Below are positions 1 through 53,512 of a DNA stretch of 53,512 bases, piece by piece (position 1 is the first letter of the stretch; each line of letters begins with the position of its first letter). The position numbers were made by a program, and so were the translations under genes. The notes below the pieces were generated by a model. It was given only the letters and a program-made list of their open reading frames with translations, was not told the origin of the DNA and made no database searches. This stretch comes from Pseudomonadota bacterium. Lineage in GTDB: Bacteria > Desulfobacterota > Desulfuromonadia > Geobacterales > Pseudopelobacteraceae. The stretch is taken from assembly GCA_019352135.1 (NCBI GenBank), contig JABBNX010000007.1, forward strand, positions 1 through 53,512, written 5' to 3'.

Positions 1-14
1 CGCTCTTCCGATCT
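1..14. other. Illumina TruSeq adapter remnant at contig end
   Basis: The first 14 bases, CGCTCTTCCGATCT, are identical to the 3' end of the TruSeq read-1 adapter. The next base continues a MacB-type permease reading frame read from the opposite strand. The codons over these 14 bases depart from what that family shows at this point. This is untrimmed library adapter, not genomic DNA. Confidence 0.93.
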
Positions 15-130
15 ATCATGGCAATGACTGCGGCAATGCCGATAATAATGCCGAGCATGGTCAAAAACGAACGCATCTTGTTGGTTCGCAGGGCCCGGAG
101 AGCTATTTTAAGAGTTTGAAGAATGTCCAT
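15..130 (-). CDS. MacB-type ABC transporter permease, N-terminal fragment cut by contig edge
   Basis: This is the start of an inner-membrane permease of the MacB/FtsX type. It would pair with the ABC ATPase at 7878-8561 and the adaptor at 8562-9815. About 38 residues are visible, beginning MDILQTLKIALRALRTNK and running into the hydrophobic MLGIIIGIAAVIAM, the typical first transmembrane helix of MacB permeases. The ATG is at 130-128, with a weak GGAG about 12 bases upstream. It lies 20 bases after the stop of the hsdR C-terminal fragment, so it is separated from its ATPase gene by the whole restriction-modification operon. Bases 1-14 are adapter and should not be translated. The family call is firm; the rest of the gene is missing. 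Confidence 0.85.
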
Positions 131-150
131 ATTTTTCTTGTACTCCGATA

Positions 151-459
151 TTACTCCGACCACCCACCACAAAGCGCCTCGGCCTGTTTTAACACGAGAT
201 CCACTGCATCAGCCTGCTTATCCGGCGGATACTTCCACTTTTGCAAGGTGCGCCGAACCAGAATTCGCAGCTTCGCTCGGACACTTTCACGTACCTGCCA
301 GTCAACTGTTGTGCTTTCCCGCAATTTTTCGGTAATTTCGACGGCGATCTTTTTGAGGATGTCGTCGCCCAACTCCCGCACAGCACTTTCGTTATTGGCC
401 AGGGCATCGTAAAAGGCAATTTCATCAGGTTTCAGCCCAAGAGCTTCATCTCTGGTCAT
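151..459 (-). pseudogene. hsdR: HsdR C-terminal fragment downstream of an in-frame amber codon
   Basis: The 102 residues from the ATG at 459 match the very C-terminus of type I restriction HsdR subunits (PF11867-like), with the typical LKPDEIAFYDALA, VDWQVRESVRAKLR and KYPPDKQADAVDLVLKQAE stretches. It is in the same frame as the main hsdR ORF. The two are separated only by TAG GAA GCA, so one nonsense codon, not a frameshift, divides them. AGGA lies four bases before the ATG, so reinitiation giving a separate small polypeptide is possible. The alternatives are a recent nonsense mutation that inactivates or shortens HsdR, or a base-call error. The reading frame downstream of the stop is intact, which suggests the change is recent or tolerated. 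Confidence 0.8.
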
Positions 460-465
460 TGCTTC

Positions 466-3309
466 CTAGAAATCCTTGGCCATCTGAATCAGCTCTTCGA
501 TGACTTGTGCGGTTTCTATTGCACGATTATGATACTTGCGCAGTGTTTCCAACAATCGGTCGGCGTATTTCTTTTCCAGTATTACATTGTTGTTTGTCTT
601 GGCGCGAATCTCGTCACGCAGCAGCTTCTCCAGCAGTTCAATTGCAAGATTACGGTTCTTCATGTTACGGACGTCTTCAAGGAATTCATCCGACAACAGC
701 CCAATATTAGGTTTATTGAGTCCTGCCAGGGCAAAGATGTCAGACACCCCATCGGCAACAATGGCATTATCGAGAATCTGCTTCAGGGCGCTGTTCTTCT
801 CCTCAGCTGAACGCTTCTTGTCCACGGTGGTGAACTTGGTTATGGCAGCTTTGACGGCTGCAAAGAAAGCGATCTCTTTTCTCACAGCTGACGCTTCGTC
901 CAATGTGCCACACAGCGAGTAGGCCTTGGTGATGGCAACCATGACGTCGAGAAAGCGGCGCTTGCCATCCTTTACCTTATCGATGTCCAGTATATGGTTT
1001 GCCGCCGGGACAAGAAGCTGAAGAGCTTTTGTCTCGTAACCGGTGTAATCAAACCCATTGAACATCCCGCGAATAACGTCCAGCTTTTCCAGTACAACAG
1101 CCAGAGCTTCTTCACTGCGTAATGCCGGTTCCCCTTTGCCTTTTGCATCGGTATACGTTTTGAGGGCAGATTTCAGCTCATAGGCGATGCCGATATAATC
1201 AACCACCAGCCCACCCGGCTTGTTCTTGAAAACACGATTCACGCGAGCAATCGCCTGCATCAGGTTATGCCCCTTCATCGGTTTGTCCACGTACATCGTA
1301 TGACAGCAGGGAGCATCAAAACCGGTCAGCCACATATCACGAACAATGACCAACTTCATCGCATCACCGGGATCTTTAAAACGTTTTTCCAGCCGTTTTT
1401 TAACCTGCTTGGTGTAGATGTGCGGGCGCAGCAGATCCTTATCAGCCGCCGAACCGGTCATTACAATCTTGATAACCCCCTTTTCCGGGTCAGCATCATG
1501 CCACTCAGGGCGTATATCCGTAATGGCAGTATAAAGGTTGGCGCAAATATCCCGGCTCATACAGACGATCATCCCCTTGCCGTCAAGCGTGTCTGTACGG
1601 GTCTCGAAGTGTTTCACCAGATCTTTAGCAACTTCCTTGATGCGGGGATCAGCACCGACAAGCTTCTCCAGCGTTGCCCAGTCGCCCTTGGTTCTTTCCC
1701 GTGTTGCGAGATCCTCTTCATCTTCGACAACCTCTTCAACTTCCTGGCTCAGTTTCTCAATTTCCGCCTGGTTAATATCCAGTTTGGCCAAGCGACTTTC
1801 GTAATAGATCGGCACGGTCGCGCCATCATCCACGGCATCCTGAATATCATAAATACTGACGTAGTCGCCAAAGACGGCACGGGTGTCTTTGGCCTCCAGC
1901 GCAATGGGAGTACCGGTAAAACCAATAAAAGTGGCATTGGGCAGGGCGTCGCGCAGATGCTTGGCATAACCGTAGATAAATTTGCCGGACTTTTCGCTGA
2001 AGCGCGCATTTAGGCCATATTGACTACGATGTGCTTCATCCGAGATTACCACCACATTTTCACGACCAGAGAGAAGCGGGTGTGCCTCCTCCTCTTCCAG
2101 TAATGCAAATTTCTGAACCGTAGTAAAGATGATGCCGCCCGACTGCCGCGAAGCCAGCATATTACGCAACTCTTCACGGCTATTGGCTTGTACGGGGGTT
2201 TGCTTCAGCAACTCGGAAGCGCCACAGAAGGTTGCATACAGCTGGCCGTCCAGATCGTTCCGGTCGGTTACCACTACCAGCGTTGGGTTTTTCATCTCCG
2301 GTTGTTGCAATAGTTTTCCGGCGTAACAGGCCATAGTGATACTCTTACCAGAACCCTGCGTATGCCACACCACGCCAGCCTTGCGCGATCCAGACAGAAC
2401 CTCTTTGCCGTACGTTGCCCGAGGCTCGGAGACCTCCAGCACATTCTTATCAGGTGATGAAGCGGCAATTACCGTGGCACGTACCGCCTCGCGCACCGCA
2501 TGAAACTGGTGATAACCGGCAATTTTCTTGATTACCGAGTCTCCATCCTGCTCGAACAGAATAAAGTGACGGATATAGTCAAGGAACAATTCTGGTGCGA
2601 AAAACCCCCTAACCACCGTTTCCAGCTCAAAGTGCAACTTGGGACGATCATCTTCATTGCTGATAGCCCGCCAGGGGAGAAAACGCTCCTGATTTGACGT
2701 GAGCGAACCGACACGTGCGGTAATGCCATCGCTGACAATAAGTGCTTCGTTAAAAGCAAAGAGATCGGAAATTTCTTCCTTGTAGGTCTGCAACTGGTTG
2801 AAGGCGTCCCAAATGTCTGAGTTTTCATCTGACAGGCTTTTGAGTTCAATTACAGCCAAAGGCAGTCCATTGACAAAGACAACAATATCCGGTCGGCGTG
2901 GTTGCCTGGTGCCGGTAATGGTAAATTGATTTACTACCAGAAATTCATTCTTTGATGGGTCGGCAAAGTCGATCAACTGGACATGATCGGCTCTTTTCTC
3001 CTCACCCACTGTATATTCAACAGGTATACCTTCACGCAGTAATTTGTGAAATTGGCGGTTATTATGAATCAACATCGGCTCATTGATAACTATGGCAACG
3101 TGAGCGGCCTGTTCAAGAGCGCCTGGCGGAATGTGCGGATTGATTCGAGACAAAGCGGACAACAGTTTTTCACGCAGCACAACCTGGCGATAGTCACCTC
3201 TGGCAGGGCTGTCGCCATCCGGAGCGATGTCCGGGCCATGGGCGTACTGCCAGCCGTTTTCGCGAAACCATTCAAGGCAGATGTTTTCGAGCTGGTTTTC
3301 AGTCAGCAT
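466..3309 (-). CDS. hsdR: Type I restriction endonuclease subunit HsdR, ended early by an amber codon
   Basis: This is the motor and nuclease subunit of a type I restriction-modification complex, which translocates DNA and cuts unmethylated DNA. The N-terminal nuclease core shows RRPDIVVFVNG followed by AVIELKS (PD-ExK type) near residue 145. The helicase part shows Walker A HTQGSGKS near residue 315, the DEAH box in VVISDEAHRSQYG near 422, and the motif VI-like QAIARVNR. The ATG at 3309 is preferred over a TTG at 3324: it has GGGAGG at good spacing and overlaps the upstream stop by seven bases. The protein is about 947 residues against roughly 1,040-1,050 for the family. It stops at TAG (468-466), and its natural continuation is the in-frame fragment at 151-459. 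Confidence 0.93.
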   Translation of the reverse strand: MLTENQLENICLEWFRENGWQYAHGPDIAPDGDSPARGDYRQVVLREKLLSALSRINPHIPPGALEQAAHVAIVINEPMLIHNNRQFHKLLREGIPVEYTVGEEKRADHVQLIDFADPSKNEFLVVNQFTITGTRQPRRPDIVVFVNGLPLAVIELKSLSDENSDIWDAFNQLQTYKEEISDLFAFNEALIVSDGITARVGSLTSNQERFLPWRAISNEDDRPKLHFELETVVRGFFAPELFLDYIRHFILFEQDGDSVIKKIAGYHQFHAVREAVRATVIAASSPDKNVLEVSEPRATYGKEVLSGSRKAGVVWHTQGSGKSITMACYAGKLLQQPEMKNPTLVVVTDRNDLDGQLYATFCGASELLKQTPVQANSREELRNMLASRQSGGIIFTTVQKFALLEEEEAHPLLSGRENVVVISDEAHRSQYGLNARFSEKSGKFIYGYAKHLRDALPNATFIGFTGTPIALEAKDTRAVFGDYVSIYDIQDAVDDGATVPIYYESRLAKLDINQAEIEKLSQEVEEVVEDEEDLATRERTKGDWATLEKLVGADPRIKEVAKDLVKHFETRTDTLDGKGMIVCMSRDICANLYTAITDIRPEWHDADPEKGVIKIVMTGSAADKDLLRPHIYTKQVKKRLEKRFKDPGDAMKLVIVRDMWLTGFDAPCCHTMYVDKPMKGHNLMQAIARVNRVFKNKPGGLVVDYIGIAYELKSALKTYTDAKGKGEPALRSEEALAVVLEKLDVIRGMFNGFDYTGYETKALQLLVPAANHILDIDKVKDGKRRFLDVMVAITKAYSLCGTLDEASAVRKEIAFFAAVKAAITKFTTVDKKRSAEEKNSALKQILDNAIVADGVSDIFALAGLNKPNIGLLSDEFLEDVRNMKNRNLAIELLEKLLRDEIRAKTNNNVILEKKYADRLLETLRKYHNRAIETAQVIEELIQMAKDF

Positions 3310-4814
3310 GACAGCACCTCCCAATAGCCCGTTTTGTCTGAACCGACACGCCGCAGGTGTTTGAGCTTCAGCTTGCGAATTGTTCGCTCAATCGAACTGA
3401 GAGACTTGCCACTTACAGCAGCAAGTTCCCGAAGCGTAATACTCTTGTTTCTCTGTATCTGTTCCAGCAGGTTGCGCTCGTTTTCATCAAGCCCGTCGTC
3501 ATTTACACCGTCATTTACACCGTCATTTACACCGTCATTTACACCGTTTCGGCCGGTTTGGTTCGTGCCCCAACGCATCTCAAGAATGGAATGATCGTAA
3601 GGTTCAAAAGAATCCCGCAATTGTAGGAAATGACCGATCTTCTGCCAACCATGAATAATCTTTGGCAAACCTGAACCAGCCCTTTCACCAAGGCCAATCA
3701 TCAAAAACATCTGTTGCATTGTTCGGTTGCGACAATCACTCGCACCTCCCTGCATGGCTTGTTCGGCAGGCACACGCAATAACCCTGGATTTCGGAACAG
3801 AAACCCGGAAGGCTCTTTCACTACCAATATTGAGGCACGATCACTGTAATTCGCATGCACCAGCGCATTTACGAGCGCCTCGCGCAAGGCCTGATGAATG
3901 GGTGTATCGTCTTGTCTCACATCACCCTTCAGCACAAACGGCACTTTCAGGTCTGCTATCAGTTTTTTTGACACACGACGATAAAAATCAAACAGATTGC
4001 CGGACCAGGTTCCATCAGGCACGATACGATCCAACCACCGGGTCTCGGATTGTCTATCTGCCGGACGTTCCTGATAATCAACAAAATAGAGCGGTGCCAC
4101 CTCGGTAATCGACGACCACTGACCGAACATCAGTAACCCAGCCAGTGTCATACCACTTTCACCGGTCGCGCGATCCTCACGCCAGCCGCCAAGCATCCGC
4201 AAAAAGTCCATATCATTCAGTGCCAGCCATGGATGCCCCGGTTTTTCGGCACGAAGCATGTTGCGATAAGCGTTCAGGCTGTCCATATCCAGATCAGTCA
4301 GCGAAAAACCAGTACAGATTCGTTGATCCAGGACATCTTCCACCTGCTCAGCCAGCATGCGCTTGACGGTTTCGTCATCGCAATGGCGATCACCTTCGTG
4401 CAAACGGCGATAAGTGTTACCGTTGAAGGGATTACCGTTCAGAAACACCGGCTTTTGTTTGCGGCCAGCTGGCGGTATTTCCAGCAGTATGATGTCCCCG
4501 CCGGGTAGCGCTAGCTTGCGTACATCGGTATCATTCAACAGATTGACGTTGACCTTTTGCCGGTTATTGAGAGTATTGAACAGGTCGGCAATCACCCGAT
4601 CAGCATCCGGTACTCCTCGCAGCTCATACCGGCTTTGTTTTTCTTTTACTCCCAGCACAACCAGTCCGCCATGGGTGTTGGCAAAAGCGCTATAAGTCGG
4701 CCAGAAATCGTCTGGTAATTTACCTCGCCCATCCTGTCCCGCCGCCAGTTTGCATTCTACTTCAACGGATTCGGCCAGTCGGGCGAGGTCTTCAAGGGAG
4801 GTGATTTCGATCAT
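3303..4814 (-). CDS. AlbA_2 (Schlafen-like) domain protein with GHKL-like ATPase and winged helix, inside the RM operon
   Basis: The 503-residue protein starts with an AlbA_2/Schlafen-AlbA putative DNA- or RNA-binding region (ESVEVECKLA, FANTHGGLVVLGV; about residues 15-135). A second part near residues 305-400 resembles the HATPase_c_4 segment of the COG2865 family (HQALREALVNALVHANY, IGLGERAGSGLPKII). A Gly-Val-Asn-Asp repeat linker near residue 430 precedes a C-terminal winged helix (SITLRELAAVSGKSLSSIERTIRK). The gene overlaps hsdS by ATGA (4811-4814) and hsdR by seven bases, so the three are translationally coupled. Such proteins are common passengers of type I RM loci. Their role is not established; regulation of the locus or a defence accessory function are both inferences. 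Confidence 0.88.
   Translation of the reverse strand: MIEITSLEDLARLAESVEVECKLAAGQDGRGKLPDDFWPTYSAFANTHGGLVVLGVKEKQSRYELRGVPDADRVIADLFNTLNNRQKVNVNLLNDTDVRKLALPGGDIILLEIPPAGRKQKPVFLNGNPFNGNTYRRLHEGDRHCDDETVKRMLAEQVEDVLDQRICTGFSLTDLDMDSLNAYRNMLRAEKPGHPWLALNDMDFLRMLGGWREDRATGESGMTLAGLLMFGQWSSITEVAPLYFVDYQERPADRQSETRWLDRIVPDGTWSGNLFDFYRRVSKKLIADLKVPFVLKGDVRQDDTPIHQALREALVNALVHANYSDRASILVVKEPSGFLFRNPGLLRVPAEQAMQGGASDCRNRTMQQMFLMIGLGERAGSGLPKIIHGWQKIGHFLQLRDSFEPYDHSILEMRWGTNQTGRNGVNDGVNDGVNDGVNDDGLDENERNLLEQIQRNKSITLRELAAVSGKSLSSIERTIRKLKLKHLRRVGSDKTGYWEVLSC
3498..3545. repeat. Perfect 4 x 12 bp in-frame tandem repeat
   Basis: Four identical copies of GTCATTTACACC (plus strand) run without interruption at 3498-3509, 3510-3521, 3522-3533 and 3534-3545. 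On the coding strand each unit is four codons, giving a Gly-Val-Asn-Asp repeat in the linker between the ATPase-like part and the winged helix of the AlbA_2 protein. Because the unit is a multiple of three, gain or loss of copies would change linker length without breaking the frame. Confidence 0.97.
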
Positions 4815-6142
4815 GCTGCCTCCTCTGCAAACGTCACAGCCAACTCCCCTGACAGCAGTTTAGGGAGCAGCGTGTCGCGGAGGGTGGCGAGGGTGCGGGA
4901 TTCACGTACCTTGGATGTAATCTCTGCATACAGCGGCTCAACTGCTTCCTGAAAAGCTGTGAGTACCTTTTCACACGGTACAAGTACACGCATCTGTCGA
5001 AAGTTGGTCTTGCTGATTTCGGCAAAGGTTGTACCGCTGCCGCGTTGCTTGATTGCATCAAGACTCGCTGTTGTCCATTGCAGAACATAGGCGTTTGGCA
5101 GGCGCTTGTTGCAAATCATTGCGATGAAACCTTGGTTTATCGAAACGGGGATCATGGTTAGTGTAAGATAGCCGATTGGTGCGCGGGAAGAAAGCAATAC
5201 AGTGCCTATGGGAAGTTGCCCGGAGCTGATTTTATTTACCCCAGCCGCAGAAATTGTTCTTGCCGAGTCAATCAGTACTTTATCCGGTTGTTTCGAGAGA
5301 TCTTTCGGCGTAATCCAGGCAAAATCACCATCCCAAAAATCAGGATTAGCTGTGCTGGGCGTACCTCCACCGCATACCGTGACTTCATCCCCGATTGCGC
5401 TTACTTCCCACCCCCTCGGAATCTTCCCCAGCTCCGAATCCACCAGTTCATCCGGGAACAGCGCCATAATTTCCGGCGTCAGACCGGGGCGATCGCCGCT
5501 ACGGATGCGGACTGGCTCGAAATCCACAAACCAAAAATTGAATATGGCCTGCACCATCTGTTCGAGAGTCTGGTTGATTTGGCGGTTAATGGCGATCTTG
5601 TTGGTCAACGCCATTGCAATGTTTTCAATCTGCTTTTTGGCTTCAATCGGAGGAATGGGTATTGGTAATTCCCTTACATCACCAAGGTTCAGCGTCTTTT
5701 GTACGGTTGTGTTTGCCCTCTCATCATGAAACTGCTGAACCTCCCTTGTTTGAAGACAAATATTTATCCAGTTTGCTCCTATTTCAGGCTTGGGCCGAAT
5801 TACTGCGATGGCACGAGCAATGTTCCAGCCTGCCAATTCTTTCGGAACAACAACGCTCTGGCCTGTTGAACCAACTAAAGTAAGTAAAACTTCACCACCT
5901 TCAAGGCGTGTTCTTTTGTATTTGCTTTCTATCTCAGGCGTAACTTGCATTACATCATCGAGTCGAAGCTGGCCGTTATTTACATTGTTGACCCGTATTA
6001 TTGGGATTCCACCTTCAACATGGATTCCTGGTTGCACGATACCGTATGAAAGAGTCCTATCGCTAGTACAGTCAATGAGTTTTTTGTAGGTCCACCCTTC
6101 GAGCGGATGCTCTGTGAATGGAAAATGCTGCTCAGATTGCAT
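4811..6142 (-). CDS. hsdS: Type I restriction-modification specificity subunit HsdS
   Basis: This is the DNA-recognition subunit that sets the target sequence for both HsdM and HsdR. It is 443 residues and has two half-subunits, each a target recognition domain followed by a conserved helical spacer. The first half contains IPIIRVNNVNNGQL and ends in the central conserved region around IPIPPIEAKKQIENIA and NFWFVDFEPVR (about residues 160-215). The second half repeats this plan and ends in TLRDTLLPKLLSGEL. The ATG at 6142 overlaps the hsdM stop by 11 bases; an upstream TTG at 6148 is less likely. Both recognition domains appear intact, so a bipartite target is expected, but the sequence it recognises cannot be read from here. 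Confidence 0.94.
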   Translation of the reverse strand: MQSEQHFPFTEHPLEGWTYKKLIDCTSDRTLSYGIVQPGIHVEGGIPIIRVNNVNNGQLRLDDVMQVTPEIESKYKRTRLEGGEVLLTLVGSTGQSVVVPKELAGWNIARAIAVIRPKPEIGANWINICLQTREVQQFHDERANTTVQKTLNLGDVRELPIPIPPIEAKKQIENIAMALTNKIAINRQINQTLEQMVQAIFNFWFVDFEPVRIRSGDRPGLTPEIMALFPDELVDSELGKIPRGWEVSAIGDEVTVCGGGTPSTANPDFWDGDFAWITPKDLSKQPDKVLIDSARTISAAGVNKISSGQLPIGTVLLSSRAPIGYLTLTMIPVSINQGFIAMICNKRLPNAYVLQWTTASLDAIKQRGSGTTFAEISKTNFRQMRVLVPCEKVLTAFQEAVEPLYAEITSKVRESRTLATLRDTLLPKLLSGELAVTFAEEAA

Positions 6143-7838
6143 AGCCAAGTCCCGCTAAACCCTGTTTTATCTGCTTTTCCAACTCAGTACTCTGTGTAAA
6201 CTGTCCTTTCAACTGCACCGTCAGCCGCGTCATCTTTTCCGCAAACAGCTCCCCGTCGTCCACTTCATCCAGCGCCCCGACGTAACGCCCAGGGGTCAGC
6301 ACATGGCTGTTTTTGCGGATATTTTCGAGAGTGGCGGACTTGCAGAAGCCAGAAATGTCCTCGTAACTTTCGTTTTTCTGCCAGTTGTGAAATGTACGGG
6401 TGATTTTGTGGATGTCATCCAGTGTGAAATCCCTGAGCACGCGGTCTTTCATATATCCCAGCTGTCGCGCATCAATAAAGAGAAAACGCCCCTTGCGATT
6501 GGCGTATTTAAGCCCGTTCTCACGCTCTCCCTTATTCTTGGTCAAAAACCAGATACAAGCCGGAATCTGGGTGTTGGTGAAAAGTTGCCCCGGAAGGGCC
6601 ACCATGCACTCGACAAGATCGCGCTCGATCAACTCTTTGCGAATTTCCCCTTCATTGTTGGTGTTGGAACTCATGGAACCATTGGCCAGGAGCAGGGCCA
6701 AACTGCCGCTGGGAGCCAGATGATAAAGCATATGCTGTAACCAGGCGAAGTTGGCGTTCCCCTGCGGTGGGATGCCATGCTTCCAGCGGGGATCACCGGT
6801 CAGTTTTTCATTCCACCATTCCTTCATGTTGAATGGTGGATTGGCCATCACGAAATCGGCTCGTAAGTCAGGATGCAAGTCATTGAGAAAGGAATCAGCG
6901 GGGCCTTTGCCAAAGTTGAAGTCGATACCCCTTATAGCCATATTCATTGCCGCCAGCCGCCATGTGGTGGGGTTGCTTTCCTGACCATAGACGCTGATCT
7001 TCTTTTTCTGTTCTTCGGCCCGGTAATGGCGCTCAGTTGCGTGGGCCTCGATGAATTCTTCGCTTTGGACGAAGAAACCTCCCGAACCCATGGCAGGGTC
7101 ATACACCCGCCCCTTGAATGGCTGGAGCATTTCTACAATCAATGTGACGATGCTTTTGGGGGTATAATACTGGCCACCCTTTTTACCTTCGGCCAGCGCG
7201 AATTCGCCAAGGAAGTACTCATAGACATGACCGAGTATATCTTTACTCTTGAGGTTGAGTGGTTTGCCGTTAAACTCCTTGGCATGAAAGTTGGCATTTG
7301 AGAAGAGATCAATTAATTCGCCAAGTTTGTGCGACTCAATCTGTAATTGAGTGAAGCGTTTATCAAGAATGTTCTTTAGTTTGGGATTTTCCCGCTCAAT
7401 CGCCTCCATGGCATTATCAATCAGCCAACCGGCGGAGCGCATTTTCTCAGGCTTACCTTCGCCGGTTGTCCAAGGGAGTTCAACTCCCAACGCCAATTTG
7501 GCGCAGTCACGCAGCATCTGCCAGCGTGCCTCTACCGGCACCCAGAAGACATTCTTCTCAATATAGTAATCACGAACTTCTAGCTCGTCGGCAAAAGCTT
7601 GTTCATAGCCAATGCCGTAATCTGTCGCATCAATGAAGTAATCGCTGCCTTCAGTCGTAAACTGGATGCGCAGTTCTTCCTGCCGTTCCTCGAAGGCATC
7701 GCTCACATATTTGAGAAATACCAATCCCAGGATGACATGCTTGTAAACCGCCGCATCCAACGACGGCAGTAGTTTATTTGCAGAGGTCCAGAGTTTTTTT
7801 TCAAGATCGTTGAAGAACTGCTGTTCGACTTGATGCAT
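6132..7838 (-). CDS. hsdM: Type I restriction-modification N6-adenine methyltransferase HsdM
   Basis: This is the modification subunit, which transfers a methyl group from S-adenosylmethionine to adenine in the HsdS target. The 568-residue protein has an HsdM N-terminal helical domain (residues ~5-180), the SAM-binding motif I DPAMGSGGFF near residue 244 and the catalytic NPPFN near residue 332. An extended C-terminal region follows, for contact with HsdS. Its ATG at 7838 has AAGGA about ten bases upstream. It is the first RM gene and begins 39 bases after the stop of the efflux ATPase gene, with no clear promoter between, so the RM genes may be read through from the efflux operon. Length and motifs are normal. 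Confidence 0.95.
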   Translation of the reverse strand: MHQVEQQFFNDLEKKLWTSANKLLPSLDAAVYKHVILGLVFLKYVSDAFEERQEELRIQFTTEGSDYFIDATDYGIGYEQAFADELEVRDYYIEKNVFWVPVEARWQMLRDCAKLALGVELPWTTGEGKPEKMRSAGWLIDNAMEAIERENPKLKNILDKRFTQLQIESHKLGELIDLFSNANFHAKEFNGKPLNLKSKDILGHVYEYFLGEFALAEGKKGGQYYTPKSIVTLIVEMLQPFKGRVYDPAMGSGGFFVQSEEFIEAHATERHYRAEEQKKKISVYGQESNPTTWRLAAMNMAIRGIDFNFGKGPADSFLNDLHPDLRADFVMANPPFNMKEWWNEKLTGDPRWKHGIPPQGNANFAWLQHMLYHLAPSGSLALLLANGSMSSNTNNEGEIRKELIERDLVECMVALPGQLFTNTQIPACIWFLTKNKGERENGLKYANRKGRFLFIDARQLGYMKDRVLRDFTLDDIHKITRTFHNWQKNESYEDISGFCKSATLENIRKNSHVLTPGRYVGALDEVDDGELFAEKMTRLTVQLKGQFTQSTELEKQIKQGLAGLGYAI

Positions 7839-7877
7839 ATAATTAATCCTTAGCGGTACATTATTTCTGACAAGTGT

Positions 7878-8561
7878 TTACTTCTTCGTATCAGCGATAA
7901 TCAATCCATCTTTGAAAGTGATCTGCCGCCCTGCATAAGCCGCGACATCATGCTCGTGAGTGACCATGATGATTGTTATACCCTGACGGTTGAGATCCGT
8001 AAAAAGCCCCATGATTTCTTCGGTAGTGCTGCTGTCCAGATTTCCTGTCGGCTCATCCGCTAAAATTACAGCGGGATTGTTGACCAGGGCGCGAGCGATG
8101 GCGACCCGTTGCTGCTGGCCGCCGGAGAGCTGGCTGGGGTGATTGTTTTCCTTACCGGCCAAGCCGACCTGTTCCATCGCAATCAGGGCTTTTTGCCGCC
8201 GTTCTTTAGAATGAAGGCCGGCGTACACCAATGGCAGTTCAACGTTTTCTATCGCCGGAGTACGGGCCAGCAGATTGAATCCCTGGAACACAAACCCGAG
8301 TTTTTTGTTACGGATGCCTGCCAATTGGTCGGTCGTCATCTTCCCCACATCCACGCCATCAAGAAGATAACAGCCAGAGGTGGGGCGATCCAGGCAACCC
8401 AGAATATTCATGCTGGTTGATTTGCCACTGCCGGAGGCCCCCATAATAGCGACAAATTCACCCGCGGCAATGTCAAAGGAAACTCCTTTAAGAGCCTCGA
8501 ATGTCTGGTCTCCCATGATGAAAACCCGGTGTATATCGGATAAAGAAATGACGCTGTTCAT
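7878..8561 (-). CDS. MacB/LolD-type ABC transporter ATP-binding protein
   Basis: This 227-residue ABC ATPase would drive a MacB-type tripartite efflux or lipoprotein-release system. Visible motifs are Walker [10 protein letters not shown] at residues 41-49, signature LSGGQQQR near 143, Walker [15 protein letters not shown] near 160-173, and the switch histidine in VTHEHD. Its ATG directly follows the stop of the adaptor gene with no gap, so the two are translationally coupled. In this family the permease gene normally comes next. Here the hsdM-hsdS-AlbA_2-hsdR block intervenes and the permease start appears only at 130. The C-terminus ([10 protein letters not shown]) looks complete, so the insertion did not break the gene. 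Confidence 0.92.
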
Positions 8562-9815
8562 TTAAAAGCGATGCCCCATGGGTGAACCGCCAGCTCCCGC
8601 CTTTTTCTTTGTCTCGCCACCGATCTGATCGACAATAACGTCATCACCTTCCTTGATGGTGCCCTCCACCAGTTCAATGCTGCTGTTGTTTGCAATTCCG
8701 GTTTTTACCGGTGTTGCGACAGGCTTGCCTTCTTTGAGCAGGTACACTACCTGCCCCCTGTCCGTGCCTTTACCGGGACCGGTTTTGCCGCCACCATGTG
8801 AGCCGCCTCCACCCGCAGAGTGCTGAGCCGGGCTAACCGTACCTTTCTCTTTTGCGTCATTCACTATTGATTTCGGCTTAAAACGCAGGGCGGCGGGCGG
8901 CAGCTTAAGCACATCGTCCTTTTTTGCCACTTCAACCGAGACGTTAGCCGTCATGCCCGGCATCAGCTTCAGATCGCTATTATCGACGTTGACAACCACG
9001 ACATATGTGACCACATTCTGGGTAATTACCGGGGCACTACGGATCTGGACGATTTCGCCGCGGAAAGTCAGTTCCGGATAGGAGTCAACCGTGAAGCTGG
9101 TATTCTGGTGAAGCTTGATGCGGCTGATGTCTGCCTCGTCAACACTGACTTCAATCTGCATTTTGGTCAGATCCTGGGCAATAGTGAATAAGGTCGGAGT
9201 CTGAAATGATGCAGCAACAGTCTGGCCAACGTCTACCGCACGGGAAATGACTACGCCGTCAACCGGCGAGCGGATGATTGAGTAGCGCAGATTGGTTTTA
9301 GCTTGCATCAGTGAGCCTCTGGTCTGGGAGAGCGCTCCTTCAGCCGCCTTGACAGCTGCCTTGGAAGACAGCAGGGCCGTCTCGGCTACATCGAAGTCTC
9401 CCTGTGAGATTATTCCATCGGCCAAAAGTTGTCTGTTGCGGTTAAAGGTTCGCGCGGCATCCGCCACGGTGACTTTGGCTTTTTGCAGGTTAGCCTCGGC
9501 ACTGAGATAATTACCTTGGGACTGCTCGACTGAAGCATTGAACAGAGACGGATCTATTTCAGCAATAGCCTGCCCTTTTTTGACCCGCGAGTTGAAATCC
9601 GCATAGAGTTTCTGGATCGTGCCGGAGACCTGGGTACCGACTTGTACAGTGGTTACCGCAGAAAGATTGCCGGTAGCAGCAACCGTAGAAATAATCGTAC
9701 CACGCTCAATTTTAGCGGTTTTATACCTGATGTCAGGTGTTCGCCCATAGAAGAAATAGCCGGCAATGCCGACTACAAGGATAAAAACAGACGCCATGAC
9801 AAGATATTTTTTCAT
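8562..9815 (-). CDS. MacA/HlyD-family periplasmic adaptor of an efflux system
   Basis: This membrane-fusion adaptor bridges an inner-membrane ABC permease and an outer-membrane channel. The ATG at 9815 gives 417 residues and puts a single membrane anchor (YLVMASVFILVVGIAGYFF) right at the N-terminus; start codons further upstream lack this fit. A lipoyl-like half (TVQVGTQVSGTI) comes first, then a long helical hairpin (about residues 95-185), the second lipoyl half (IRSPVDGVVISRAVDVGQ) and the beta-barrel domain. A Gly/His/Ser-rich loop near residues 345-365 (GGGGSHGGGKTGPGKG) is an unusual low-complexity insert. A sigma-70-like promoter lies at 9862-9890. The substrate is unknown. Confidence 0.9.
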   Translation of the reverse strand: MKKYLVMASVFILVVGIAGYFFYGRTPDIRYKTAKIERGTIISTVAATGNLSAVTTVQVGTQVSGTIQKLYADFNSRVKKGQAIAEIDPSLFNASVEQSQGNYLSAEANLQKAKVTVADAARTFNRNRQLLADGIISQGDFDVAETALLSSKAAVKAAEGALSQTRGSLMQAKTNLRYSIIRSPVDGVVISRAVDVGQTVAASFQTPTLFTIAQDLTKMQIEVSVDEADISRIKLHQNTSFTVDSYPELTFRGEIVQIRSAPVITQNVVTYVVVVNVDNSDLKLMPGMTANVSVEVAKKDDVLKLPPAALRFKPKSIVNDAKEKGTVSPAQHSAGGGGSHGGGKTGPGKGTDRGQVVYLLKEGKPVATPVKTGIANNSSIELVEGTIKEGDDVIVDQIGGETKKKAGAGGSPMGHRF

Positions 9816-9861
9816 GTACAGTTCTCGATATGCCATAAGTAAAGTAAGTGTGTTGCCAGCC

Positions 9862-9890
9862 ATCATAGCAGATAACAACCGGCACGACAA
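9862..9890 (-). promoter_or_regulatory. Sigma-70-type promoter for the macA-like operon
   Basis: On the minus strand TTGTCG (9890-9885) is followed after exactly 17 bases by TATGAT (9867-9862). Transcription would start near 9855, about 40 bases before the adaptor ATG. The -35 box touches the T-tract of the upstream terminator, so this operon has its own promoter, separate from the small RNA. Confidence 0.6.
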
Positions 9891-9924
9891 AAAAAAAGCC
9901 CCCTGCCTTGCGACAGAGGGACTT
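9889..9924 (-). terminator. Rho-independent terminator of the small RNA
   Basis: On the minus strand AAGTCCCTCTGTC, a GCAA-like loop and GGCAGGGGGC form a GC-rich hairpin with one bulged T and two G-T pairs. It is followed at once by nine T residues (plus-strand A run at 9889-9897). It closes a transcript coming from the promoter at 10073-10100. Confidence 0.8.
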
Positions 9925-10066
9925 CTTTTCTGAGCGCCCGCGACCGGTCGGTGGCGGGCTAACTAGGGCAACCCTCTTTACAGTGGGAAACCGGACGAAT
10001 TCTAAATCTTGAAGTCCACATGGGCAGGGTCTCCTTTCGGTGGTATATTTAGTTCCTAACAGGATA
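9889..10066 (-). ncRNA. Structured small RNA, 6S-like candidate
   Basis: A transcript of about 175 bases is defined by a strong promoter (TTGACA) upstream and an intrinsic terminator downstream, and has no reading frame of note. Its two ends pair over a long range: CCCTGCC (10029-10023) with GGCAGGG (9907-9901), and inside that GGACTTC (10017-10011) with GAAGTCC (9925-9919). This gives a rod with an internal loop. A further GC-rich hairpin, GCCCGC...GCGGGC, lies at 9959-9936. Length, independence and the closed rod agree with 6S RNA, which binds RNA polymerase, but no primary-sequence hallmark was matched. The closing pairs compete with the terminator hairpin, as expected if the mature fold forms after release. 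It could be another small RNA. Confidence 0.55.
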
Positions 10067-10072
10067 GTTTTT

Positions 10073-10100
10073 ATCTTAATACTATTTCAAATCTTGTCAA
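10073..10100 (-). promoter_or_regulatory. Sigma-70-type promoter of the small RNA
   Basis: On the minus strand a consensus -35 TTGACA (10100-10095) is followed after 16 bases by TAAGAT (10078-10073). The start would fall near 10066. It points away from lon and towards the candidate small RNA. Confidence 0.6.
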
Positions 10101-10253
10101 GCATGAAATTTGAATGGCGTGATTTAGGTTGCAATCTCCGCTGCAGATGGCAAAATACTCTGTGTACTGCTGCGTTACACCGGCTTTTGGCACTGGCATG
10201 GCCACAGGGAATGGCAGAAACTGCCGTTCGAACCGGAAAACCTGCCTGAGTCT

Positions 10254-10281
10254 TTGCTTGTACCCTGAAGTATGTTAGTAT
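10254..10281 (+). promoter_or_regulatory. Possible lon promoter in the divergent spacer
   Basis: The 10101-10382 spacer has no gene. It holds TTGCTT (10254-10259), 16 bases, then TAGTAT (10276-10281), a weak sigma-70 match facing lon and about 95 bases ahead of its start. Just after it, at 10296-10317, is an imperfect palindrome (GTACAAACAC / GTGTGTAC) that could be an operator or a leader hairpin. No CIRCE element or clear sigma-32 site was recognised. Confidence 0.3.
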
Positions 10282-10382
10282 TCAGCATGCTGCCGTACAA
10301 ACACATTAGTGTGTACGCGTGCACCCTGTATGCAAAATGCACCGAAAACTCCTTATAACTTACGAAAAGGAATACCAGACAG

Positions 10383-12698
10383 ATGCCGCACACCATTATC
10401 GAAATACCCTCTAAGTTACCGCTTTACTCCCAAAAAGAGGCCGTGGTTTTTCCGTATATGCTGTTTCCTTTGTACGTCAGCGATAGGGATGCGGACGTTT
10501 TCCGCGCAGCGGACAACTATGAAAAATATGTCGTGTTCACCTTTGAGCGACCGGATGACCCTGACAGTGAGCTTCCGGGCGGTAGATGCGAAATCGGTAC
10601 GCTTTGTAAAGTTAACCAGATTAAAAGGATGGATGACGGCCGCTACAAGATTTCACTGGAAGGTGTCACGCGCCTGAGGATTCTTGATACCGAACCCGAT
10701 GGGGCGCTGACATTGGCTCATTGTGAAATTGTGAGGGAGTTTGTTGAAAAAGACCTCGTATCGGAAGCACTAGTCCAGAGCTTGAACGCACTGCTGAAAA
10801 TAGCACTTTCACACGGAAAACCGCTCCCTGACGATGTCATGAAAATGATCGATTATATCGATAACCCGGCTCGCCTGTCCGATCTGGTGGCGTTGTATGT
10901 CAATCTACCGCCGATTGACCTGCAGGAGCTGCTGGAAACGACTGATCCTCTGGAGCGGCTGAAAAAAGTTTACATGCATCTTACCAACGAAGTGCAGCGG
11001 ATGCAGATCAAGAACGAGGTGGCCGGTGAAGTCACCAAGCGGGTCGGCAAAAATCAGAAGGAATATATCCTGCGCGAACAGATGAAGCATATTCAGGAAG
11101 AGTTGGGTGAAGAAGACCCCCGTTCGGCGGATATGAACGAACTGCGCCGGAAAATTGATGAGGCCGGACTTCCCGAAGATATCAAGAAAATTGCCGACAA
11201 GGAGCTGAAGCGCCTTGAGCGAGTCAACCAGGCTTCCCCTGAATACAACGTAGCACGAACCTACCTTGACTACCTTGCCGGCATGCCGTGGAATACAAGT
11301 ACGGCTGACAGCCTTGACATGGTGCGGGCTGAGGAGATTCTCAACGAAGATCATTACAATCTGAAAAAGGTCAAAGAGCGCATCCTGGAATTTCTGGCGG
11401 TGCGGTCACTTAAAGACAACATGAAGGGGCCGGTACTCTGTTTCGTCGGCCCGCCGGGAGTCGGTAAAACCTCTCTGGGCAAGTCGATTGCCCGCTCGAT
11501 GGGGCGGAAATTTGTGCGTATTTCACTGGGGGGCGTCAGGGATGAGGCCGAAATCCGCGGTCACCGACGCACCTATATCGGCGCACTGCCGGGCCGCATT
11601 ATCAAGGAGCTTTATCGCTGCGGCGTTAACAATCCGATCTTTATGCTGGATGAAATCGACAAGCTCGGCAATGATTTCCGTGGTGACCCGGCAAGCGCCC
11701 TTTTAGAAGTGCTGGACCCGGAACAGAACTTCAGCTTCAATGACCACTACCTTGACGTCCCGTTTGACCTGTCGAAAGTGATGTTCATTACCACAGCCAA
11801 CCAGCTCGACCCGATACCCGGCCCGCTCAAGGATCGCATGGAGGTCATTCGTCTTGCCGGCTACAGCAGCCTGGAAAAACTGCAGATTGCAAAGAACTTT
11901 ATTGTCGAGCGCCAATTGGAAGACAACGGCCTGTCTGGTCGCGGGCTCACCTTCAGCGACGAAGCACTGCAGAAAGTTATCAGTGACTATACCCGTGAGG
12001 CCGGCGTCCGAGGTTTGCAGCGCACGATTGCTTCAATCTGCCGCAAGGTGGCCAAAGAAATCACCCAGAACAAGGCTACACGCGACGGCATCACCCCGGA
12101 GATTGTAGCAGAGCTGCTCGGACCGAAAAAGTTTCATAACGAAGTTGCAGCCGAGAACGACCGTATCGGCGTCGTAACCGGACTGGCCTGGACGGAAACC
12201 GGAGGGGATATCCTCTTCGTTGAAGCTACCTCCATGCCGGGTAAGGCAGAACTGATCCTGACCGGATCCCTTGGCGACGTCATGAAGGAGTCGGCCCGAG
12301 CGGCGCTCTCCTACATTGAAGCACATGCCGACACATTCGGCATCCTGCCGGATGCTTTTGAAAATCGCACCATACACATTCATGTTCCTTCCGGCGCCAT
12401 TCCAAAAGACGGCCCTTCAGCTGGAGTCACCATGGTCACTGCGTTGGTATCGCTGTTGACCGGAAAGCCGGCACGCCGCAATGTCGCAATGACAGGAGAA
12501 ATAACACTGACCGGTCGGGTTCTGGCGATCGGCGGCCTGAAGGAAAAGGTCCTGGCAGCGCATCGGGCAGGCGTCTCCACCATCATCGTTCCGGAACGCA
12601 ACCGTGACGATCTGGACGACATCCCGGAAAACGTCCGCAACGAACTGCAATTCATCTTCGTACAGGAAGCCGCTGAAGCGTTGGCTGCGGCGCTCTAG
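10383..12698 (+). CDS. lon: ATP-dependent protease Lon
   Basis: This cytoplasmic AAA+ serine protease degrades misfolded and regulatory proteins. It is 771 residues, close to the family length. The N-terminal substrate-binding domain covers about residues 10-200. A coiled region follows, then the AAA+ module with Walker A GPPGVGKTS near residue 356 and Walker B IFMLDEIDKL. The C-terminal protease domain carries the Ser-Lys dyad: Ser679 in GPSAG and Lys722 in GGLKEK, the same numbers as in E. coli Lon. An AAGGA about 12 bases before the ATG is a rather distant ribosome site. mlaE starts six bases after its stop, so Lon heads an operon with envelope genes. Confidence 0.98.
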   Translation: MPHTIIEIPSKLPLYSQKEAVVFPYMLFPLYVSDRDADVFRAADNYEKYVVFTFERPDDPDSELPGGRCEIGTLCKVNQIKRMDDGRYKISLEGVTRLRILDTEPDGALTLAHCEIVREFVEKDLVSEALVQSLNALLKIALSHGKPLPDDVMKMIDYIDNPARLSDLVALYVNLPPIDLQELLETTDPLERLKKVYMHLTNEVQRMQIKNEVAGEVTKRVGKNQKEYILREQMKHIQEELGEEDPRSADMNELRRKIDEAGLPEDIKKIADKELKRLERVNQASPEYNVARTYLDYLAGMPWNTSTADSLDMVRAEEILNEDHYNLKKVKERILEFLAVRSLKDNMKGPVLCFVGPPGVGKTSLGKSIARSMGRKFVRISLGGVRDEAEIRGHRRTYIGALPGRIIKELYRCGVNNPIFMLDEIDKLGNDFRGDPASALLEVLDPEQNFSFNDHYLDVPFDLSKVMFITTANQLDPIPGPLKDRMEVIRLAGYSSLEKLQIAKNFIVERQLEDNGLSGRGLTFSDEALQKVISDYTREAGVRGLQRTIASICRKVAKEITQNKATRDGITPEIVAELLGPKKFHNEVAAENDRIGVVTGLAWTETGGDILFVEATSMPGKAELILTGSLGDVMKESARAALSYIEAHADTFGILPDAFENRTIHIHVPSGAIPKDGPSAGVTMVTALVSLLTGKPARRNVAMTGEITLTGRVLAIGGLKEKVLAAHRAGVSTIIVPERNRDDLDDIPENVRNELQFIFVQEAAEALAAAL

Positions 12699-12704
12699 CC
12701 GGAT

Positions 12705-13478
12705 ATGACTGCTGCGGCTATTGACAAAATTCTGCTGTCTTTTTTTTACGAGCTGCAAAATTATTTCACTCTTGCGGGGCGTACTTTTGTACGAATTTTC
12801 CAACGCCCCTTCTACTACCGCGAGTTCGCCATCCAGTTTGATAAATTGGGATTTGCGTCCCTGTTCATTTGCATCCTGACCGGTCTTTTCTCCGGCATGG
12901 TCATGGCGTTGCAGTCACTGATCCAGCTCAAGCCATTTGCAGCAACCAGCTATGTCGGCGGCATGGTGGCCGTGACGATGATCAAGGAACTTGGCCCGGT
13001 TCTGGCTTCGCTGATGGTGGCAGGTCGCGTCGGATCGGCCATCACCGCAGAATTGGGAACAATGGTGGTGACTGAGCAGGTTGATGCGATGCGGGTGGAA
13101 GGTACCGATATTATCAAGCGCCTGGTCGGACCGCGTCTCAAAGCCATGCTGCTGGCTTTGCCGCTTCTGACGATCGTGACCGATATGGTTTCTATCTTTG
13201 GCGGCTATATCATGTCGGCCGGCTATCAGATCAATCCGCTCATGTACATCAGCGGGCTGCCCCAGTTCATGGTTTTCCAGGACCTGATCGAGGGTGTGGT
13301 GAAACCGGCGGTGTTCGGCGGAATTATTGCCATTACCGGATGTTACGTTGGCCTTAATACCAAGGGGGGGGCAGAGGGAGTCGGCGCAGCAGCAAAGAAG
13401 GCCGTTGTGCTTTCTTCGGTTCTGATCCTCATCTGCGATTTCTTCATAGCAAAAATTTTTGTCGTTTTCAGAGGATAA
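12705..13478 (+). CDS. mlaE: MlaE-type phospholipid ABC transporter permease
   Basis: This inner-membrane permease belongs to the Mla system, which moves phospholipids between the inner and outer membranes. The 257-residue protein has the MlaE hallmarks: an N-terminal amphipathic region, five or so membrane helices, the conserved GMVMALQ segment and the ELGPVLASLMVAGRVGSAITAELGTM stretch (written here as known MlaE core, about residues 93-120). It begins six bases after lon. The next gene is an EVE-domain protein rather than mlaF, which is unusual because mlaF normally adjoins mlaE. Length and sequence look normal and the call is secure. Confidence 0.95.
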   Translation: MTAAAIDKILLSFFYELQNYFTLAGRTFVRIFQRPFYYREFAIQFDKLGFASLFICILTGLFSGMVMALQSLIQLKPFAATSYVGGMVAVTMIKELGPVLASLMVAGRVGSAITAELGTMVVTEQVDAMRVEGTDIIKRLVGPRLKAMLLALPLLTIVTDMVSIFGGYIMSAGYQINPLMYISGLPQFMVFQDLIEGVVKPAVFGGIIAITGCYVGLNTKGGAEGVGAAAKKAVVLSSVLILICDFFIAKIFVVFRG

Positions 13479-13479
13479 C

Positions 13480-13962
13480 ATGGCGCATTGGCTGTTTAAA
13501 ACCGAACCGGGCTGTTTTTCCTTTGATGACCTGAAAAAACGTCTCACTATGACGGAACCGTGGGATGGAGTGCGCAACTTCCAGGCCCGCAATTTCCTAC
13601 GTGACCAGGTCAGGATCGGTGATCAGGTACTGTTCTATCACAGCAACATCCCAGAACCTGCTGTGGTCGGCCTGGCAGAAGTCGTACGGGACGGCTACCC
13701 TGATACAACCGCTCTGAATCCGAACGCCGAGCACTTCGATCCCAAAGCTTCCCCTGACAATCCGATCTGGTATATGGTTGATCTGCGCTATGTTGCGCCA
13801 CTGAAAAAAATTGTGACCCTGGAGAGCATCAAACAGAACCCCCTGTTGACGGACATGCTGCTGGTCAAGCGCAGCCGCCTTTCGATTCAACCGGTAACGG
13901 AGTATGAGTGGCATATTATGCTGGCCATGGGTGGAATGGCGGGAGGCATGAGAGAGCAATGA
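13480..13962 (+). CDS. EVE-domain (PUA-like fold) protein
   Basis: This 160-residue single-domain protein belongs to the EVE family, whose PUA/YTH-like fold is thought to bind modified bases in nucleic acids. Family signatures are WLFKTEP at the N-terminus, WDGVRNFQARNF near residue 28, the DQVLFYHS strand near 48 and GLAEVV near 64. The ATG at 13480 has GAGG six bases upstream; an ATG-like start at 13459 would run into mlaE and lacks this. It is separated from mlaE by one base and overlaps mlaF by ATGA, so it is part of the same transcript. A link to phospholipid transport is not known; the location may be operon convenience. Confidence 0.92.
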   Translation: MAHWLFKTEPGCFSFDDLKKRLTMTEPWDGVRNFQARNFLRDQVRIGDQVLFYHSNIPEPAVVGLAEVVRDGYPDTTALNPNAEHFDPKASPDNPIWYMVDLRYVAPLKKIVTLESIKQNPLLTDMLLVKRSRLSIQPVTEYEWHIMLAMGGMAGGMREQ

Positions 13963-14711
13963 TCTCCAACGATTCAATCCGCATGGAAAAATTATGTTAT
14001 TCCGTTGGAGGACGCAGGATCCTGGAGAATTTTGACTTTCAACTGGATCGAGGCGTCAACCGCACTATTTTGGGCATCAGCGGCGCCGGAAAAACGACCA
14101 TTCTCAAGTTACTGCTCGGCCTTCTCGAACCCAATTCCGGCACGGTTTCCATCGGTAATCTTTGCATCACTGGGTTGCCTGAATCTGGCTTCATGCAGCA
14201 GCGCAAGCAAATCGCGATTGTTTTTCAGGGAGGGGCGCTTTTTGATTCAATGACAGTCGGCGAGAATGTCGGCTATCGCCTGTTCGAGGAGGGGCATCTT
14301 TCTCAAGCTGAAATATCGAAGATCGTGCTTGAAAAACTCGGCTTTGTCGGAGTGGAAGCGGCTCTTGATCTGTACCCGGCTGAACTGTCAGGCGGCATGA
14401 AGAAACGTGTTGCTATCGCCCGCGCTCTGGCAGCAGACCCTGATTACATTTTCTTTGACGAACCGACCACCGGACTTGATCCGATAGGAGTCTATAATAT
14501 TTGCAATCTGATGCAACGTCTGCAGGCCGAAGGAAAAACCACCCTGATGGTCACTCATGATCTGGCAACCGCATTTGCTACGTCTCAGCGTTTCACCTTT
14601 CTGCATGACGCCCAGATGTTGTTTGAAGGGAGTGAAGAGGAGATGAGGTGCAGTACCATTCCCGAAGTGATCGAGTTTCTATCCCCAACAGAGAGGTCGT
14701 TGTTCGTATGA
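13959..14711 (+). CDS. mlaF: MlaF-type phospholipid ABC transporter ATPase
   Basis: This cytoplasmic ATPase of the Mla lipid transporter partners the MlaE permease. It is 250 residues with Walker A GISGAGKTT near residues 37-45, a Q-loop in IVFQGGALFDSMTV, signature LSGGMKKR, and Walker B YIFFDEPTTGLDP followed by the switch histidine in VTHDLA. The ATG at 13959 overlaps the EVE stop by four bases; a second ATG at 13983 would also keep all motifs. mlaD follows after 46 bases. No mlaC or mlaB was seen nearby, so this is the compact E-F-D arrangement. Confidence 0.94.
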   Translation: MISNDSIRMEKLCYSVGGRRILENFDFQLDRGVNRTILGISGAGKTTILKLLLGLLEPNSGTVSIGNLCITGLPESGFMQQRKQIAIVFQGGALFDSMTVGENVGYRLFEEGHLSQAEISKIVLEKLGFVGVEAALDLYPAELSGGMKKRVAIARALAADPDYIFFDEPTTGLDPIGVYNICNLMQRLQAEGKTTLMVTHDLATAFATSQRFTFLHDAQMLFEGSEEEMRCSTIPEVIEFLSPTERSLFV

Positions 14712-14757
14712 GATTCGAACCCATCAGCGCAAAACAACAGGGACAGGTGGAATCAAC

Positions 14758-15840
14758 ATGAAACGAAGCAATCAGATCGGCTGGGCTCAGGTACGCGGAG
14801 GTATTTTTATCCTTCTGGCGCTGATTATTTTTGCTGCCGGGGTTCTGCTGATGGGGCAGAAAACAAAAATGTTTGTCGCCAAAGGAGCCATGAGAATTGT
14901 CATGAACGATGTTGTCGGCCTGAAAGCCGGTGCTCCGGTGTGGCTGGCCGGCGTAGACGTCGGTCTTGTCACCAACATCCTTTTTGCCGATCCGAAGCAC
15001 AGTAATGAGGTCAGCATCGATATTGAGGTTGATAAAGATGCTTTGAAGAAAATCGGTCCTGATTCGAAAATAACGATCAAGACCCGTGGGCTGATGGGGG
15101 AAAAGTATGTCGACATTCTCCCCTCAAAACATTATTCCGACACGCCCCCGACCGTAGTCCAAGGGACACCTGCCGTAATACTGGATGATGTCATACAGAA
15201 GGCCGGCACTGTTTTTGATAAGGTTAACGGAATCATTGACAATATCAATCAGGGGAAAGGGACCCTGGGTAAACTTAACAAGGACGAGACGCTTTACAAC
15301 AATATTGCACGCCTGACTATTGAAATGAAAAATCTGGTAGGCACCATTAACCACGGTGACGGGACTCTTGGCAAACTCAACCGCGATCCGGCGCCGTACA
15401 ACAAGTTGATCAGCATTCTTAACCGTGCCGACCGTACTTTGCAGGACATCCAGTCTTCTGACGGGACGCTTAATAAATTGATCTATGACAAGTCACTCTA
15501 CACGAAACTAACGGCTCTGGCTGACAAGAGTAACCAGGCAGCCGATGAGGTCCGTGATCTGAATAAAAAAATCATGTCTAAAGAGGGCACAATTGGCCTG
15601 CTGCTGAACGATCGGGAATTCTATGACAAGGGCATTTCGCTCCTCACCAGGGCTGAATCATCGGTTAAAGCGATCGAAGATGTGACTGTAAAAGTCAAGG
15701 CGGGTGACGGGACTGCGGGCAAGCTGGTCAACGACAAAGCGCTCTATAACAAAATGGACAAAATGGTCGATGATCTGGATGCGCTGGTGAAAGATTTCAA
15801 GGAAAATCCACGGAAGTACATTAAATTTTCGGTATTTTAG
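14758..15840 (+). CDS. mlaD: MlaD-like MCE-domain protein with five C-terminal GT repeats
   Basis: This MCE-family lipid-binding protein is anchored in the inner membrane by a helix at about residues 15-33. The single MCE domain spans about 40-123 and includes VVGLKAGAPVWLAGVDVG and TRGLMGEKYVDI. At 360 residues it is about twice the size of E. coli MlaD. The extra C-terminal part holds five related units with the pattern xxGT(L/I/A)xKLxxDxxxYxK; the GT glycines are at residues 168, 202, 236, 277 and 318, so the spacings are 34, 34, 41 and 41. The regions between are helical and charged, suggesting a long helical tube or stalk. It is followed after 12 bases by an M16 peptidase. Confidence 0.94.
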   Translation: MKRSNQIGWAQVRGGIFILLALIIFAAGVLLMGQKTKMFVAKGAMRIVMNDVVGLKAGAPVWLAGVDVGLVTNILFADPKHSNEVSIDIEVDKDALKKIGPDSKITIKTRGLMGEKYVDILPSKHYSDTPPTVVQGTPAVILDDVIQKAGTVFDKVNGIIDNINQGKGTLGKLNKDETLYNNIARLTIEMKNLVGTINHGDGTLGKLNRDPAPYNKLISILNRADRTLQDIQSSDGTLNKLIYDKSLYTKLTALADKSNQAADEVRDLNKKIMSKEGTIGLLLNDREFYDKGISLLTRAESSVKAIEDVTVKVKAGDGTAGKLVNDKALYNKMDKMVDDLDALVKDFKENPRKYIKFSVF

Positions 15841-15852
15841 GGAGTACGGAAT

Positions 15853-17337
15853 ATGAAGCGAATCCTGCTTGTAATTACGCTTTTGGTAGCATGCTCTACG
15901 CAGATATATGCTGCAACTCTCGATGAGAAGGTTGTCGAGCACACCCTGAAAAATGGCATGAAACTCCTGATGGTTGAGCGACACACCTCGCCAACGGTCT
16001 CGGCCTGGATCCGGTTCAAGGTTGGCAGCGTCGATGAACGGAGCGATGAACGCGGGATCGCCCATATGCTGGAGCATATGCTTTTCAAGGGGACGACCAC
16101 GCTCGGGACTACAAATTATGCCGCTGAAAAACCGATCCTTGATAAGATCGAGGACGTTGCCCTCGCGTTAACAGCCGAGAAAGCAAAGAGTGAAAAAGGT
16201 AATGACGGAAAGATTGCGCTGCTTGAGAAGCAGCTGACCACTTTGGAAGCAGCTGCGTCAAAATTTGTAATCAAGGATGAATTCTTCGAACTGTATTCAA
16301 AGAACGGGGGCACCGGCTATAACGCCTATACCAGCCGCGACGGCACCACATATATGATCAGCCTGCCGGCCAACAAACTTGAACTGTGGGCAGCAATCGA
16401 ATCAGACCGCCTGCAGCATGCGGTCCTCAGAGAGTTCTACTCCGAGCGTTCGGTAGTGATGGAGGAGCGGCGCCGATCCTATGATGCTGACCCGGAGAGC
16501 AAGCTATGGGAAACGTTTGTGGCCTCCAGCTTCCTGACTCACCCTTACGGCCATCCGACAATCGGCTGGAAAACCGACATTGAGAATCTGACCCGCACCA
16601 AGGCCGAACGGTTTTTTCACAACTACTATGCACCGAATAATGCCATCGTTGCCATTGTCGGAGATATTGACTCCAAAAAGACGATTACCATGGTTGAGCG
16701 ATATTTTGGAGCGATCAAACCGGGAAAAGAGCTGCCGCCGGTCACCGCCGTTGAGCCGAGTCAGTCGGGGGAACGGAGTATAGAATTGATAGCCGATGCG
16801 GAACCAACCTTGATGATAGGGTTTCACAAACCTGCTATCGGCACTCCGGATGACTATGTTTTTGACGTAATAAGCATGATTCTGAGTGATGGCCGGACCT
16901 CACGCTTATATAAAAAACTGGTAATTGAAAAACAGATCGTCTCCGATATCGGGGCATTTGATGCTCCGGGACACCGTTATCCAAGCCTGTTCGTTGTAAG
17001 CGCCAATCCACGTGCACCTCATACGGTAAAAGAGGTTGAAGAGGGTATTCTGACCGAACTGGACCTGCTGAAAACGACGCCGGTTTCCGAACGTGATCTG
17101 CAACGTATCCTTAATAAAATTGAGTACGAAGAGGCACGCAGGATGGGTACCAACGGCGGACTCGCACGTAACCTGACCGAGTATGAAGCGACAACCGGCA
17201 GCTGGCGTTATATGATCAAACATCGCGGTAAAATAGCCACGGTCACTCCCGCTGATATCATGCGGGTGGCCGCCACCTACTTCACCCGTGAGAACCGTAC
17301 CGTCGGATTTATCACAAAAAAGGACGGTGCCAAATGA
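15853..17337 (+). CDS. Secreted M16-family zinc peptidase, active-site motif intact
   Basis: This insulinase/PqqL-type metallopeptidase is exported by a signal peptide (MKRILLVITLLVACS, cut near residue 20). The inverted zinc motif HxxEH is present as H71-M-L-E74-H75, and a distal glutamate ligand is expected in SVVMEERR near residue 204. Between them a charged helical insert (about residues 95-140) lengthens the usual spacing. It is 494 residues and overlaps the next M16 gene by ATGA. Such tandem pairs form one clamshell-like peptidase, with the first member catalytic and the second helping to bind substrate. It probably acts in the periplasm on peptides or misfolded proteins; the substrate is unknown. 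Confidence 0.93.
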   Translation: MKRILLVITLLVACSTQIYAATLDEKVVEHTLKNGMKLLMVERHTSPTVSAWIRFKVGSVDERSDERGIAHMLEHMLFKGTTTLGTTNYAAEKPILDKIEDVALALTAEKAKSEKGNDGKIALLEKQLTTLEAAASKFVIKDEFFELYSKNGGTGYNAYTSRDGTTYMISLPANKLELWAAIESDRLQHAVLREFYSERSVVMEERRRSYDADPESKLWETFVASSFLTHPYGHPTIGWKTDIENLTRTKAERFFHNYYAPNNAIVAIVGDIDSKKTITMVERYFGAIKPGKELPPVTAVEPSQSGERSIELIADAEPTLMIGFHKPAIGTPDDYVFDVISMILSDGRTSRLYKKLVIEKQIVSDIGAFDAPGHRYPSLFVVSANPRAPHTVKEVEEGILTELDLLKTTPVSERDLQRILNKIEYEEARRMGTNGGLARNLTEYEATTGSWRYMIKHRGKIATVTPADIMRVAATYFTRENRTVGFITKKDGAK

Positions 17338-18773
17338 GACAACTCATTATTTCCATCTGTTTCATCTTCACGTTAATCGCGCCGGCTTGCGCTGCGGAAC
17401 AACCTCTGGCAAACCCTCGAACCATGAAATTTCCCGCATTGCACTTTCAGATTCCCACAGCGGAACGGGTGGTGCTGGAGTGCGGTATGCCGGTGTATCT
17501 GCTGCGCGACACCGAACTCCCGATTATCAATGTAACCGCCATGGTACGGGCCGGGTCAGTCTATGAACCTGCCGAAAAATCCGGACTGTCCGGCATGGCA
17601 GGGAGTGTTATGCGCAGTGGTGGCGCAGGTGGCATGGCGCCGGAACAGATAGATGACGAACTGGAATTCATGGCGTCGGCTGTCGAGAGCAGAATCGGCA
17701 GCGATATGGGAACGGTCTCTCTCACGACACTGAAAAAAAATTTCAACCGTACGCTGCAAATTTTTAGCGATGTCCTTCTACGCCCTGATTTCAACGATAA
17801 ACGGGTTGAAATTGCCCGCAGACAAATGATTGAAAGTGTGCGGCGTCAAAATGACGACCCCAAGGAAATTGCCGACCGGGAGATCAATCGGGCCATATAT
17901 GCGGGTCATCCACTGGGAGAAATCGCGACATTTGCATCAATCAACGCTATCTCCCGCCAGGATCTCGTTGATTTTCATCATCGCTATTTCCGGACTGACA
18001 ATATGATCCTCTCGGTATCAGGCGACTTTGATCAGACAGCGCTACTAAAAGAACTGAATGCGATCTTTAAACCGGAAAAAGGACGTACTGTTTTGGTTTT
18101 GCCGAAGATATCCCAGCCGCACGGTCTGTATAAGAGCGAAGTTCTCTATGGAAAAAAGGACGTCAATCAGACGGTTATTCGCATGGGACATCTGGGATTA
18201 ACCAAAGATTCTCCCGATATTTATGCCGTGCGCCTTCTTGACTATATTCTTGGGGGGAGCTTTACCTCACGGCTGATGATGGAAATTCGCACCAATCAGG
18301 GCCTGGCTTACAATGTCGGCAGTCACTTCGACATCGGTCGCCGTTTCACCGGCAGCTTTATCGCCGAAACGGAAACCAAGGCCGGGTCCACAATCAAGTC
18401 GATCGACCTGATGAAAAAAATAATTGCCAAACTGACGACAGAGCCGGTCAGTGACGGAGAACTGAATGCCGCCCGGGAATACATCATCAACTCGTTCATA
18501 TTCGCCTTTACCAGCCCGGCTTCGATAGTTGACCAGCGTGCCCGGCTCGAATATTATGGCTACCCTGACGGCTACCTTGAACAGTATCGTGACAACATTG
18601 GCAAAGTAACAAAAACAGATATATTGAACGCGGCACGTAAATACTTGCACCCGGAAGCGCTCAAAGTGGTGGTTATCGGTGATGCGGCGAAGTTTGACCA
18701 GCCGCTTTCAACGCTGGGTGTCGTGCAGGCACTCGATTTGAAACTGAATATTCCCCATGAGGTGAAACGGTAG
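17334..18773 (+). CDS. Secreted M16-family protein lacking the zinc motif (partner subunit)
   Basis: This 479-residue M16-fold protein has a signal peptide (MRQLIISICFIFTLIAPACA). The position of HxxEH is taken by GMAGS (residues 87-91), so it cannot bind catalytic zinc. The R/Y pair typical of non-catalytic M16 halves is kept in the region TSRLMMEIRTNQGLAY. With the preceding catalytic gene (4-base overlap) it should form a heterodimeric peptidase. Its stop codon is directly next to the stop of the convergent FAD oxidoreductase gene, with no spacer and no visible terminator. Confidence 0.92.
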   Translation: MRQLIISICFIFTLIAPACAAEQPLANPRTMKFPALHFQIPTAERVVLECGMPVYLLRDTELPIINVTAMVRAGSVYEPAEKSGLSGMAGSVMRSGGAGGMAPEQIDDELEFMASAVESRIGSDMGTVSLTTLKKNFNRTLQIFSDVLLRPDFNDKRVEIARRQMIESVRRQNDDPKEIADREINRAIYAGHPLGEIATFASINAISRQDLVDFHHRYFRTDNMILSVSGDFDQTALLKELNAIFKPEKGRTVLVLPKISQPHGLYKSEVLYGKKDVNQTVIRMGHLGLTKDSPDIYAVRLLDYILGGSFTSRLMMEIRTNQGLAYNVGSHFDIGRRFTGSFIAETETKAGSTIKSIDLMKKIIAKLTTEPVSDGELNAAREYIINSFIFAFTSPASIVDQRARLEYYGYPDGYLEQYRDNIGKVTKTDILNAARKYLHPEALKVVVIGDAAKFDQPLSTLGVVQALDLKLNIPHEVKR

Positions 18774-20348
18774 TTATTTCAGCCGCGCTGCAATACAATC
18801 GGCGACTTTGATACCATCCACGGCGGAACTCATGATTCCTCCGGCGTATCCGGCGCCTTCACCGGCAGGGTACAACCCTTTGACGCCGACAGATTCAAAA
18901 TTGCTGTCGCGCAGGATGCGCACCGGAGATGACGTGCGGGACTCGATGCCGATCAGGGTCGCCTCGGAGGTTATAAATCCCCTCAGCTTTCGTCCAAAAT
19001 CAATTATCCCTTCCCGTAATGTATCAATAATAAAAGGTGGCAGCACAGAATCAAGCTCCGTCTCGGCAATACCGGGACGATAGCTCGTCCGTGCAGCCCC
19101 TTTCCCCGGAAGACGTAAAAAATCGAGCATGTTCTGAGCTGGTGCGCGGTATCCCCCGCCACCACGTTCAAATGCCCGTTGCTCCCATCTGCGCTGGAGA
19201 CGTACCCCTGCCAGAGGACCGGGGCCGTCAAAGTCTTCTTCCCTGACATTGACCACCAGGGCACTGTTAGCGTACGGAGAATTGCGCAACTGGCCGCTCA
19301 TACCGTTGGTAACGACTCCTCCCGCCTCTGATGCTCCACCAACCACCACCCCTCCCGGGCACATGCAGAAGGAATAGGCGCTACGCCCGGTGGAGCTGTT
19401 GTTCCAGGCCACAGCATAGTCAGCCGCCGGCAGATTTGGCGGTTTCTGGATGCCATACTGGATTCTGTTTATCAGTTCCTGTGGATGTTCAACCCTGAGG
19501 CCCATTGCAAATGGTTTACGCTGCAACGGCACATTCAGTTGTTCCAAGAGCTCATACGTATCCCGTGCGCTATGCCCGCTGGCCAGAATCAAATGATCAC
19601 ACGGAATTTCTTCCATGCCATTCAGAGTCACTGCTTTAATCTGGCCATTAATGATGTTCATGTCAGTCATACGGCACCCAAAACGGACGGAAAAACCTTT
19701 CTCAAGAAGGCTCCGCCGGATTGAACTGACTACCGCCCTCAACCGGTCTGTGCCAATGTGTGGCTTGGCCAGATAGCAAACCTCAGGCTGGGCACCAAAA
19801 GCGGCTAATCGATCCAGCACCCACGGAACCATCTGATCCTTGGAGCGGCACGTCAGCTTGCCGTCGGAAAAAGTTCCGGCCCCACCTTCACCGAATTGGA
19901 CATTGGATTCAGGGTCAAGCACCCCGTCTTTCCAGAAGCGTTGCACGGACAACGCGCGTTGTTCCACAGGTTCTCCACGCTCGATGATCACCGCCTTCAA
20001 TCCATACTCCGCCAGACGCAGTGCAGCAAAGAGGCCGGCCGGCCCGCTTCCGACAATGACAATGCGCGCGGACGACTGAACCGGCGCCAGATCCGGGACC
20101 GCTTTTTCGTCTTGCCATTCCAGCGCCGGATCAGCACCGACATGCAATTTGGTCGCAGCATCGACAGAAAAGGAGAGCGTGTAGACCACTTTTATGTGTG
20201 GTTTTTTTCGGGCGTCAATCCCTTTACGAATGATGCAGATATTGTGCAACGATAGGGGCGAAATGGAAAGTTTCCCGGCCAGTACTGCAGGCAGAGTCTC
20301 TTCAGATTCATGGGGAGCAAGAAAAAGGTTTCGATAGATATAAGGCAT
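18774..20348 (-). CDS. FAD-dependent oxidoreductase (COG2509-like)
   Basis: This 524-residue flavoprotein belongs to the uncharacterised FAD-dependent dehydrogenase group. After an N-terminal alpha/beta domain of about 90 residues it has the dinucleotide-binding GSGPAG at residues 100-105, then VIIERG, a GGAGTFSDGKLT motif near residue 158, and a C-terminal FAD-contacting YPAGEGAGYAGGI stretch. It is the last gene of the minus-strand operon, four bases after a receiver gene. Its substrate and electron partner are not known for this family. Its 3' end abuts the plus-strand M16 gene. Confidence 0.87.
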   Translation of the reverse strand: MPYIYRNLFLAPHESEETLPAVLAGKLSISPLSLHNICIIRKGIDARKKPHIKVVYTLSFSVDAATKLHVGADPALEWQDEKAVPDLAPVQSSARIVIVGSGPAGLFAALRLAEYGLKAVIIERGEPVEQRALSVQRFWKDGVLDPESNVQFGEGGAGTFSDGKLTCRSKDQMVPWVLDRLAAFGAQPEVCYLAKPHIGTDRLRAVVSSIRRSLLEKGFSVRFGCRMTDMNIINGQIKAVTLNGMEEIPCDHLILASGHSARDTYELLEQLNVPLQRKPFAMGLRVEHPQELINRIQYGIQKPPNLPAADYAVAWNNSSTGRSAYSFCMCPGGVVVGGASEAGGVVTNGMSGQLRNSPYANSALVVNVREEDFDGPGPLAGVRLQRRWEQRAFERGGGGYRAPAQNMLDFLRLPGKGAARTSYRPGIAETELDSVLPPFIIDTLREGIIDFGRKLRGFITSEATLIGIESRTSSPVRILRDSNFESVGVKGLYPAGEGAGYAGGIMSSAVDGIKVADCIAARLK

Positions 20349-20352
20349 GCCG

Positions 20353-20751
20353 TCAGTTCTTCAGGTACTTTCCGCGCTCCAGAAGCTGCTCGACGATAAT
20401 GACTATATCCACCGGGCGGGTGGACTTGGGGATGTGAATTTTGGCACCCATTTCAGCGGCATCATGCTCATGGGGTGTTTCCTGAAACATCGATGTCAAG
20501 AGCACAATAACAGGGGGACTATCACCAGCCAGCCGACTGATCTCCATGCAGGTGCTGACACCTCCCATACGTGGCATAACCAGATCGGAAATGACAACAT
20601 CGGGGAGCGTTTCAAGATATGCCTTTACCCCTTCAATACCGTCATTGGCATTGATTACGGTAAAGCCATTGTCGCTGAAATTATCGGTCAGGACTTTCAA
20701 AAAAAACGGATCATCATCGATAATAAGAACTTTTCTGGCTGATTGAGTCAT
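20353..20751 (-). CDS. Stand-alone response-regulator receiver protein
   Basis: This 132-residue protein is a single CheY-like receiver domain with no output domain. It has the acidic pair in LIIDDDPF, the phosphoacceptor aspartate in VVISDLVMPRMGG, a Ser/Thr switch in VLLTSMF and the lysine in IHIPKS. The ATG at 20751 fits the domain start; a longer start at 20802 only adds unmatched residues. It lies between a universal stress protein gene and the FAD oxidoreductase gene. No histidine kinase is encoded in this operon, so the phosphodonor is elsewhere. Confidence 0.88.
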   Translation of the reverse strand: MTQSARKVLIIDDDPFFLKVLTDNFSDNGFTVINANDGIEGVKAYLETLPDVVISDLVMPRMGGVSTCMEISRLAGDSPPVIVLLTSMFQETPHEHDAAEMGAKIHIPKSTRPVDIVIIVEQLLERGKYLKN

Positions 20752-20841
20752 AACGGCACGCACTAACAAATTGGATATCAACAACCGGGGTATAGTACAC
20801 ACCCCAACCGTAAAAAGAAAGAATGTATTGAGGCACTATTT

Positions 20842-21291
20842 TTAGACGGCCGGGAGTCTTACCGTCAGAACGGGACACTGGGAAGAGCGCACAACTCGTT
20901 CTGCGGTGCTGCCAAATAGTATGCGGTCAAGTCCGGTTCTGCCATGCGTACCGAGCACGATCAGAGATGCATCCATTTTGGCGGCAGTTGCCGTGATTTC
21001 ATCGTAAGGGATGCCGGTCACGATTGATGTTTTGTAATTTGAGAATGTCCCTAACTTTGAACTGCAGAATGCTTCCATCATCTTGACAGCACTATCTTCG
21101 ATCTCTTTTTCCAACTGCTCAAAAGAAATATGAGGTACGTAGAAACCGCGTAAATCAACCGGCTCATTGATAACGTGGATAATCGTGAGTTCAGCATTAA
21201 ACTGAGATGCCAATGTCAGGGCATAGTCGAAAGCACATTCAGAATTTTCTGAAAAATCGATAGCAGTTAAAATCTTTGTAAACGGTTTCAT
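20842..21291 (-). CDS. Universal stress protein, UspA family
   Basis: This 149-residue cytoplasmic UspA-fold protein is of the ATP-binding type. The nucleotide-binding motif is present as GTHGRTGLDRILFGSTAERV near residues 118-138 (Gly-2x-Gly-9x-Gly-Ser/Thr). A strong AGGAGG lies six bases before the ATG. It sits between two stand-alone receiver genes, which suggests a stress or signalling operon. The exact role of such proteins is condition-dependent and is not shown by sequence. Confidence 0.93.
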   Translation of the reverse strand: MKPFTKILTAIDFSENSECAFDYALTLASQFNAELTIIHVINEPVDLRGFYVPHISFEQLEKEIEDSAVKMMEAFCSSKLGTFSNYKTSIVTGIPYDEITATAAKMDASLIVLGTHGRTGLDRILFGSTAERVVRSSQCPVLTVRLPAV

Positions 21292-21321
21292 AGAGTTCCT
21301 CCTGTTAAATAGTGCAGTTTT

Positions 21322-21696
21322 TCAATCATTTTTAAAAATCTTGTCGATGACTTTTTTAAGATCATCATATTTAACCGGCTTGTTAATGTATTCAAAAGCA
21401 CCCAGAGTCATCGCTTCAAGATACGACTCCACTTCGCCGTAAGCGGTAATCATGATAACATTACTGGAAGGATGACTGCGGTTGAGTTCGCGCAAAAACA
21501 TCAATCCATTCATCTCCGGCATATTTAGATCCGTGATGATCAACTCGACATCTTTACTGCGGAGATAATTGAGTGCCTCAACTCCGTTCCTGGCTGAGGA
21601 GACATCATAACCATCATGGGTAAGAATCTTCGAAAGTGCCACGCGGGCGTTTTCCTCATCATCAACAACCAGTATTCTCTTATGTTCCTGTCCCAC
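21322..21696 (-). CDS. Stand-alone response-regulator receiver protein, GTG start
   Basis: This is a 124-residue CheY-like receiver. It shows the acidic residues in ILVVDDEEN, the phosphoacceptor in LIITDLNMPEMNG, Thr/Ala in VIMITAYGE and Lys in YINKPVK. The GTG at 21696 with AGGAG eight bases upstream is chosen; an ATG-like start at 21801 adds a Cys-rich, unrelated leader. It lies after rodZ and 30 bases before the usp gene. It has no DNA-binding domain, so it must act by protein contact. Confidence 0.9.
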   Translation of the reverse strand: MGQEHKRILVVDDEENARVALSKILTHDGYDVSSARNGVEALNYLRSKDVELIITDLNMPEMNGLMFLRELNRSHPSSNVIMITAYGEVESYLEAMTLGAFEYINKPVKYDDLKKVIDKIFKND

Positions 21697-21815
21697 AGAA
21701 GTTCTCCTGCATGGTTCGAAGTACAGGAAGTCTAGCATTGAGCAGCGGACTGTCAAGACCCTGAATTTCATTTTTTGTTTGCTCAGCGGACAGCAGAGCA
21801 TGAAATATTTTTAAA

Positions 21816-22703
21816 TTACTGTTTGATTCCATCAGCATCAAGTTCCACATATGCTGGTTGCCCAGGAGGTCCGAGCGCTTTGTACGGCTTGCCGTTCAAT
21901 TCCACGTCAACTCCACCGGCATCACTCAAATCCAGTGTGATATTTTTTTCTGCTTTCCACTCGATTACATCTCCGACCGTAAGATCATATTCTTGCGGAC
22001 CGGATCCGTCAACCGTTGAGGTCAATGTGCCGTTTTGGGTAACTTTTATTTTCAATACAAACCCTTTGGGAGCAACTACCGGCTGTATCGATTTCACTGC
22101 CTTTTCAACGTCAGGCAATGCGACTGGAGGCTTCTCAGCCTTAGGCAGCGGCAGTGGAATAACGTCCGTTTCTTTTTTCTTAATCCGTACAGAGCTTTGC
22201 ACCGCCTGGACTGCAGCAAGTTGCCGAGGAGGGGCCGGGACCGCAGCAGGTTGCGGCTGACGAACAAGAGGGGGCGGAGACTCCCTGAAGAAAGTCGCAG
22301 TAATCAGAATAACTGTCAGTAACAGTGCGGGGAGCAGTAGTTTTTTAAGAGATATAAACCGGCGCGGTCGGCGGCGAGAAATAACAGGCGCTTGACCTGA
22401 ATCGGACTTTTCATCTGGAATTCCGAAAAGTTTGTCATACATCCGTGCTATATCATCAGAATTCAGGCCGAGATAGGCGGCATATATACGAAGAAAGCCC
22501 TTGAGGTACGCCTGATTGGCAAATTTGTCAATCTGGTCATCTTCAAGAGCTTTCAAATAAAAAATACCTATTTTGGTAGTTTCCGAAGCTTCTTCCAGCG
22601 TAAACCCGTGAAATTCCCGGCAACGGCGGAGAATCGCCCCCGGCGAACCGCCAGAGGCCTCCGGTGAAGAGGAAACTGCATTTGACACTTTGGCCTTACT
22701 CAC
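21816..22703 (-). CDS. rodZ: RodZ-like helix-turn-helix membrane protein
   Basis: This 295-residue protein has an N-terminal cytoplasmic HTH_25 domain (GAILRRCREFHGFTLEEA, about residues 21-90), a basic stretch RRRPRRF, one membrane helix (LLLPALLLTVILITATFF, about 122-140), a Pro/Ala-rich periplasmic linker and a C-terminal DUF4115-type beta domain. RodZ links MreB to the cell-wall machinery and supports rod shape. The GTG start at 22703 overlaps the TPR lipoprotein stop. No mreB is nearby. In this lineage a RodZ-like gene next to a PilF-like TPR lipoprotein is plausible as an envelope pair. Confidence 0.88.
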   Translation of the reverse strand: MSKAKVSNAVSSSPEASGGSPGAILRRCREFHGFTLEEASETTKIGIFYLKALEDDQIDKFANQAYLKGFLRIYAAYLGLNSDDIARMYDKLFGIPDEKSDSGQAPVISRRRPRRFISLKKLLLPALLLTVILITATFFRESPPPLVRQPQPAAVPAPPRQLAAVQAVQSSVRIKKKETDVIPLPLPKAEKPPVALPDVEKAVKSIQPVVAPKGFVLKIKVTQNGTLTSTVDGSGPQEYDLTVGDVIEWKAEKNITLDLSDAGGVDVELNGKPYKALGPPGQPAYVELDADGIKQ

Positions 22704-23464
22704 TTGACAAGATCCAGATAGTCAAGTGCAGCGCGGCCCAGTTCACTGTAAGGGATAAGCCGTGCAGCCTCTTTGAATGAGGCACGTGCAGCATCAATAT
22801 TGTTCATCTTAAGCTGTGCCTGGCCCATAAAATAGTGTGCCGCGCCGTAATCATGATAAATCTCAAGCGCCTTGGTATATTCAGCAATAGCTCGTTCGCT
22901 CTTATCCATGGCAAACCAGACTCTCCCCAGAGAAACCCGGATAATCGGATTAAGGGGATTCATGGCCTCGACGGCCTGCAGTTCCTCCAATGCCTTCGGA
23001 TAATTACCTTTCCCCAAATAGGCCAAACCAAGATTAATGGAAGCGTTTGTATTGTTGTCGTAAAAAAGATCGTCCTTTACAATTTTGAACTGCTGGATGG
23101 CGCTGTCCCACCGCTTCAGGTCAAGGTAGGCAACCCCAAGGTCATTGCGGGCAATAGAGAAGTTTGGTTTCAAATTGATGGCTTTCAAAAGCTTTGCTTC
23201 AGCAAGGTCAGGACGCTTTTTCCCGATAAACGCTTTGCCGAGATTATAGAGGACATCCGGATTGTCAGGATCAAGTTTCTCGGCCTCGGTCAGCTCAAAT
23301 AACGCTGAAGTAAAATTATTTTCTCCCAGATAGGAAAGTCCCATTTGATAGTGGTAAGAAGCCGGATTTGGTATGGATTTACCTCCGCCCCGACCGGATA
23401 CACACCCGGAAACGGTCAGCAGCAAAAGCAGTGCACCTATGGAGTTGAAAACAGTTTTCATCAT
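22700..23464 (-). CDS. TPR-repeat lipoprotein (PilF/PilW-like)
   Basis: This 254-residue lipoprotein has a signal peptide with lipobox LTVSGC and lipidation at Cys21, then about five or six tetratricopeptide repeats (for example YHYQMGLSYLGENNF, NASINLGLAYLGKGNY, AAHYFMGQAQLKMNN). PilF/PilW proteins of this shape help assemble the type IV pilus secretin in the outer membrane, but general TPR lipoproteins look the same. It overlaps the PfkB gene by four bases and rodZ by four bases, so the three are tightly coupled. Confidence 0.85.
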   Translation of the reverse strand: MMKTVFNSIGALLLLLTVSGCVSGRGGGKSIPNPASYHYQMGLSYLGENNFTSALFELTEAEKLDPDNPDVLYNLGKAFIGKKRPDLAEAKLLKAINLKPNFSIARNDLGVAYLDLKRWDSAIQQFKIVKDDLFYDNNTNASINLGLAYLGKGNYPKALEELQAVEAMNPLNPIIRVSLGRVWFAMDKSERAIAEYTKALEIYHDYGAAHYFMGQAQLKMNNIDAARASFKEAARLIPYSELGRAALDYLDLVK

Positions 23465-24369
23465 ATATTTTTGAAGCTTGTCAGTGCCTTGAAGGTACTG
23501 AAGCGGGCTTGTATCTCTTTGTACTCGAGCCGTTTCATACGGTTAAGACTGAAATCCTCAACATTGAAAGAAGCCATGACGCTGCCGAAGATAATTGCTT
23601 GACGAAGCCCCTCTTCTGAATGATCCCCGGTATTTGCCAGATACCCCATAAAGCCTCCGGCAAAAGTGTCTCCAGCACCGGTCGGGTCGAACACCTCCTC
23701 CAGCGGATAAGCCGGCGCAGCAAAAACAGTCTCGGCGGTAAACATCAACACCCCGTACTCTCCCCTCTTGACAACCAGTCGCTTGCAGCCAAGTGCTATA
23801 ATTTGGCGGGCAGCTTTGACCAGATTCACTTCTCCGGTGAACTGCCGTGCTTCACCTTCGTTGATTATGACAACGTCAACCTTCTGAAGTACGTTCTTCA
23901 GAGCATCCGGCTTGGAGGAAATCCAAAAGTTCATCGTATCACACGCAACGAGTTTTGGTTTACGAACTTGCTCCAGCACATTCATCTGCAGGTCGGGGTC
24001 AATATTGGCCAGGAAGAGATACTCCGCATCACGGTATGATTCCGGCAACTCCGGGTGAAAATCCATGAGGACATTAAGCTGGGTATCAAGAGTCTGGGCT
24101 TCATTCAGGTCATATCCGTAGCGACCGCTCCAATGAAACGTCTTTCCGGGAATGCGTTTCAAACCGGTAGTATCGACGTTTCGGCTTTGCAAAAAAGCGA
24201 CATGCTCTTCCGGAAAATCTTCTCCGACAACCGCTACAAGCGATACCTCAGTAAAGAAACTGGCCGAAGTAGAAAAGTAGGTGGCTGACCCGCCAAGGAC
24301 ATTTTCTCCCCTCCCGAAGGGAGTTTCAACGGTGTCAAATGCCACGGTTCCGACAACAACAATACTCAT
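23461..24369 (-). CDS. PfkB-family sugar/nucleoside kinase
   Basis: This 302-residue ribokinase-fold enzyme phosphorylates a sugar or nucleoside with ATP. The start motif GGSATYFSTSASFF and the C-terminal signature DPTGAGDTFAGGF, with the catalytic Asp in GAGD, are both clear. The substrate cannot be told from sequence; adenosine, ribose and heptose-type substrates are possible. It is the first gene of its operon, has a promoter at 24398-24426 and a GGGGGA ribosome site, and overlaps the TPR lipoprotein gene by ATGA. Confidence 0.92.
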   Translation of the reverse strand: MSIVVVGTVAFDTVETPFGRGENVLGGSATYFSTSASFFTEVSLVAVVGEDFPEEHVAFLQSRNVDTTGLKRIPGKTFHWSGRYGYDLNEAQTLDTQLNVLMDFHPELPESYRDAEYLFLANIDPDLQMNVLEQVRKPKLVACDTMNFWISSKPDALKNVLQKVDVVIINEGEARQFTGEVNLVKAARQIIALGCKRLVVKRGEYGVLMFTAETVFAAPAYPLEEVFDPTGAGDTFAGGFMGYLANTGDHSEEGLRQAIIFGSVMASFNVEDFSLNRMKRLEYKEIQARFSTFKALTSFKNI

Positions 24370-24397
24370 TGGGATCCCCCACTGTAAAATAATCTAC

Positions 24398-24426
24398 AAA
24401 GTATCACGCAGTACATAACGAGTCAA
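24398..24426 (-). promoter_or_regulatory. Sigma-70-type promoter for the pfkB-TPR-rodZ operon
   Basis: In the 165-base gap between flhB and pfkB the minus strand has TTGACT (24426-24421), 17 bases, then TACTTT (24403-24398). This separates the operon from the flagellar block. No clear hairpin terminator for flhB was found in the rest of the gap. Confidence 0.55.
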
Positions 24427-24534
24427 AAGGATTGTCGTACAAATACAATTTCCGTCTTTTGCACACTGGGTAGAACAGCCACCTCTTCTATTACTATTGC
24501 TGCACTATCCTGTCATTCATGATCTGAATAAATA

Positions 24535-25608
24535 TTACACCTTTCCCTTTAATTTATAGACATACGCCAGTACCTCTGCAACAGCTGCATAGAGCGCTTC
24601 CGGAATCGGTTCGTTCTCTTTGACCTGGTCATACAGTTCGCGGGCCAGGAAACGGTTTTCCACCAGGGTAATACTGTGCTCTCGGGCGATCTTCTTGATC
24701 GCCTCGGCCATGATATCCATCCCTTTGGCGAGGACAACCGGCGCAGCCATCTTCTGCCGGTCATATTTGAGTGCAACGGCAAAGTGGGTCGGGTTGGTGA
24801 TGATGACATCAGCCAGCGGGATGATTTTGGTCATCCGGCGGCGGGCCATCTGAAATTGCATCTTCTTTATCTTTGCCTTTGTCTCAGGGTTACCTTCGGA
24901 CTCCTTATGCTCGTCCTTAACCTCCTGTTTGGTCATTTTGAGATTTTCCACATGGCGCCACTTGACATAGAGCATGTCGAGCAGGCCGAGAACGATCATA
25001 ATGCCGCAGGTATGGGTGACAATCTTGAATGCAACATGACCCACGAAATCAAATATTGTCTGAATATCGGCTTCTGCCAGAAACGTGATATTCTGCATTT
25101 CGTCCCGCAGCACCCCATAGGCGATCCAGCCAACAACCGACAGCTTGAGCAGCGATTTCAGCATCTCAACGAGAGCGTCTTTGTTAAACAGCCGTTTGAA
25201 GCCATTCAGGGGATTGAGCTTGTCGAAATTTACTTTCAGACGTGACGTTCGAAACTCGAATCTGCCGTTGTCCTGAACCAGGCTTGAGAGTACAGCAGTG
25301 GCTACAATTGTTACGACAAGTGGCGCCAACAGCAGCACAACGGTGCCAAACAGCTTGAGCACCAGAACGTAGAGGTTTGCTTCGGTTAGCTGGAAGCTGC
25401 CCATCGTTGACAATATTTTGACCGTACTCTGCTTAATGCCGTCCATCATAAAGCTGCCGAAGATATAGAGGCTGACGATACCCGTGAGCAGGGTAAGCGA
25501 CGACGTCAGCATCTGGCTCATCGGCGGCGGACTATCTTCGCGCGATTTTTCTAGTCTTTTGCCGGTCGGTTGTTCAGTCTTTGAGTGTTTATCTGAATCT
25601 TCAGCCGT
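24535..25608 (-). CDS. flhB: Flagellar export gate protein FlhB with apparent ACG start
   Basis: FlhB is the flagellar type III export switch protein in the inner membrane. It has four membrane helices and a cytoplasmic domain with the self-cleavage motif NPTH (in IITNPTHFAVAL). The first in-frame ATG (25521) would remove the conserved N-terminal tail. Reading upstream to the fliR stop gives AEDSDKHSKTEQPTGKRLEK, the classic FlhB start, but no ATG, GTG or TTG. The only fitting codon is ACG at 25608-25606, seven bases after a GGGGGGA ribosome site, giving 357 residues, the normal length. Either ACG initiates, or an ATG was mutated or misread, or one base is extra near 25602-25614 and the ATG overlapping the fliR stop is the true start. 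Confidence 0.9.
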   Translation of the reverse strand, partial: TAEDSDKHSKTEQPTGKRLEKSREDSPPPMSQMLTSSLTLLTGIVSLYIFGSFMMDGIKQSTVKILSTMGSFQLTEANLYVLVLKLFGTVVLLLAPLVVTIVATAVLSSLVQDNGRFEFRTSRLKVNFDKLNPLNGFKRLFNKDALVEMLKSLLKLSVVGWIAYGVLRDEMQNITFLAEADIQTIFDFVGHVAFKIVTHTCGIMIVLGLLDMLYVKWRHVENLKMTKQEVKDEHKESEGNPETKAKIKKMQFQMARRRMTKIIPLADVIITNPTHFAVALKYDRQKMAAPVVLAKGMDIMAEAIKKIAREHSITLVENRFLARELYDQVKENEPIPEALYAAVAEVLAYVYKLKGKV

Positions 25609-25611
25609 AGG

Positions 25612-26406
25612 TCATCCCCCCTTTGCCATGAGTCGGAAGAGCGCGTTTATCTGGGCAGAAAGATCCCCGAAAGACACCTCCAGAACATGGAAGAATATGG
25701 TCAGGGTCATCCCCAGAACGACCAGACCCAGTCCGACGTTAAGCGGCAAGCTGATCATAAAAATATTCATCTGCGGAAACGCCCGGGCCATGATGCCGAG
25801 CGCAACCGAGGTAAGGAGCAGAGCCACCATGACCGGCGCGGCCAGGCGGATGCCGATGATGAAAATATCCGCGGTGCGCATGACGAGAAAATGCACCAGT
25901 TCTCCGCTCATACGCCACCCTCCAAGCGGAATCACTCTGAAACTGTCCATGATGGCGCGGATAAACAGGTGGTGAATATTGAGCGACAGGAATATCAGTG
26001 TTGCAAACAAGGTCTGGACGACCGACATGATCTGGATCTGCGTGCCTCTTGATGGATCAATAATTGATGCGATGGTCAAACCCATCTGCATGCCGATGAT
26101 CTGGCCGCTAAATTCGACCCCGGAAAAGATAATCTGGGCTATGAACCCCAGCGTCAGGCCGATCATGACTTCACTGAACAGCAGCAGGGCGAGGCTGAAA
26201 GCATCAGACGGCATCTGGGGAAGCGCCACCGAAAGCGTCGGGAAACAGACCAGCGTGATCATGAACACCGTGATCGCCTTGATGCGGACCGGCACCGTGC
26301 GGCCGCCGAAAACCGGCAGTGCGGCAAAAATACCGGCCACGCGACTTAACACCAGCATAAAAAAAATGACTTCGCGGGGGGACGGAAAGGGGAGCAGCGG
26401 GAACAT
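25612..26406 (-). CDS. fliR: Flagellar export gate protein FliR
   Basis: This 264-residue inner-membrane component of the flagellar type III export gate forms the gate core with FliP and FliQ. It has about six hydrophobic helices and family stretches such as RVAGIFAALPVFGG and GVEFSGQIIGMQMGL. It begins six bases after the fliQ stop. Its last codons, AAG GGG GGA TGA, double as the ribosome site for flhB three bases on. No oddity in length. Confidence 0.96.
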   Translation of the reverse strand: MFPLLPFPSPREVIFFMLVLSRVAGIFAALPVFGGRTVPVRIKAITVFMITLVCFPTLSVALPQMPSDAFSLALLLFSEVMIGLTLGFIAQIIFSGVEFSGQIIGMQMGLTIASIIDPSRGTQIQIMSVVQTLFATLIFLSLNIHHLFIRAIMDSFRVIPLGGWRMSGELVHFLVMRTADIFIIGIRLAAPVMVALLLTSVALGIMARAFPQMNIFMISLPLNVGLGLVVLGMTLTIFFHVLEVSFGDLSAQINALFRLMAKGG

Positions 26407-26412
26407 CAGAGG

Positions 26413-26682
26413 CTAACGCCTCATTGTTGGGATAAACGAATAGATCTCACGGGTAAAGTCGCCCATATAGCTCATCATCCAGGGAAAAAAGATGATCATG
26501 GCAACCATGACCGCGATGATTTTCGGGGCAAAGGCAAGCGTTGCCTCGTTGATTGAGGTAACAGCCTGAAAAACGCTGACCAGAAGACCGACAGCCAGGC
26601 TGGCTATCAGGAGCGGTGCAGACAGCAGCATGGCTGTTTCAAAGGTGCGCCGGGCAAGTTGTACGACTAATTCAGGAGTCAT
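26413..26682 (-). CDS. fliQ: Flagellar export gate protein FliQ
   Basis: This 89-residue two-helix membrane protein of the flagellar export gate has the family pattern LLSAPLLIASLAVGLLVSVFQAVTSI (about residues 19-45) and a second helix near 52-72. It stands between fliP and fliR, the fixed order of this module, with ten bases to fliP and six to fliR. Confidence 0.96.
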   Translation of the reverse strand: MTPELVVQLARRTFETAMLLSAPLLIASLAVGLLVSVFQAVTSINEATLAFAPKIIAVMVAMIIFFPWMMSYMGDFTREIYSFIPTMRR

Positions 26683-26692
26683 TATGTATCAC

Positions 26693-27460
26693 CTAGCCAA
26701 AACTTTTTACGAGTGAACCGATTACCAGTCCCCAGCCATCCACCAGCACAAAGAGCAGGATTTTGAACGGGAGCGAGATCATGACCGGTGGCAGCATCAT
26801 CATCCCCATCGACATCAAAACCGATGCGACAACCATATCAACGACGATAAAAGGAATATAGATTAAAAATCCGATCTGAAACGCCGTCCGCAATTCTGAA
26901 ATCATGAATGCGGGGATGATGGTCAGGGTCGGAATATCTTCCGCATTCTTGGGTCTCGGCAGCTTGGAGAGGCTCACAAAAAGCGCCAGATCCTTCTCGC
27001 GTGTCTGGGAAAGCATAAACGTGCGTACCGGCTTGACAGCCCGCTCCATAGCCTGATCCTGGCTGATCTGCTGCGCCTTCCATGGTTGGTAGGCATCCTT
27101 GTTGATCTGTTGCCACACCGGCGTCATGATGAAGAACGTCAGAAACAATGACAAAGACAGAATGACCTGGTTGGATGGAGCTGCCTGGGTGCCCATGGCA
27201 GTGCGTAAAAAAGAGAGCACGACCGAGATGCGGGTGAATGAAGTCGTCATGATCAGCAAGCCTGGTGCGAGTGACATGATCGTCAGCAGCAGGAAGATCT
27301 GAACCGTAACCGCAACATCATTTGGTTTGGTGGCAGTGCCGACCCCGATATTAAGCGACGGGAACGGAATCGGTGCCGCGTATACGGCAACGCTCACCAA
27401 CAGCAGCAGCGCTGCCAGGCATAGAATAAAGGATCGTTTTGAGTAGTGCCGGATAATCAT
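26693..27460 (-). CDS. fliP: Flagellar export gate protein FliP
   Basis: This 255-residue export gate protein has a cleavable signal sequence ([19 protein letters not shown]). The core shows [18 protein letters not shown], a periplasmic loop, and the C-terminal [17 protein letters not shown] and [16 protein letters not shown] helices. FliP forms the central pentamer of the gate. It overlaps fliO by ATGA at 27457-27460. Confidence 0.97.
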
Positions 27461-27876
27461 TGTTTTTGTCTCAATCGAGTCAGCAGCGTGGCAAAACTGC
27501 TTTGTTCCTGTTTTTCTTCGATGACTTCGATCTCTTCAAGCATGTCGATCTGCTTGATAAACGTCAAACCGGTGTCACTACTTGACAACAACAGGTACTC
27601 GCCGCCAACCTCAAAAAGCAATAGTGCTTTTTTGGGCCCCAGATAGCGGGTTTCTACTAAACGGATATGCTTTGAAAGCAGCTGCTGTCCGACCGGCAAT
27701 CCCCTCATCAGCTTGCCGGAAAAATGCCAGATAAGCAGGATAAGCCCGACAACAAGGGCCAGGGCGGCAACCATTTGCAGTATACTTGACAGAAAGCTGA
27801 ACTTCTGACCCGAGTTGTCAGCAGCCGACGCTATTGAAGGGAATAAAATAAGAAGTGCGGTAGCCGCACTTTTCAC
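27457..27876 (-). CDS. fliO: Flagellar assembly protein FliO
   Basis: This 139-residue membrane protein helps FliP assemble. It has a signal-like N-terminus ([12 protein letters not shown]), a membrane helix (about residues 33-51) and the FliO cytoplasmic part with [23 protein letters not shown]. The ending is acidic and Gln-rich. It overlaps both neighbours (fliN and fliP) by four bases, and the location supports the call where sequence conservation is low. Confidence 0.92.
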
Positions 27877-28172
27877 AAAATTTTCTCCACCCGTTCGTTT
27901 GGAGAGACGATATCCACGAGACGGACACCGAATTTTTCATTGACGACAACCGCTTCACCGCGAGCCACCAGTTTGGAGTTGACAAAAATATCCAGCGGTT
28001 CTCCGGCCAGCTTTGTCAGTTCGACGACCGCTCCCTGGTTTAGCTGCAGAATATCCTTAACCAGCAGCTTGGTCCTTCCCAGTTCGACCGTCACCTGCAG
28101 AGGAATATCAAGAATGAAGTCGAGATTTTTCTTGTCAGGTGCTGTTTGATTCTCTTCAGGCGTATCACTCAC
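27873..28172 (-). CDS. fliN: Flagellar motor switch protein FliN
   Basis: This is a short, 99-residue FliN that is mostly the SpoA (CheC-FliN C-terminal) domain: DIPLQVTVELGRTKLLVKDIL and the GEPLDIFVNSKLVARGEAVVVN region. It forms the C-ring base with FliM. The start is GTG at 28172, its G shared with the TAG stop of fliM. No FliY/CheC-type extension is present, unlike in some related clades. Confidence 0.95.
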   Translation of the reverse strand: MSDTPEENQTAPDKKNLDFILDIPLQVTVELGRTKLLVKDILQLNQGAVVELTKLAGEPLDIFVNSKLVARGEAVVVNEKFGVRLVDIVSPNERVEKIL

Positions 28173-29161
28173 TACTGCCCCCTATTGGTGCATATCTTGC
28201 TGATCTGAATTGCCTTGTTGCCATGCTTTATGCCCGGAATCCCGTAATACTTTGGCACCCCCTCTACCTTGACAACCATTTCGCTCGAACTGGCATTATC
28301 AAGCATAATGGTGTCACCCGGGGTTAGATCAAGCAGTTCACGCAGGGTAATACTGGCATTACCCATCTCAACGGTTGTCTCCATCGGCGCTTCCAGTAGC
28401 TCGGAGGACAGACGGAATGACCACTGCGGATCGATCGCCATCAAATCGAACTGCATGCCGGTCTTGAGTTTGTCTCGAATCGGATCGATGGTCATGTACG
28501 GCACTGCAAACATCATATTGCCCGAAACATCATCAATCTGGATCTTAAGGGACATGGTCACAATCTGATATTCAGGCGGTACAATATTAACCAGACGCGG
28601 GTTCATTTCCATCCGGAGCAGGTTCATATGAGTGGCATACAGCGGAGCCCAGGCTTTCTCCAGATCCTGCAGGGCATCTCCGACAATTTTTTCCATCAGC
28701 CGCACTTCAATTGAAGTAAACATCCGGTTAGCAAGCGGGACTTTCGCGTTGCCGGTCCCACCGAGCAGGCTGTCAACCAGTGATAGCACCAGGGTGCTGT
28801 CAAACGATATCAGTGCAGCCCCTTTGAGCGGTTCAATTTTGAAAATACCCATACAGGCCGGTGACGGAAGGGTTTGGAGAAAGTCATCAAATTTATAGGA
28901 GCGGGCCCCAATTTTTTTTATTTCAACAGACTTACGCAGACGGTTGGAGAGATTGACACGGTTGTAACGGATGAAACTATCGTAAATAATATCCAGATTA
29001 GGAACAAATCCCTTGTGAGCATCCGAATTTACCAGATCGTAGGTAGCAACAGACCCCTCTGCTTTTGAAAGTTCCTTTTCAGGTTCAATGCGACCTTCAA
29101 AAACTGCATTGAGCAGCGCTTCGATCTCGGCTTTTGAGAGGATTTTTTCCATTGCTGCCAT
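28172..29161 (-). CDS. fliM: Flagellar motor switch protein FliM
   Basis: This 329-residue C-ring protein binds CheY-P and sets rotation direction. The N-terminal CheY-binding segment is near ILSKAEIEALLNAV, followed by the CheC-like middle domain and the C-terminal SpoA domain (ASITLRELLDLTPGDTI). An upstream ATG three codons before MEKILSK is used. It comes seven bases after fliL. Confidence 0.96.
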   Translation of the reverse strand: MAAMEKILSKAEIEALLNAVFEGRIEPEKELSKAEGSVATYDLVNSDAHKGFVPNLDIIYDSFIRYNRVNLSNRLRKSVEIKKIGARSYKFDDFLQTLPSPACMGIFKIEPLKGAALISFDSTLVLSLVDSLLGGTGNAKVPLANRMFTSIEVRLMEKIVGDALQDLEKAWAPLYATHMNLLRMEMNPRLVNIVPPEYQIVTMSLKIQIDDVSGNMMFAVPYMTIDPIRDKLKTGMQFDLMAIDPQWSFRLSSELLEAPMETTVEMGNASITLRELLDLTPGDTIMLDNASSSEMVVKVEGVPKYYGIPGIKHGNKAIQISKICTNRGQ

Positions 29162-29168
29162 TCAGTAC

Positions 29169-29723
29169 CTACTGAACCACAAAATCGGTAAAATATACCT
29201 TGGTAATCTTGCCGGGCGCAATGTTCTTGTTTATCGCTCCCAGAATTTCATCCTTGAGCGTATTTTTCCCCTGAACATCCTGAATATCCTGAAGTGTTTT
29301 CGAGCTGAGTAATATCAGAATAGAATCCCGGATTGGAGCAAGCCGCCCATCCATCTCGCTCTTTACGGCTGGACTGACCATCTCCAGCTCAACCTTGACT
29401 TTCAGATAGCGCAGTTCCTGTCCATCATAGATATTGACAATAAATGGATCAAGGGGGTAAATATTGGCGGCAGGACTGGCTGCCCCCCCTGCTGCGCCAG
29501 TTGCAGAGCCACCATGCTCTCCAGCCGCCAGCGCAGCGGCACCCTCGGCTTGAGCAACTTCACCCTCTTTTTTGGTCTTCTTGTCACCCTTCCCCATCAT
29601 CATGAAGGCAACAATGCCCAAAATTATCGCTACGGCGACTGCTGCACCGATTATGATAATCATTTTTTTCTTGCCGCCACCTTCAGCTGCGTCTTCCGCC
29701 GGTGCCTGCTCTTCCTTGGCCAT
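29169..29723 (-). CDS. fliL: Flagellar basal-body protein FliL
   Basis: This 184-residue inner-membrane protein sits at the stator/basal body. It has one helix (IIIIGAAVAVAIILGIVAFMM, about residues 23-43), a charged and Ala/Gly-rich linker, then the periplasmic SPFH-like FliL domain ending in VYFTDFVVQ. It heads the fliLMNOPQR-flhB part after a 163-base gap from flgE. Confidence 0.95.
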   Translation of the reverse strand: MAKEEQAPAEDAAEGGGKKKMIIIIGAAVAVAIILGIVAFMMMGKGDKKTKKEGEVAQAEGAAALAAGEHGGSATGAAGGAASPAANIYPLDPFIVNIYDGQELRYLKVKVELEMVSPAVKSEMDGRLAPIRDSILILLSSKTLQDIQDVQGKNTLKDEILGAINKNIAPGKITKVYFTDFVVQ

Positions 29724-29820
29724 ATGCCAATCCTCCGCGAATGGATAATGAATTCAATGGATTAATATTGACGTCACTATGTAAAACGAATTCACTGTTT
29801 TTGCAACTATTTAAACGGGG

Positions 29821-29858
29821 ACGGAGGCGGATCCGCATAAGGTGGAATACGCCTCCGT
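29821..29858 (-). terminator. Strong 9-bp hairpin after flgE
   Basis: ACGGAGGCG (29821-29829) and CGCCTCCGT (29850-29858) are perfect inverted arms with a 20-base loop, lying 29 bases after the flgE stop. On the minus strand it is followed by CCCCGTTTAAATAG, a poor U-tract, so it may be a weak terminator or an RNA-stabilising stem between flgE and fliL. Confidence 0.45.
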
Positions 29859-29886
29859 ACCTATTCATCATGTTGAGACTAGTCCC

Positions 29887-31209
29887 CTAGCGCTTGAGAG
29901 CCAACACTTCCTGCGTCATCTCATCAGCCGTGGTGATGGTCTTGGAGTTGGCGGAGTAGGCACGCTGGGTGGTGATCATGTTCACAAACTCTGTCGCCAT
30001 ATCGACGTTGCCAAGCTCAAGATTGTTGGACAATATTTTTTCGCTGCTTCCGTTAGCACTATTGTTTGCCAAAGTGAATGCAGAGGCCGGTATGCCAGAA
30101 GCGACAGTTGGCTTAAAGAGCGTGCCGACTGCTTTATCCAGGCCATTCGGGTTGGCAACGGTCACTACCGCCAGCCGCTGCACAGTCCCGGCATTAGCGG
30201 CAGTGGCGGCGACACCAACCTGCCCCGACGTGTTGTAATAGTTGGTGGTGATGCCGTCTTTACCCAGATAGGTGATCAGACCGCTGCCATCTATGCTGGT
30301 GATCTTGCTGAAGGCCTGGCCGTTTGCCGTTGCCAATAGGGCCTGGGCAGTCGCAATGGTGGGTGCAGCCGTAGTCATGGCAGTATTAACCGTTGTATTC
30401 GATGCGTTAAGGGCCGTTTGAAATGCAGTAAATGTCGCAGGTGCCGTTCCAGTAACAAATGTACTGGCATAGCTATTCGTCAACGTATTGAGCGCATTAA
30501 ATGCTGCCTGCGCAGCAGCGTCATTGGTTGCATTAGGTGTGGCAACAGCGGCATCCGCCGCAGTTTTAGCCGCAGTTGCAGATGCTAAGATTGCATTAGC
30601 AGCAGCTGTCTCAGCAGGTGTTATACTTGCTACTAATCCAATAGTAGTATTAAAGGCGCTGGCGTCAGTAGCACCACCACCCATAGTAGCATTCTTGGCC
30701 TCAGTCTGGATAGCAGTAGCAGGAGTAGTGTATGCAGTGGTGATAGCGCTGTTGGCGGCGGTAATTCCAGCGGCATTATCGCTAAATTTGATCGGATTCC
30801 CCGCGGTATCCAGAACTTGGTAACCATCCGGATTGACGAGGTTAAAGTTGCTGTCCAGACGGAAAGACCCTGCCCGGGTCAGCAGAGCACTATTTTGATT
30901 AACCGGTGCCGCGCCGTTAGGATCTTTGAGAGCAAAAAAGCTGTTACCCTGGATAGACAGGTCAGTCACGCTGGTCGTGCTTTCCAGAGAACCCTGCGAG
31001 AATAGATTATCGACCTTCTGAATCTGGGTACCATGGCCGATTTGTGAGCCGTTTCCGATAGATGTGGACAGAGCGTCAGAAAACAGCATACGACCGCCTT
31101 TAAAACCGACAGTGTTGACGTTTGCCAGGTTGTTACCGATGACGTTGATGCCTTCGGCGTTGGCCAACAGGCCGGATACGCCGGTATACATTGCTGATGT
31201 GATACTCAT
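29887..31209 (-). CDS. flgE: Flagellar hook protein FlgE with Ala/Thr-rich insert
   Basis: This hook subunit is exported through the flagellar apparatus. The ATG at 31209 (AAGGAGG upstream) begins MSITSAMYTGVSGLLANAEG, the conserved basal-body rod motif region. The C-terminus has LELGNVDMATEFVNMITTQR, typical of FlgE/F/G. It is 440 residues. The middle, about residues 150-300, is an Ala/Thr/Asn-rich low-complexity segment, and the usual FlgE D2-domain markers are not visible there. Both ends are in one open frame, so it is not a frameshift artefact. The segment probably faces outward on the hook. FlgF/FlgG-type identity is less likely because the gene follows flgD. Confidence 0.88.
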   Translation of the reverse strand: MSITSAMYTGVSGLLANAEGINVIGNNLANVNTVGFKGGRMLFSDALSTSIGNGSQIGHGTQIQKVDNLFSQGSLESTTSVTDLSIQGNSFFALKDPNGAAPVNQNSALLTRAGSFRLDSNFNLVNPDGYQVLDTAGNPIKFSDNAAGITAANSAITTAYTTPATAIQTEAKNATMGGGATDASAFNTTIGLVASITPAETAAANAILASATAAKTAADAAVATPNATNDAAAQAAFNALNTLTNSYASTFVTGTAPATFTAFQTALNASNTTVNTAMTTAAPTIATAQALLATANGQAFSKITSIDGSGLITYLGKDGITTNYYNTSGQVGVAATAANAGTVQRLAVVTVANPNGLDKAVGTLFKPTVASGIPASAFTLANNSANGSSEKILSNNLELGNVDMATEFVNMITTQRAYSANSKTITTADEMTQEVLALKR

Positions 31210-31313
31210 TTTGTTGCCTCCTTGTTCGTATGCGAGAGAGTTTTGTTGGGTGAAACGCGTCAATCGGTCGGCGTTTCGGGGGCTTCCTCTCTGAGGACCA
31301 GCCCGGTTGCGTT

Positions 31314-31700
31314 TTAAATAATTACTGCTGAGTCAATATTGGTAAAAACATTGCCCTTCATCTGTGTCCGGTCCATGGCTGTCACCACGGTACGGTTTTT
31401 GATGCTGACTACCAGCGCTGAATCGCCCATCATGACCAGCGATTCCTTCCCTCCCTTTTGAGCGACGTTATTGACTGCCCCTTCCAGGTTGGCAAGATCA
31501 TTGGCCGAAAAGTTTATGTTGCGTGCCCGAAGCCGATCCTGGGCGTGCTGTGAAAATTTGACCCCCTGAGACGGGAGCTTCTGGTCGAGAACCTGTGCGA
31601 ACGGTGAGGAGGATGTCTGGCCGGATGTCGGTTTCTGCTGCTGCAGTCGATCGATCCTGCCCGGCTGTACCGGATTTGGGATAAAAATCTGATCCACCAT
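31314..31700 (-). CDS. Flagellar operon protein, TIGR02530 family
   Basis: This 128-residue small protein belongs to a family found between flgD and flgE in flagellar operons of Firmicutes and deltaproteobacteria. The recognisable core is KFSQHAQDRLRARNINFS and the ending NRTVVTAMDRTQMKGNVFTNID. The N-terminal ~40 residues are Gln/Ser/Pro-rich. Its function is not established. It lies five bases after flgD and 104 bases before the flgE start. Confidence 0.88.
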   Translation of the reverse strand: MVDQIFIPNPVQPGRIDRLQQQKPTSGQTSSSPFAQVLDQKLPSQGVKFSQHAQDRLRARNINFSANDLANLEGAVNNVAQKGGKESLVMMGDSALVVSIKNRTVVTAMDRTQMKGNVFTNIDSAVII

Positions 31701-31705
31701 CGTTG

Positions 31706-32365
31706 TTAAGCCCCCACGCTGATAACATCACTCAGCGCAACGGAAGAAGCTCCGATGGTCAGCTGTGGAGTGCTGCCGGACAGGTTGACACCATCGATCT
31801 TCCCTGTGGTGTAGGTGGTTACCGGCAGAGCGCTGCCATCTGCAGCTGCGGCAGTGACGGCAAACGTGTACGCCCCGGCTGGAACTAATGCTCCGCTGTT
31901 ATCGCGGCCATCCCAGGAAAAGCTGTTGTCGCCGGCAGCCGTTGATGCGAGAGCGGCAGTTCTGACGGTGTGCCCCGATCCATCTACAATTGAAACTTGC
32001 GCCGATGCTGCCGGAAGCGAAAGGTTAAACTGCAGTGCAGACTGTGTGCTGCCGTCGAATGTCGTACTGTTGCCGTTTGCCTTGACATTTTTGCCGATGA
32101 ATGAAACTGCCGTCAGGCTGCTGGAGTTGTTCTGTGCTGTCAGCAAATTGTTCAGTGCGGTGTTGCTGTTGTAGGACTGCTCCACCAGAGACAGTTGTGA
32201 GAGCTGGGTCAGCATCGCACTCGGATCCTGAGGTGCCAGTGGGTCCTGATTCTGCAGCTGAGCAACGAACAGCTTCATAAAGTCGTCCTTGTTCAATCCC
32301 AAGTCCTTCTTCATGGCTGCATCCGCTGCCGCTGTACCGGTTGTTGCTGCTACTGTACTTACCAT
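31706..32365 (-). CDS. flgD: Flagellar hook-cap protein FlgD
   Basis: This 219-residue hook scaffolding cap is exported and then removed. It contains the N-terminal motif DDFMKLFVAQLQNQDPLAPQ and the C-terminal FlgD Ig/Tudor-like part with SFSWDGRDNSGALVPAGAYTF. A good GGGGAG ribosome site is present. It follows fliK by 14 bases, and its product works with FliK and FlgE in hook growth. Confidence 0.96.
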   Translation of the reverse strand: MVSTVAATTGTAAADAAMKKDLGLNKDDFMKLFVAQLQNQDPLAPQDPSAMLTQLSQLSLVEQSYNSNTALNNLLTAQNNSSSLTAVSFIGKNVKANGNSTTFDGSTQSALQFNLSLPAASAQVSIVDGSGHTVRTAALASTAAGDNSFSWDGRDNSGALVPAGAYTFAVTAAAADGSALPVTTYTTGKIDGVNLSGSTPQLTIGASSVALSDVISVGA

Positions 32366-32379
32366 TTTTGTCTCCCCTT

Positions 32380-34113
32380 TCAGTAATGTATGTCAAGCAT
32401 CGTCTGCCCTTGCTGCCTCTGATGTACCGCCTGACCGGAAGAGAGATCAGCCTGTGCAATGTGATAGCCAGGTGATGTCCAGGACTGATACTGTTGTTGC
32501 TGTTTAGCCAGTTCACGCCAGGCACTCTGGTTCTGTCCGTTATTTCCTGAACCTTTTCCGCCGGTGGTTACATCAAAGGATTCCATCGTGATGTTTTGGC
32601 GTGCCAGAGATTCTTTGAGGGCATCGGTATGCTGAGCAATAGCATTCCGTACGGTCTCGTTTTGGGTTGAAATTGTAACCGAAAGTTTTTGTCCCTGGAG
32701 ACTCAGGTTCACTTTAATTTCACCGAGACTGTCGGGTGAAAGCGTCAATGTAATCTGATGATTCCCCGGCTTTACCACGTGCTGTGTCAAGTTCTCTTTT
32801 AGCTGCTGCACAACCTGTCCCGAAATGTCCTGGGGGGTAGTTCCGACCGAATCGGTTTTTACAGAAAGTGGGGCTACTTTCTGATTTTCCATACTTACTT
32901 GTCCACGCATCTGCTGCTCAAGCATCTTACTGTCGGCGCCACCATCGGATTGTTCCTGATTGTTGTCGTTGGTGTGCGAAGTATCGGAACTCAACGCTGA
33001 TCCGCGGGAAGATACGGCAGATTGCACTGATGAAGCCATTTCTTTGACCTCATTTTGCTCATTGCCAGTCCGGCTGTTTTTATTCTGTAGTTCGGGAGCC
33101 GAATGAGCCGCCGATACTCCAGATTGAAGAATGCTGGATGCAACTCCCGTTTTTCCAGCTGGTGACACGGTCACGACACCATCTTTTGCCGCTTGTGATG
33201 CAGCAAGCTTGTCTGCCGTTGGGACACTGACAGCTTCTGCTGAAAGCGTTACCGGCGTTTGAGCCTGTAATGTTGATTGTACTGGTTCGGCGGTCTTTTG
33301 CTCCACCTGAATTTTTTCCGGCGAGGTTGAAACGAGAGCCGATTGAGCTGTTGTGTTCCGTACCCCATCAACAGGAAGTGCCATCATCTTGCTGATATCT
33401 GACATTCTGTCAGATTGTGCCGGTTGCGGTGTGGTTGCTGAAACCGTCACCACAGCAGCAGATTGCAGAAGAGGTTGTGCATGCTCATCTGCGTGTTGTG
33501 TTACAGGGAGTAGTGCAATTTTTTCAGCTGACTGCCCGGATGTTGTTTGCTGCGGTGCAGCCACACGCTCTGTCTGCTTGCCAACCTGATGAGCAGACAT
33601 GACGTCAGTGGAACCTGGTACTGTTGCTGCATTCTGCAGCATGCTACTGTTAATCGGTGCAGGAATGGTCACGTTCAATATTTTGCCGGATTGCGAATAC
33701 GCTGCCATAATCATCTGAGAGGCAACACCTGATGATTCGCCCTGCTTTGGTATACTATCAGCACTCGTATCCGTTTTTTTCGTATCCTTTGCTGGTGGGG
33801 AAGCAGGCATCACTGCTGCGGCAACCTGCGGTGATCCATTAAGCAGTGCCAGCAGATCATCACCTGAGTCCACTGTACCGGCATCAGAAGGATGCTGATC
33901 CTTGCCAATTTTGTGCTTATGTTGCCCCATCTGCTCGGAATGGGATGAAACCCCATCTTTTGCCGAAAGATGAACCCCACTCAATATCCCTGCAAACTTA
34001 CCGCCATTTTGTTGGTCACCATCCGTTACCACGGCTGCGGCTGTGGATGTCTCCGGTGTGGCTGACGGTGCCGCATTACAAATTGAAGCACTATTCAATT
34101 GTCCACTAGTCAT
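32380..34113 (-). CDS. fliK: Flagellar hook-length control protein FliK
   Basis: This secreted molecular ruler ends hook growth and triggers the FlhB switch. The ATG at 34113 with AGGAGGTG seven bases upstream is preferred over a start at 34158, giving 577 residues. The long N-terminal part is Ser/Thr/Gln/Ala-rich and disordered. The C-terminal Flg_hook domain (about residues 440-520) shows ITLTLSPDSLGEIKVNLSL and IAQHTDALKESLARQNI. This is the canonical FliK; a second, larger FliK-like gene lies at 47433-49664. Confidence 0.92.
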   Translation of the reverse strand: MTSGQLNSASICNAAPSATPETSTAAAVVTDGDQQNGGKFAGILSGVHLSAKDGVSSHSEQMGQHKHKIGKDQHPSDAGTVDSGDDLLALLNGSPQVAAAVMPASPPAKDTKKTDTSADSIPKQGESSGVASQMIMAAYSQSGKILNVTIPAPINSSMLQNAATVPGSTDVMSAHQVGKQTERVAAPQQTTSGQSAEKIALLPVTQHADEHAQPLLQSAAVVTVSATTPQPAQSDRMSDISKMMALPVDGVRNTTAQSALVSTSPEKIQVEQKTAEPVQSTLQAQTPVTLSAEAVSVPTADKLAASQAAKDGVVTVSPAGKTGVASSILQSGVSAAHSAPELQNKNSRTGNEQNEVKEMASSVQSAVSSRGSALSSDTSHTNDNNQEQSDGGADSKMLEQQMRGQVSMENQKVAPLSVKTDSVGTTPQDISGQVVQQLKENLTQHVVKPGNHQITLTLSPDSLGEIKVNLSLQGQKLSVTISTQNETVRNAIAQHTDALKESLARQNITMESFDVTTGGKGSGNNGQNQSAWRELAKQQQQYQSWTSPGYHIAQADLSSGQAVHQRQQGQTMLDIHY

Positions 34114-34176
34114 TTTTTTCACCTCCTTTCTGTTTGGATTTTTTATGAGCTTGGACATAATCTACCCATAAAATTA

Positions 34177-34728
34177 TTAGCTATTAAGGTTATCTTTTAT
34201 CCATTTGAGAACCATCGGTTGATTAAGGTATGGAATCAACTTTAAAACCATCTTGTTGTCCAAATCGTTCAGTATTGAGATAACCGCACCCTCCTGCATT
34301 TTCCCGAGAAACTGTCCAGCCTGTTCCGGACGCATTTTCTTGAGGAGCGTCAGCATTCTCTTGCGCTTTTCGTCCAAAGCCTTTTTCTTTTGCTTCAGTG
34401 AGTCATCAAGCCGTTTCTTGCTGTCTTCGAGCGCTTTTACCTGGGCTTCGATCTTGGTATTCAGTTTTTTCAGCTCCTGCTCCTTGGCAGCCAGAGCAGC
34501 CTCTTTTTCATCCAACTGCTGGCGGCGGGCATCCTGAAGGGCTTTTTCCTCACGAGCTGCGCGGGTTGCATTAATCGGCAGATGGCTCGATGACGCCGCC
34601 TCCAAAGCACTGGCCTCCGCCTCATTCTGAACCGCAGAACCGGCTAGAACAGCAGGCAATACATACTGTGACAGGAGAAGCACGGCTCCCAATAAAAATG
34701 ATACTAAAAGAATTCTATTCTGGTTCAC
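34177..34728 (-). CDS. MotE-like flagellar coiled-coil protein
   Basis: This 183-residue protein has an N-terminal membrane anchor (LLVSFLLGAVLLLSQYVLPAVLAG), a long charged coiled coil (about residues 60-130) and a C-terminal FliG/MgtE-N-like helical part (LKKMRPEQAGQFLGKM, LIPYLNQPMVLKWIKDN). Proteins of this shape in flagellar operons are annotated as MotE family and in some species help stator or motor function. It overlaps fliJ by ATGA and precedes fliK. Confidence 0.8.
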   Translation of the reverse strand: MNQNRILLVSFLLGAVLLLSQYVLPAVLAGSAVQNEAEASALEAASSSHLPINATRAAREEKALQDARRQQLDEKEAALAAKEQELKKLNTKIEAQVKALEDSKKRLDDSLKQKKKALDEKRKRMLTLLKKMRPEQAGQFLGKMQEGAVISILNDLDNKMVLKLIPYLNQPMVLKWIKDNLNS

Positions 34729-35168
34729 GTCTGTTTGACCTTCTTCTGAATGGATATTTCGTCAAGAAAGTTCCGTTCCTTGGTAGCTGTTTCCTGCCGG
34801 AATTCTGCAGCTTTTTTCTCTTTCAATGATTCAAGCACTTTCTTTTCCTTGCTTGCTTCCAGCAAATCAAATCTTTTTTCGGTCACGATCTGATCCAGGC
34901 ACTCGATCCGCTCCTTCTGTAGCCTGATCTCTTCACGCTTCCGGGCAAAAAAATCTGAATACATCCGAATATCATCAATACATCCAATCTCCTGCTGACA
35001 GCGCACATATTCGTGTGACAAAAGTTTGACAAGCTCCTCTTCACGCTTCAATTCCTGATCGGCCTGCTCAAGCCCCTGTTTTGCCGCAGCAAACTCTTGT
35101 TTACGGAGTTTTTCCATCTCGCGGCGGTAAATCAGGACCTGCTCCAGTTCGAATATCTTGCCAGCCAT
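34725..35168 (-). CDS. fliJ: Flagellar export chaperone FliJ
   Basis: This 147-residue coiled-coil protein is the central stalk of the FliH-FliI ATPase. It is nearly all charged helix (FELEQVLIYRREMEKLRKQE start; heptads throughout). The position after fliI (29 bases) is diagnostic. It overlaps the MotE-like gene by four bases. Confidence 0.92.
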   Translation of the reverse strand: MAGKIFELEQVLIYRREMEKLRKQEFAAAKQGLEQADQELKREEELVKLLSHEYVRCQQEIGCIDDIRMYSDFFARKREEIRLQKERIECLDQIVTEKRFDLLEASKEKKVLESLKEKKAAEFRQETATKERNFLDEISIQKKVKQT

Positions 35169-35197
35169 CGCCCATTACTCCTCGGTTAACAGCAAAT

Positions 35198-36517
35198 TCA
35201 GGAATCAAACATTGATTTCAGATTTTGCACCGCTTCTTCCAGCATAACCGGATCATCTACTGCCTGTTTCATAAATGACTGCATCGCCGCAATGTGTGAT
35301 ACAGCATAATCTATACCGGGATTACTCCCTGATTTGTAGGCCCCGATATTTATCAAATCTTCTGACTGACGATAGGTTGCCATCACTTCTTTGAATTTTG
35401 AAGCTACGTCCAGATGCTCACGGGAAGCAACATCGGTCATAACACGGCTGGCACTCGCCAGAACGTCGATCGGCGGATATACGTTACGGGCAGCAAGGTC
35501 ACGCGATAACACTATGTGGCCGTCCAGAATACTGCGCATCGCGTCGGAAATCGGTTCGTTGAAATCATCCCCTTCAACCAGCACCGTGTAGAGCGCAGTG
35601 ATGCTCCCTTCAGGAAAATTACCCGTTCGTTCAAGCAGTTTCGGCAGCGCAGCAAATACGGATGGCGTATATCCCTTGGTGGTCGGAGGCTCACCAATAG
35701 CAAGCCCAACCTCACGCATCGCCATTGCGAAACGGGTTGCCGAATCCATCATCAGCAATACTTTTTTACCCTGGTTCTTGAAATATTCCGCAATTGTCGT
35801 CGCAATGTAAGCACCGCGCATCCGTACCAAAGGAGGCTGGTCTGATGTTGCAACCACTACAACTGATTTTTTCAGTCCCTGTTCCTGCAGATCTTTTTCA
35901 ATAAACTCGCGCAACTCGCGGCCACGCTCGCCAATCAGTGCAATAACATTCACATCCGCTTCCGTATAGCGGGCAATCATCCCCAACAAGGTTGATTTTC
36001 CTACTCCGGAGCCGGCCATTATACCAACCCTTTGCCCCCGCCCACAGGTCAGTAAGCCATTTATACTGCGAATGCCGAGGTCAAGTGGCTTACGGATCGG
36101 TGGCCGCGACATTGGATTAACCGGCAGTGCATAGATCGGATATTCTTCCTCGACGCTGATCGGACCCTTATCATCAATGGGCTCGCCCAACCCGTCGATT
36201 ACACGCCCCAGCATGAGCGGGCCTACTCCCAAGGTAGCATTGTCGCGTCTGACCGATATCAGACTGTCGAGACCAACCCCACGCAACTCACCAAGCGGCA
36301 TCAAGAGCGTTTTATTATTGCGAAAACCGACTACTTCGGCCGGAATCGGATCACCTTCAGCCGGTTTTATTTCACAGATGGCGCCAACTGAAGTATCAGG
36401 GCAATACCCCTCTATAACCAAGCCGACCACTTGCGTAACCTTGCCTTGTAATCTGACAGGTTTTGCCGTTGCAAGCGCCGAATGGTATTTGTCCAGGTTC
36501 AGCTTCATGTCATGCAT
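35198..36517 (-). CDS. fliI: Flagellum-specific ATPase FliI
   Basis: This 439-residue F1-beta-like ATPase energises flagellar protein export. It has Walker A GSGVGKST near residue 167, the DELSEED-type ATPase fold with VLLMMDSATRFAMAMREV, and the C-terminal export-ATPase domain. A second ATG at 36508 also works. It begins 17 bases after fliH. Normal length, no oddity. Confidence 0.97.
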   Translation of the reverse strand: MHDMKLNLDKYHSALATAKPVRLQGKVTQVVGLVIEGYCPDTSVGAICEIKPAEGDPIPAEVVGFRNNKTLLMPLGELRGVGLDSLISVRRDNATLGVGPLMLGRVIDGLGEPIDDKGPISVEEEYPIYALPVNPMSRPPIRKPLDLGIRSINGLLTCGRGQRVGIMAGSGVGKSTLLGMIARYTEADVNVIALIGERGRELREFIEKDLQEQGLKKSVVVVATSDQPPLVRMRGAYIATTIAEYFKNQGKKVLLMMDSATRFAMAMREVGLAIGEPPTTKGYTPSVFAALPKLLERTGNFPEGSITALYTVLVEGDDFNEPISDAMRSILDGHIVLSRDLAARNVYPPIDVLASASRVMTDVASREHLDVASKFKEVMATYRQSEDLINIGAYKSGSNPGIDYAVSHIAAMQSFMKQAVDDPVMLEEAVQNLKSMFDS

Positions 36518-36534
36518 ATCGCATCGTGCCCATG

Positions 36535-37260
36535 TTATAATTCTTCACTAACGACGGCGGTGCGCTGGTCAACAAAGCTCCGGAATATCTGATCCATCTG
36601 CCCGTCAAGTGAGGCATCAATGGTCCCCATGGAAGTGTCCACAAGACAAAAACCTGTCGCGACTGACGGATCCGGTTTGAGCAGCAGTCTCTCATTGAGC
36701 AGTTCATCATGCAGCAGTTTTTCACGTCCGGAAGTGACCAGCACGTAATCATCCGGGTGGATCCGGACGGTTATTTCTTCCCGGGCCGATAAACCGGCAA
36801 GTGCATTTTTGACTACCTCAGCCAGAATTGTGCGATCCTGAGTTATCTCCCGGATAATTACCTTGCGTGAAACGAGCATAACCAGATTGATTATTTCATC
36901 TTCTGATTCCCGGAATATTTTGTCTCTCAGATTGTGTATGGTTTCGCTTGAGGCCCGTAATGCTTTGAAAACGTTGATAAGGCCGCGTTCAGCAAGTTCC
37001 TTGCCCTCTGTGAGTCCGGCATTAAATGCCTCATTGGTTCTCTGGTTGAGATCGTCTTCGCTTATTTCAATAGTGGGCGGTCCGGCATCAACCGCCATAT
37101 CCTGTGCGTCAGAGATCTGGAACAGCCCCATCGGAACGAAGCTCCCCATACCATGTTCTGCAGGGGCTAACCCGCCCAACTGCCCGATGTTTCTGAAGCT
37201 GAATTCCGTGACTCCAGTACTCGCACGATCAGCCTGCTTTATGATCTTAGACGAGGACAT
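36535..37260 (-). CDS. fliH: Flagellar assembly protein FliH
   Basis: This regulator of FliI binds the ATPase and the C-ring. The ATG at 37260 (14-base overlap with fliG) begins MSSSKIIKQADR and gives 241 residues; a longer start at 37350 adds a basic, unmatched leader lying inside fliG. A long helix (about residues 85-140) is followed by the C-terminal FliH/V-ATPase E-like domain with VRIHPDDYVLV. Confidence 0.92.
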   Translation of the reverse strand: MSSSKIIKQADRASTGVTEFSFRNIGQLGGLAPAEHGMGSFVPMGLFQISDAQDMAVDAGPPTIEISEDDLNQRTNEAFNAGLTEGKELAERGLINVFKALRASSETIHNLRDKIFRESEDEIINLVMLVSRKVIIREITQDRTILAEVVKNALAGLSAREEITVRIHPDDYVLVTSGREKLLHDELLNERLLLKPDPSVATGFCLVDTSMGTIDASLDGQMDQIFRSFVDQRTAVVSEEL

Positions 37261-38239
37261 CTTCACTTCCCCGGCCGGCCAGCACAATTTTTCCTTCTTC
37301 CTCCATTTTGCGCACGATCTTGATAATTTCTCCCTGCGCCTTCTCGACATCTGAAAGCCGTACCGGCCCCATTACCTCGAGATCCTCTTTGATCATATCT
37401 GCAGCACGGCTGGAAATGTTTTTGAAAATTTTCTCTTTGACCTCGTCCGGCGAGGTTTTCATGGCTAGCGTCAGCGTATCGTTTGATACTTCGCGCATGA
37501 CGGATTGGATACTGCGGTCATCCAGGGCAAATACATCCTCAAAGGTAAAGAGATGCTTGCGGATGATTTCCGATAACGGCGGACTGAGAACGTCCAGTTT
37601 GTCGAGAATTTGCTTTTCCTTGCTCCGATCAAAGTGGTTGAACATATCAACTACTTTGTCAATACCGCCAACTTTGTAGCGTTGGGTTCCACCCATCGAC
37701 TGAAGTTCCCGCTTCATGACATCGTCAATTTCTTTAAGGATGTCCGGTGATACCTGCTCAACATCAGCAATACGCAACACAACTTCTGCTTGGAGTTCCT
37801 GTGGCAAAAGGCTGATAATTTCGCTCGTCTGCTTTGATTTAAGCTTGGCCAAGATGACTGCAATGGTTTGGGGATGTTCCTGAGAAAGAAAATTGGCTAT
37901 AGTTTTCGCATCCATATTCGCCAGAATATCAACCAAATCGCCATAGCTCGATGCCTGTAACTCGTCCATCAGCATCTGGGCTTTTTCCGGACCGAGGGCT
38001 TTTTCGAGAATCTTCAGGACAAATTCATCTCCCTGAGAAAAAATGCCCGCCTGAGGGTCAATTACTGCAGTAAAATCAGTAACGACATCCATGATCGTTT
38101 CACGACTGACATGCCCAAGCAGGCCCATACTCTTACTTATTTTTTTTATTTCAGTATCATCCAGATGCTCGAAAACCTTGCCAGTTACATCATTACCAAG
38201 ATAGAGCAGCAAGATAGCGGCTTTTTCAGAACCTGTCAT
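37247..38239 (-). CDS. fliG: Flagellar motor switch protein FliG
   Basis: This 330-residue C-ring protein couples to the stators. N-terminal, middle (EHPQTIAVILAKL) and C-terminal ARM-like parts are all present; the C-terminal charged torque helix region is around LFTFEDVFALDDRSIQSVMREV. GGG upstream makes a good ribosome site. It is followed by fliH with a 14-base overlap. Confidence 0.97.
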   Translation of the reverse strand: MTGSEKAAILLLYLGNDVTGKVFEHLDDTEIKKISKSMGLLGHVSRETIMDVVTDFTAVIDPQAGIFSQGDEFVLKILEKALGPEKAQMLMDELQASSYGDLVDILANMDAKTIANFLSQEHPQTIAVILAKLKSKQTSEIISLLPQELQAEVVLRIADVEQVSPDILKEIDDVMKRELQSMGGTQRYKVGGIDKVVDMFNHFDRSKEKQILDKLDVLSPPLSEIIRKHLFTFEDVFALDDRSIQSVMREVSNDTLTLAMKTSPDEVKEKIFKNISSRAADMIKEDLEVMGPVRLSDVEKAQGEIIKIVRKMEEEGKIVLAGRGSEDVLV

Positions 38240-38306
38240 AATATCCCTTTTAGTGAATTAGAAGTTACGCGTTTAAAGGGTGGACTATCTTGAAAACTGC
38301 GAATAA

Positions 38307-39887
38307 TTATTTATCCTCAGCAACCCAGTTCTGCAGAATCTGGGCAACCTGATAGGGATCTTTTTTTGCTTGCTCAATCAAGTTCTGTTGTTCAGCCATC
38401 TGATTGTTGATCAGCGCACGTTCAGCATTAGTCAACTGTTCTCCACTTGACCCGATTGCTTCAAAGCTTTCAAGTGCCGGACGCCTTACCAGTCGCAGTG
38501 ATGCCAGAAGCGGGCGGATCACAAACAAGACCAGCACCAGAAAGCCTACTCCGATCATCAGGTTTTTAGCCAGAGAGATAAAAAATGGATTGGTCCACCA
38601 GGTTGTTGTTTCGATGTCCCCCCCCTCGTCCGCATCCTGAAAAGGGATATTTTGAACACTCAGCTGGTCACCACGCTCAGCATTAAATCCGACGGCACTT
38701 TTTACCAATGTTTCAATTTTTTGCAGTTCTTCTGGAGAGCGAGGTATATATTTTGCCTTGGCAACCTGGCCTTCCTTGACAGCTGCGGGTGCTTCATACT
38801 TGCCATCAACCAGAACGGCAACAGATATTTTACTGAGCGCCCCCACCGGTTCAATAATCTTTGCCGACGACCGGCTTACCTCATAGTTAAGTGTTTCATC
38901 GCTCTTGGTACCGCCACCGGAGGTTGCTCCTCCTCCGGTTGGTGTACGTCCGAGGTTGGTCTGCACTCCGGGGACCCCGGTACTGCTCGTAGTGGAGGAC
39001 CCTTTCTCATCAGTCCGCTGTTCGCTGCGAACGGCAATTGTATCCGGGTCAAACTTTTCTTCAACCCGTTCAACCTGCTTAAAATCAAAGGTTGCAGTGA
39101 CACGTGCTACGGATTTTCCTCCACCGACAATCCTGTCAAGCAAGGACTGAAGCCGGTCTTCAACATTTTTTTCATATGAACGCTCCGTTTCCTGCATCGC
39201 CGATGTCGCGCGGGCGGTCGGGTCGCTATCTCCCCCCTTGCTGAGCATCCTGCCGCGACTGTCCAGGATGGTAACCTGGTTGGGGTCCATCCCCTCGATA
39301 GAGGCGGAAACAAGATGAACGACACCTTGTACCTCTGAATCAGTCAGGGTGCGGTTCGACTTCATTTTAAGGACTATTGAGGCAGTAGCCGGTTTCTCAT
39401 TGTCCCTGAAAAGCGATTTTTCCGGTATGACCAGATGCACACGCACCTGGTCAACCCCGTTTAATTGCGCGATAGTACGGGATAGCTCACCTTGCAGGGC
39501 TCGCTGGTAGTTGATCTTCTGCACAAACTCCGTCATGCCGAAATTCTTGCGATCAAATATTTCAAAACCTACGCCGCCGCCCTGAGGAATGCCTTCTGAA
39601 GCAAGGGTCAGACGGAGTTCATAAACCTTGTCAGATGGCACCAGAATCCCCTTACCGTCAGCTGTAATCTGATAGGGTGTTTTAGCGTCCTTCAATTTTT
39701 TGACAATTTCTCCGGCATCCTCTGAAGTCAGATTGGTGAAAAGCGGACGGTAGTCAGTGCGGTTTGCGACAAAGATTAAAATCGCGAATGCAGCTGCAGA
39801 GAGAAAAGCTACCGTGGCAATAACCATCTGCTTGCCCGGAGAAAGAGCAAAAAAAGGCTCTACTAGTTTACGAATTCCTTCTGGCAT
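38307..39887 (-). CDS. fliF: Flagellar MS-ring protein FliF
   Basis: This 526-residue inner-membrane MS-ring protein has two membrane helices, one near residues 20-40 (ATVAFLSAAAFAILIFVA) and one near 435-455 (MIGVGFLVLVLFVIRPLL). Between them lie ring-building domains, including RTIAQLNGVDQVRVHLVIPE. A Gly/Thr-rich loop (TPTGGGATSGGGTKSD) sits near residue 315. Its cytoplasmic C-terminus (RALINNQMAEQQNLIEQAKKDP) binds FliG. Confidence 0.97.
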   Translation of the reverse strand: MPEGIRKLVEPFFALSPGKQMVIATVAFLSAAAFAILIFVANRTDYRPLFTNLTSEDAGEIVKKLKDAKTPYQITADGKGILVPSDKVYELRLTLASEGIPQGGGVGFEIFDRKNFGMTEFVQKINYQRALQGELSRTIAQLNGVDQVRVHLVIPEKSLFRDNEKPATASIVLKMKSNRTLTDSEVQGVVHLVSASIEGMDPNQVTILDSRGRMLSKGGDSDPTARATSAMQETERSYEKNVEDRLQSLLDRIVGGGKSVARVTATFDFKQVERVEEKFDPDTIAVRSEQRTDEKGSSTTSSTGVPGVQTNLGRTPTGGGATSGGGTKSDETLNYEVSRSSAKIIEPVGALSKISVAVLVDGKYEAPAAVKEGQVAKAKYIPRSPEELQKIETLVKSAVGFNAERGDQLSVQNIPFQDADEGGDIETTTWWTNPFFISLAKNLMIGVGFLVLVLFVIRPLLASLRLVRRPALESFEAIGSSGEQLTNAERALINNQMAEQQNLIEQAKKDPYQVAQILQNWVAEDK

Positions 39888-39960
39888 CGGTAATGTTCAC
39901 TTTCCTTTGATATGTACTAAGTGGAGTTGAAAAACTATATTCCGGGAGTGGTTAAAGAGA

Positions 39961-40263
39961 CTACACCTGCATGCGCATGACTTCCTGATATGCTTCAAGA
40001 GCTTTATTGCGGACCTGCGCCATAAATTGAAATGAAATGCTGGCCTTCTCCACTTCAATCATAACCTCATGGAGGTTTTTATTCTCTCCGATGGCGAGCC
40101 CCTGAACCGACTTGTCTGACTGCACCTGAATATCATTAACTTTAGAAACGAGTTCGCTGAAAAACTTGCCCGCACCATCCGTTGTAGCCGATGAACTGGC
40201 TTTGCCTATTTCAGGGAAGGCTTTAGACATCCCGATTCCGCTCTCAATACCAGTAGTTACCAT
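39961..40263 (-). CDS. fliE: Flagellar hook-basal body protein FliE
   Basis: This 100-residue rod-adaptor protein joins the MS ring to the rod. The conserved end [27 protein letters not shown] is visible (about residues 74-100), with the usual variable N-terminus. It lies between flgC (118-base gap) and fliF. Confidence 0.95.
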
Positions 40264-40381
40264 AGTTATACCCTCGTAAGTTCTACTTCCAAATTTAAAT
40301 CAAGGCACCATTTCTTCGCCTTAAAACGCGAGACAACTTTTACATATTCTGCGTATTTCTTCATCGCTATGCGTCTATGTA

Positions 40382-40819
40382 CTACTTGCCGATCTCGAGC
40401 GTTTTCATGGCCATGCTTTTGGCTGCCTGAACAGCGGTTACATTGGCTTCATATGACCGGGTGGCACTTATCATGTCAGTCATTTCTTCAATTACATTAA
40501 CGTTTGGCATGGCAACATATCCCTGCGCATTGGCGTCCGGGTGGCCGGGGTCATATTCGAGCCGCGGAGGATTTTGATCTTCGACAATTCCGGAAACTTC
40601 CACTTTGCGTAATTGCTGAGCTGCAGCTCCATCAAGAGCCCGGTCGAAAGGACTATCAACCGGAGTAGCTGAAAAAATTGCATCCTTCCGTTTGTAAGGA
40701 CCGCCTTCAGGAGTTCGGGTTGCTTTGGCATTGGCAAGATTGCTCGATATCAAATTCATGCGGGTACGTTCGGCGGAAAGCGCCGACGAGCTTACATTCA
40801 TAGAACTAAAAAAGTCCAT
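40382..40819 (-). CDS. flgC: Flagellar basal-body rod protein FlgC
   Basis: This 145-residue proximal rod protein has the N-terminal rod motif MNVSSSALSAERTRMNLISS and C-terminal IEEMTDMISATRSYEANVTA. It starts three bases after the flgB stop, and the pair form the proximal rod. Confidence 0.96.
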   Translation of the reverse strand: MDFFSSMNVSSSALSAERTRMNLISSNLANAKATRTPEGGPYKRKDAIFSATPVDSPFDRALDGAAAQQLRKVEVSGIVEDQNPPRLEYDPGHPDANAQGYVAMPNVNVIEEMTDMISATRSYEANVTAVQAAKSMAMKTLEIGK

Positions 40820-40822
40820 TTA

Positions 40823-41257
40823 CTACGCCCCCCCTTTGATTGCAGTCCGCAAATCCGTAAACTTTTTGGTCAGCATTTGGACCGACGCGTTAAACATAAT
40901 CTGATTTTCAGCCAGTTTGCCCATTTCATTTTCAAGTTCAACGGCATTGCCGTCATTGCCGGGTGTCTTGGAGGGTGTTTCGACGACAACGCCCGTAACC
41001 GACTGCACTGAGTTACCGGCACCGGCGCCTCGAAGCGGAATGTGACGCGCATTGGGGACGTAAGAAGAGCGCGTCCCGGATTCGTTGTTTTTAAGGGCTC
41101 CTTGCAACTCCTGCTCGAACTCCAGGGTCTTTGGGATAAAGTTCGGGGTTTCAGCATTGGCAATATTGGAAGCAATCAAATTTTGATTTTTAGCTCTCAG
41201 GTCGATACTCTTGCCTAAAAGTCCAATTGTGCCGTCAAAAATGCCTTCAATGTGCAT
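40823..41257 (-). CDS. flgB: Flagellar basal-body rod protein FlgB
   Basis: This 144-residue proximal rod protein has the N-terminal rod motif LRAKNQNLIASNIANAETPN and the C-terminal ENQIMFNASVQMLTKKF. A GGAGGAGG ribosome site precedes the ATG. It is the first gene of the long structural operon and lies just after a sigma-54-type promoter. Confidence 0.96.
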   Translation of the reverse strand: MHIEGIFDGTIGLLGKSIDLRAKNQNLIASNIANAETPNFIPKTLEFEQELQGALKNNESGTRSSYVPNARHIPLRGAGAGNSVQSVTGVVVETPSKTPGNDGNAVELENEMGKLAENQIMFNASVQMLTKKFTDLRTAIKGGA

Positions 41258-41287
41258 ATCTGCCTCCTCCTAGAATAAATTCAATAA

Positions 41288-41303
41288 TGCAAAATATATG
41301 CCG
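41288..41303 (-). promoter_or_regulatory. Sigma-54-type promoter upstream of flgB
   Basis: On the minus strand CGGCATATATTTTGCA has GG and GC exactly ten bases apart, a full -12 TTGCA and a -24 GGCA (consensus TGGCACGN4TTGCW). It sits about 30 bases before the flgB ATG, leaving room for a start site and the strong ribosome site. A weaker GG-N10-GC site (TGGCTCGATGAGGGCT) lies further upstream in the same gap. Sigma-54 control of flagellar operons is known in Geobacter. Confidence 0.62.
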
Positions 41304-41463
41304 CCAGCAACCGCACTTATACACACGGCAATTACGCGGTAAACAAAATAACACCGGAAATATACCATCTTTTCCATGCCGTTGCATCAAATACAAGCCC
41401 TCATCGAGCCATTTATTTGACCAAGTCACAATATTGACTTTTCACAGAGTGCTTCCGGCAATG

Positions 41464-43566
41464 CTACTTCATGTCGAGGGACGTTAACGCCTGCTGGGCA
41501 AGCTTTTGCCAGTCCGGGTCCTTGCCGCTTTTAGCAAGCTGGCCGAATAGCTCTCTTGCCCGCACTATTTTGCCTTCATGAAGGTTAATCTGCCCCGTTC
41601 TGTAGATAAACTCTTCAGTGCGAGTGTTGTCCGGCAGCTTGAGTGCAGCCTCAAACAACCGTAAGGCGCCTTTTCGGTCGCCCATACTTTCCCTCGCAGA
41701 AGCTGCAACAAAATACGCATCTGGTAGAAGACGAGGGTCGCGCTTCAATGATGTCGCAAGAAAAAGATCCATCGACTTGACCGCCTGGGGATAGTAAGTA
41801 AGAGCCCAGAGCGATCGTCCCAACCGATAATAGCTATCAACATGCTGGGCATGCTCCCCTTTATTTAACAACCAGAAAAGTGTTTCCTTTACCTGTTTAT
41901 ATTTATCCATTGAAAAATAAATTGCGCCAAGACGCTCCGTCATCAACCTCGCTTGAGGATTGGCGGGGAATTTACCCAGAAACGTTTTTATGGCTTTCTC
42001 GGCAGTAGCTGTATCACCAATCAGCTCGGCACTATCAGCAATACCGGCATACAGTTCGGGAGCTATCGGTGCCGCCCAGGGGCGTTCAGCCATATCAGAC
42101 AATAACTGGACCAACTCTATCGGGTTACCGGCTTCGTTGTAGGCCCGAGTGACTGCTGCAAGAAAACCGGGTTGGGCAACGCACTCTGCAAGATATTCGT
42201 GCTGCTCATCCATAAACCGCACGAGCGCTGATGGATCTTTGTTCCAGTCCGTGCGTCGATATACTTCTGCGACCAGCACTTCCCGGATTGTTCTGACCAC
42301 TGCGACGTACACCCCGTGCGGAAATTTTCGCTGAAAAGCCATTACCTGTTGCAACGCTTCGCCAGCCTCACCATGAATAGATTCAAGCAAAACGTATTTA
42401 AAATAAGCTTCCTCGCGCATGTCGAGGTCGCCGCTCTGCCGGGAAGCGTTCAGGTAGACATCACTGACCGCCCGGTAATTCCAAGGAGTTAATTTCAGGA
42501 ATTTACTGTCTGCGATTCTCATTAAAGCCATTTGGCTTGCTTTGTTATCTTTAAAATTTTCCGCGACATTTTGATAGATTGCACGAGCTTCGTACTCATG
42601 CCCCTGCCGGGCGAGAATATCGCCCATACGTACGAGAAGTGCCGGCGCAAAGTCTTTGTCAGCAAGTCGCACAACAAGACCTTCGAGCAAAGAACGGGCA
42701 GAGGCAAGCTCGCCGCTCCGGGCAATACTGTCGCCGTAACAAAAAGTACTACCCGGATTTAGCCGGAGATAATCCGGCCACATTTTTTCGGCTTCACGGA
42801 ATGCTGCTAACGCCTGAGAATATTTCTGCAGTTTGTACCATGTTTCTGCAAGTCGGTAGAGTGCCAGCGGACGAATTGGTGCCTGCTGCGATGCAAAGTG
42901 AGTAAACAACTCCTCGGCTTCGGTCAGGCGCCCTTTGTAAAGAGCGGCTTCCCCTGCCATAAAGTTTTTCTGGTCATTTTCAGTAAGAAAATGCGCCAGG
43001 ACCTGGCTATCCGTTGGAGAAAAAGGGATTTCCGACTTCAGTGGCGGGTCAAAATCCCGCACCAGTTTTTCGACACCTTTCCATATTTTTTCGCGCCCTC
43101 CCAGCGAAGGTTGCGGGACTCCCGGCTTAAATGGAGTACCAATATCAACTGTTATCGCACTTATATCAGGTCGTGACAGGTCGCGCCATCCTGCTGTCCG
43201 GGAAATCTGGAATGTCACAAGCAGGCTGTCACCCCGCTCCTTGAGAACCACGCCGCCAATATTTTTATCCGCATAGCGTCTGAATTTTTTAAACAATGTG
43301 CCGTTTGTGTCTTGTATGACAAGACGCAGCCGGTTGCCGGGGATCTCAACCAGTGTGTACTGTGGGGGGGCCGCAAGGCGCACAATGAGGCGGGTGTAAT
43401 CTTTTTGGCCGTAGATATCTATCCGGTAGAGATGATTTGGAATAGACGCGTACGCCTGCCTTGGGAAAAGTATGGCACCAAGCAAGAGGAGTGGAACGCC
43501 GGAAATGAGTATCCGACGATAGAATGGCAAAAAAGCTGCTTGTAATACTGATTTTTGAGCCATCAT
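41464..43566 (-). CDS. Secreted AMIN-domain/TPR protein in the motility block
   Basis: This 700-residue exported protein has a signal peptide (GVPLLLLGAILFPRQAYA), then an AMIN-like beta domain (about residues 45-150; YTRLIVRLAAPPQYTLVEI, RTAGWRDLSRPDISAITVDIG region), then many tetratricopeptide-like repeats to the end. AMIN domains usually bind peptidoglycan or localise envelope machines. The ATG at 43566 is used in place of a TTG at 43569. It lies between the CheC-like gene (15 bases) and the flgB promoter. Its function is unknown; a basal-body or wall-related role is an inference. Confidence 0.82.
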   Translation of the reverse strand: MMAQKSVLQAAFLPFYRRILISGVPLLLLGAILFPRQAYASIPNHLYRIDIYGQKDYTRLIVRLAAPPQYTLVEIPGNRLRLVIQDTNGTLFKKFRRYADKNIGGVVLKERGDSLLVTFQISRTAGWRDLSRPDISAITVDIGTPFKPGVPQPSLGGREKIWKGVEKLVRDFDPPLKSEIPFSPTDSQVLAHFLTENDQKNFMAGEAALYKGRLTEAEELFTHFASQQAPIRPLALYRLAETWYKLQKYSQALAAFREAEKMWPDYLRLNPGSTFCYGDSIARSGELASARSLLEGLVVRLADKDFAPALLVRMGDILARQGHEYEARAIYQNVAENFKDNKASQMALMRIADSKFLKLTPWNYRAVSDVYLNASRQSGDLDMREEAYFKYVLLESIHGEAGEALQQVMAFQRKFPHGVYVAVVRTIREVLVAEVYRRTDWNKDPSALVRFMDEQHEYLAECVAQPGFLAAVTRAYNEAGNPIELVQLLSDMAERPWAAPIAPELYAGIADSAELIGDTATAEKAIKTFLGKFPANPQARLMTERLGAIYFSMDKYKQVKETLFWLLNKGEHAQHVDSYYRLGRSLWALTYYPQAVKSMDLFLATSLKRDPRLLPDAYFVAASARESMGDRKGALRLFEAALKLPDNTRTEEFIYRTGQINLHEGKIVRARELFGQLAKSGKDPDWQKLAQQALTSLDMK

Positions 43567-43581
43567 CAAACCTGCTAAAAA

Positions 43582-44649
43582 CTAAACCGACGCTATTTTG
43601 CAATAGCGACGGACCTTTGAAGTCACATCATCGCCATTAAATGGTTTTATGATAATGTCCCGCGCACCGTACTTAAGCGCTTTCAACACAGCAGTCCGTG
43701 TCCAACACTCAGCGCTCATGATAATCGGCGGCGGGGAATCCTGACGGATGGCATTGACTTTTATACAGACGGCCAACTCGCGATCATCTGCATCCTGAGA
43801 CCCAATGATGACAAGCTTTACATTTCGTCCGGCAAACAGCTCCTTTATATCTGCATTAAGCGTGCCTTCAGCAATCTGGAATCCGGTAAACGAGACCAGT
43901 TCTACCATCTGCCGCCGCTGCTCTTCATCGTCCTCCAGCACAACCACGCTGTCAACTCCATCGGCAGCAGCAGGTGTTGACTCAGAAATTGTCCCCTCTG
44001 CACCCTGAGCATCATCGCCACCGGCAGGTACTTCCTCTGATATATTCTCTGCCTCTGCTTCGGCAGCCACCGGTTGGGGGTCATACAGGCTCCCTAAAGC
44101 AACCGGAATAAGAACATCAAGATGGTTCATTTCCTGTCCCGGCATGTCCAGCTTGGAGCGGAACATCAGGTAATCGCCATCCGGAAGCGGCTCTTCGGGA
44201 CTTAATTCGTCAATCTCGGGGACGTATTTCTTGGGCGGCAGCAGCTTCAGCCGGACTTTGTTCGCAAGTGTCCCCTGAAAAACGGTGTTGAGCGCCCCGT
44301 TTACCATATTGGCAATTTCAGAGAAAGCGTCTATATCATCGCTTTCTATAATTGAGAGCCGCTTTTTTTCCTGAATGCGTGCCGGTGGAATACCGAGCAG
44401 GATGCTGCTCATGACAATGGCATCACGCAGCGAAAAGACAAGGTAGAACTGCCCGCAGTAAGCTTCACCTGAGTCGACGCCGAGGACAAAACAGCCGTCG
44501 TCAAGTACTCCAAAATAAGAGTTTTTGCTTGTCGATAGCGAGTCTGCCAGGGCAATGGAAAGCTCCTGCCCCAATAACATGCCGCTTTCTTCACCGGCCT
44601 GCTTCAGAGCTGTTTCCAGCATTCCGTATAGCGTTGTATAACCATCCAT
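43582..44649 (-). CDS. CheC/CheX-like domain fused to a degenerate receiver
   Basis: The N-terminal part (about residues 1-190) resembles CheC/CheX/FliM-type chemotaxis phosphatases and has the helix signature SEIANMVNGALN, with the E-x-x-N catalytic pattern. An acidic linker (about 195-235) leads to a C-terminal receiver-like domain. That domain keeps the acidic pair (VVLEDDEEQ), the Ser/Thr (IIMSAE) and the Lys (IIKPF), but the phosphoacceptor position after LVII is Gly instead of Asp. The ATG at 44649 is chosen; a GTG at 44691 lacks a ribosome site. It is 355 residues. It may sense or bind CheY-P; its precise role is unknown. Confidence 0.8.
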   Translation of the reverse strand: MDGYTTLYGMLETALKQAGEESGMLLGQELSIALADSLSTSKNSYFGVLDDGCFVLGVDSGEAYCGQFYLVFSLRDAIVMSSILLGIPPARIQEKKRLSIIESDDIDAFSEIANMVNGALNTVFQGTLANKVRLKLLPPKKYVPEIDELSPEEPLPDGDYLMFRSKLDMPGQEMNHLDVLIPVALGSLYDPQPVAAEAEAENISEEVPAGGDDAQGAEGTISESTPAAADGVDSVVVLEDDEEQRRQMVELVSFTGFQIAEGTLNADIKELFAGRNVKLVIIGSQDADDRELAVCIKVNAIRQDSPPPIIMSAECWTRTAVLKALKYGARDIIIKPFNGDDVTSKVRRYCKIASV

Positions 44650-44725
44650 CAGATAGAGTCTTCCGGTACCAGATTCAGAATTGACCGACACGCATTATGG
44701 CAGCCGGAGATGTAAAACGACAAGC

Positions 44726-45232
44726 CTAATCTTCCTTCTTCAGCGTAATCCCGACTAATAGCGTGTGATCTACAACCGTAAATGGAACGACGACACAGTC
44801 ATTGTCAGAAAGCGAGTTAACGGTATAGTCTTCTCCCGAGATCACGGTCGGAATCGACAGTTTTACATCCAGTCCCCCCTTGGAGAGGACCTGTTTGACA
44901 CTGCCCCCAAGCATGTTGGCAATTTCTCCGATAGCGTCATTCAGGTCTTCGTTAACCTCATCACAATCAATACCAAGCATATTGGAGGTTATTTTCAGCG
45001 CCAAAGCAACCGGACAGTGGATAGAAATTACCCCGGAATATGTCCCGGCAAAACCAACCATCCCGGTAATACTGCATTTAAAGCGGCTGACCGGTTCCTT
45101 AAGCGGGAAGCTGTCAAGCACCTCCATCATGACCATAGTAGAGAATACCTCCCTGGTCGCATTAATCACATAACCCGCAACCTGCTCTTCAGTAAAGCTG
45201 GTTGATCGGGAAACGCCCGGATTAAGCGTCAT
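44726..45232 (-). CDS. cheX: Chemotaxis phosphatase CheX-like
   Basis: This 168-residue protein contains the CheX/CheC fold and the phosphatase signature DAIGEIANMLGGSVKQVL near residue 105, with the E-x-x-N pattern. It should remove phosphate from CheY-P. It overlaps the cheY-like gene by ATGA and is followed by the CheC-like/receiver fusion, so two phosphatase-type proteins follow one receiver. Confidence 0.88.
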   Translation of the reverse strand: MTLNPGVSRSTSFTEEQVAGYVINATREVFSTMVMMEVLDSFPLKEPVSRFKCSITGMVGFAGTYSGVISIHCPVALALKITSNMLGIDCDEVNEDLNDAIGEIANMLGGSVKQVLSKGGLDVKLSIPTVISGEDYTVNSLSDNDCVVVPFTVVDHTLLVGITLKKED

Positions 45233-45594
45233 AGCAACCCTCCCAGCTTTTCCTGGAGCTGGTCCGGTGTGAATGGCTTTTTAATGCTGTCACTTGCACC
45301 GCTCGACATGGCCTCCGCGATAATTTCCTCGCCACCTTCCGTGGTGATCATGACAATGGGAGTTGTGTTGCCATTGGCACGCACCGCCTTGACAAACTCA
45401 AGACCGTCCATGTTCGGCATATTGATATCAGACAGAATCAGCTGAATGGATTTCCCGGATGCAATTACTCCAAGCCCTTCGATACCGTCGCCGGCTTCGT
45501 AGATTTCATCGACGGTAAGGCCTGCCTGGCGAAGAGATCTCGAAATTATTTTACGCATGGTGGACGAATCATCAACAATCAGAATATTTGCCAT
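45229..45594 (-). CDS. cheY: CheY-like response regulator
   Basis: This 121-residue single receiver shows all active residues: ILIVDDSSTMRK, the phosphoacceptor in LILSDINMPNMDG, the Thr in VMITTEGG and the Lys in SIKKPF. The ATG at 45594, with AAAGGAG upstream, is chosen over a start at 45672. It should carry the chemotaxis signal to FliM. It is the first gene after the promoter at 45688-45715. Confidence 0.94.
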   Translation of the reverse strand: MANILIVDDSSTMRKIISRSLRQAGLTVDEIYEAGDGIEGLGVIASGKSIQLILSDINMPNMDGLEFVKAVRANGNTTPIVMITTEGGEEIIAEAMSSGASDSIKKPFTPDQLQEKLGGLL

Positions 45595-45687
45595 TACAGT
45601 GTGCTCCTTTTTAGTAATTTTCCATAACGGTATGGATGAGATTCTGTGTGCATTAACCGACTGCCCGTTCAAATCAGAGCGGCCAGG

Positions 45688-45715
45688 ATTATAACTGTTT
45701 TTTTCTCCAGTGCAA
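45688..45715 (-). promoter_or_regulatory. Sigma-70-type promoter for cheY-cheX operon
   Basis: On the minus strand TTGCAC (45715-45710) is followed after 16 bases by a perfect TATAAT (45693-45688), about 95 bases before the cheY ATG. It separates the chemotaxis genes from the phosphohexomutase gene upstream. Confidence 0.65.
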
Positions 45716-45744
45716 CCGCGTAGTGATGATAGCCACTATATATT

Positions 45745-47157
45745 TTAACATCCAGCAATCATCGCCGCCTGCCGCAGGAAGCGCTCGACTTGATCCAACG
45801 TTCCCGCTTCGCTGTACAGGCGCAAAACCGGCTCAGTTCCGGAAGGACGGATCAGCAACCAGTCTCCGTTTTCAAAAATAAATTTGAAACCATCACTGAA
45901 ATTGGTGGCCACAACCTGCTGGCCATCAATCGCTGTCGGGGGGTGCACGCGCAGTTTTGCAATCAACTGGTCTTTGGCATCATCCTCGATACGGCGATCA
46001 ATCCGACGATAATAGAAATGTCCGATGTCGTCCATCGTCTCATCAAGTAACTGCCGCAGCCCCTTGCCATTAACCGCAACAGCCTCCAGCAGCAGCAATC
46101 CAAGCAGGATCCCGTCGCGTTCCGGGATATGGCCTTTCACTCCAAGCCCTCCAGACTCTTCTCCCCCCATGAGTATATCCCGCTCCAGCATCAGCTCACA
46201 GATATGCTTGAACCCGATCGGCGTTTCAAAGAGCTCCAACCCGAATTTTTCAGCCAGCAGATCCACCATGCGTGTTGTCGAAACCGTCTTGACCACCGCT
46301 CCGGTCAATTTCTTATATTCGATCAGATGCCGCAGGATTACGGTAAAGATACAGTGGGAGGAGAAGAAGTCGCCATTTTCATCAACGGCGCCAATCCGGT
46401 CGGCATCACCGTCAAGTGCAAGGCCAACCAGATAGTTTCCGGTTTTGATCAGTGCTGACAATTCCTCCAGATGCTGGCCGATCGGTTCGGGCGGCTGTCC
46501 GCCGAACGAGGGGTTTTCACTGTTATGGATTTCATCAACCCCGGGGAGAAGGCGTGGTATAAAACCGCTACCGGCACCGAACATCGGGTCTACGACCGCT
46601 CTAATCCCGGCCTTCGCGATCAGATCAAGGTCGACGTAGCGGCTGATCTGATGAAAATATCCTTCACAAGGGTCAAAAAGTTCGATAGTTCCCTTTTTCA
46701 GTGCCTCGTCATACGGGACAGCTATGACACGACGCTCGTTCTCCTGATTATACGCAACGATTTCTTCAAGAATTCTGGTTGTGGCAGGGAGGGCGGAACC
46801 ACCAAAAGCTTCTTTCACTTTAAAACCGTTATATTCAGGAGGATTATGGCTTGCCGTAATCATCACACCAGCTCCGGCGCCGCTCTCGCGTACAGCCCAG
46901 GAAACTGCCGGTGTCGGGGCATAATCCTCCGTCAAACGGACGTGAATACCATTTCCTGCCGCAATTTCTGCCACCCGCCGGGCAAAATCACGCGACAGAA
47001 AGCGGCGGTCATAGCCGATCACCACCCCTTTATTTCCCAAACCCTCACGATTCAGATAATCCATGGTAGCCTGGGCCACCAGTGAAAGGTTCTCAAAGGT
47101 AAAGTCCCGGGCGATAATACCCCGCCAGCCATCGGTGCCAAACTTGATACGCATCAT
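45745..47157 (-). CDS. Phosphoglucomutase/phosphomannomutase-family phosphohexomutase
   Basis: This 470-residue alpha-D-phosphohexomutase interconverts hexose 1- and 6-phosphates. All four family loops are present: the active serine in TASHNPP near residue 105, the metal loop DGDADRIG near 250, the sugar loop GGEESGG near 340 and the phosphate loop RPSGTEP near 438. The FGTDGWRG start is typical of bacterial PGM/PMM. It supplies glucose 6-phosphate or mannose 1-phosphate for glycogen or cell-surface sugars, which fits the alpha-glucan phosphorylase four genes upstream. The sugar preference is not decidable here. Confidence 0.93.
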   Translation of the reverse strand: MMRIKFGTDGWRGIIARDFTFENLSLVAQATMDYLNREGLGNKGVVIGYDRRFLSRDFARRVAEIAAGNGIHVRLTEDYAPTPAVSWAVRESGAGAGVMITASHNPPEYNGFKVKEAFGGSALPATTRILEEIVAYNQENERRVIAVPYDEALKKGTIELFDPCEGYFHQISRYVDLDLIAKAGIRAVVDPMFGAGSGFIPRLLPGVDEIHNSENPSFGGQPPEPIGQHLEELSALIKTGNYLVGLALDGDADRIGAVDENGDFFSSHCIFTVILRHLIEYKKLTGAVVKTVSTTRMVDLLAEKFGLELFETPIGFKHICELMLERDILMGGEESGGLGVKGHIPERDGILLGLLLLEAVAVNGKGLRQLLDETMDDIGHFYYRRIDRRIEDDAKDQLIAKLRVHPPTAIDGQQVVATNFSDGFKFIFENGDWLLIRPSGTEPVLRLYSEAGTLDQVERFLRQAAMIAGC

Positions 47158-47176
47158 TCCTCCTCACGTAATTGGC

Positions 47177-47449
47177 TTACTTCTGCCGGTCATCCATCCA
47201 CTGAAGCCACACCAGTACTTCCGCTACCGCCCGATAAAGCTCGGGAGGGATAAACTGATCAATGTCAACCTGCAGCAGCAGTCTGACCAGTTCCGGTGAC
47301 TCATGGACATATACGCCCGCCTCATGGGCACAGGCGATAATCGCCTCAGCGGCAACGCCCTTACCACGGGCGATTACAACCGGGGCATAGTACCCCTGTT
47401 TATAGGAGAGCGCCGCCGCACGGCGCTCTCCATCATCTCGCTGCGGCAT
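47177..47449 (-). CDS. Free-standing FlhB C-terminal domain protein (FlhX/FhlB-like)
   Basis: This 90-residue protein matches only the post-cleavage cytoplasmic part of FlhB (AALSYKQGYYAPVVIARGKG, LLLQVDIDQFIPPELYRAVA). There is no membrane region and no NPTH cleavage site; the chain begins at about the point where cleaved FlhB-CC would. Such FlhX proteins can partly replace FlhB-CC in other bacteria. It overlaps the FliK-like gene by 17 bases, so the two are coupled. The full flhB gene is at 24535-25608. Confidence 0.9.
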   Translation of the reverse strand: MPQRDDGERRAAALSYKQGYYAPVVIARGKGVAAEAIIACAHEAGVYVHESPELVRLLLQVDIDQFIPPELYRAVAEVLVWLQWMDDRQK

Positions 47450-49664
47450 GACAGATGTTCAACTCTGCCGGTGTAAGCCCGGCACCCTCCAATTGTCCAA
47501 TCAAACGTGCCCTGCCCTCTTCCAAAACCGGCACATTCGCACCGTCTTCAACATTCACTTTAATAGCCACACTCGTCCCATCGAGCGTAAGCTGCGCTGT
47601 AACCGGACCCAGGTGGGGCAGAGTAATGGTTATACTGGTTTCCCAGCTCCGCTCGCGCCCGCCGGACCGGTCACGCCCCGCCTCCCGCTCGGCAACGGTC
47701 CACTCCATGCGGCGGCCGGGAAACAAGTCGCCTTGAAACACCAACTGGCCGTTCTGCAGTGAAGACAGCTGCTCGGTGACTATCGGCAGAGTGCGCTGAT
47801 CAGCAATCCCTTCATGTGCCATACCGCTGCCGGCCTTTTTAAAGAGCGCCTCCATTATTTCAGGTGAACCGGTCCGGATGCCGGCCCGTACAAGTTCATC
47901 AGCCAGCACACCGGGCTGTTCCACGGCCTGTGCCAGACGAGGAGACAAACGTCCCTGTGGCTCCCTGAGGATCTCTTCCATCTGATAATCGCCGCCAAAC
48001 CAGCGGGCCAAATGAGACTCGTAAAACAGCCCGCTTTCACGTAGACCCTGCTGGAGCATCCTGCCAAGCAATGTTGCATCGGTGGTCGGCCCGGCCAACA
48101 GTGTGCGCAGAATACCGAGCGTGGCTTGGGCCGGCACCGAGCCGGATGCTTCACCCAGAAAACTGCTCAACCAGCGACCGGTGTCGCTGATCCGGGAATC
48201 TCCCGGCCGCCCGAAACGGACCATCAGGAACGTCTCGCGCGGCTCCTCAGTTATGAAAAACAGGGTAATCAGATCGCCACGGGCAAGCCCCTTCGGCAGC
48301 ATGAATTCCAGGCTCCGGCCTGCAACCTGGACCATGAAACGTCCACCACCCAGCGCGGCGAGCACTTCGCCTTTTAACTGTTGCCCCGGCGCAAATCCGG
48401 CCGGCATGGCCTGCTGATTAAGGGCTTCAAGCAACGCCAGGCGATTCCCTTTGATTACGGCCTGAAGAAGCCTGGCCATGTCGTCGCTCAATACGATTCC
48501 ATTCCCTGATGCAGAAGGAGTCTGCTGCGCGGAAAGCAGCGATGCCTGCAATGCGGCAGACTGCTCTGAAGAAGTCTGTCCTCGCATGACCGTCTGGTAG
48601 GTAATCGCCTCATCCAGAATAGCGGTGAAAGCCGGCGAATCGGGGGGAAGACTCTTAAGTACCGTATTCAGACGATCAAGCACGTACATCTGCTGACTCG
48701 ACACCCCTCCCTCGCTATGTTCCAGCACGCTCAGCCAGCGGCCTGCTTCGCTTAAAACACCTGACGTGCTGTCAGGCAGCAGACGCGAAATCGCAAAAGT
48801 CACTTTCGGCTGGGACGATATATAGGTCAGACGAAGAATGTCACCACTCTGTACCGTTCTTGGAAGAGTCAATTCCATCTCTGCCCCTGCCACCTGAACA
48901 AACACCTTGCCGCCAGGCAGTGTACCGATCACAGAAGCTTCAATCTCTTCTCCGGGAAGGAACGGCAGCGGCGTCACCGGCTGATTGGCAGCTTCAACCA
49001 GAATAACGCGGGAGTTTTGTGCAATCATGCGCAGGATCTGGGCGGCACTGGTTTCAAAAGCCGTCAGTCGCAGCTGTTCCGGAGTAAACCGTGAGGTTCC
49101 TTGCTGGGGCAGATCTCCCTGCTGATTCCCCGGTCCGCGCAGGGGAGCGCCGCCGGACTGAGGAAGCGTCTTTGCTCCCTCCCGCACATCCCCATAGGTC
49201 AACGCTTCGTCCATCAGATGTGCCAATACACCTGCATCGCCCGAAGAACGACGCAGCATATCGCCAATAGTCTGGAGAGACGCACGGAATGAGGAATCAA
49301 CACCCTGTTCGTTTGAAACGAGAAGACTCAATAAGCGCGAAGCATCGGAAAGGCTGACGGGTGGGGCCGCCCCCGCCTGGCGAGCGATGGCAAATGTTGA
49401 ACGGGGATCAGCGGCAACAAACGTCATCTCCAGCATCTGCCCGGAGCGAACCGGCATCGGCAGATCAAGATTGAATTTCTCGGTGCCGACCTGAACCTGA
49501 GCCCGGTTATTGGGCAGCGTCGACAGAACCTCCGCGCTGACCCGTTGACCGGGAACCAGCATACTAACACTGCCGGAATCCTGGTCTGCGGTAACAAAAG
49601 AGATAGTGGATGCGTGCGAAAGTAGGTCGTAAACCTGTTGCTGAATGTCCACTGCTAGAACCAT
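47433..49664 (-). CDS. Large FliK-like protein with three internal repeat modules
   Basis: This 743-residue protein ends in a FliK/Flg_hook-like domain (TLPHLGPVTAQLTLDGTSVA, about residues 660-740). Before this come three copies of a compound module. Each has a beta part of about 60 residues (starting LVPGQRVSAEVL at 36, FLPGEEIEASVI at 236, FAPGQQLKGEVL at 426) and a helical part of about 55 residues (SDASRLLSLL, SEAGRWLSVL, SDTGRWLSSF). GGGGA lies five bases before the ATG. It begins one base after the glgP stop and overlaps flhX. Its role is unknown; a hook-length or export-switch role is inferred from the C-terminal domain and neighbour. Confidence 0.8.
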   Translation of the reverse strand: MVLAVDIQQQVYDLLSHASTISFVTADQDSGSVSMLVPGQRVSAEVLSTLPNNRAQVQVGTEKFNLDLPMPVRSGQMLEMTFVAADPRSTFAIARQAGAAPPVSLSDASRLLSLLVSNEQGVDSSFRASLQTIGDMLRRSSGDAGVLAHLMDEALTYGDVREGAKTLPQSGGAPLRGPGNQQGDLPQQGTSRFTPEQLRLTAFETSAAQILRMIAQNSRVILVEAANQPVTPLPFLPGEEIEASVIGTLPGGKVFVQVAGAEMELTLPRTVQSGDILRLTYISSQPKVTFAISRLLPDSTSGVLSEAGRWLSVLEHSEGGVSSQQMYVLDRLNTVLKSLPPDSPAFTAILDEAITYQTVMRGQTSSEQSAALQASLLSAQQTPSASGNGIVLSDDMARLLQAVIKGNRLALLEALNQQAMPAGFAPGQQLKGEVLAALGGGRFMVQVAGRSLEFMLPKGLARGDLITLFFITEEPRETFLMVRFGRPGDSRISDTGRWLSSFLGEASGSVPAQATLGILRTLLAGPTTDATLLGRMLQQGLRESGLFYESHLARWFGGDYQMEEILREPQGRLSPRLAQAVEQPGVLADELVRAGIRTGSPEIMEALFKKAGSGMAHEGIADQRTLPIVTEQLSSLQNGQLVFQGDLFPGRRMEWTVAEREAGRDRSGGRERSWETSITITLPHLGPVTAQLTLDGTSVAIKVNVEDGANVPVLEEGRARLIGQLEGAGLTPAELNICHAAAR

Positions 49665-49665
49665 A

Positions 49666-52230
49666 CTATCCCCAGATCAAATAACCGGGTTCATACATAG
49701 TACCGAGAACCGCATGGTGCGGAATTATCCGCACCATAAAGCCGTGCCGTCCACAGAAACGACACTCAAAGGATCCGCTAAAACTATAGACACCCCCCCC
49801 GAGATCTTTCTCCATCACGAGTTTTACGGTTTCTCCACCCTGAATATTACCCGTCGAATCCAACACCCCGAAATATCCCTCAACAGACACGTCCTCAACA
49901 GGGATATCGCCCAGCGTTATCCGGGCGGCAACAGGGACCTGGCTCCCGACAGCGACTGCATCTGTAGCCTGAGCTTCAGCCTGTTCAATACGGATTTGCG
50001 GCCAGGCTTTGAAAATTCTCTCTTTCCAGCGGGCAAGATCAAGCGCCAGCGCAAAATCGTTGTCAACCAGTCGCTGCCACTGCGTATAGGATGGTAGGTA
50101 CGAGTGACTGGTGTATTCCTGCACCATGCGGTCGGTTGAAAAAACCGGGCAGAGACTCTGCATGGAGGCTTTCATCGTGGCAATCCATGCGCGCGGAACA
50201 CCATCGCTCCCCTGTTCGTAAAATTGCGGTATAACCTCCTTTTCAAGCAGATCATACAGGGCACGTCCTTCAACCTGATTCTGGTATTCAATATCGACGT
50301 AGACTTCCCCTTTGCCAATCGCCCACCCATTGTTCCCCTGATAACCTTCGCACCACCAGCCGTCCAAGATGCTCAAATTGAGACCGCCGTTAAAGGCAAC
50401 CTTCATACCGCTTGTCCCGCTCGCCTCCATCGGCCGGAGCGGAGTATTGAGCCAGACATCGGTGCCCTGCACCATATGACGGGCAACCTCCATGTCATAA
50501 TCCTCTATGAAAACTATCCGGTGACGGAAGCGCTCCTGATGTGACGCCTGCACAATCTGGCGAATTAGTTCTTTTCCTTCCTGGTCCTGGGGGTGAGCCT
50601 TGCCGGCAAAGATGAACTGTACCGGCATCTCCGGGTTATTAAGGATGTGGGCCAGGCGGTCCAGATCACGCAACAGCAGTGTCCCCCGTTTATATGTTGC
50701 AAACCGCCGTGCAAAGCCGATCGTCAATACCTCGGGATCAAGGACCTCCTCGGCAGTTGTAATTTCCTTGGTTGTGGCGCCATCCTTTATGAGCTGTTCC
50801 TTAAGCCGCTTACGAGCAAAATCAACCAGTTTCTCGCGACTGCTCAGACGCGCTCGCCACAGCTCGGCATCCGGTATCCGGGATATCCGGCGCCAGACAT
50901 TATGGTCAGTCGGGTCCTCCAACCAGCGGGTGCCCAGATAACGGATCAACAGACTGGCCATATGGTTCGACATCCAGGTGCGGGTGTGGACACCATTGGT
51001 GACCGATGTCAGCGGACGTTGTTCCTCCGGAAGCTCGGGCCAGAGAGCCTTCCACATGCTGCGCGAGACCTCGCCATGCAGCTGGCTGACTCCATTTGCA
51101 TGCCCGGCAAGTTTGAGTGCCAGCACTGCCATACAGAAAGATTCCTGCTGATTTTTCGGATTCTGACGTCCCAAACCGATAAAGTCATCATGCGTGATCC
51201 CAAGCGGCTTGAAATAGTCGAGGAAAAATTTGTCCAGCAGCTCCGGCGCAAAATGGTCGATACCTGCTTCCACCGGAGTATGGGTCGTAAATATGGTGCC
51301 GGCATTGACAATTTCGCGGGCTTCGCTGAAGCGGATATCATGTTTTTCCATCAGCAGGCGGATGCGTTCCAATGCCAGGAAAGCAGCATGCCCCTCGTTC
51401 ATGTGGCATACATTGGGAATAATCCCCATGGCGCGCAGAGCCCGAATACCACCGACGCCAAGCAGAATTTCCTGGATCATGCGCATCTCTTTGTCACCAA
51501 AATAGAGTTGCGCCGTGATCAGGCGATCTTCAGGCCGGTTCTCCTCCAGATTGGTATCCAGCAGGTAAAGCGGCACACGGCCAACCTGCACCCGCCAGAT
51601 GTGAACCTTGAATTTGCGGGGGCCAAACTCCAGCTCGATAGTCCTCGGCACGCCATTTTTGTCACGTTCGAGGGTTAACGGCAGATTATAGAAGTCATTC
51701 TCGGGATAATACTCCTGCTGCCACCCCTCGTTATTAAGGTACTGGCGAAAATATCCCTGCCGGTACATCAGACCGACACCGACCAGCGGCAATCCCAGAT
51801 CGGAAGCTGATTTGAGATGGTCACCAGCTAAAATGCCGAGGCCGCCGGAATAAATCGGCAGTGACTCATGGAGGCCGAATTCCATCGAGAAATAGGCCAC
51901 TTTCATCTTAGAAGCGCCGTTGCACGTCTTCTGAAACCAGGTTTTTGCCCGGAGATAATCGTTCAGCTTTTCGTCTACCAGCGCCAGATGCGCCATGAAT
52001 CCTTCGTCATTTTTGAGCGTCTCCAGCGTCGTCTGCTGGAGGATTCCAAGCATTTCTACCGGATTATGACGGGTAGACTTCCAGAGATCCGGATCAATCC
52101 GGCGAAAAAGGCTGGTTGCATCGGGTTCCCAGCACCACCACAGATTATATGCCACCCGCTGCAGCGCAACCAATTCACCAGTCAGGGAGGGAACAACCGT
52201 GAATTTGTGCAATAATCGTGTAAAGTCCAT
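49666..52230 (-). CDS. glgP: Alpha-glucan (glycogen/maltodextrin) phosphorylase
   Basis: This 854-residue GT35-family enzyme of the TIGR02094 type has an N-terminal DUF3417 region (RVAYNLWWCWEPDA). It releases glucose 1-phosphate from glycogen. Visible motifs include SMEFGLHESLPIYSGGLGILAGDHLK (substrate region, about residues 116-140) and the pyridoxal-phosphate lysine in the segment MEASGTSGMKVAFNGGLNLS near residue 605. The ribosome site AGGAGGG is strong. It lies ten bases after gspF and one base before the FliK-like gene, so it is carried in the motility transcript. Confidence 0.96.
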   Translation of the reverse strand: MDFTRLLHKFTVVPSLTGELVALQRVAYNLWWCWEPDATSLFRRIDPDLWKSTRHNPVEMLGILQQTTLETLKNDEGFMAHLALVDEKLNDYLRAKTWFQKTCNGASKMKVAYFSMEFGLHESLPIYSGGLGILAGDHLKSASDLGLPLVGVGLMYRQGYFRQYLNNEGWQQEYYPENDFYNLPLTLERDKNGVPRTIELEFGPRKFKVHIWRVQVGRVPLYLLDTNLEENRPEDRLITAQLYFGDKEMRMIQEILLGVGGIRALRAMGIIPNVCHMNEGHAAFLALERIRLLMEKHDIRFSEAREIVNAGTIFTTHTPVEAGIDHFAPELLDKFFLDYFKPLGITHDDFIGLGRQNPKNQQESFCMAVLALKLAGHANGVSQLHGEVSRSMWKALWPELPEEQRPLTSVTNGVHTRTWMSNHMASLLIRYLGTRWLEDPTDHNVWRRISRIPDAELWRARLSSREKLVDFARKRLKEQLIKDGATTKEITTAEEVLDPEVLTIGFARRFATYKRGTLLLRDLDRLAHILNNPEMPVQFIFAGKAHPQDQEGKELIRQIVQASHQERFRHRIVFIEDYDMEVARHMVQGTDVWLNTPLRPMEASGTSGMKVAFNGGLNLSILDGWWCEGYQGNNGWAIGKGEVYVDIEYQNQVEGRALYDLLEKEVIPQFYEQGSDGVPRAWIATMKASMQSLCPVFSTDRMVQEYTSHSYLPSYTQWQRLVDNDFALALDLARWKERIFKAWPQIRIEQAEAQATDAVAVGSQVPVAARITLGDIPVEDVSVEGYFGVLDSTGNIQGGETVKLVMEKDLGGGVYSFSGSFECRFCGRHGFMVRIIPHHAVLGTMYEPGYLIWG

Positions 52231-52240
52231 GGGTGCCCTC

Positions 52241-53452
52241 CTACTTTATCAACTGGTTCAATTCAAAAATTGGCAGTAACACCGCCAGCACCACGATGCC
52301 GACCGCCACGCCCATTGCCAGGACCAATAGCGGCTCCATCAGCCCCATCAGACGGGTCAACCTGGCACTGAACTCGCGTTCGTAGGCGACTCCGGCTTTA
52401 ACCAGCATCTCTTCCAGATTGCCGCTTTTCTCGCCGACGCCGGTCAGATGCACCAGAAGCGGCGGAAAAAGTGGACTCTTCTTCAAACTGCCGGACAGGC
52501 TTCCTCCTTGAGCAACCTCCTCCATCACATCATGCAAATAAGCGCGGTAGACACGGTTGACAAGAACCGCTCCGGTAATATCCAGAGCCCGCATGATCGG
52601 CACTCCGCTGGAGAGCAGCAGGCCGAGTACCCGGGCAAAGCGGGAAAGTATCAGTCGCTGTAACATCCCGCCAGCCAATGGTAACCGCAGCAGCAGGGTA
52701 TCGCGCTTCAGGCGCAGATCATCGCGTTTCATGGCTTTGCGATAGAGGGGGACTGAGGCGATTATCAGGGAAACCAGAATCCACCAGTACCCCTGCAGGA
52801 AATGGCTTACTTTGATCAGAATGATCGTGATCAGCGGCAGGGCGGCTTTACTGTCTTCAAAAATTGATACTATGCGGGGGATAACAACCGTCAGCAGGAA
52901 GAGCATTACCCCCCCTCCAACGAATACCATCAGGATCGGATAGGCCAGGGCGGACGTTACCTTGCTGCGCACCTGCTCCTGTTCTTCCAGAAAATCTGCC
53001 AGCCGCTCCAGCACGGCATCAAGAGCACCGCCAGCCTCTCCGGCTGCCACCATACTGACATAGCTTTCACCGAAAATGCCCGGTTCGGCCGCCAGCGCCC
53101 GCGACAGTGAGGCCCCTTCGGCGATACGCTCTTTTACCCGAACAAGAGCCTGGCGCAAAGGGCCGTTTTCCTCCTGTTCGCAGAGCGATCCCATCGCCTC
53201 GAAAAGCGGTATGGATGACGCGACCAGGGTCGCAAGACGGCGGGTAAAAAGCGAGAGTTCATCAGCAGGAACACCCCGACGGAAGGAGAACGATCCGGAA
53301 CGGCCCCCGGCAGTACCCTCTTCCACAACTTCACGCGGCAGCAATCCCTTGCCTTTGATCTGCTGCGTCGCCTGCCGTTCGGAATCAGCCTCAGTAGTGC
53401 CGGAAACCGAGGAGCCGCTCGCACTATAGGCTTTATAGCGGAACGTCGGCAT
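52241..53452 (-). CDS. gspF: Type II secretion / type IV pilus inner-membrane protein GspF
   Basis: This 403-residue polytopic inner-membrane platform protein has two T2SF domains (about residues 70-190 and 270-390) and hydrophobic segments such as VGGGVMLFLLTVVIPRI and VLAMGVAVGIVVLAVLLPI. The N-terminus MPTFRYKAYSASG is the usual GspF start. It overlaps the end of gspE by 20 bases. It is called GspF rather than PilC because of its operon partner; PilC cannot be fully excluded. Confidence 0.93.
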   Translation of the reverse strand: MPTFRYKAYSASGSSVSGTTEADSERQATQQIKGKGLLPREVVEEGTAGGRSGSFSFRRGVPADELSLFTRRLATLVASSIPLFEAMGSLCEQEENGPLRQALVRVKERIAEGASLSRALAAEPGIFGESYVSMVAAGEAGGALDAVLERLADFLEEQEQVRSKVTSALAYPILMVFVGGGVMLFLLTVVIPRIVSIFEDSKAALPLITIILIKVSHFLQGYWWILVSLIIASVPLYRKAMKRDDLRLKRDTLLLRLPLAGGMLQRLILSRFARVLGLLLSSGVPIMRALDITGAVLVNRVYRAYLHDVMEEVAQGGSLSGSLKKSPLFPPLLVHLTGVGEKSGNLEEMLVKAGVAYEREFSARLTRLMGLMEPLLVLAMGVAVGIVVLAVLLPIFELNQLIK

Positions 53453-53512
53453 AATCGTCCTGGGTAACGCGTAAAACCTCTTCGATTGTAGTAATTCCCG
53501 CGACAGCCCGGG
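53433..53512 (-). CDS. gspE: Type II secretion ATPase GspE, C-terminal end only
   Basis: The frame read from the window's right edge gives RAVAGITTIEEVLRVTQ and ends with a TAA at 53435-53433. The AGITTIEEVLRVT stretch is the normal C-terminus of GspE/PilB secretion ATPases. It runs 20 bases into gspF. The rest lies beyond the window. It is too short for an ORF scan. Confidence 0.85.
   Translation of the reverse strand, partial: RAVAGITTIEEVLRVTQDDYADVPL

Follow-up and report, generated by a model that had tools for sequence, protein, structure and literature searches.

The window, by which we mean the whole 53,512-nucleotide stretch of DNA analyzed here, carries on one strand two overlapping genes, named here fliK2 and flhX, together with the canonical fliK and flhB. 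The features referred to below are as follows:

47433..49664 (-), fliK2, FliK-like protein of 743 aa that lacks the C-terminal tail of FliK (open reading frame and PF02120)
49224..49610 (-), FliK2 module 1, residues 19 to 147, predicted barrel plus helices (module HMM E 3e-47; AlphaFold2 block pLDDT about 75 to 93)
48627..49013 (-), FliK2 module 2, residues 218 to 346 (module HMM E 1e-48; barrel pLDDT about 83 to 88, helices 32 to 59)
48069..48446 (-), FliK2 module 3, residues 407 to 532 (module HMM E 1e-45; barrel pLDDT about 69 to 84, helices 34 to 55)
47943..48035 (-), family signature SGxFYESHxAxW..G...EPQGxLS, residues 544 to 574, between the modules and the switch core (pattern)
47454..47657 (-), Flg_hook / T3S4 switch core, FliK2 residues 670 to 737 (PF02120)
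47433..47449 (-), 17-base overlap of the fliK2 end and the flhX start (sequence)
47177..47449 (-), flhX, 90-aa free FlhB C-domain without NPTH (PF01312 positions 262 to 334; pocket residues kept)
32380..34158 (-), canonical fliK, 592 aa, low-complexity N-terminal part, tail ending in MLDIHY (PF02120, 70.9 bits)
about 24535..25608 (-), open frame of canonical flhB with NPTH (PF01312, 394 bits; start codon not settled)

Coordinates and Pfam matches agree with the sequence-only reading of this DNA, which had described a 743-residue FliK-like gene overlapping by 17 bases a gene for the FlhB C-domain only. FliK2 matches the Flg_hook family PF02120 at 44.9 bits (Pfam cut-off, 29.8) and stops 6 residues past the match, and FlhX matches the FlhB family PF01312 at 63.8 bits (cut-off, 24.4), covering only positions 262 to 334 of 335. 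That reading had also placed the usual fliK and flhB elsewhere in the same block; at E ≤ 0.001 the host genome holds two PF02120 and two PF01312 places, that is, one further place for each family, all on the same contig as the pair. The canonical fliK lies about 13 kb and the canonical flhB about 22 kb from the pair.

The fliK2-flhX pair is widespread

Of the 58 genomes from the order, the host's own included, 41 carry a free FlhX, and in 40 of these it is preceded by a same-strand Flg_hook match, with 7 to 28 bases separating the two matches; in the 41st, the pair is divided by contig ends. A further Flg_hook gene is present in 39 of the 41. The two genes are still joined in three genomes (G046, G055, and G057) in which they lie 1.7 to 3.1 Mb from flhB. 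Five relatives have FlhB and only one Flg_hook but lack FlhX, so a flagellum does not need the pair.

We also relied on a genome scan, from which 80 of 387 confirmed loci were kept as named loci (Geobacterales, Rhodocyclales, and others). A gene with a FliK-type C-domain is directly upstream of FlhX in 78 of the 80. Taking the FlhX ATG closest to where the match begins, flhX starts ahead of the FliK2 stop codon in 72 of these 78, so that the genes overlap. Eighteen of the genomes behind these loci were searched, and 17 have at least two Flg_hook genes. The sequence-only reading had held that it would fall if the genes did not co-occur in other genomes; the coupling is real and wide, and that objection fails. 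Both exceptions among the named loci are from Accumulibacter (L086:6001-6261 and L089:6001-6273), where no FliK2 lies upstream and a YcgR/PilZ-like gene, named by eye, lies downstream; two Flg_hook genes were found in the genome of the first and one in that of the second.

We also drew 130 genomes evenly from the Pseudomonadota, the phylum of Rhodocyclus. At least two FlhB C-domain matches were found in 79, although the additional match may represent another full FlhB, and 62 of the 79 have at least two Flg_hook genes. Conversely, all 62 genomes with at least two Flg_hook genes have at least two FlhB C-domains, and none of the 33 genomes with a single FlhB C-domain has a second Flg_hook (Fisher p 4e-16, kinship ignored). 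The remaining 17 of the 79 have fewer than two Flg_hook genes; FlhX can therefore occur alone. Among the matches listed (77 genomes), at least 38 of 83 free FlhX have a Flg_hook within 400 bases, and of the best 30 Pseudomonadota FlhX loci, 17 were paired on reading and 13 had no clear FliK2 within 1.5 kb, which indicates that some FlhX stand apart. Searches for FliK2 beside unpaired FlhX at seven loci gave a weakly similar short open reading frame at two (L169 and L172) and nothing at the other five. In three genomes with unpaired FlhX (G120, G132, and G148), a Flg_hook lies 4 to 8 kb upstream on the same strand. At L149, L152, L154, L158, and L167, the free FlhX follows a gene for a membrane protein that by eye resembles CorA/ZntB-type metal transporters. 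Six genomes (G096, G104, G115, G135, G151, and G191) have two listed free FlhX each.

FliK2 has a switch core, no tail, and folded N-terminal modules

By its PF02120 match, with structural matches in support, FliK2 is classed as a bearer of the Flg_hook / T3S4 core domain, as is canonical FliK (Salmonella; window 32380-34158). The AlphaFold2 model of full-length FliK2 is weak overall (pLDDT 65, pTM 0.39); that of a minimal member from Sulfuricella is better (pLDDT 75, pTM 0.58, switch domain mostly 84 to 96). The switch domain of this minimal member aligned with 5cuk (PscP) by Foldseek (prob 1.00, E 0.022, rmsd 1.6) and by VIA (Z 7.1, rmsd 3.0, 74 aligned), and with 2rrl (the FliK C-domain) by Foldseek (prob 0.99, E 0.2); Foldseek returned no match at E ≤ 0.001, and 5cuk and 2rrl were among the best.

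What follows the core differs between the two kinds of protein. We collected 128 FliK2-type proteins, leaving out L007 (cut by a contig end) and the two Accumulibacter loci (no FliK2). In the 125 of these that have a measurable core, the residues beyond it number from -2 to 26, with a median of 1; 17 proteins from loci L150 to L178 have 21 to 26, and the other 108 have a median of 0. Twenty canonical FliK from relatives and from betaproteobacterial genomes have 40 to 58. The canonical proteins close with an LLDxx-type end peptide, a pattern written after inspection of their tails: it occurs in 20 of 21 canonical FliK, the 21st having a single mismatch, and none of the 128 FliK2 has it. In Salmonella FliK, the tail is described as residues 353 to 405, 53 residues in all (PMC6972891), and the core is reported to bind FlhBC, the final five residues being described as important to the switch (PMC10965912). 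FliK2, ending at the core and without the end peptide, thus appears to have kept the binding part and dropped the firing part. Canonical FliK proteins across lineages (window 32380-34158 and L179 to L198) share one kind of end peptide (LLDVRF, MLDIHY, LVDLFA, etc.), which is a candidate for the switch trigger.

The N-terminal parts differ as well. Canonical FliK has a flexible, low-complexity ruler at this end and a disordered tail with its end peptide at the other; FliK2 has neither, and carries instead modules that are predicted to be folded and that were detected in 124 of the 128. Three copies of a beta-plus-helix module had been noted in the window's protein, and every pair of copies is significant by BLASTP (E 5e-24, 2e-13, and 8e-26) and by Smith-Waterman alignment (z 32, 19, and 35; 500 shuffles each). 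Structure prediction had been proposed as a check, and for all three AlphaFold2 predicts one helix followed by six strands and further helices. Against solved structures (Foldseek and VIA-align), the barrel matched OB-like barrels, those of 26S ATPase subunits and IF1-type factors, with Z 6 to 7; since the top matches were all tied and Z was under 8, we rejected a specific fold name and claim only a loose OB-like arrangement. Pfam matches to MSSS, SH3_Myosin, and eIF-1a on the modules were all under the cut-off and were likewise set aside. The module profile found no copy in the window's canonical FliK.

Between the modules and the core lies the FYESH-EPQ signature, which occurs in FliK2 of Geobacterales and of betaproteobacterial members and not in the window's canonical FliK. 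Among 107 FliK2 from the genus and the named loci, 91 have the strict form and 104 a looser pattern; the looser pattern was found in 0 of 19 proteins of the Pseudomonadota-sample loci L150 to L178, which we take to be mostly Gammaproteobacteria. The FliK2-type protein of the clostridium Acetoanaerobium (L146:3452-5995) carries DUF6240 (PF19753, unknown function), and this family may be the N-terminal part of clostridial FliK2.

FlhX is a free FlhB C-domain that lacks the cleavage site

Full FlhB consists of a membrane part and a cytoplasmic domain. FlhX does not have this architecture; it is a stand-alone C-domain with the substrate pocket, in a genome that also has a full FlhB. It starts just past the place of NPTH, and the N-P of this cleavage site is kept in 0 of 81 FlhX (the 80 named loci plus the window). 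Four positions of Salmonella FlhB, A286, P287, A341, and L344, have been described as forming a pocket (PMC9307174), to which early subunits bind (PMC9307174, PMC8983047). We placed these positions on FlhX by residue count, starting at the cleavage Asn of the window's FlhB, and the corresponding residues are kept in 81, 81, 78, and 80 of the 81 FlhX, respectively. These positions lie outside the stretches EAII..A.E and GVYVH.S.., which we excluded as evidence because the genome scan had selected for them. The best NCBIfam match of FlhX is TIGR00789 (flhB_rel) at 80.1 bits, below its cut-off of 117.35; no match over the cut-off was found in the 58 genomes of the order or in the 130 Pseudomonadota.

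Gene neighborhoods of the pair, and a distribution tied to the flagellum

By title, 36 of the 80 named loci belong to Geobacterales or Deltaproteobacteria; the other 44 are mostly from Betaproteobacteria. In the majority of betaproteobacterial loci the pair forms part of a late flagellar string, fliD-fliS-fliK2-flhX-ycgR: among the 44, FliD or FliS is upstream in 34 of the 40 whose sequence extends far enough, and 33 of 42 have a YcgR-like PilZ gene downstream. The neighbor families were confirmed for Rhodocyclus and Dechloromonas and, for FliS only, in Sulfuricella. In model systems, FliD, FliS, and YcgR-like genes are late, filament-stage or motor-brake genes. The same queries found no FliD, FliS, flagellin, FliF, or YcgR in the flanks of the 36 Geobacterales-type loci. 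In Acetoanaerobium (L146), the single clostridial case, an 848-aa protein with a Flg_hook score of 28.6 bits (cut-off, 29.8) precedes FlhX, and an open reading frame that is flagellin-like by eye follows it. The pair's distribution ties it to the flagellum: of the 58 genomes of the order, 13 have no FlhB, and FlhX is absent from 12 of these, the one case of FlhX without FlhB being a fragmented assembly of 800 contigs (G023).

Known counterparts of the pair

A free FlhB C-domain is already in print. Helicobacter pylori FlhX (HP1575) also stands beside a full FlhB and, by the title of Wand 2006, acts as a "spare part" that permits export when FlhBCC is deleted; that title names no FliK-like partner. 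An "flhX-fliK" locus is named for Nitratiruptor (PMC9321776), where both kinds of gene form one locus outside the main cluster; where the locus is named, gene order, modules, and the tail are not discussed. Cut C-domains are known too: Yersinia YscUCC is described as dissociating and being secreted (PMC3504009), and both it and Salmonella FlhBCCD (PMC13344023) resemble FlhX as C-domain pieces that, as described, leave the gate at the specificity switch, but they come from a full protein, whereas FlhX is a separate gene product made without cleavage. In the open-licence literature, we found no description of a tail-less, module-bearing FliK partner, nor of the cross-lineage pairing, the barrel module, or the FYESH-EPQ signature. 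The description of the module as undescribed therefore has to be given up for the free C-domain and for the locus, and holds, within that literature, for the tail-less partner.

A proposed second control on the export switch

The way in which FliK prompts FlhB to change substrate has long been in question. In Salmonella, a 2026 paper proposes that secreted FliK ejects the cut FlhBCCD, and in its model the gate becomes locked in late mode once the FlhB C-domain and Fluke are lost (PMC13344023). On balance, we lean toward the view, drawn from comparison of sequences, that the two proteins FliK2 and FlhX make up a dedicated module that acts on the flagellar export switch; the conserved set of FlhX and tail-less FliK is probably a second control on the hook-to-filament transition. 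FlhX would be a pre-cut copy of FlhBCC, the piece of FlhB that keeps the export gate in early (rod/hook) mode, itself uncuttable and retaining the pocket for early subunits. FliK2 would be a FliK switch core that binds an FlhX-type piece, with no firing tail and with folded barrels in place of the ruler; it may bind FlhX in the cytoplasm and then hold or deliver it. FlhX could then take up its place on FlhB, or capture early subunits, without setting off ejection, and hook measurement would stay with the canonical FliK/FlhB pair. The late string of the betaproteobacterial loci would fit an action after the switch. The observations behind this proposal are the coupling and co-occurrence, the lost cleavage site and tail, the kept pocket, the switch-domain family, and the late betaproteobacterial context; from these we infer binding between FliK2 and FlhX, the site of action, and the direction of effect. 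The overlap of fliK2 and flhX may reflect co-translation only.

If the proposal is right, nature provides a pair that separates binding from firing, and with it a direct test of the ejection model (PMC13344023) outside Salmonella. It could also assign a function to proteins with a Flg_hook match alone, which databases presumably name "flagellar hook-length control protein FliK."

FlhX might instead be a free docking buffer whose pocket collects early rod and hook subunits, with FliK2 as the carrier, so that the gate is fed or starved and FlhBCC is not replaced. The four pocket residues kept in 78 to 81 of 81 FlhX, and the reported binding of early subunits by the Salmonella pocket, speak for this; those residues may be kept for the sake of the fold as well, however, so their conservation is not specific, and the betaproteobacterial context is late, not early. 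We regard this reading as rather doubtful. We think it unlikely, too, that the pair resets or refills the gate, with FliK2 delivering uncuttable FlhX to the FlhB vacated after canonical FliK has ejected FlhBCC, and thereby either putting the gate back into early mode, to allow repair or another hook, or capping it in a stable post-switch state. Were it true, the switch would not be irreversible in bacteria with the pair.

The Helicobacter title could be taken to mean that FlhX is merely a redundant spare part, and the loss of the FliK2 tail could be decay, with FliK2 a passive, deteriorating copy of FliK. Both genes, however, show purifying selection: in the comparison with G020, a close relative, dN/dS is 0.15 for fliK2 and 0.16 for flhX, and a second comparison gave 0.12 for fliK2. 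The FliK2 signature is near-invariant, and the pairing extends across distant lineages. The window's FlhX, moreover, is 60 to 64% identical to FlhX of Geotalea and of three betaproteobacteria and 46% identical to the CC domain of its own FlhB; being closer to distant FlhX than to the local protein, it is no recent copy, and we ruled out a recent duplicate of the local flhB. We therefore consider simple redundancy distinctly unlikely.

The three repeats had also been suggested to act as a ruler, which would make FliK2 a second ruler whose modules set hook length while its C-domain flips FlhB. The Flg_hook domain is genuine, and the three modules do extend the protein to 743 aa. Counted with our own profile built from the window's repeats, however, the 128 FliK2-type proteins (some genomes enter twice) have three modules in 46 cases, one in 78, two in none, and no detected module in 4, of which one is truncated at a contig end. 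Most proteins of this set thus have a single module. The number, 1 or 3, varies between families within the same order, and triplication looks like a feature of the lineage. With the switch tail missing, the N-terminal part predicted as folded barrels rather than low-complexity sequence, and a further Flg_hook gene in 39 of 41 FlhX genomes, the ruler interpretation does not hold up well, and we judge it quite improbable.

A nonflagellar purpose is scarcely credible: the window's pair lies between glgP and a phosphoglucomutase gene, sits megabases from flhB in three genomes, and has no betaproteobacterial-type flagellar neighbors at the 36 Geobacterales-type loci, but FlhX is absent from 12 of the 13 FlhB-less genomes of the 58 (the 13th being the fragmented assembly) and most betaproteobacterial loci lie inside a flagellar string.

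Glycogen genes flank the pair

On one side of the pair in the window is glgP, identified by eye from the sequence; the ATG of fliK2 lies one base past the glgP stop codon (window 49662-49668); on the other, the phosphoglucomutase gene (window 45745-47157) comes after flhX. Given this arrangement, one transcript may cover both glycogen and flagellar genes. Among 29 loci of the genus, 28 have the phosphoglucomutase gene in their 1.5-kb flanks and 14 have glgP there.
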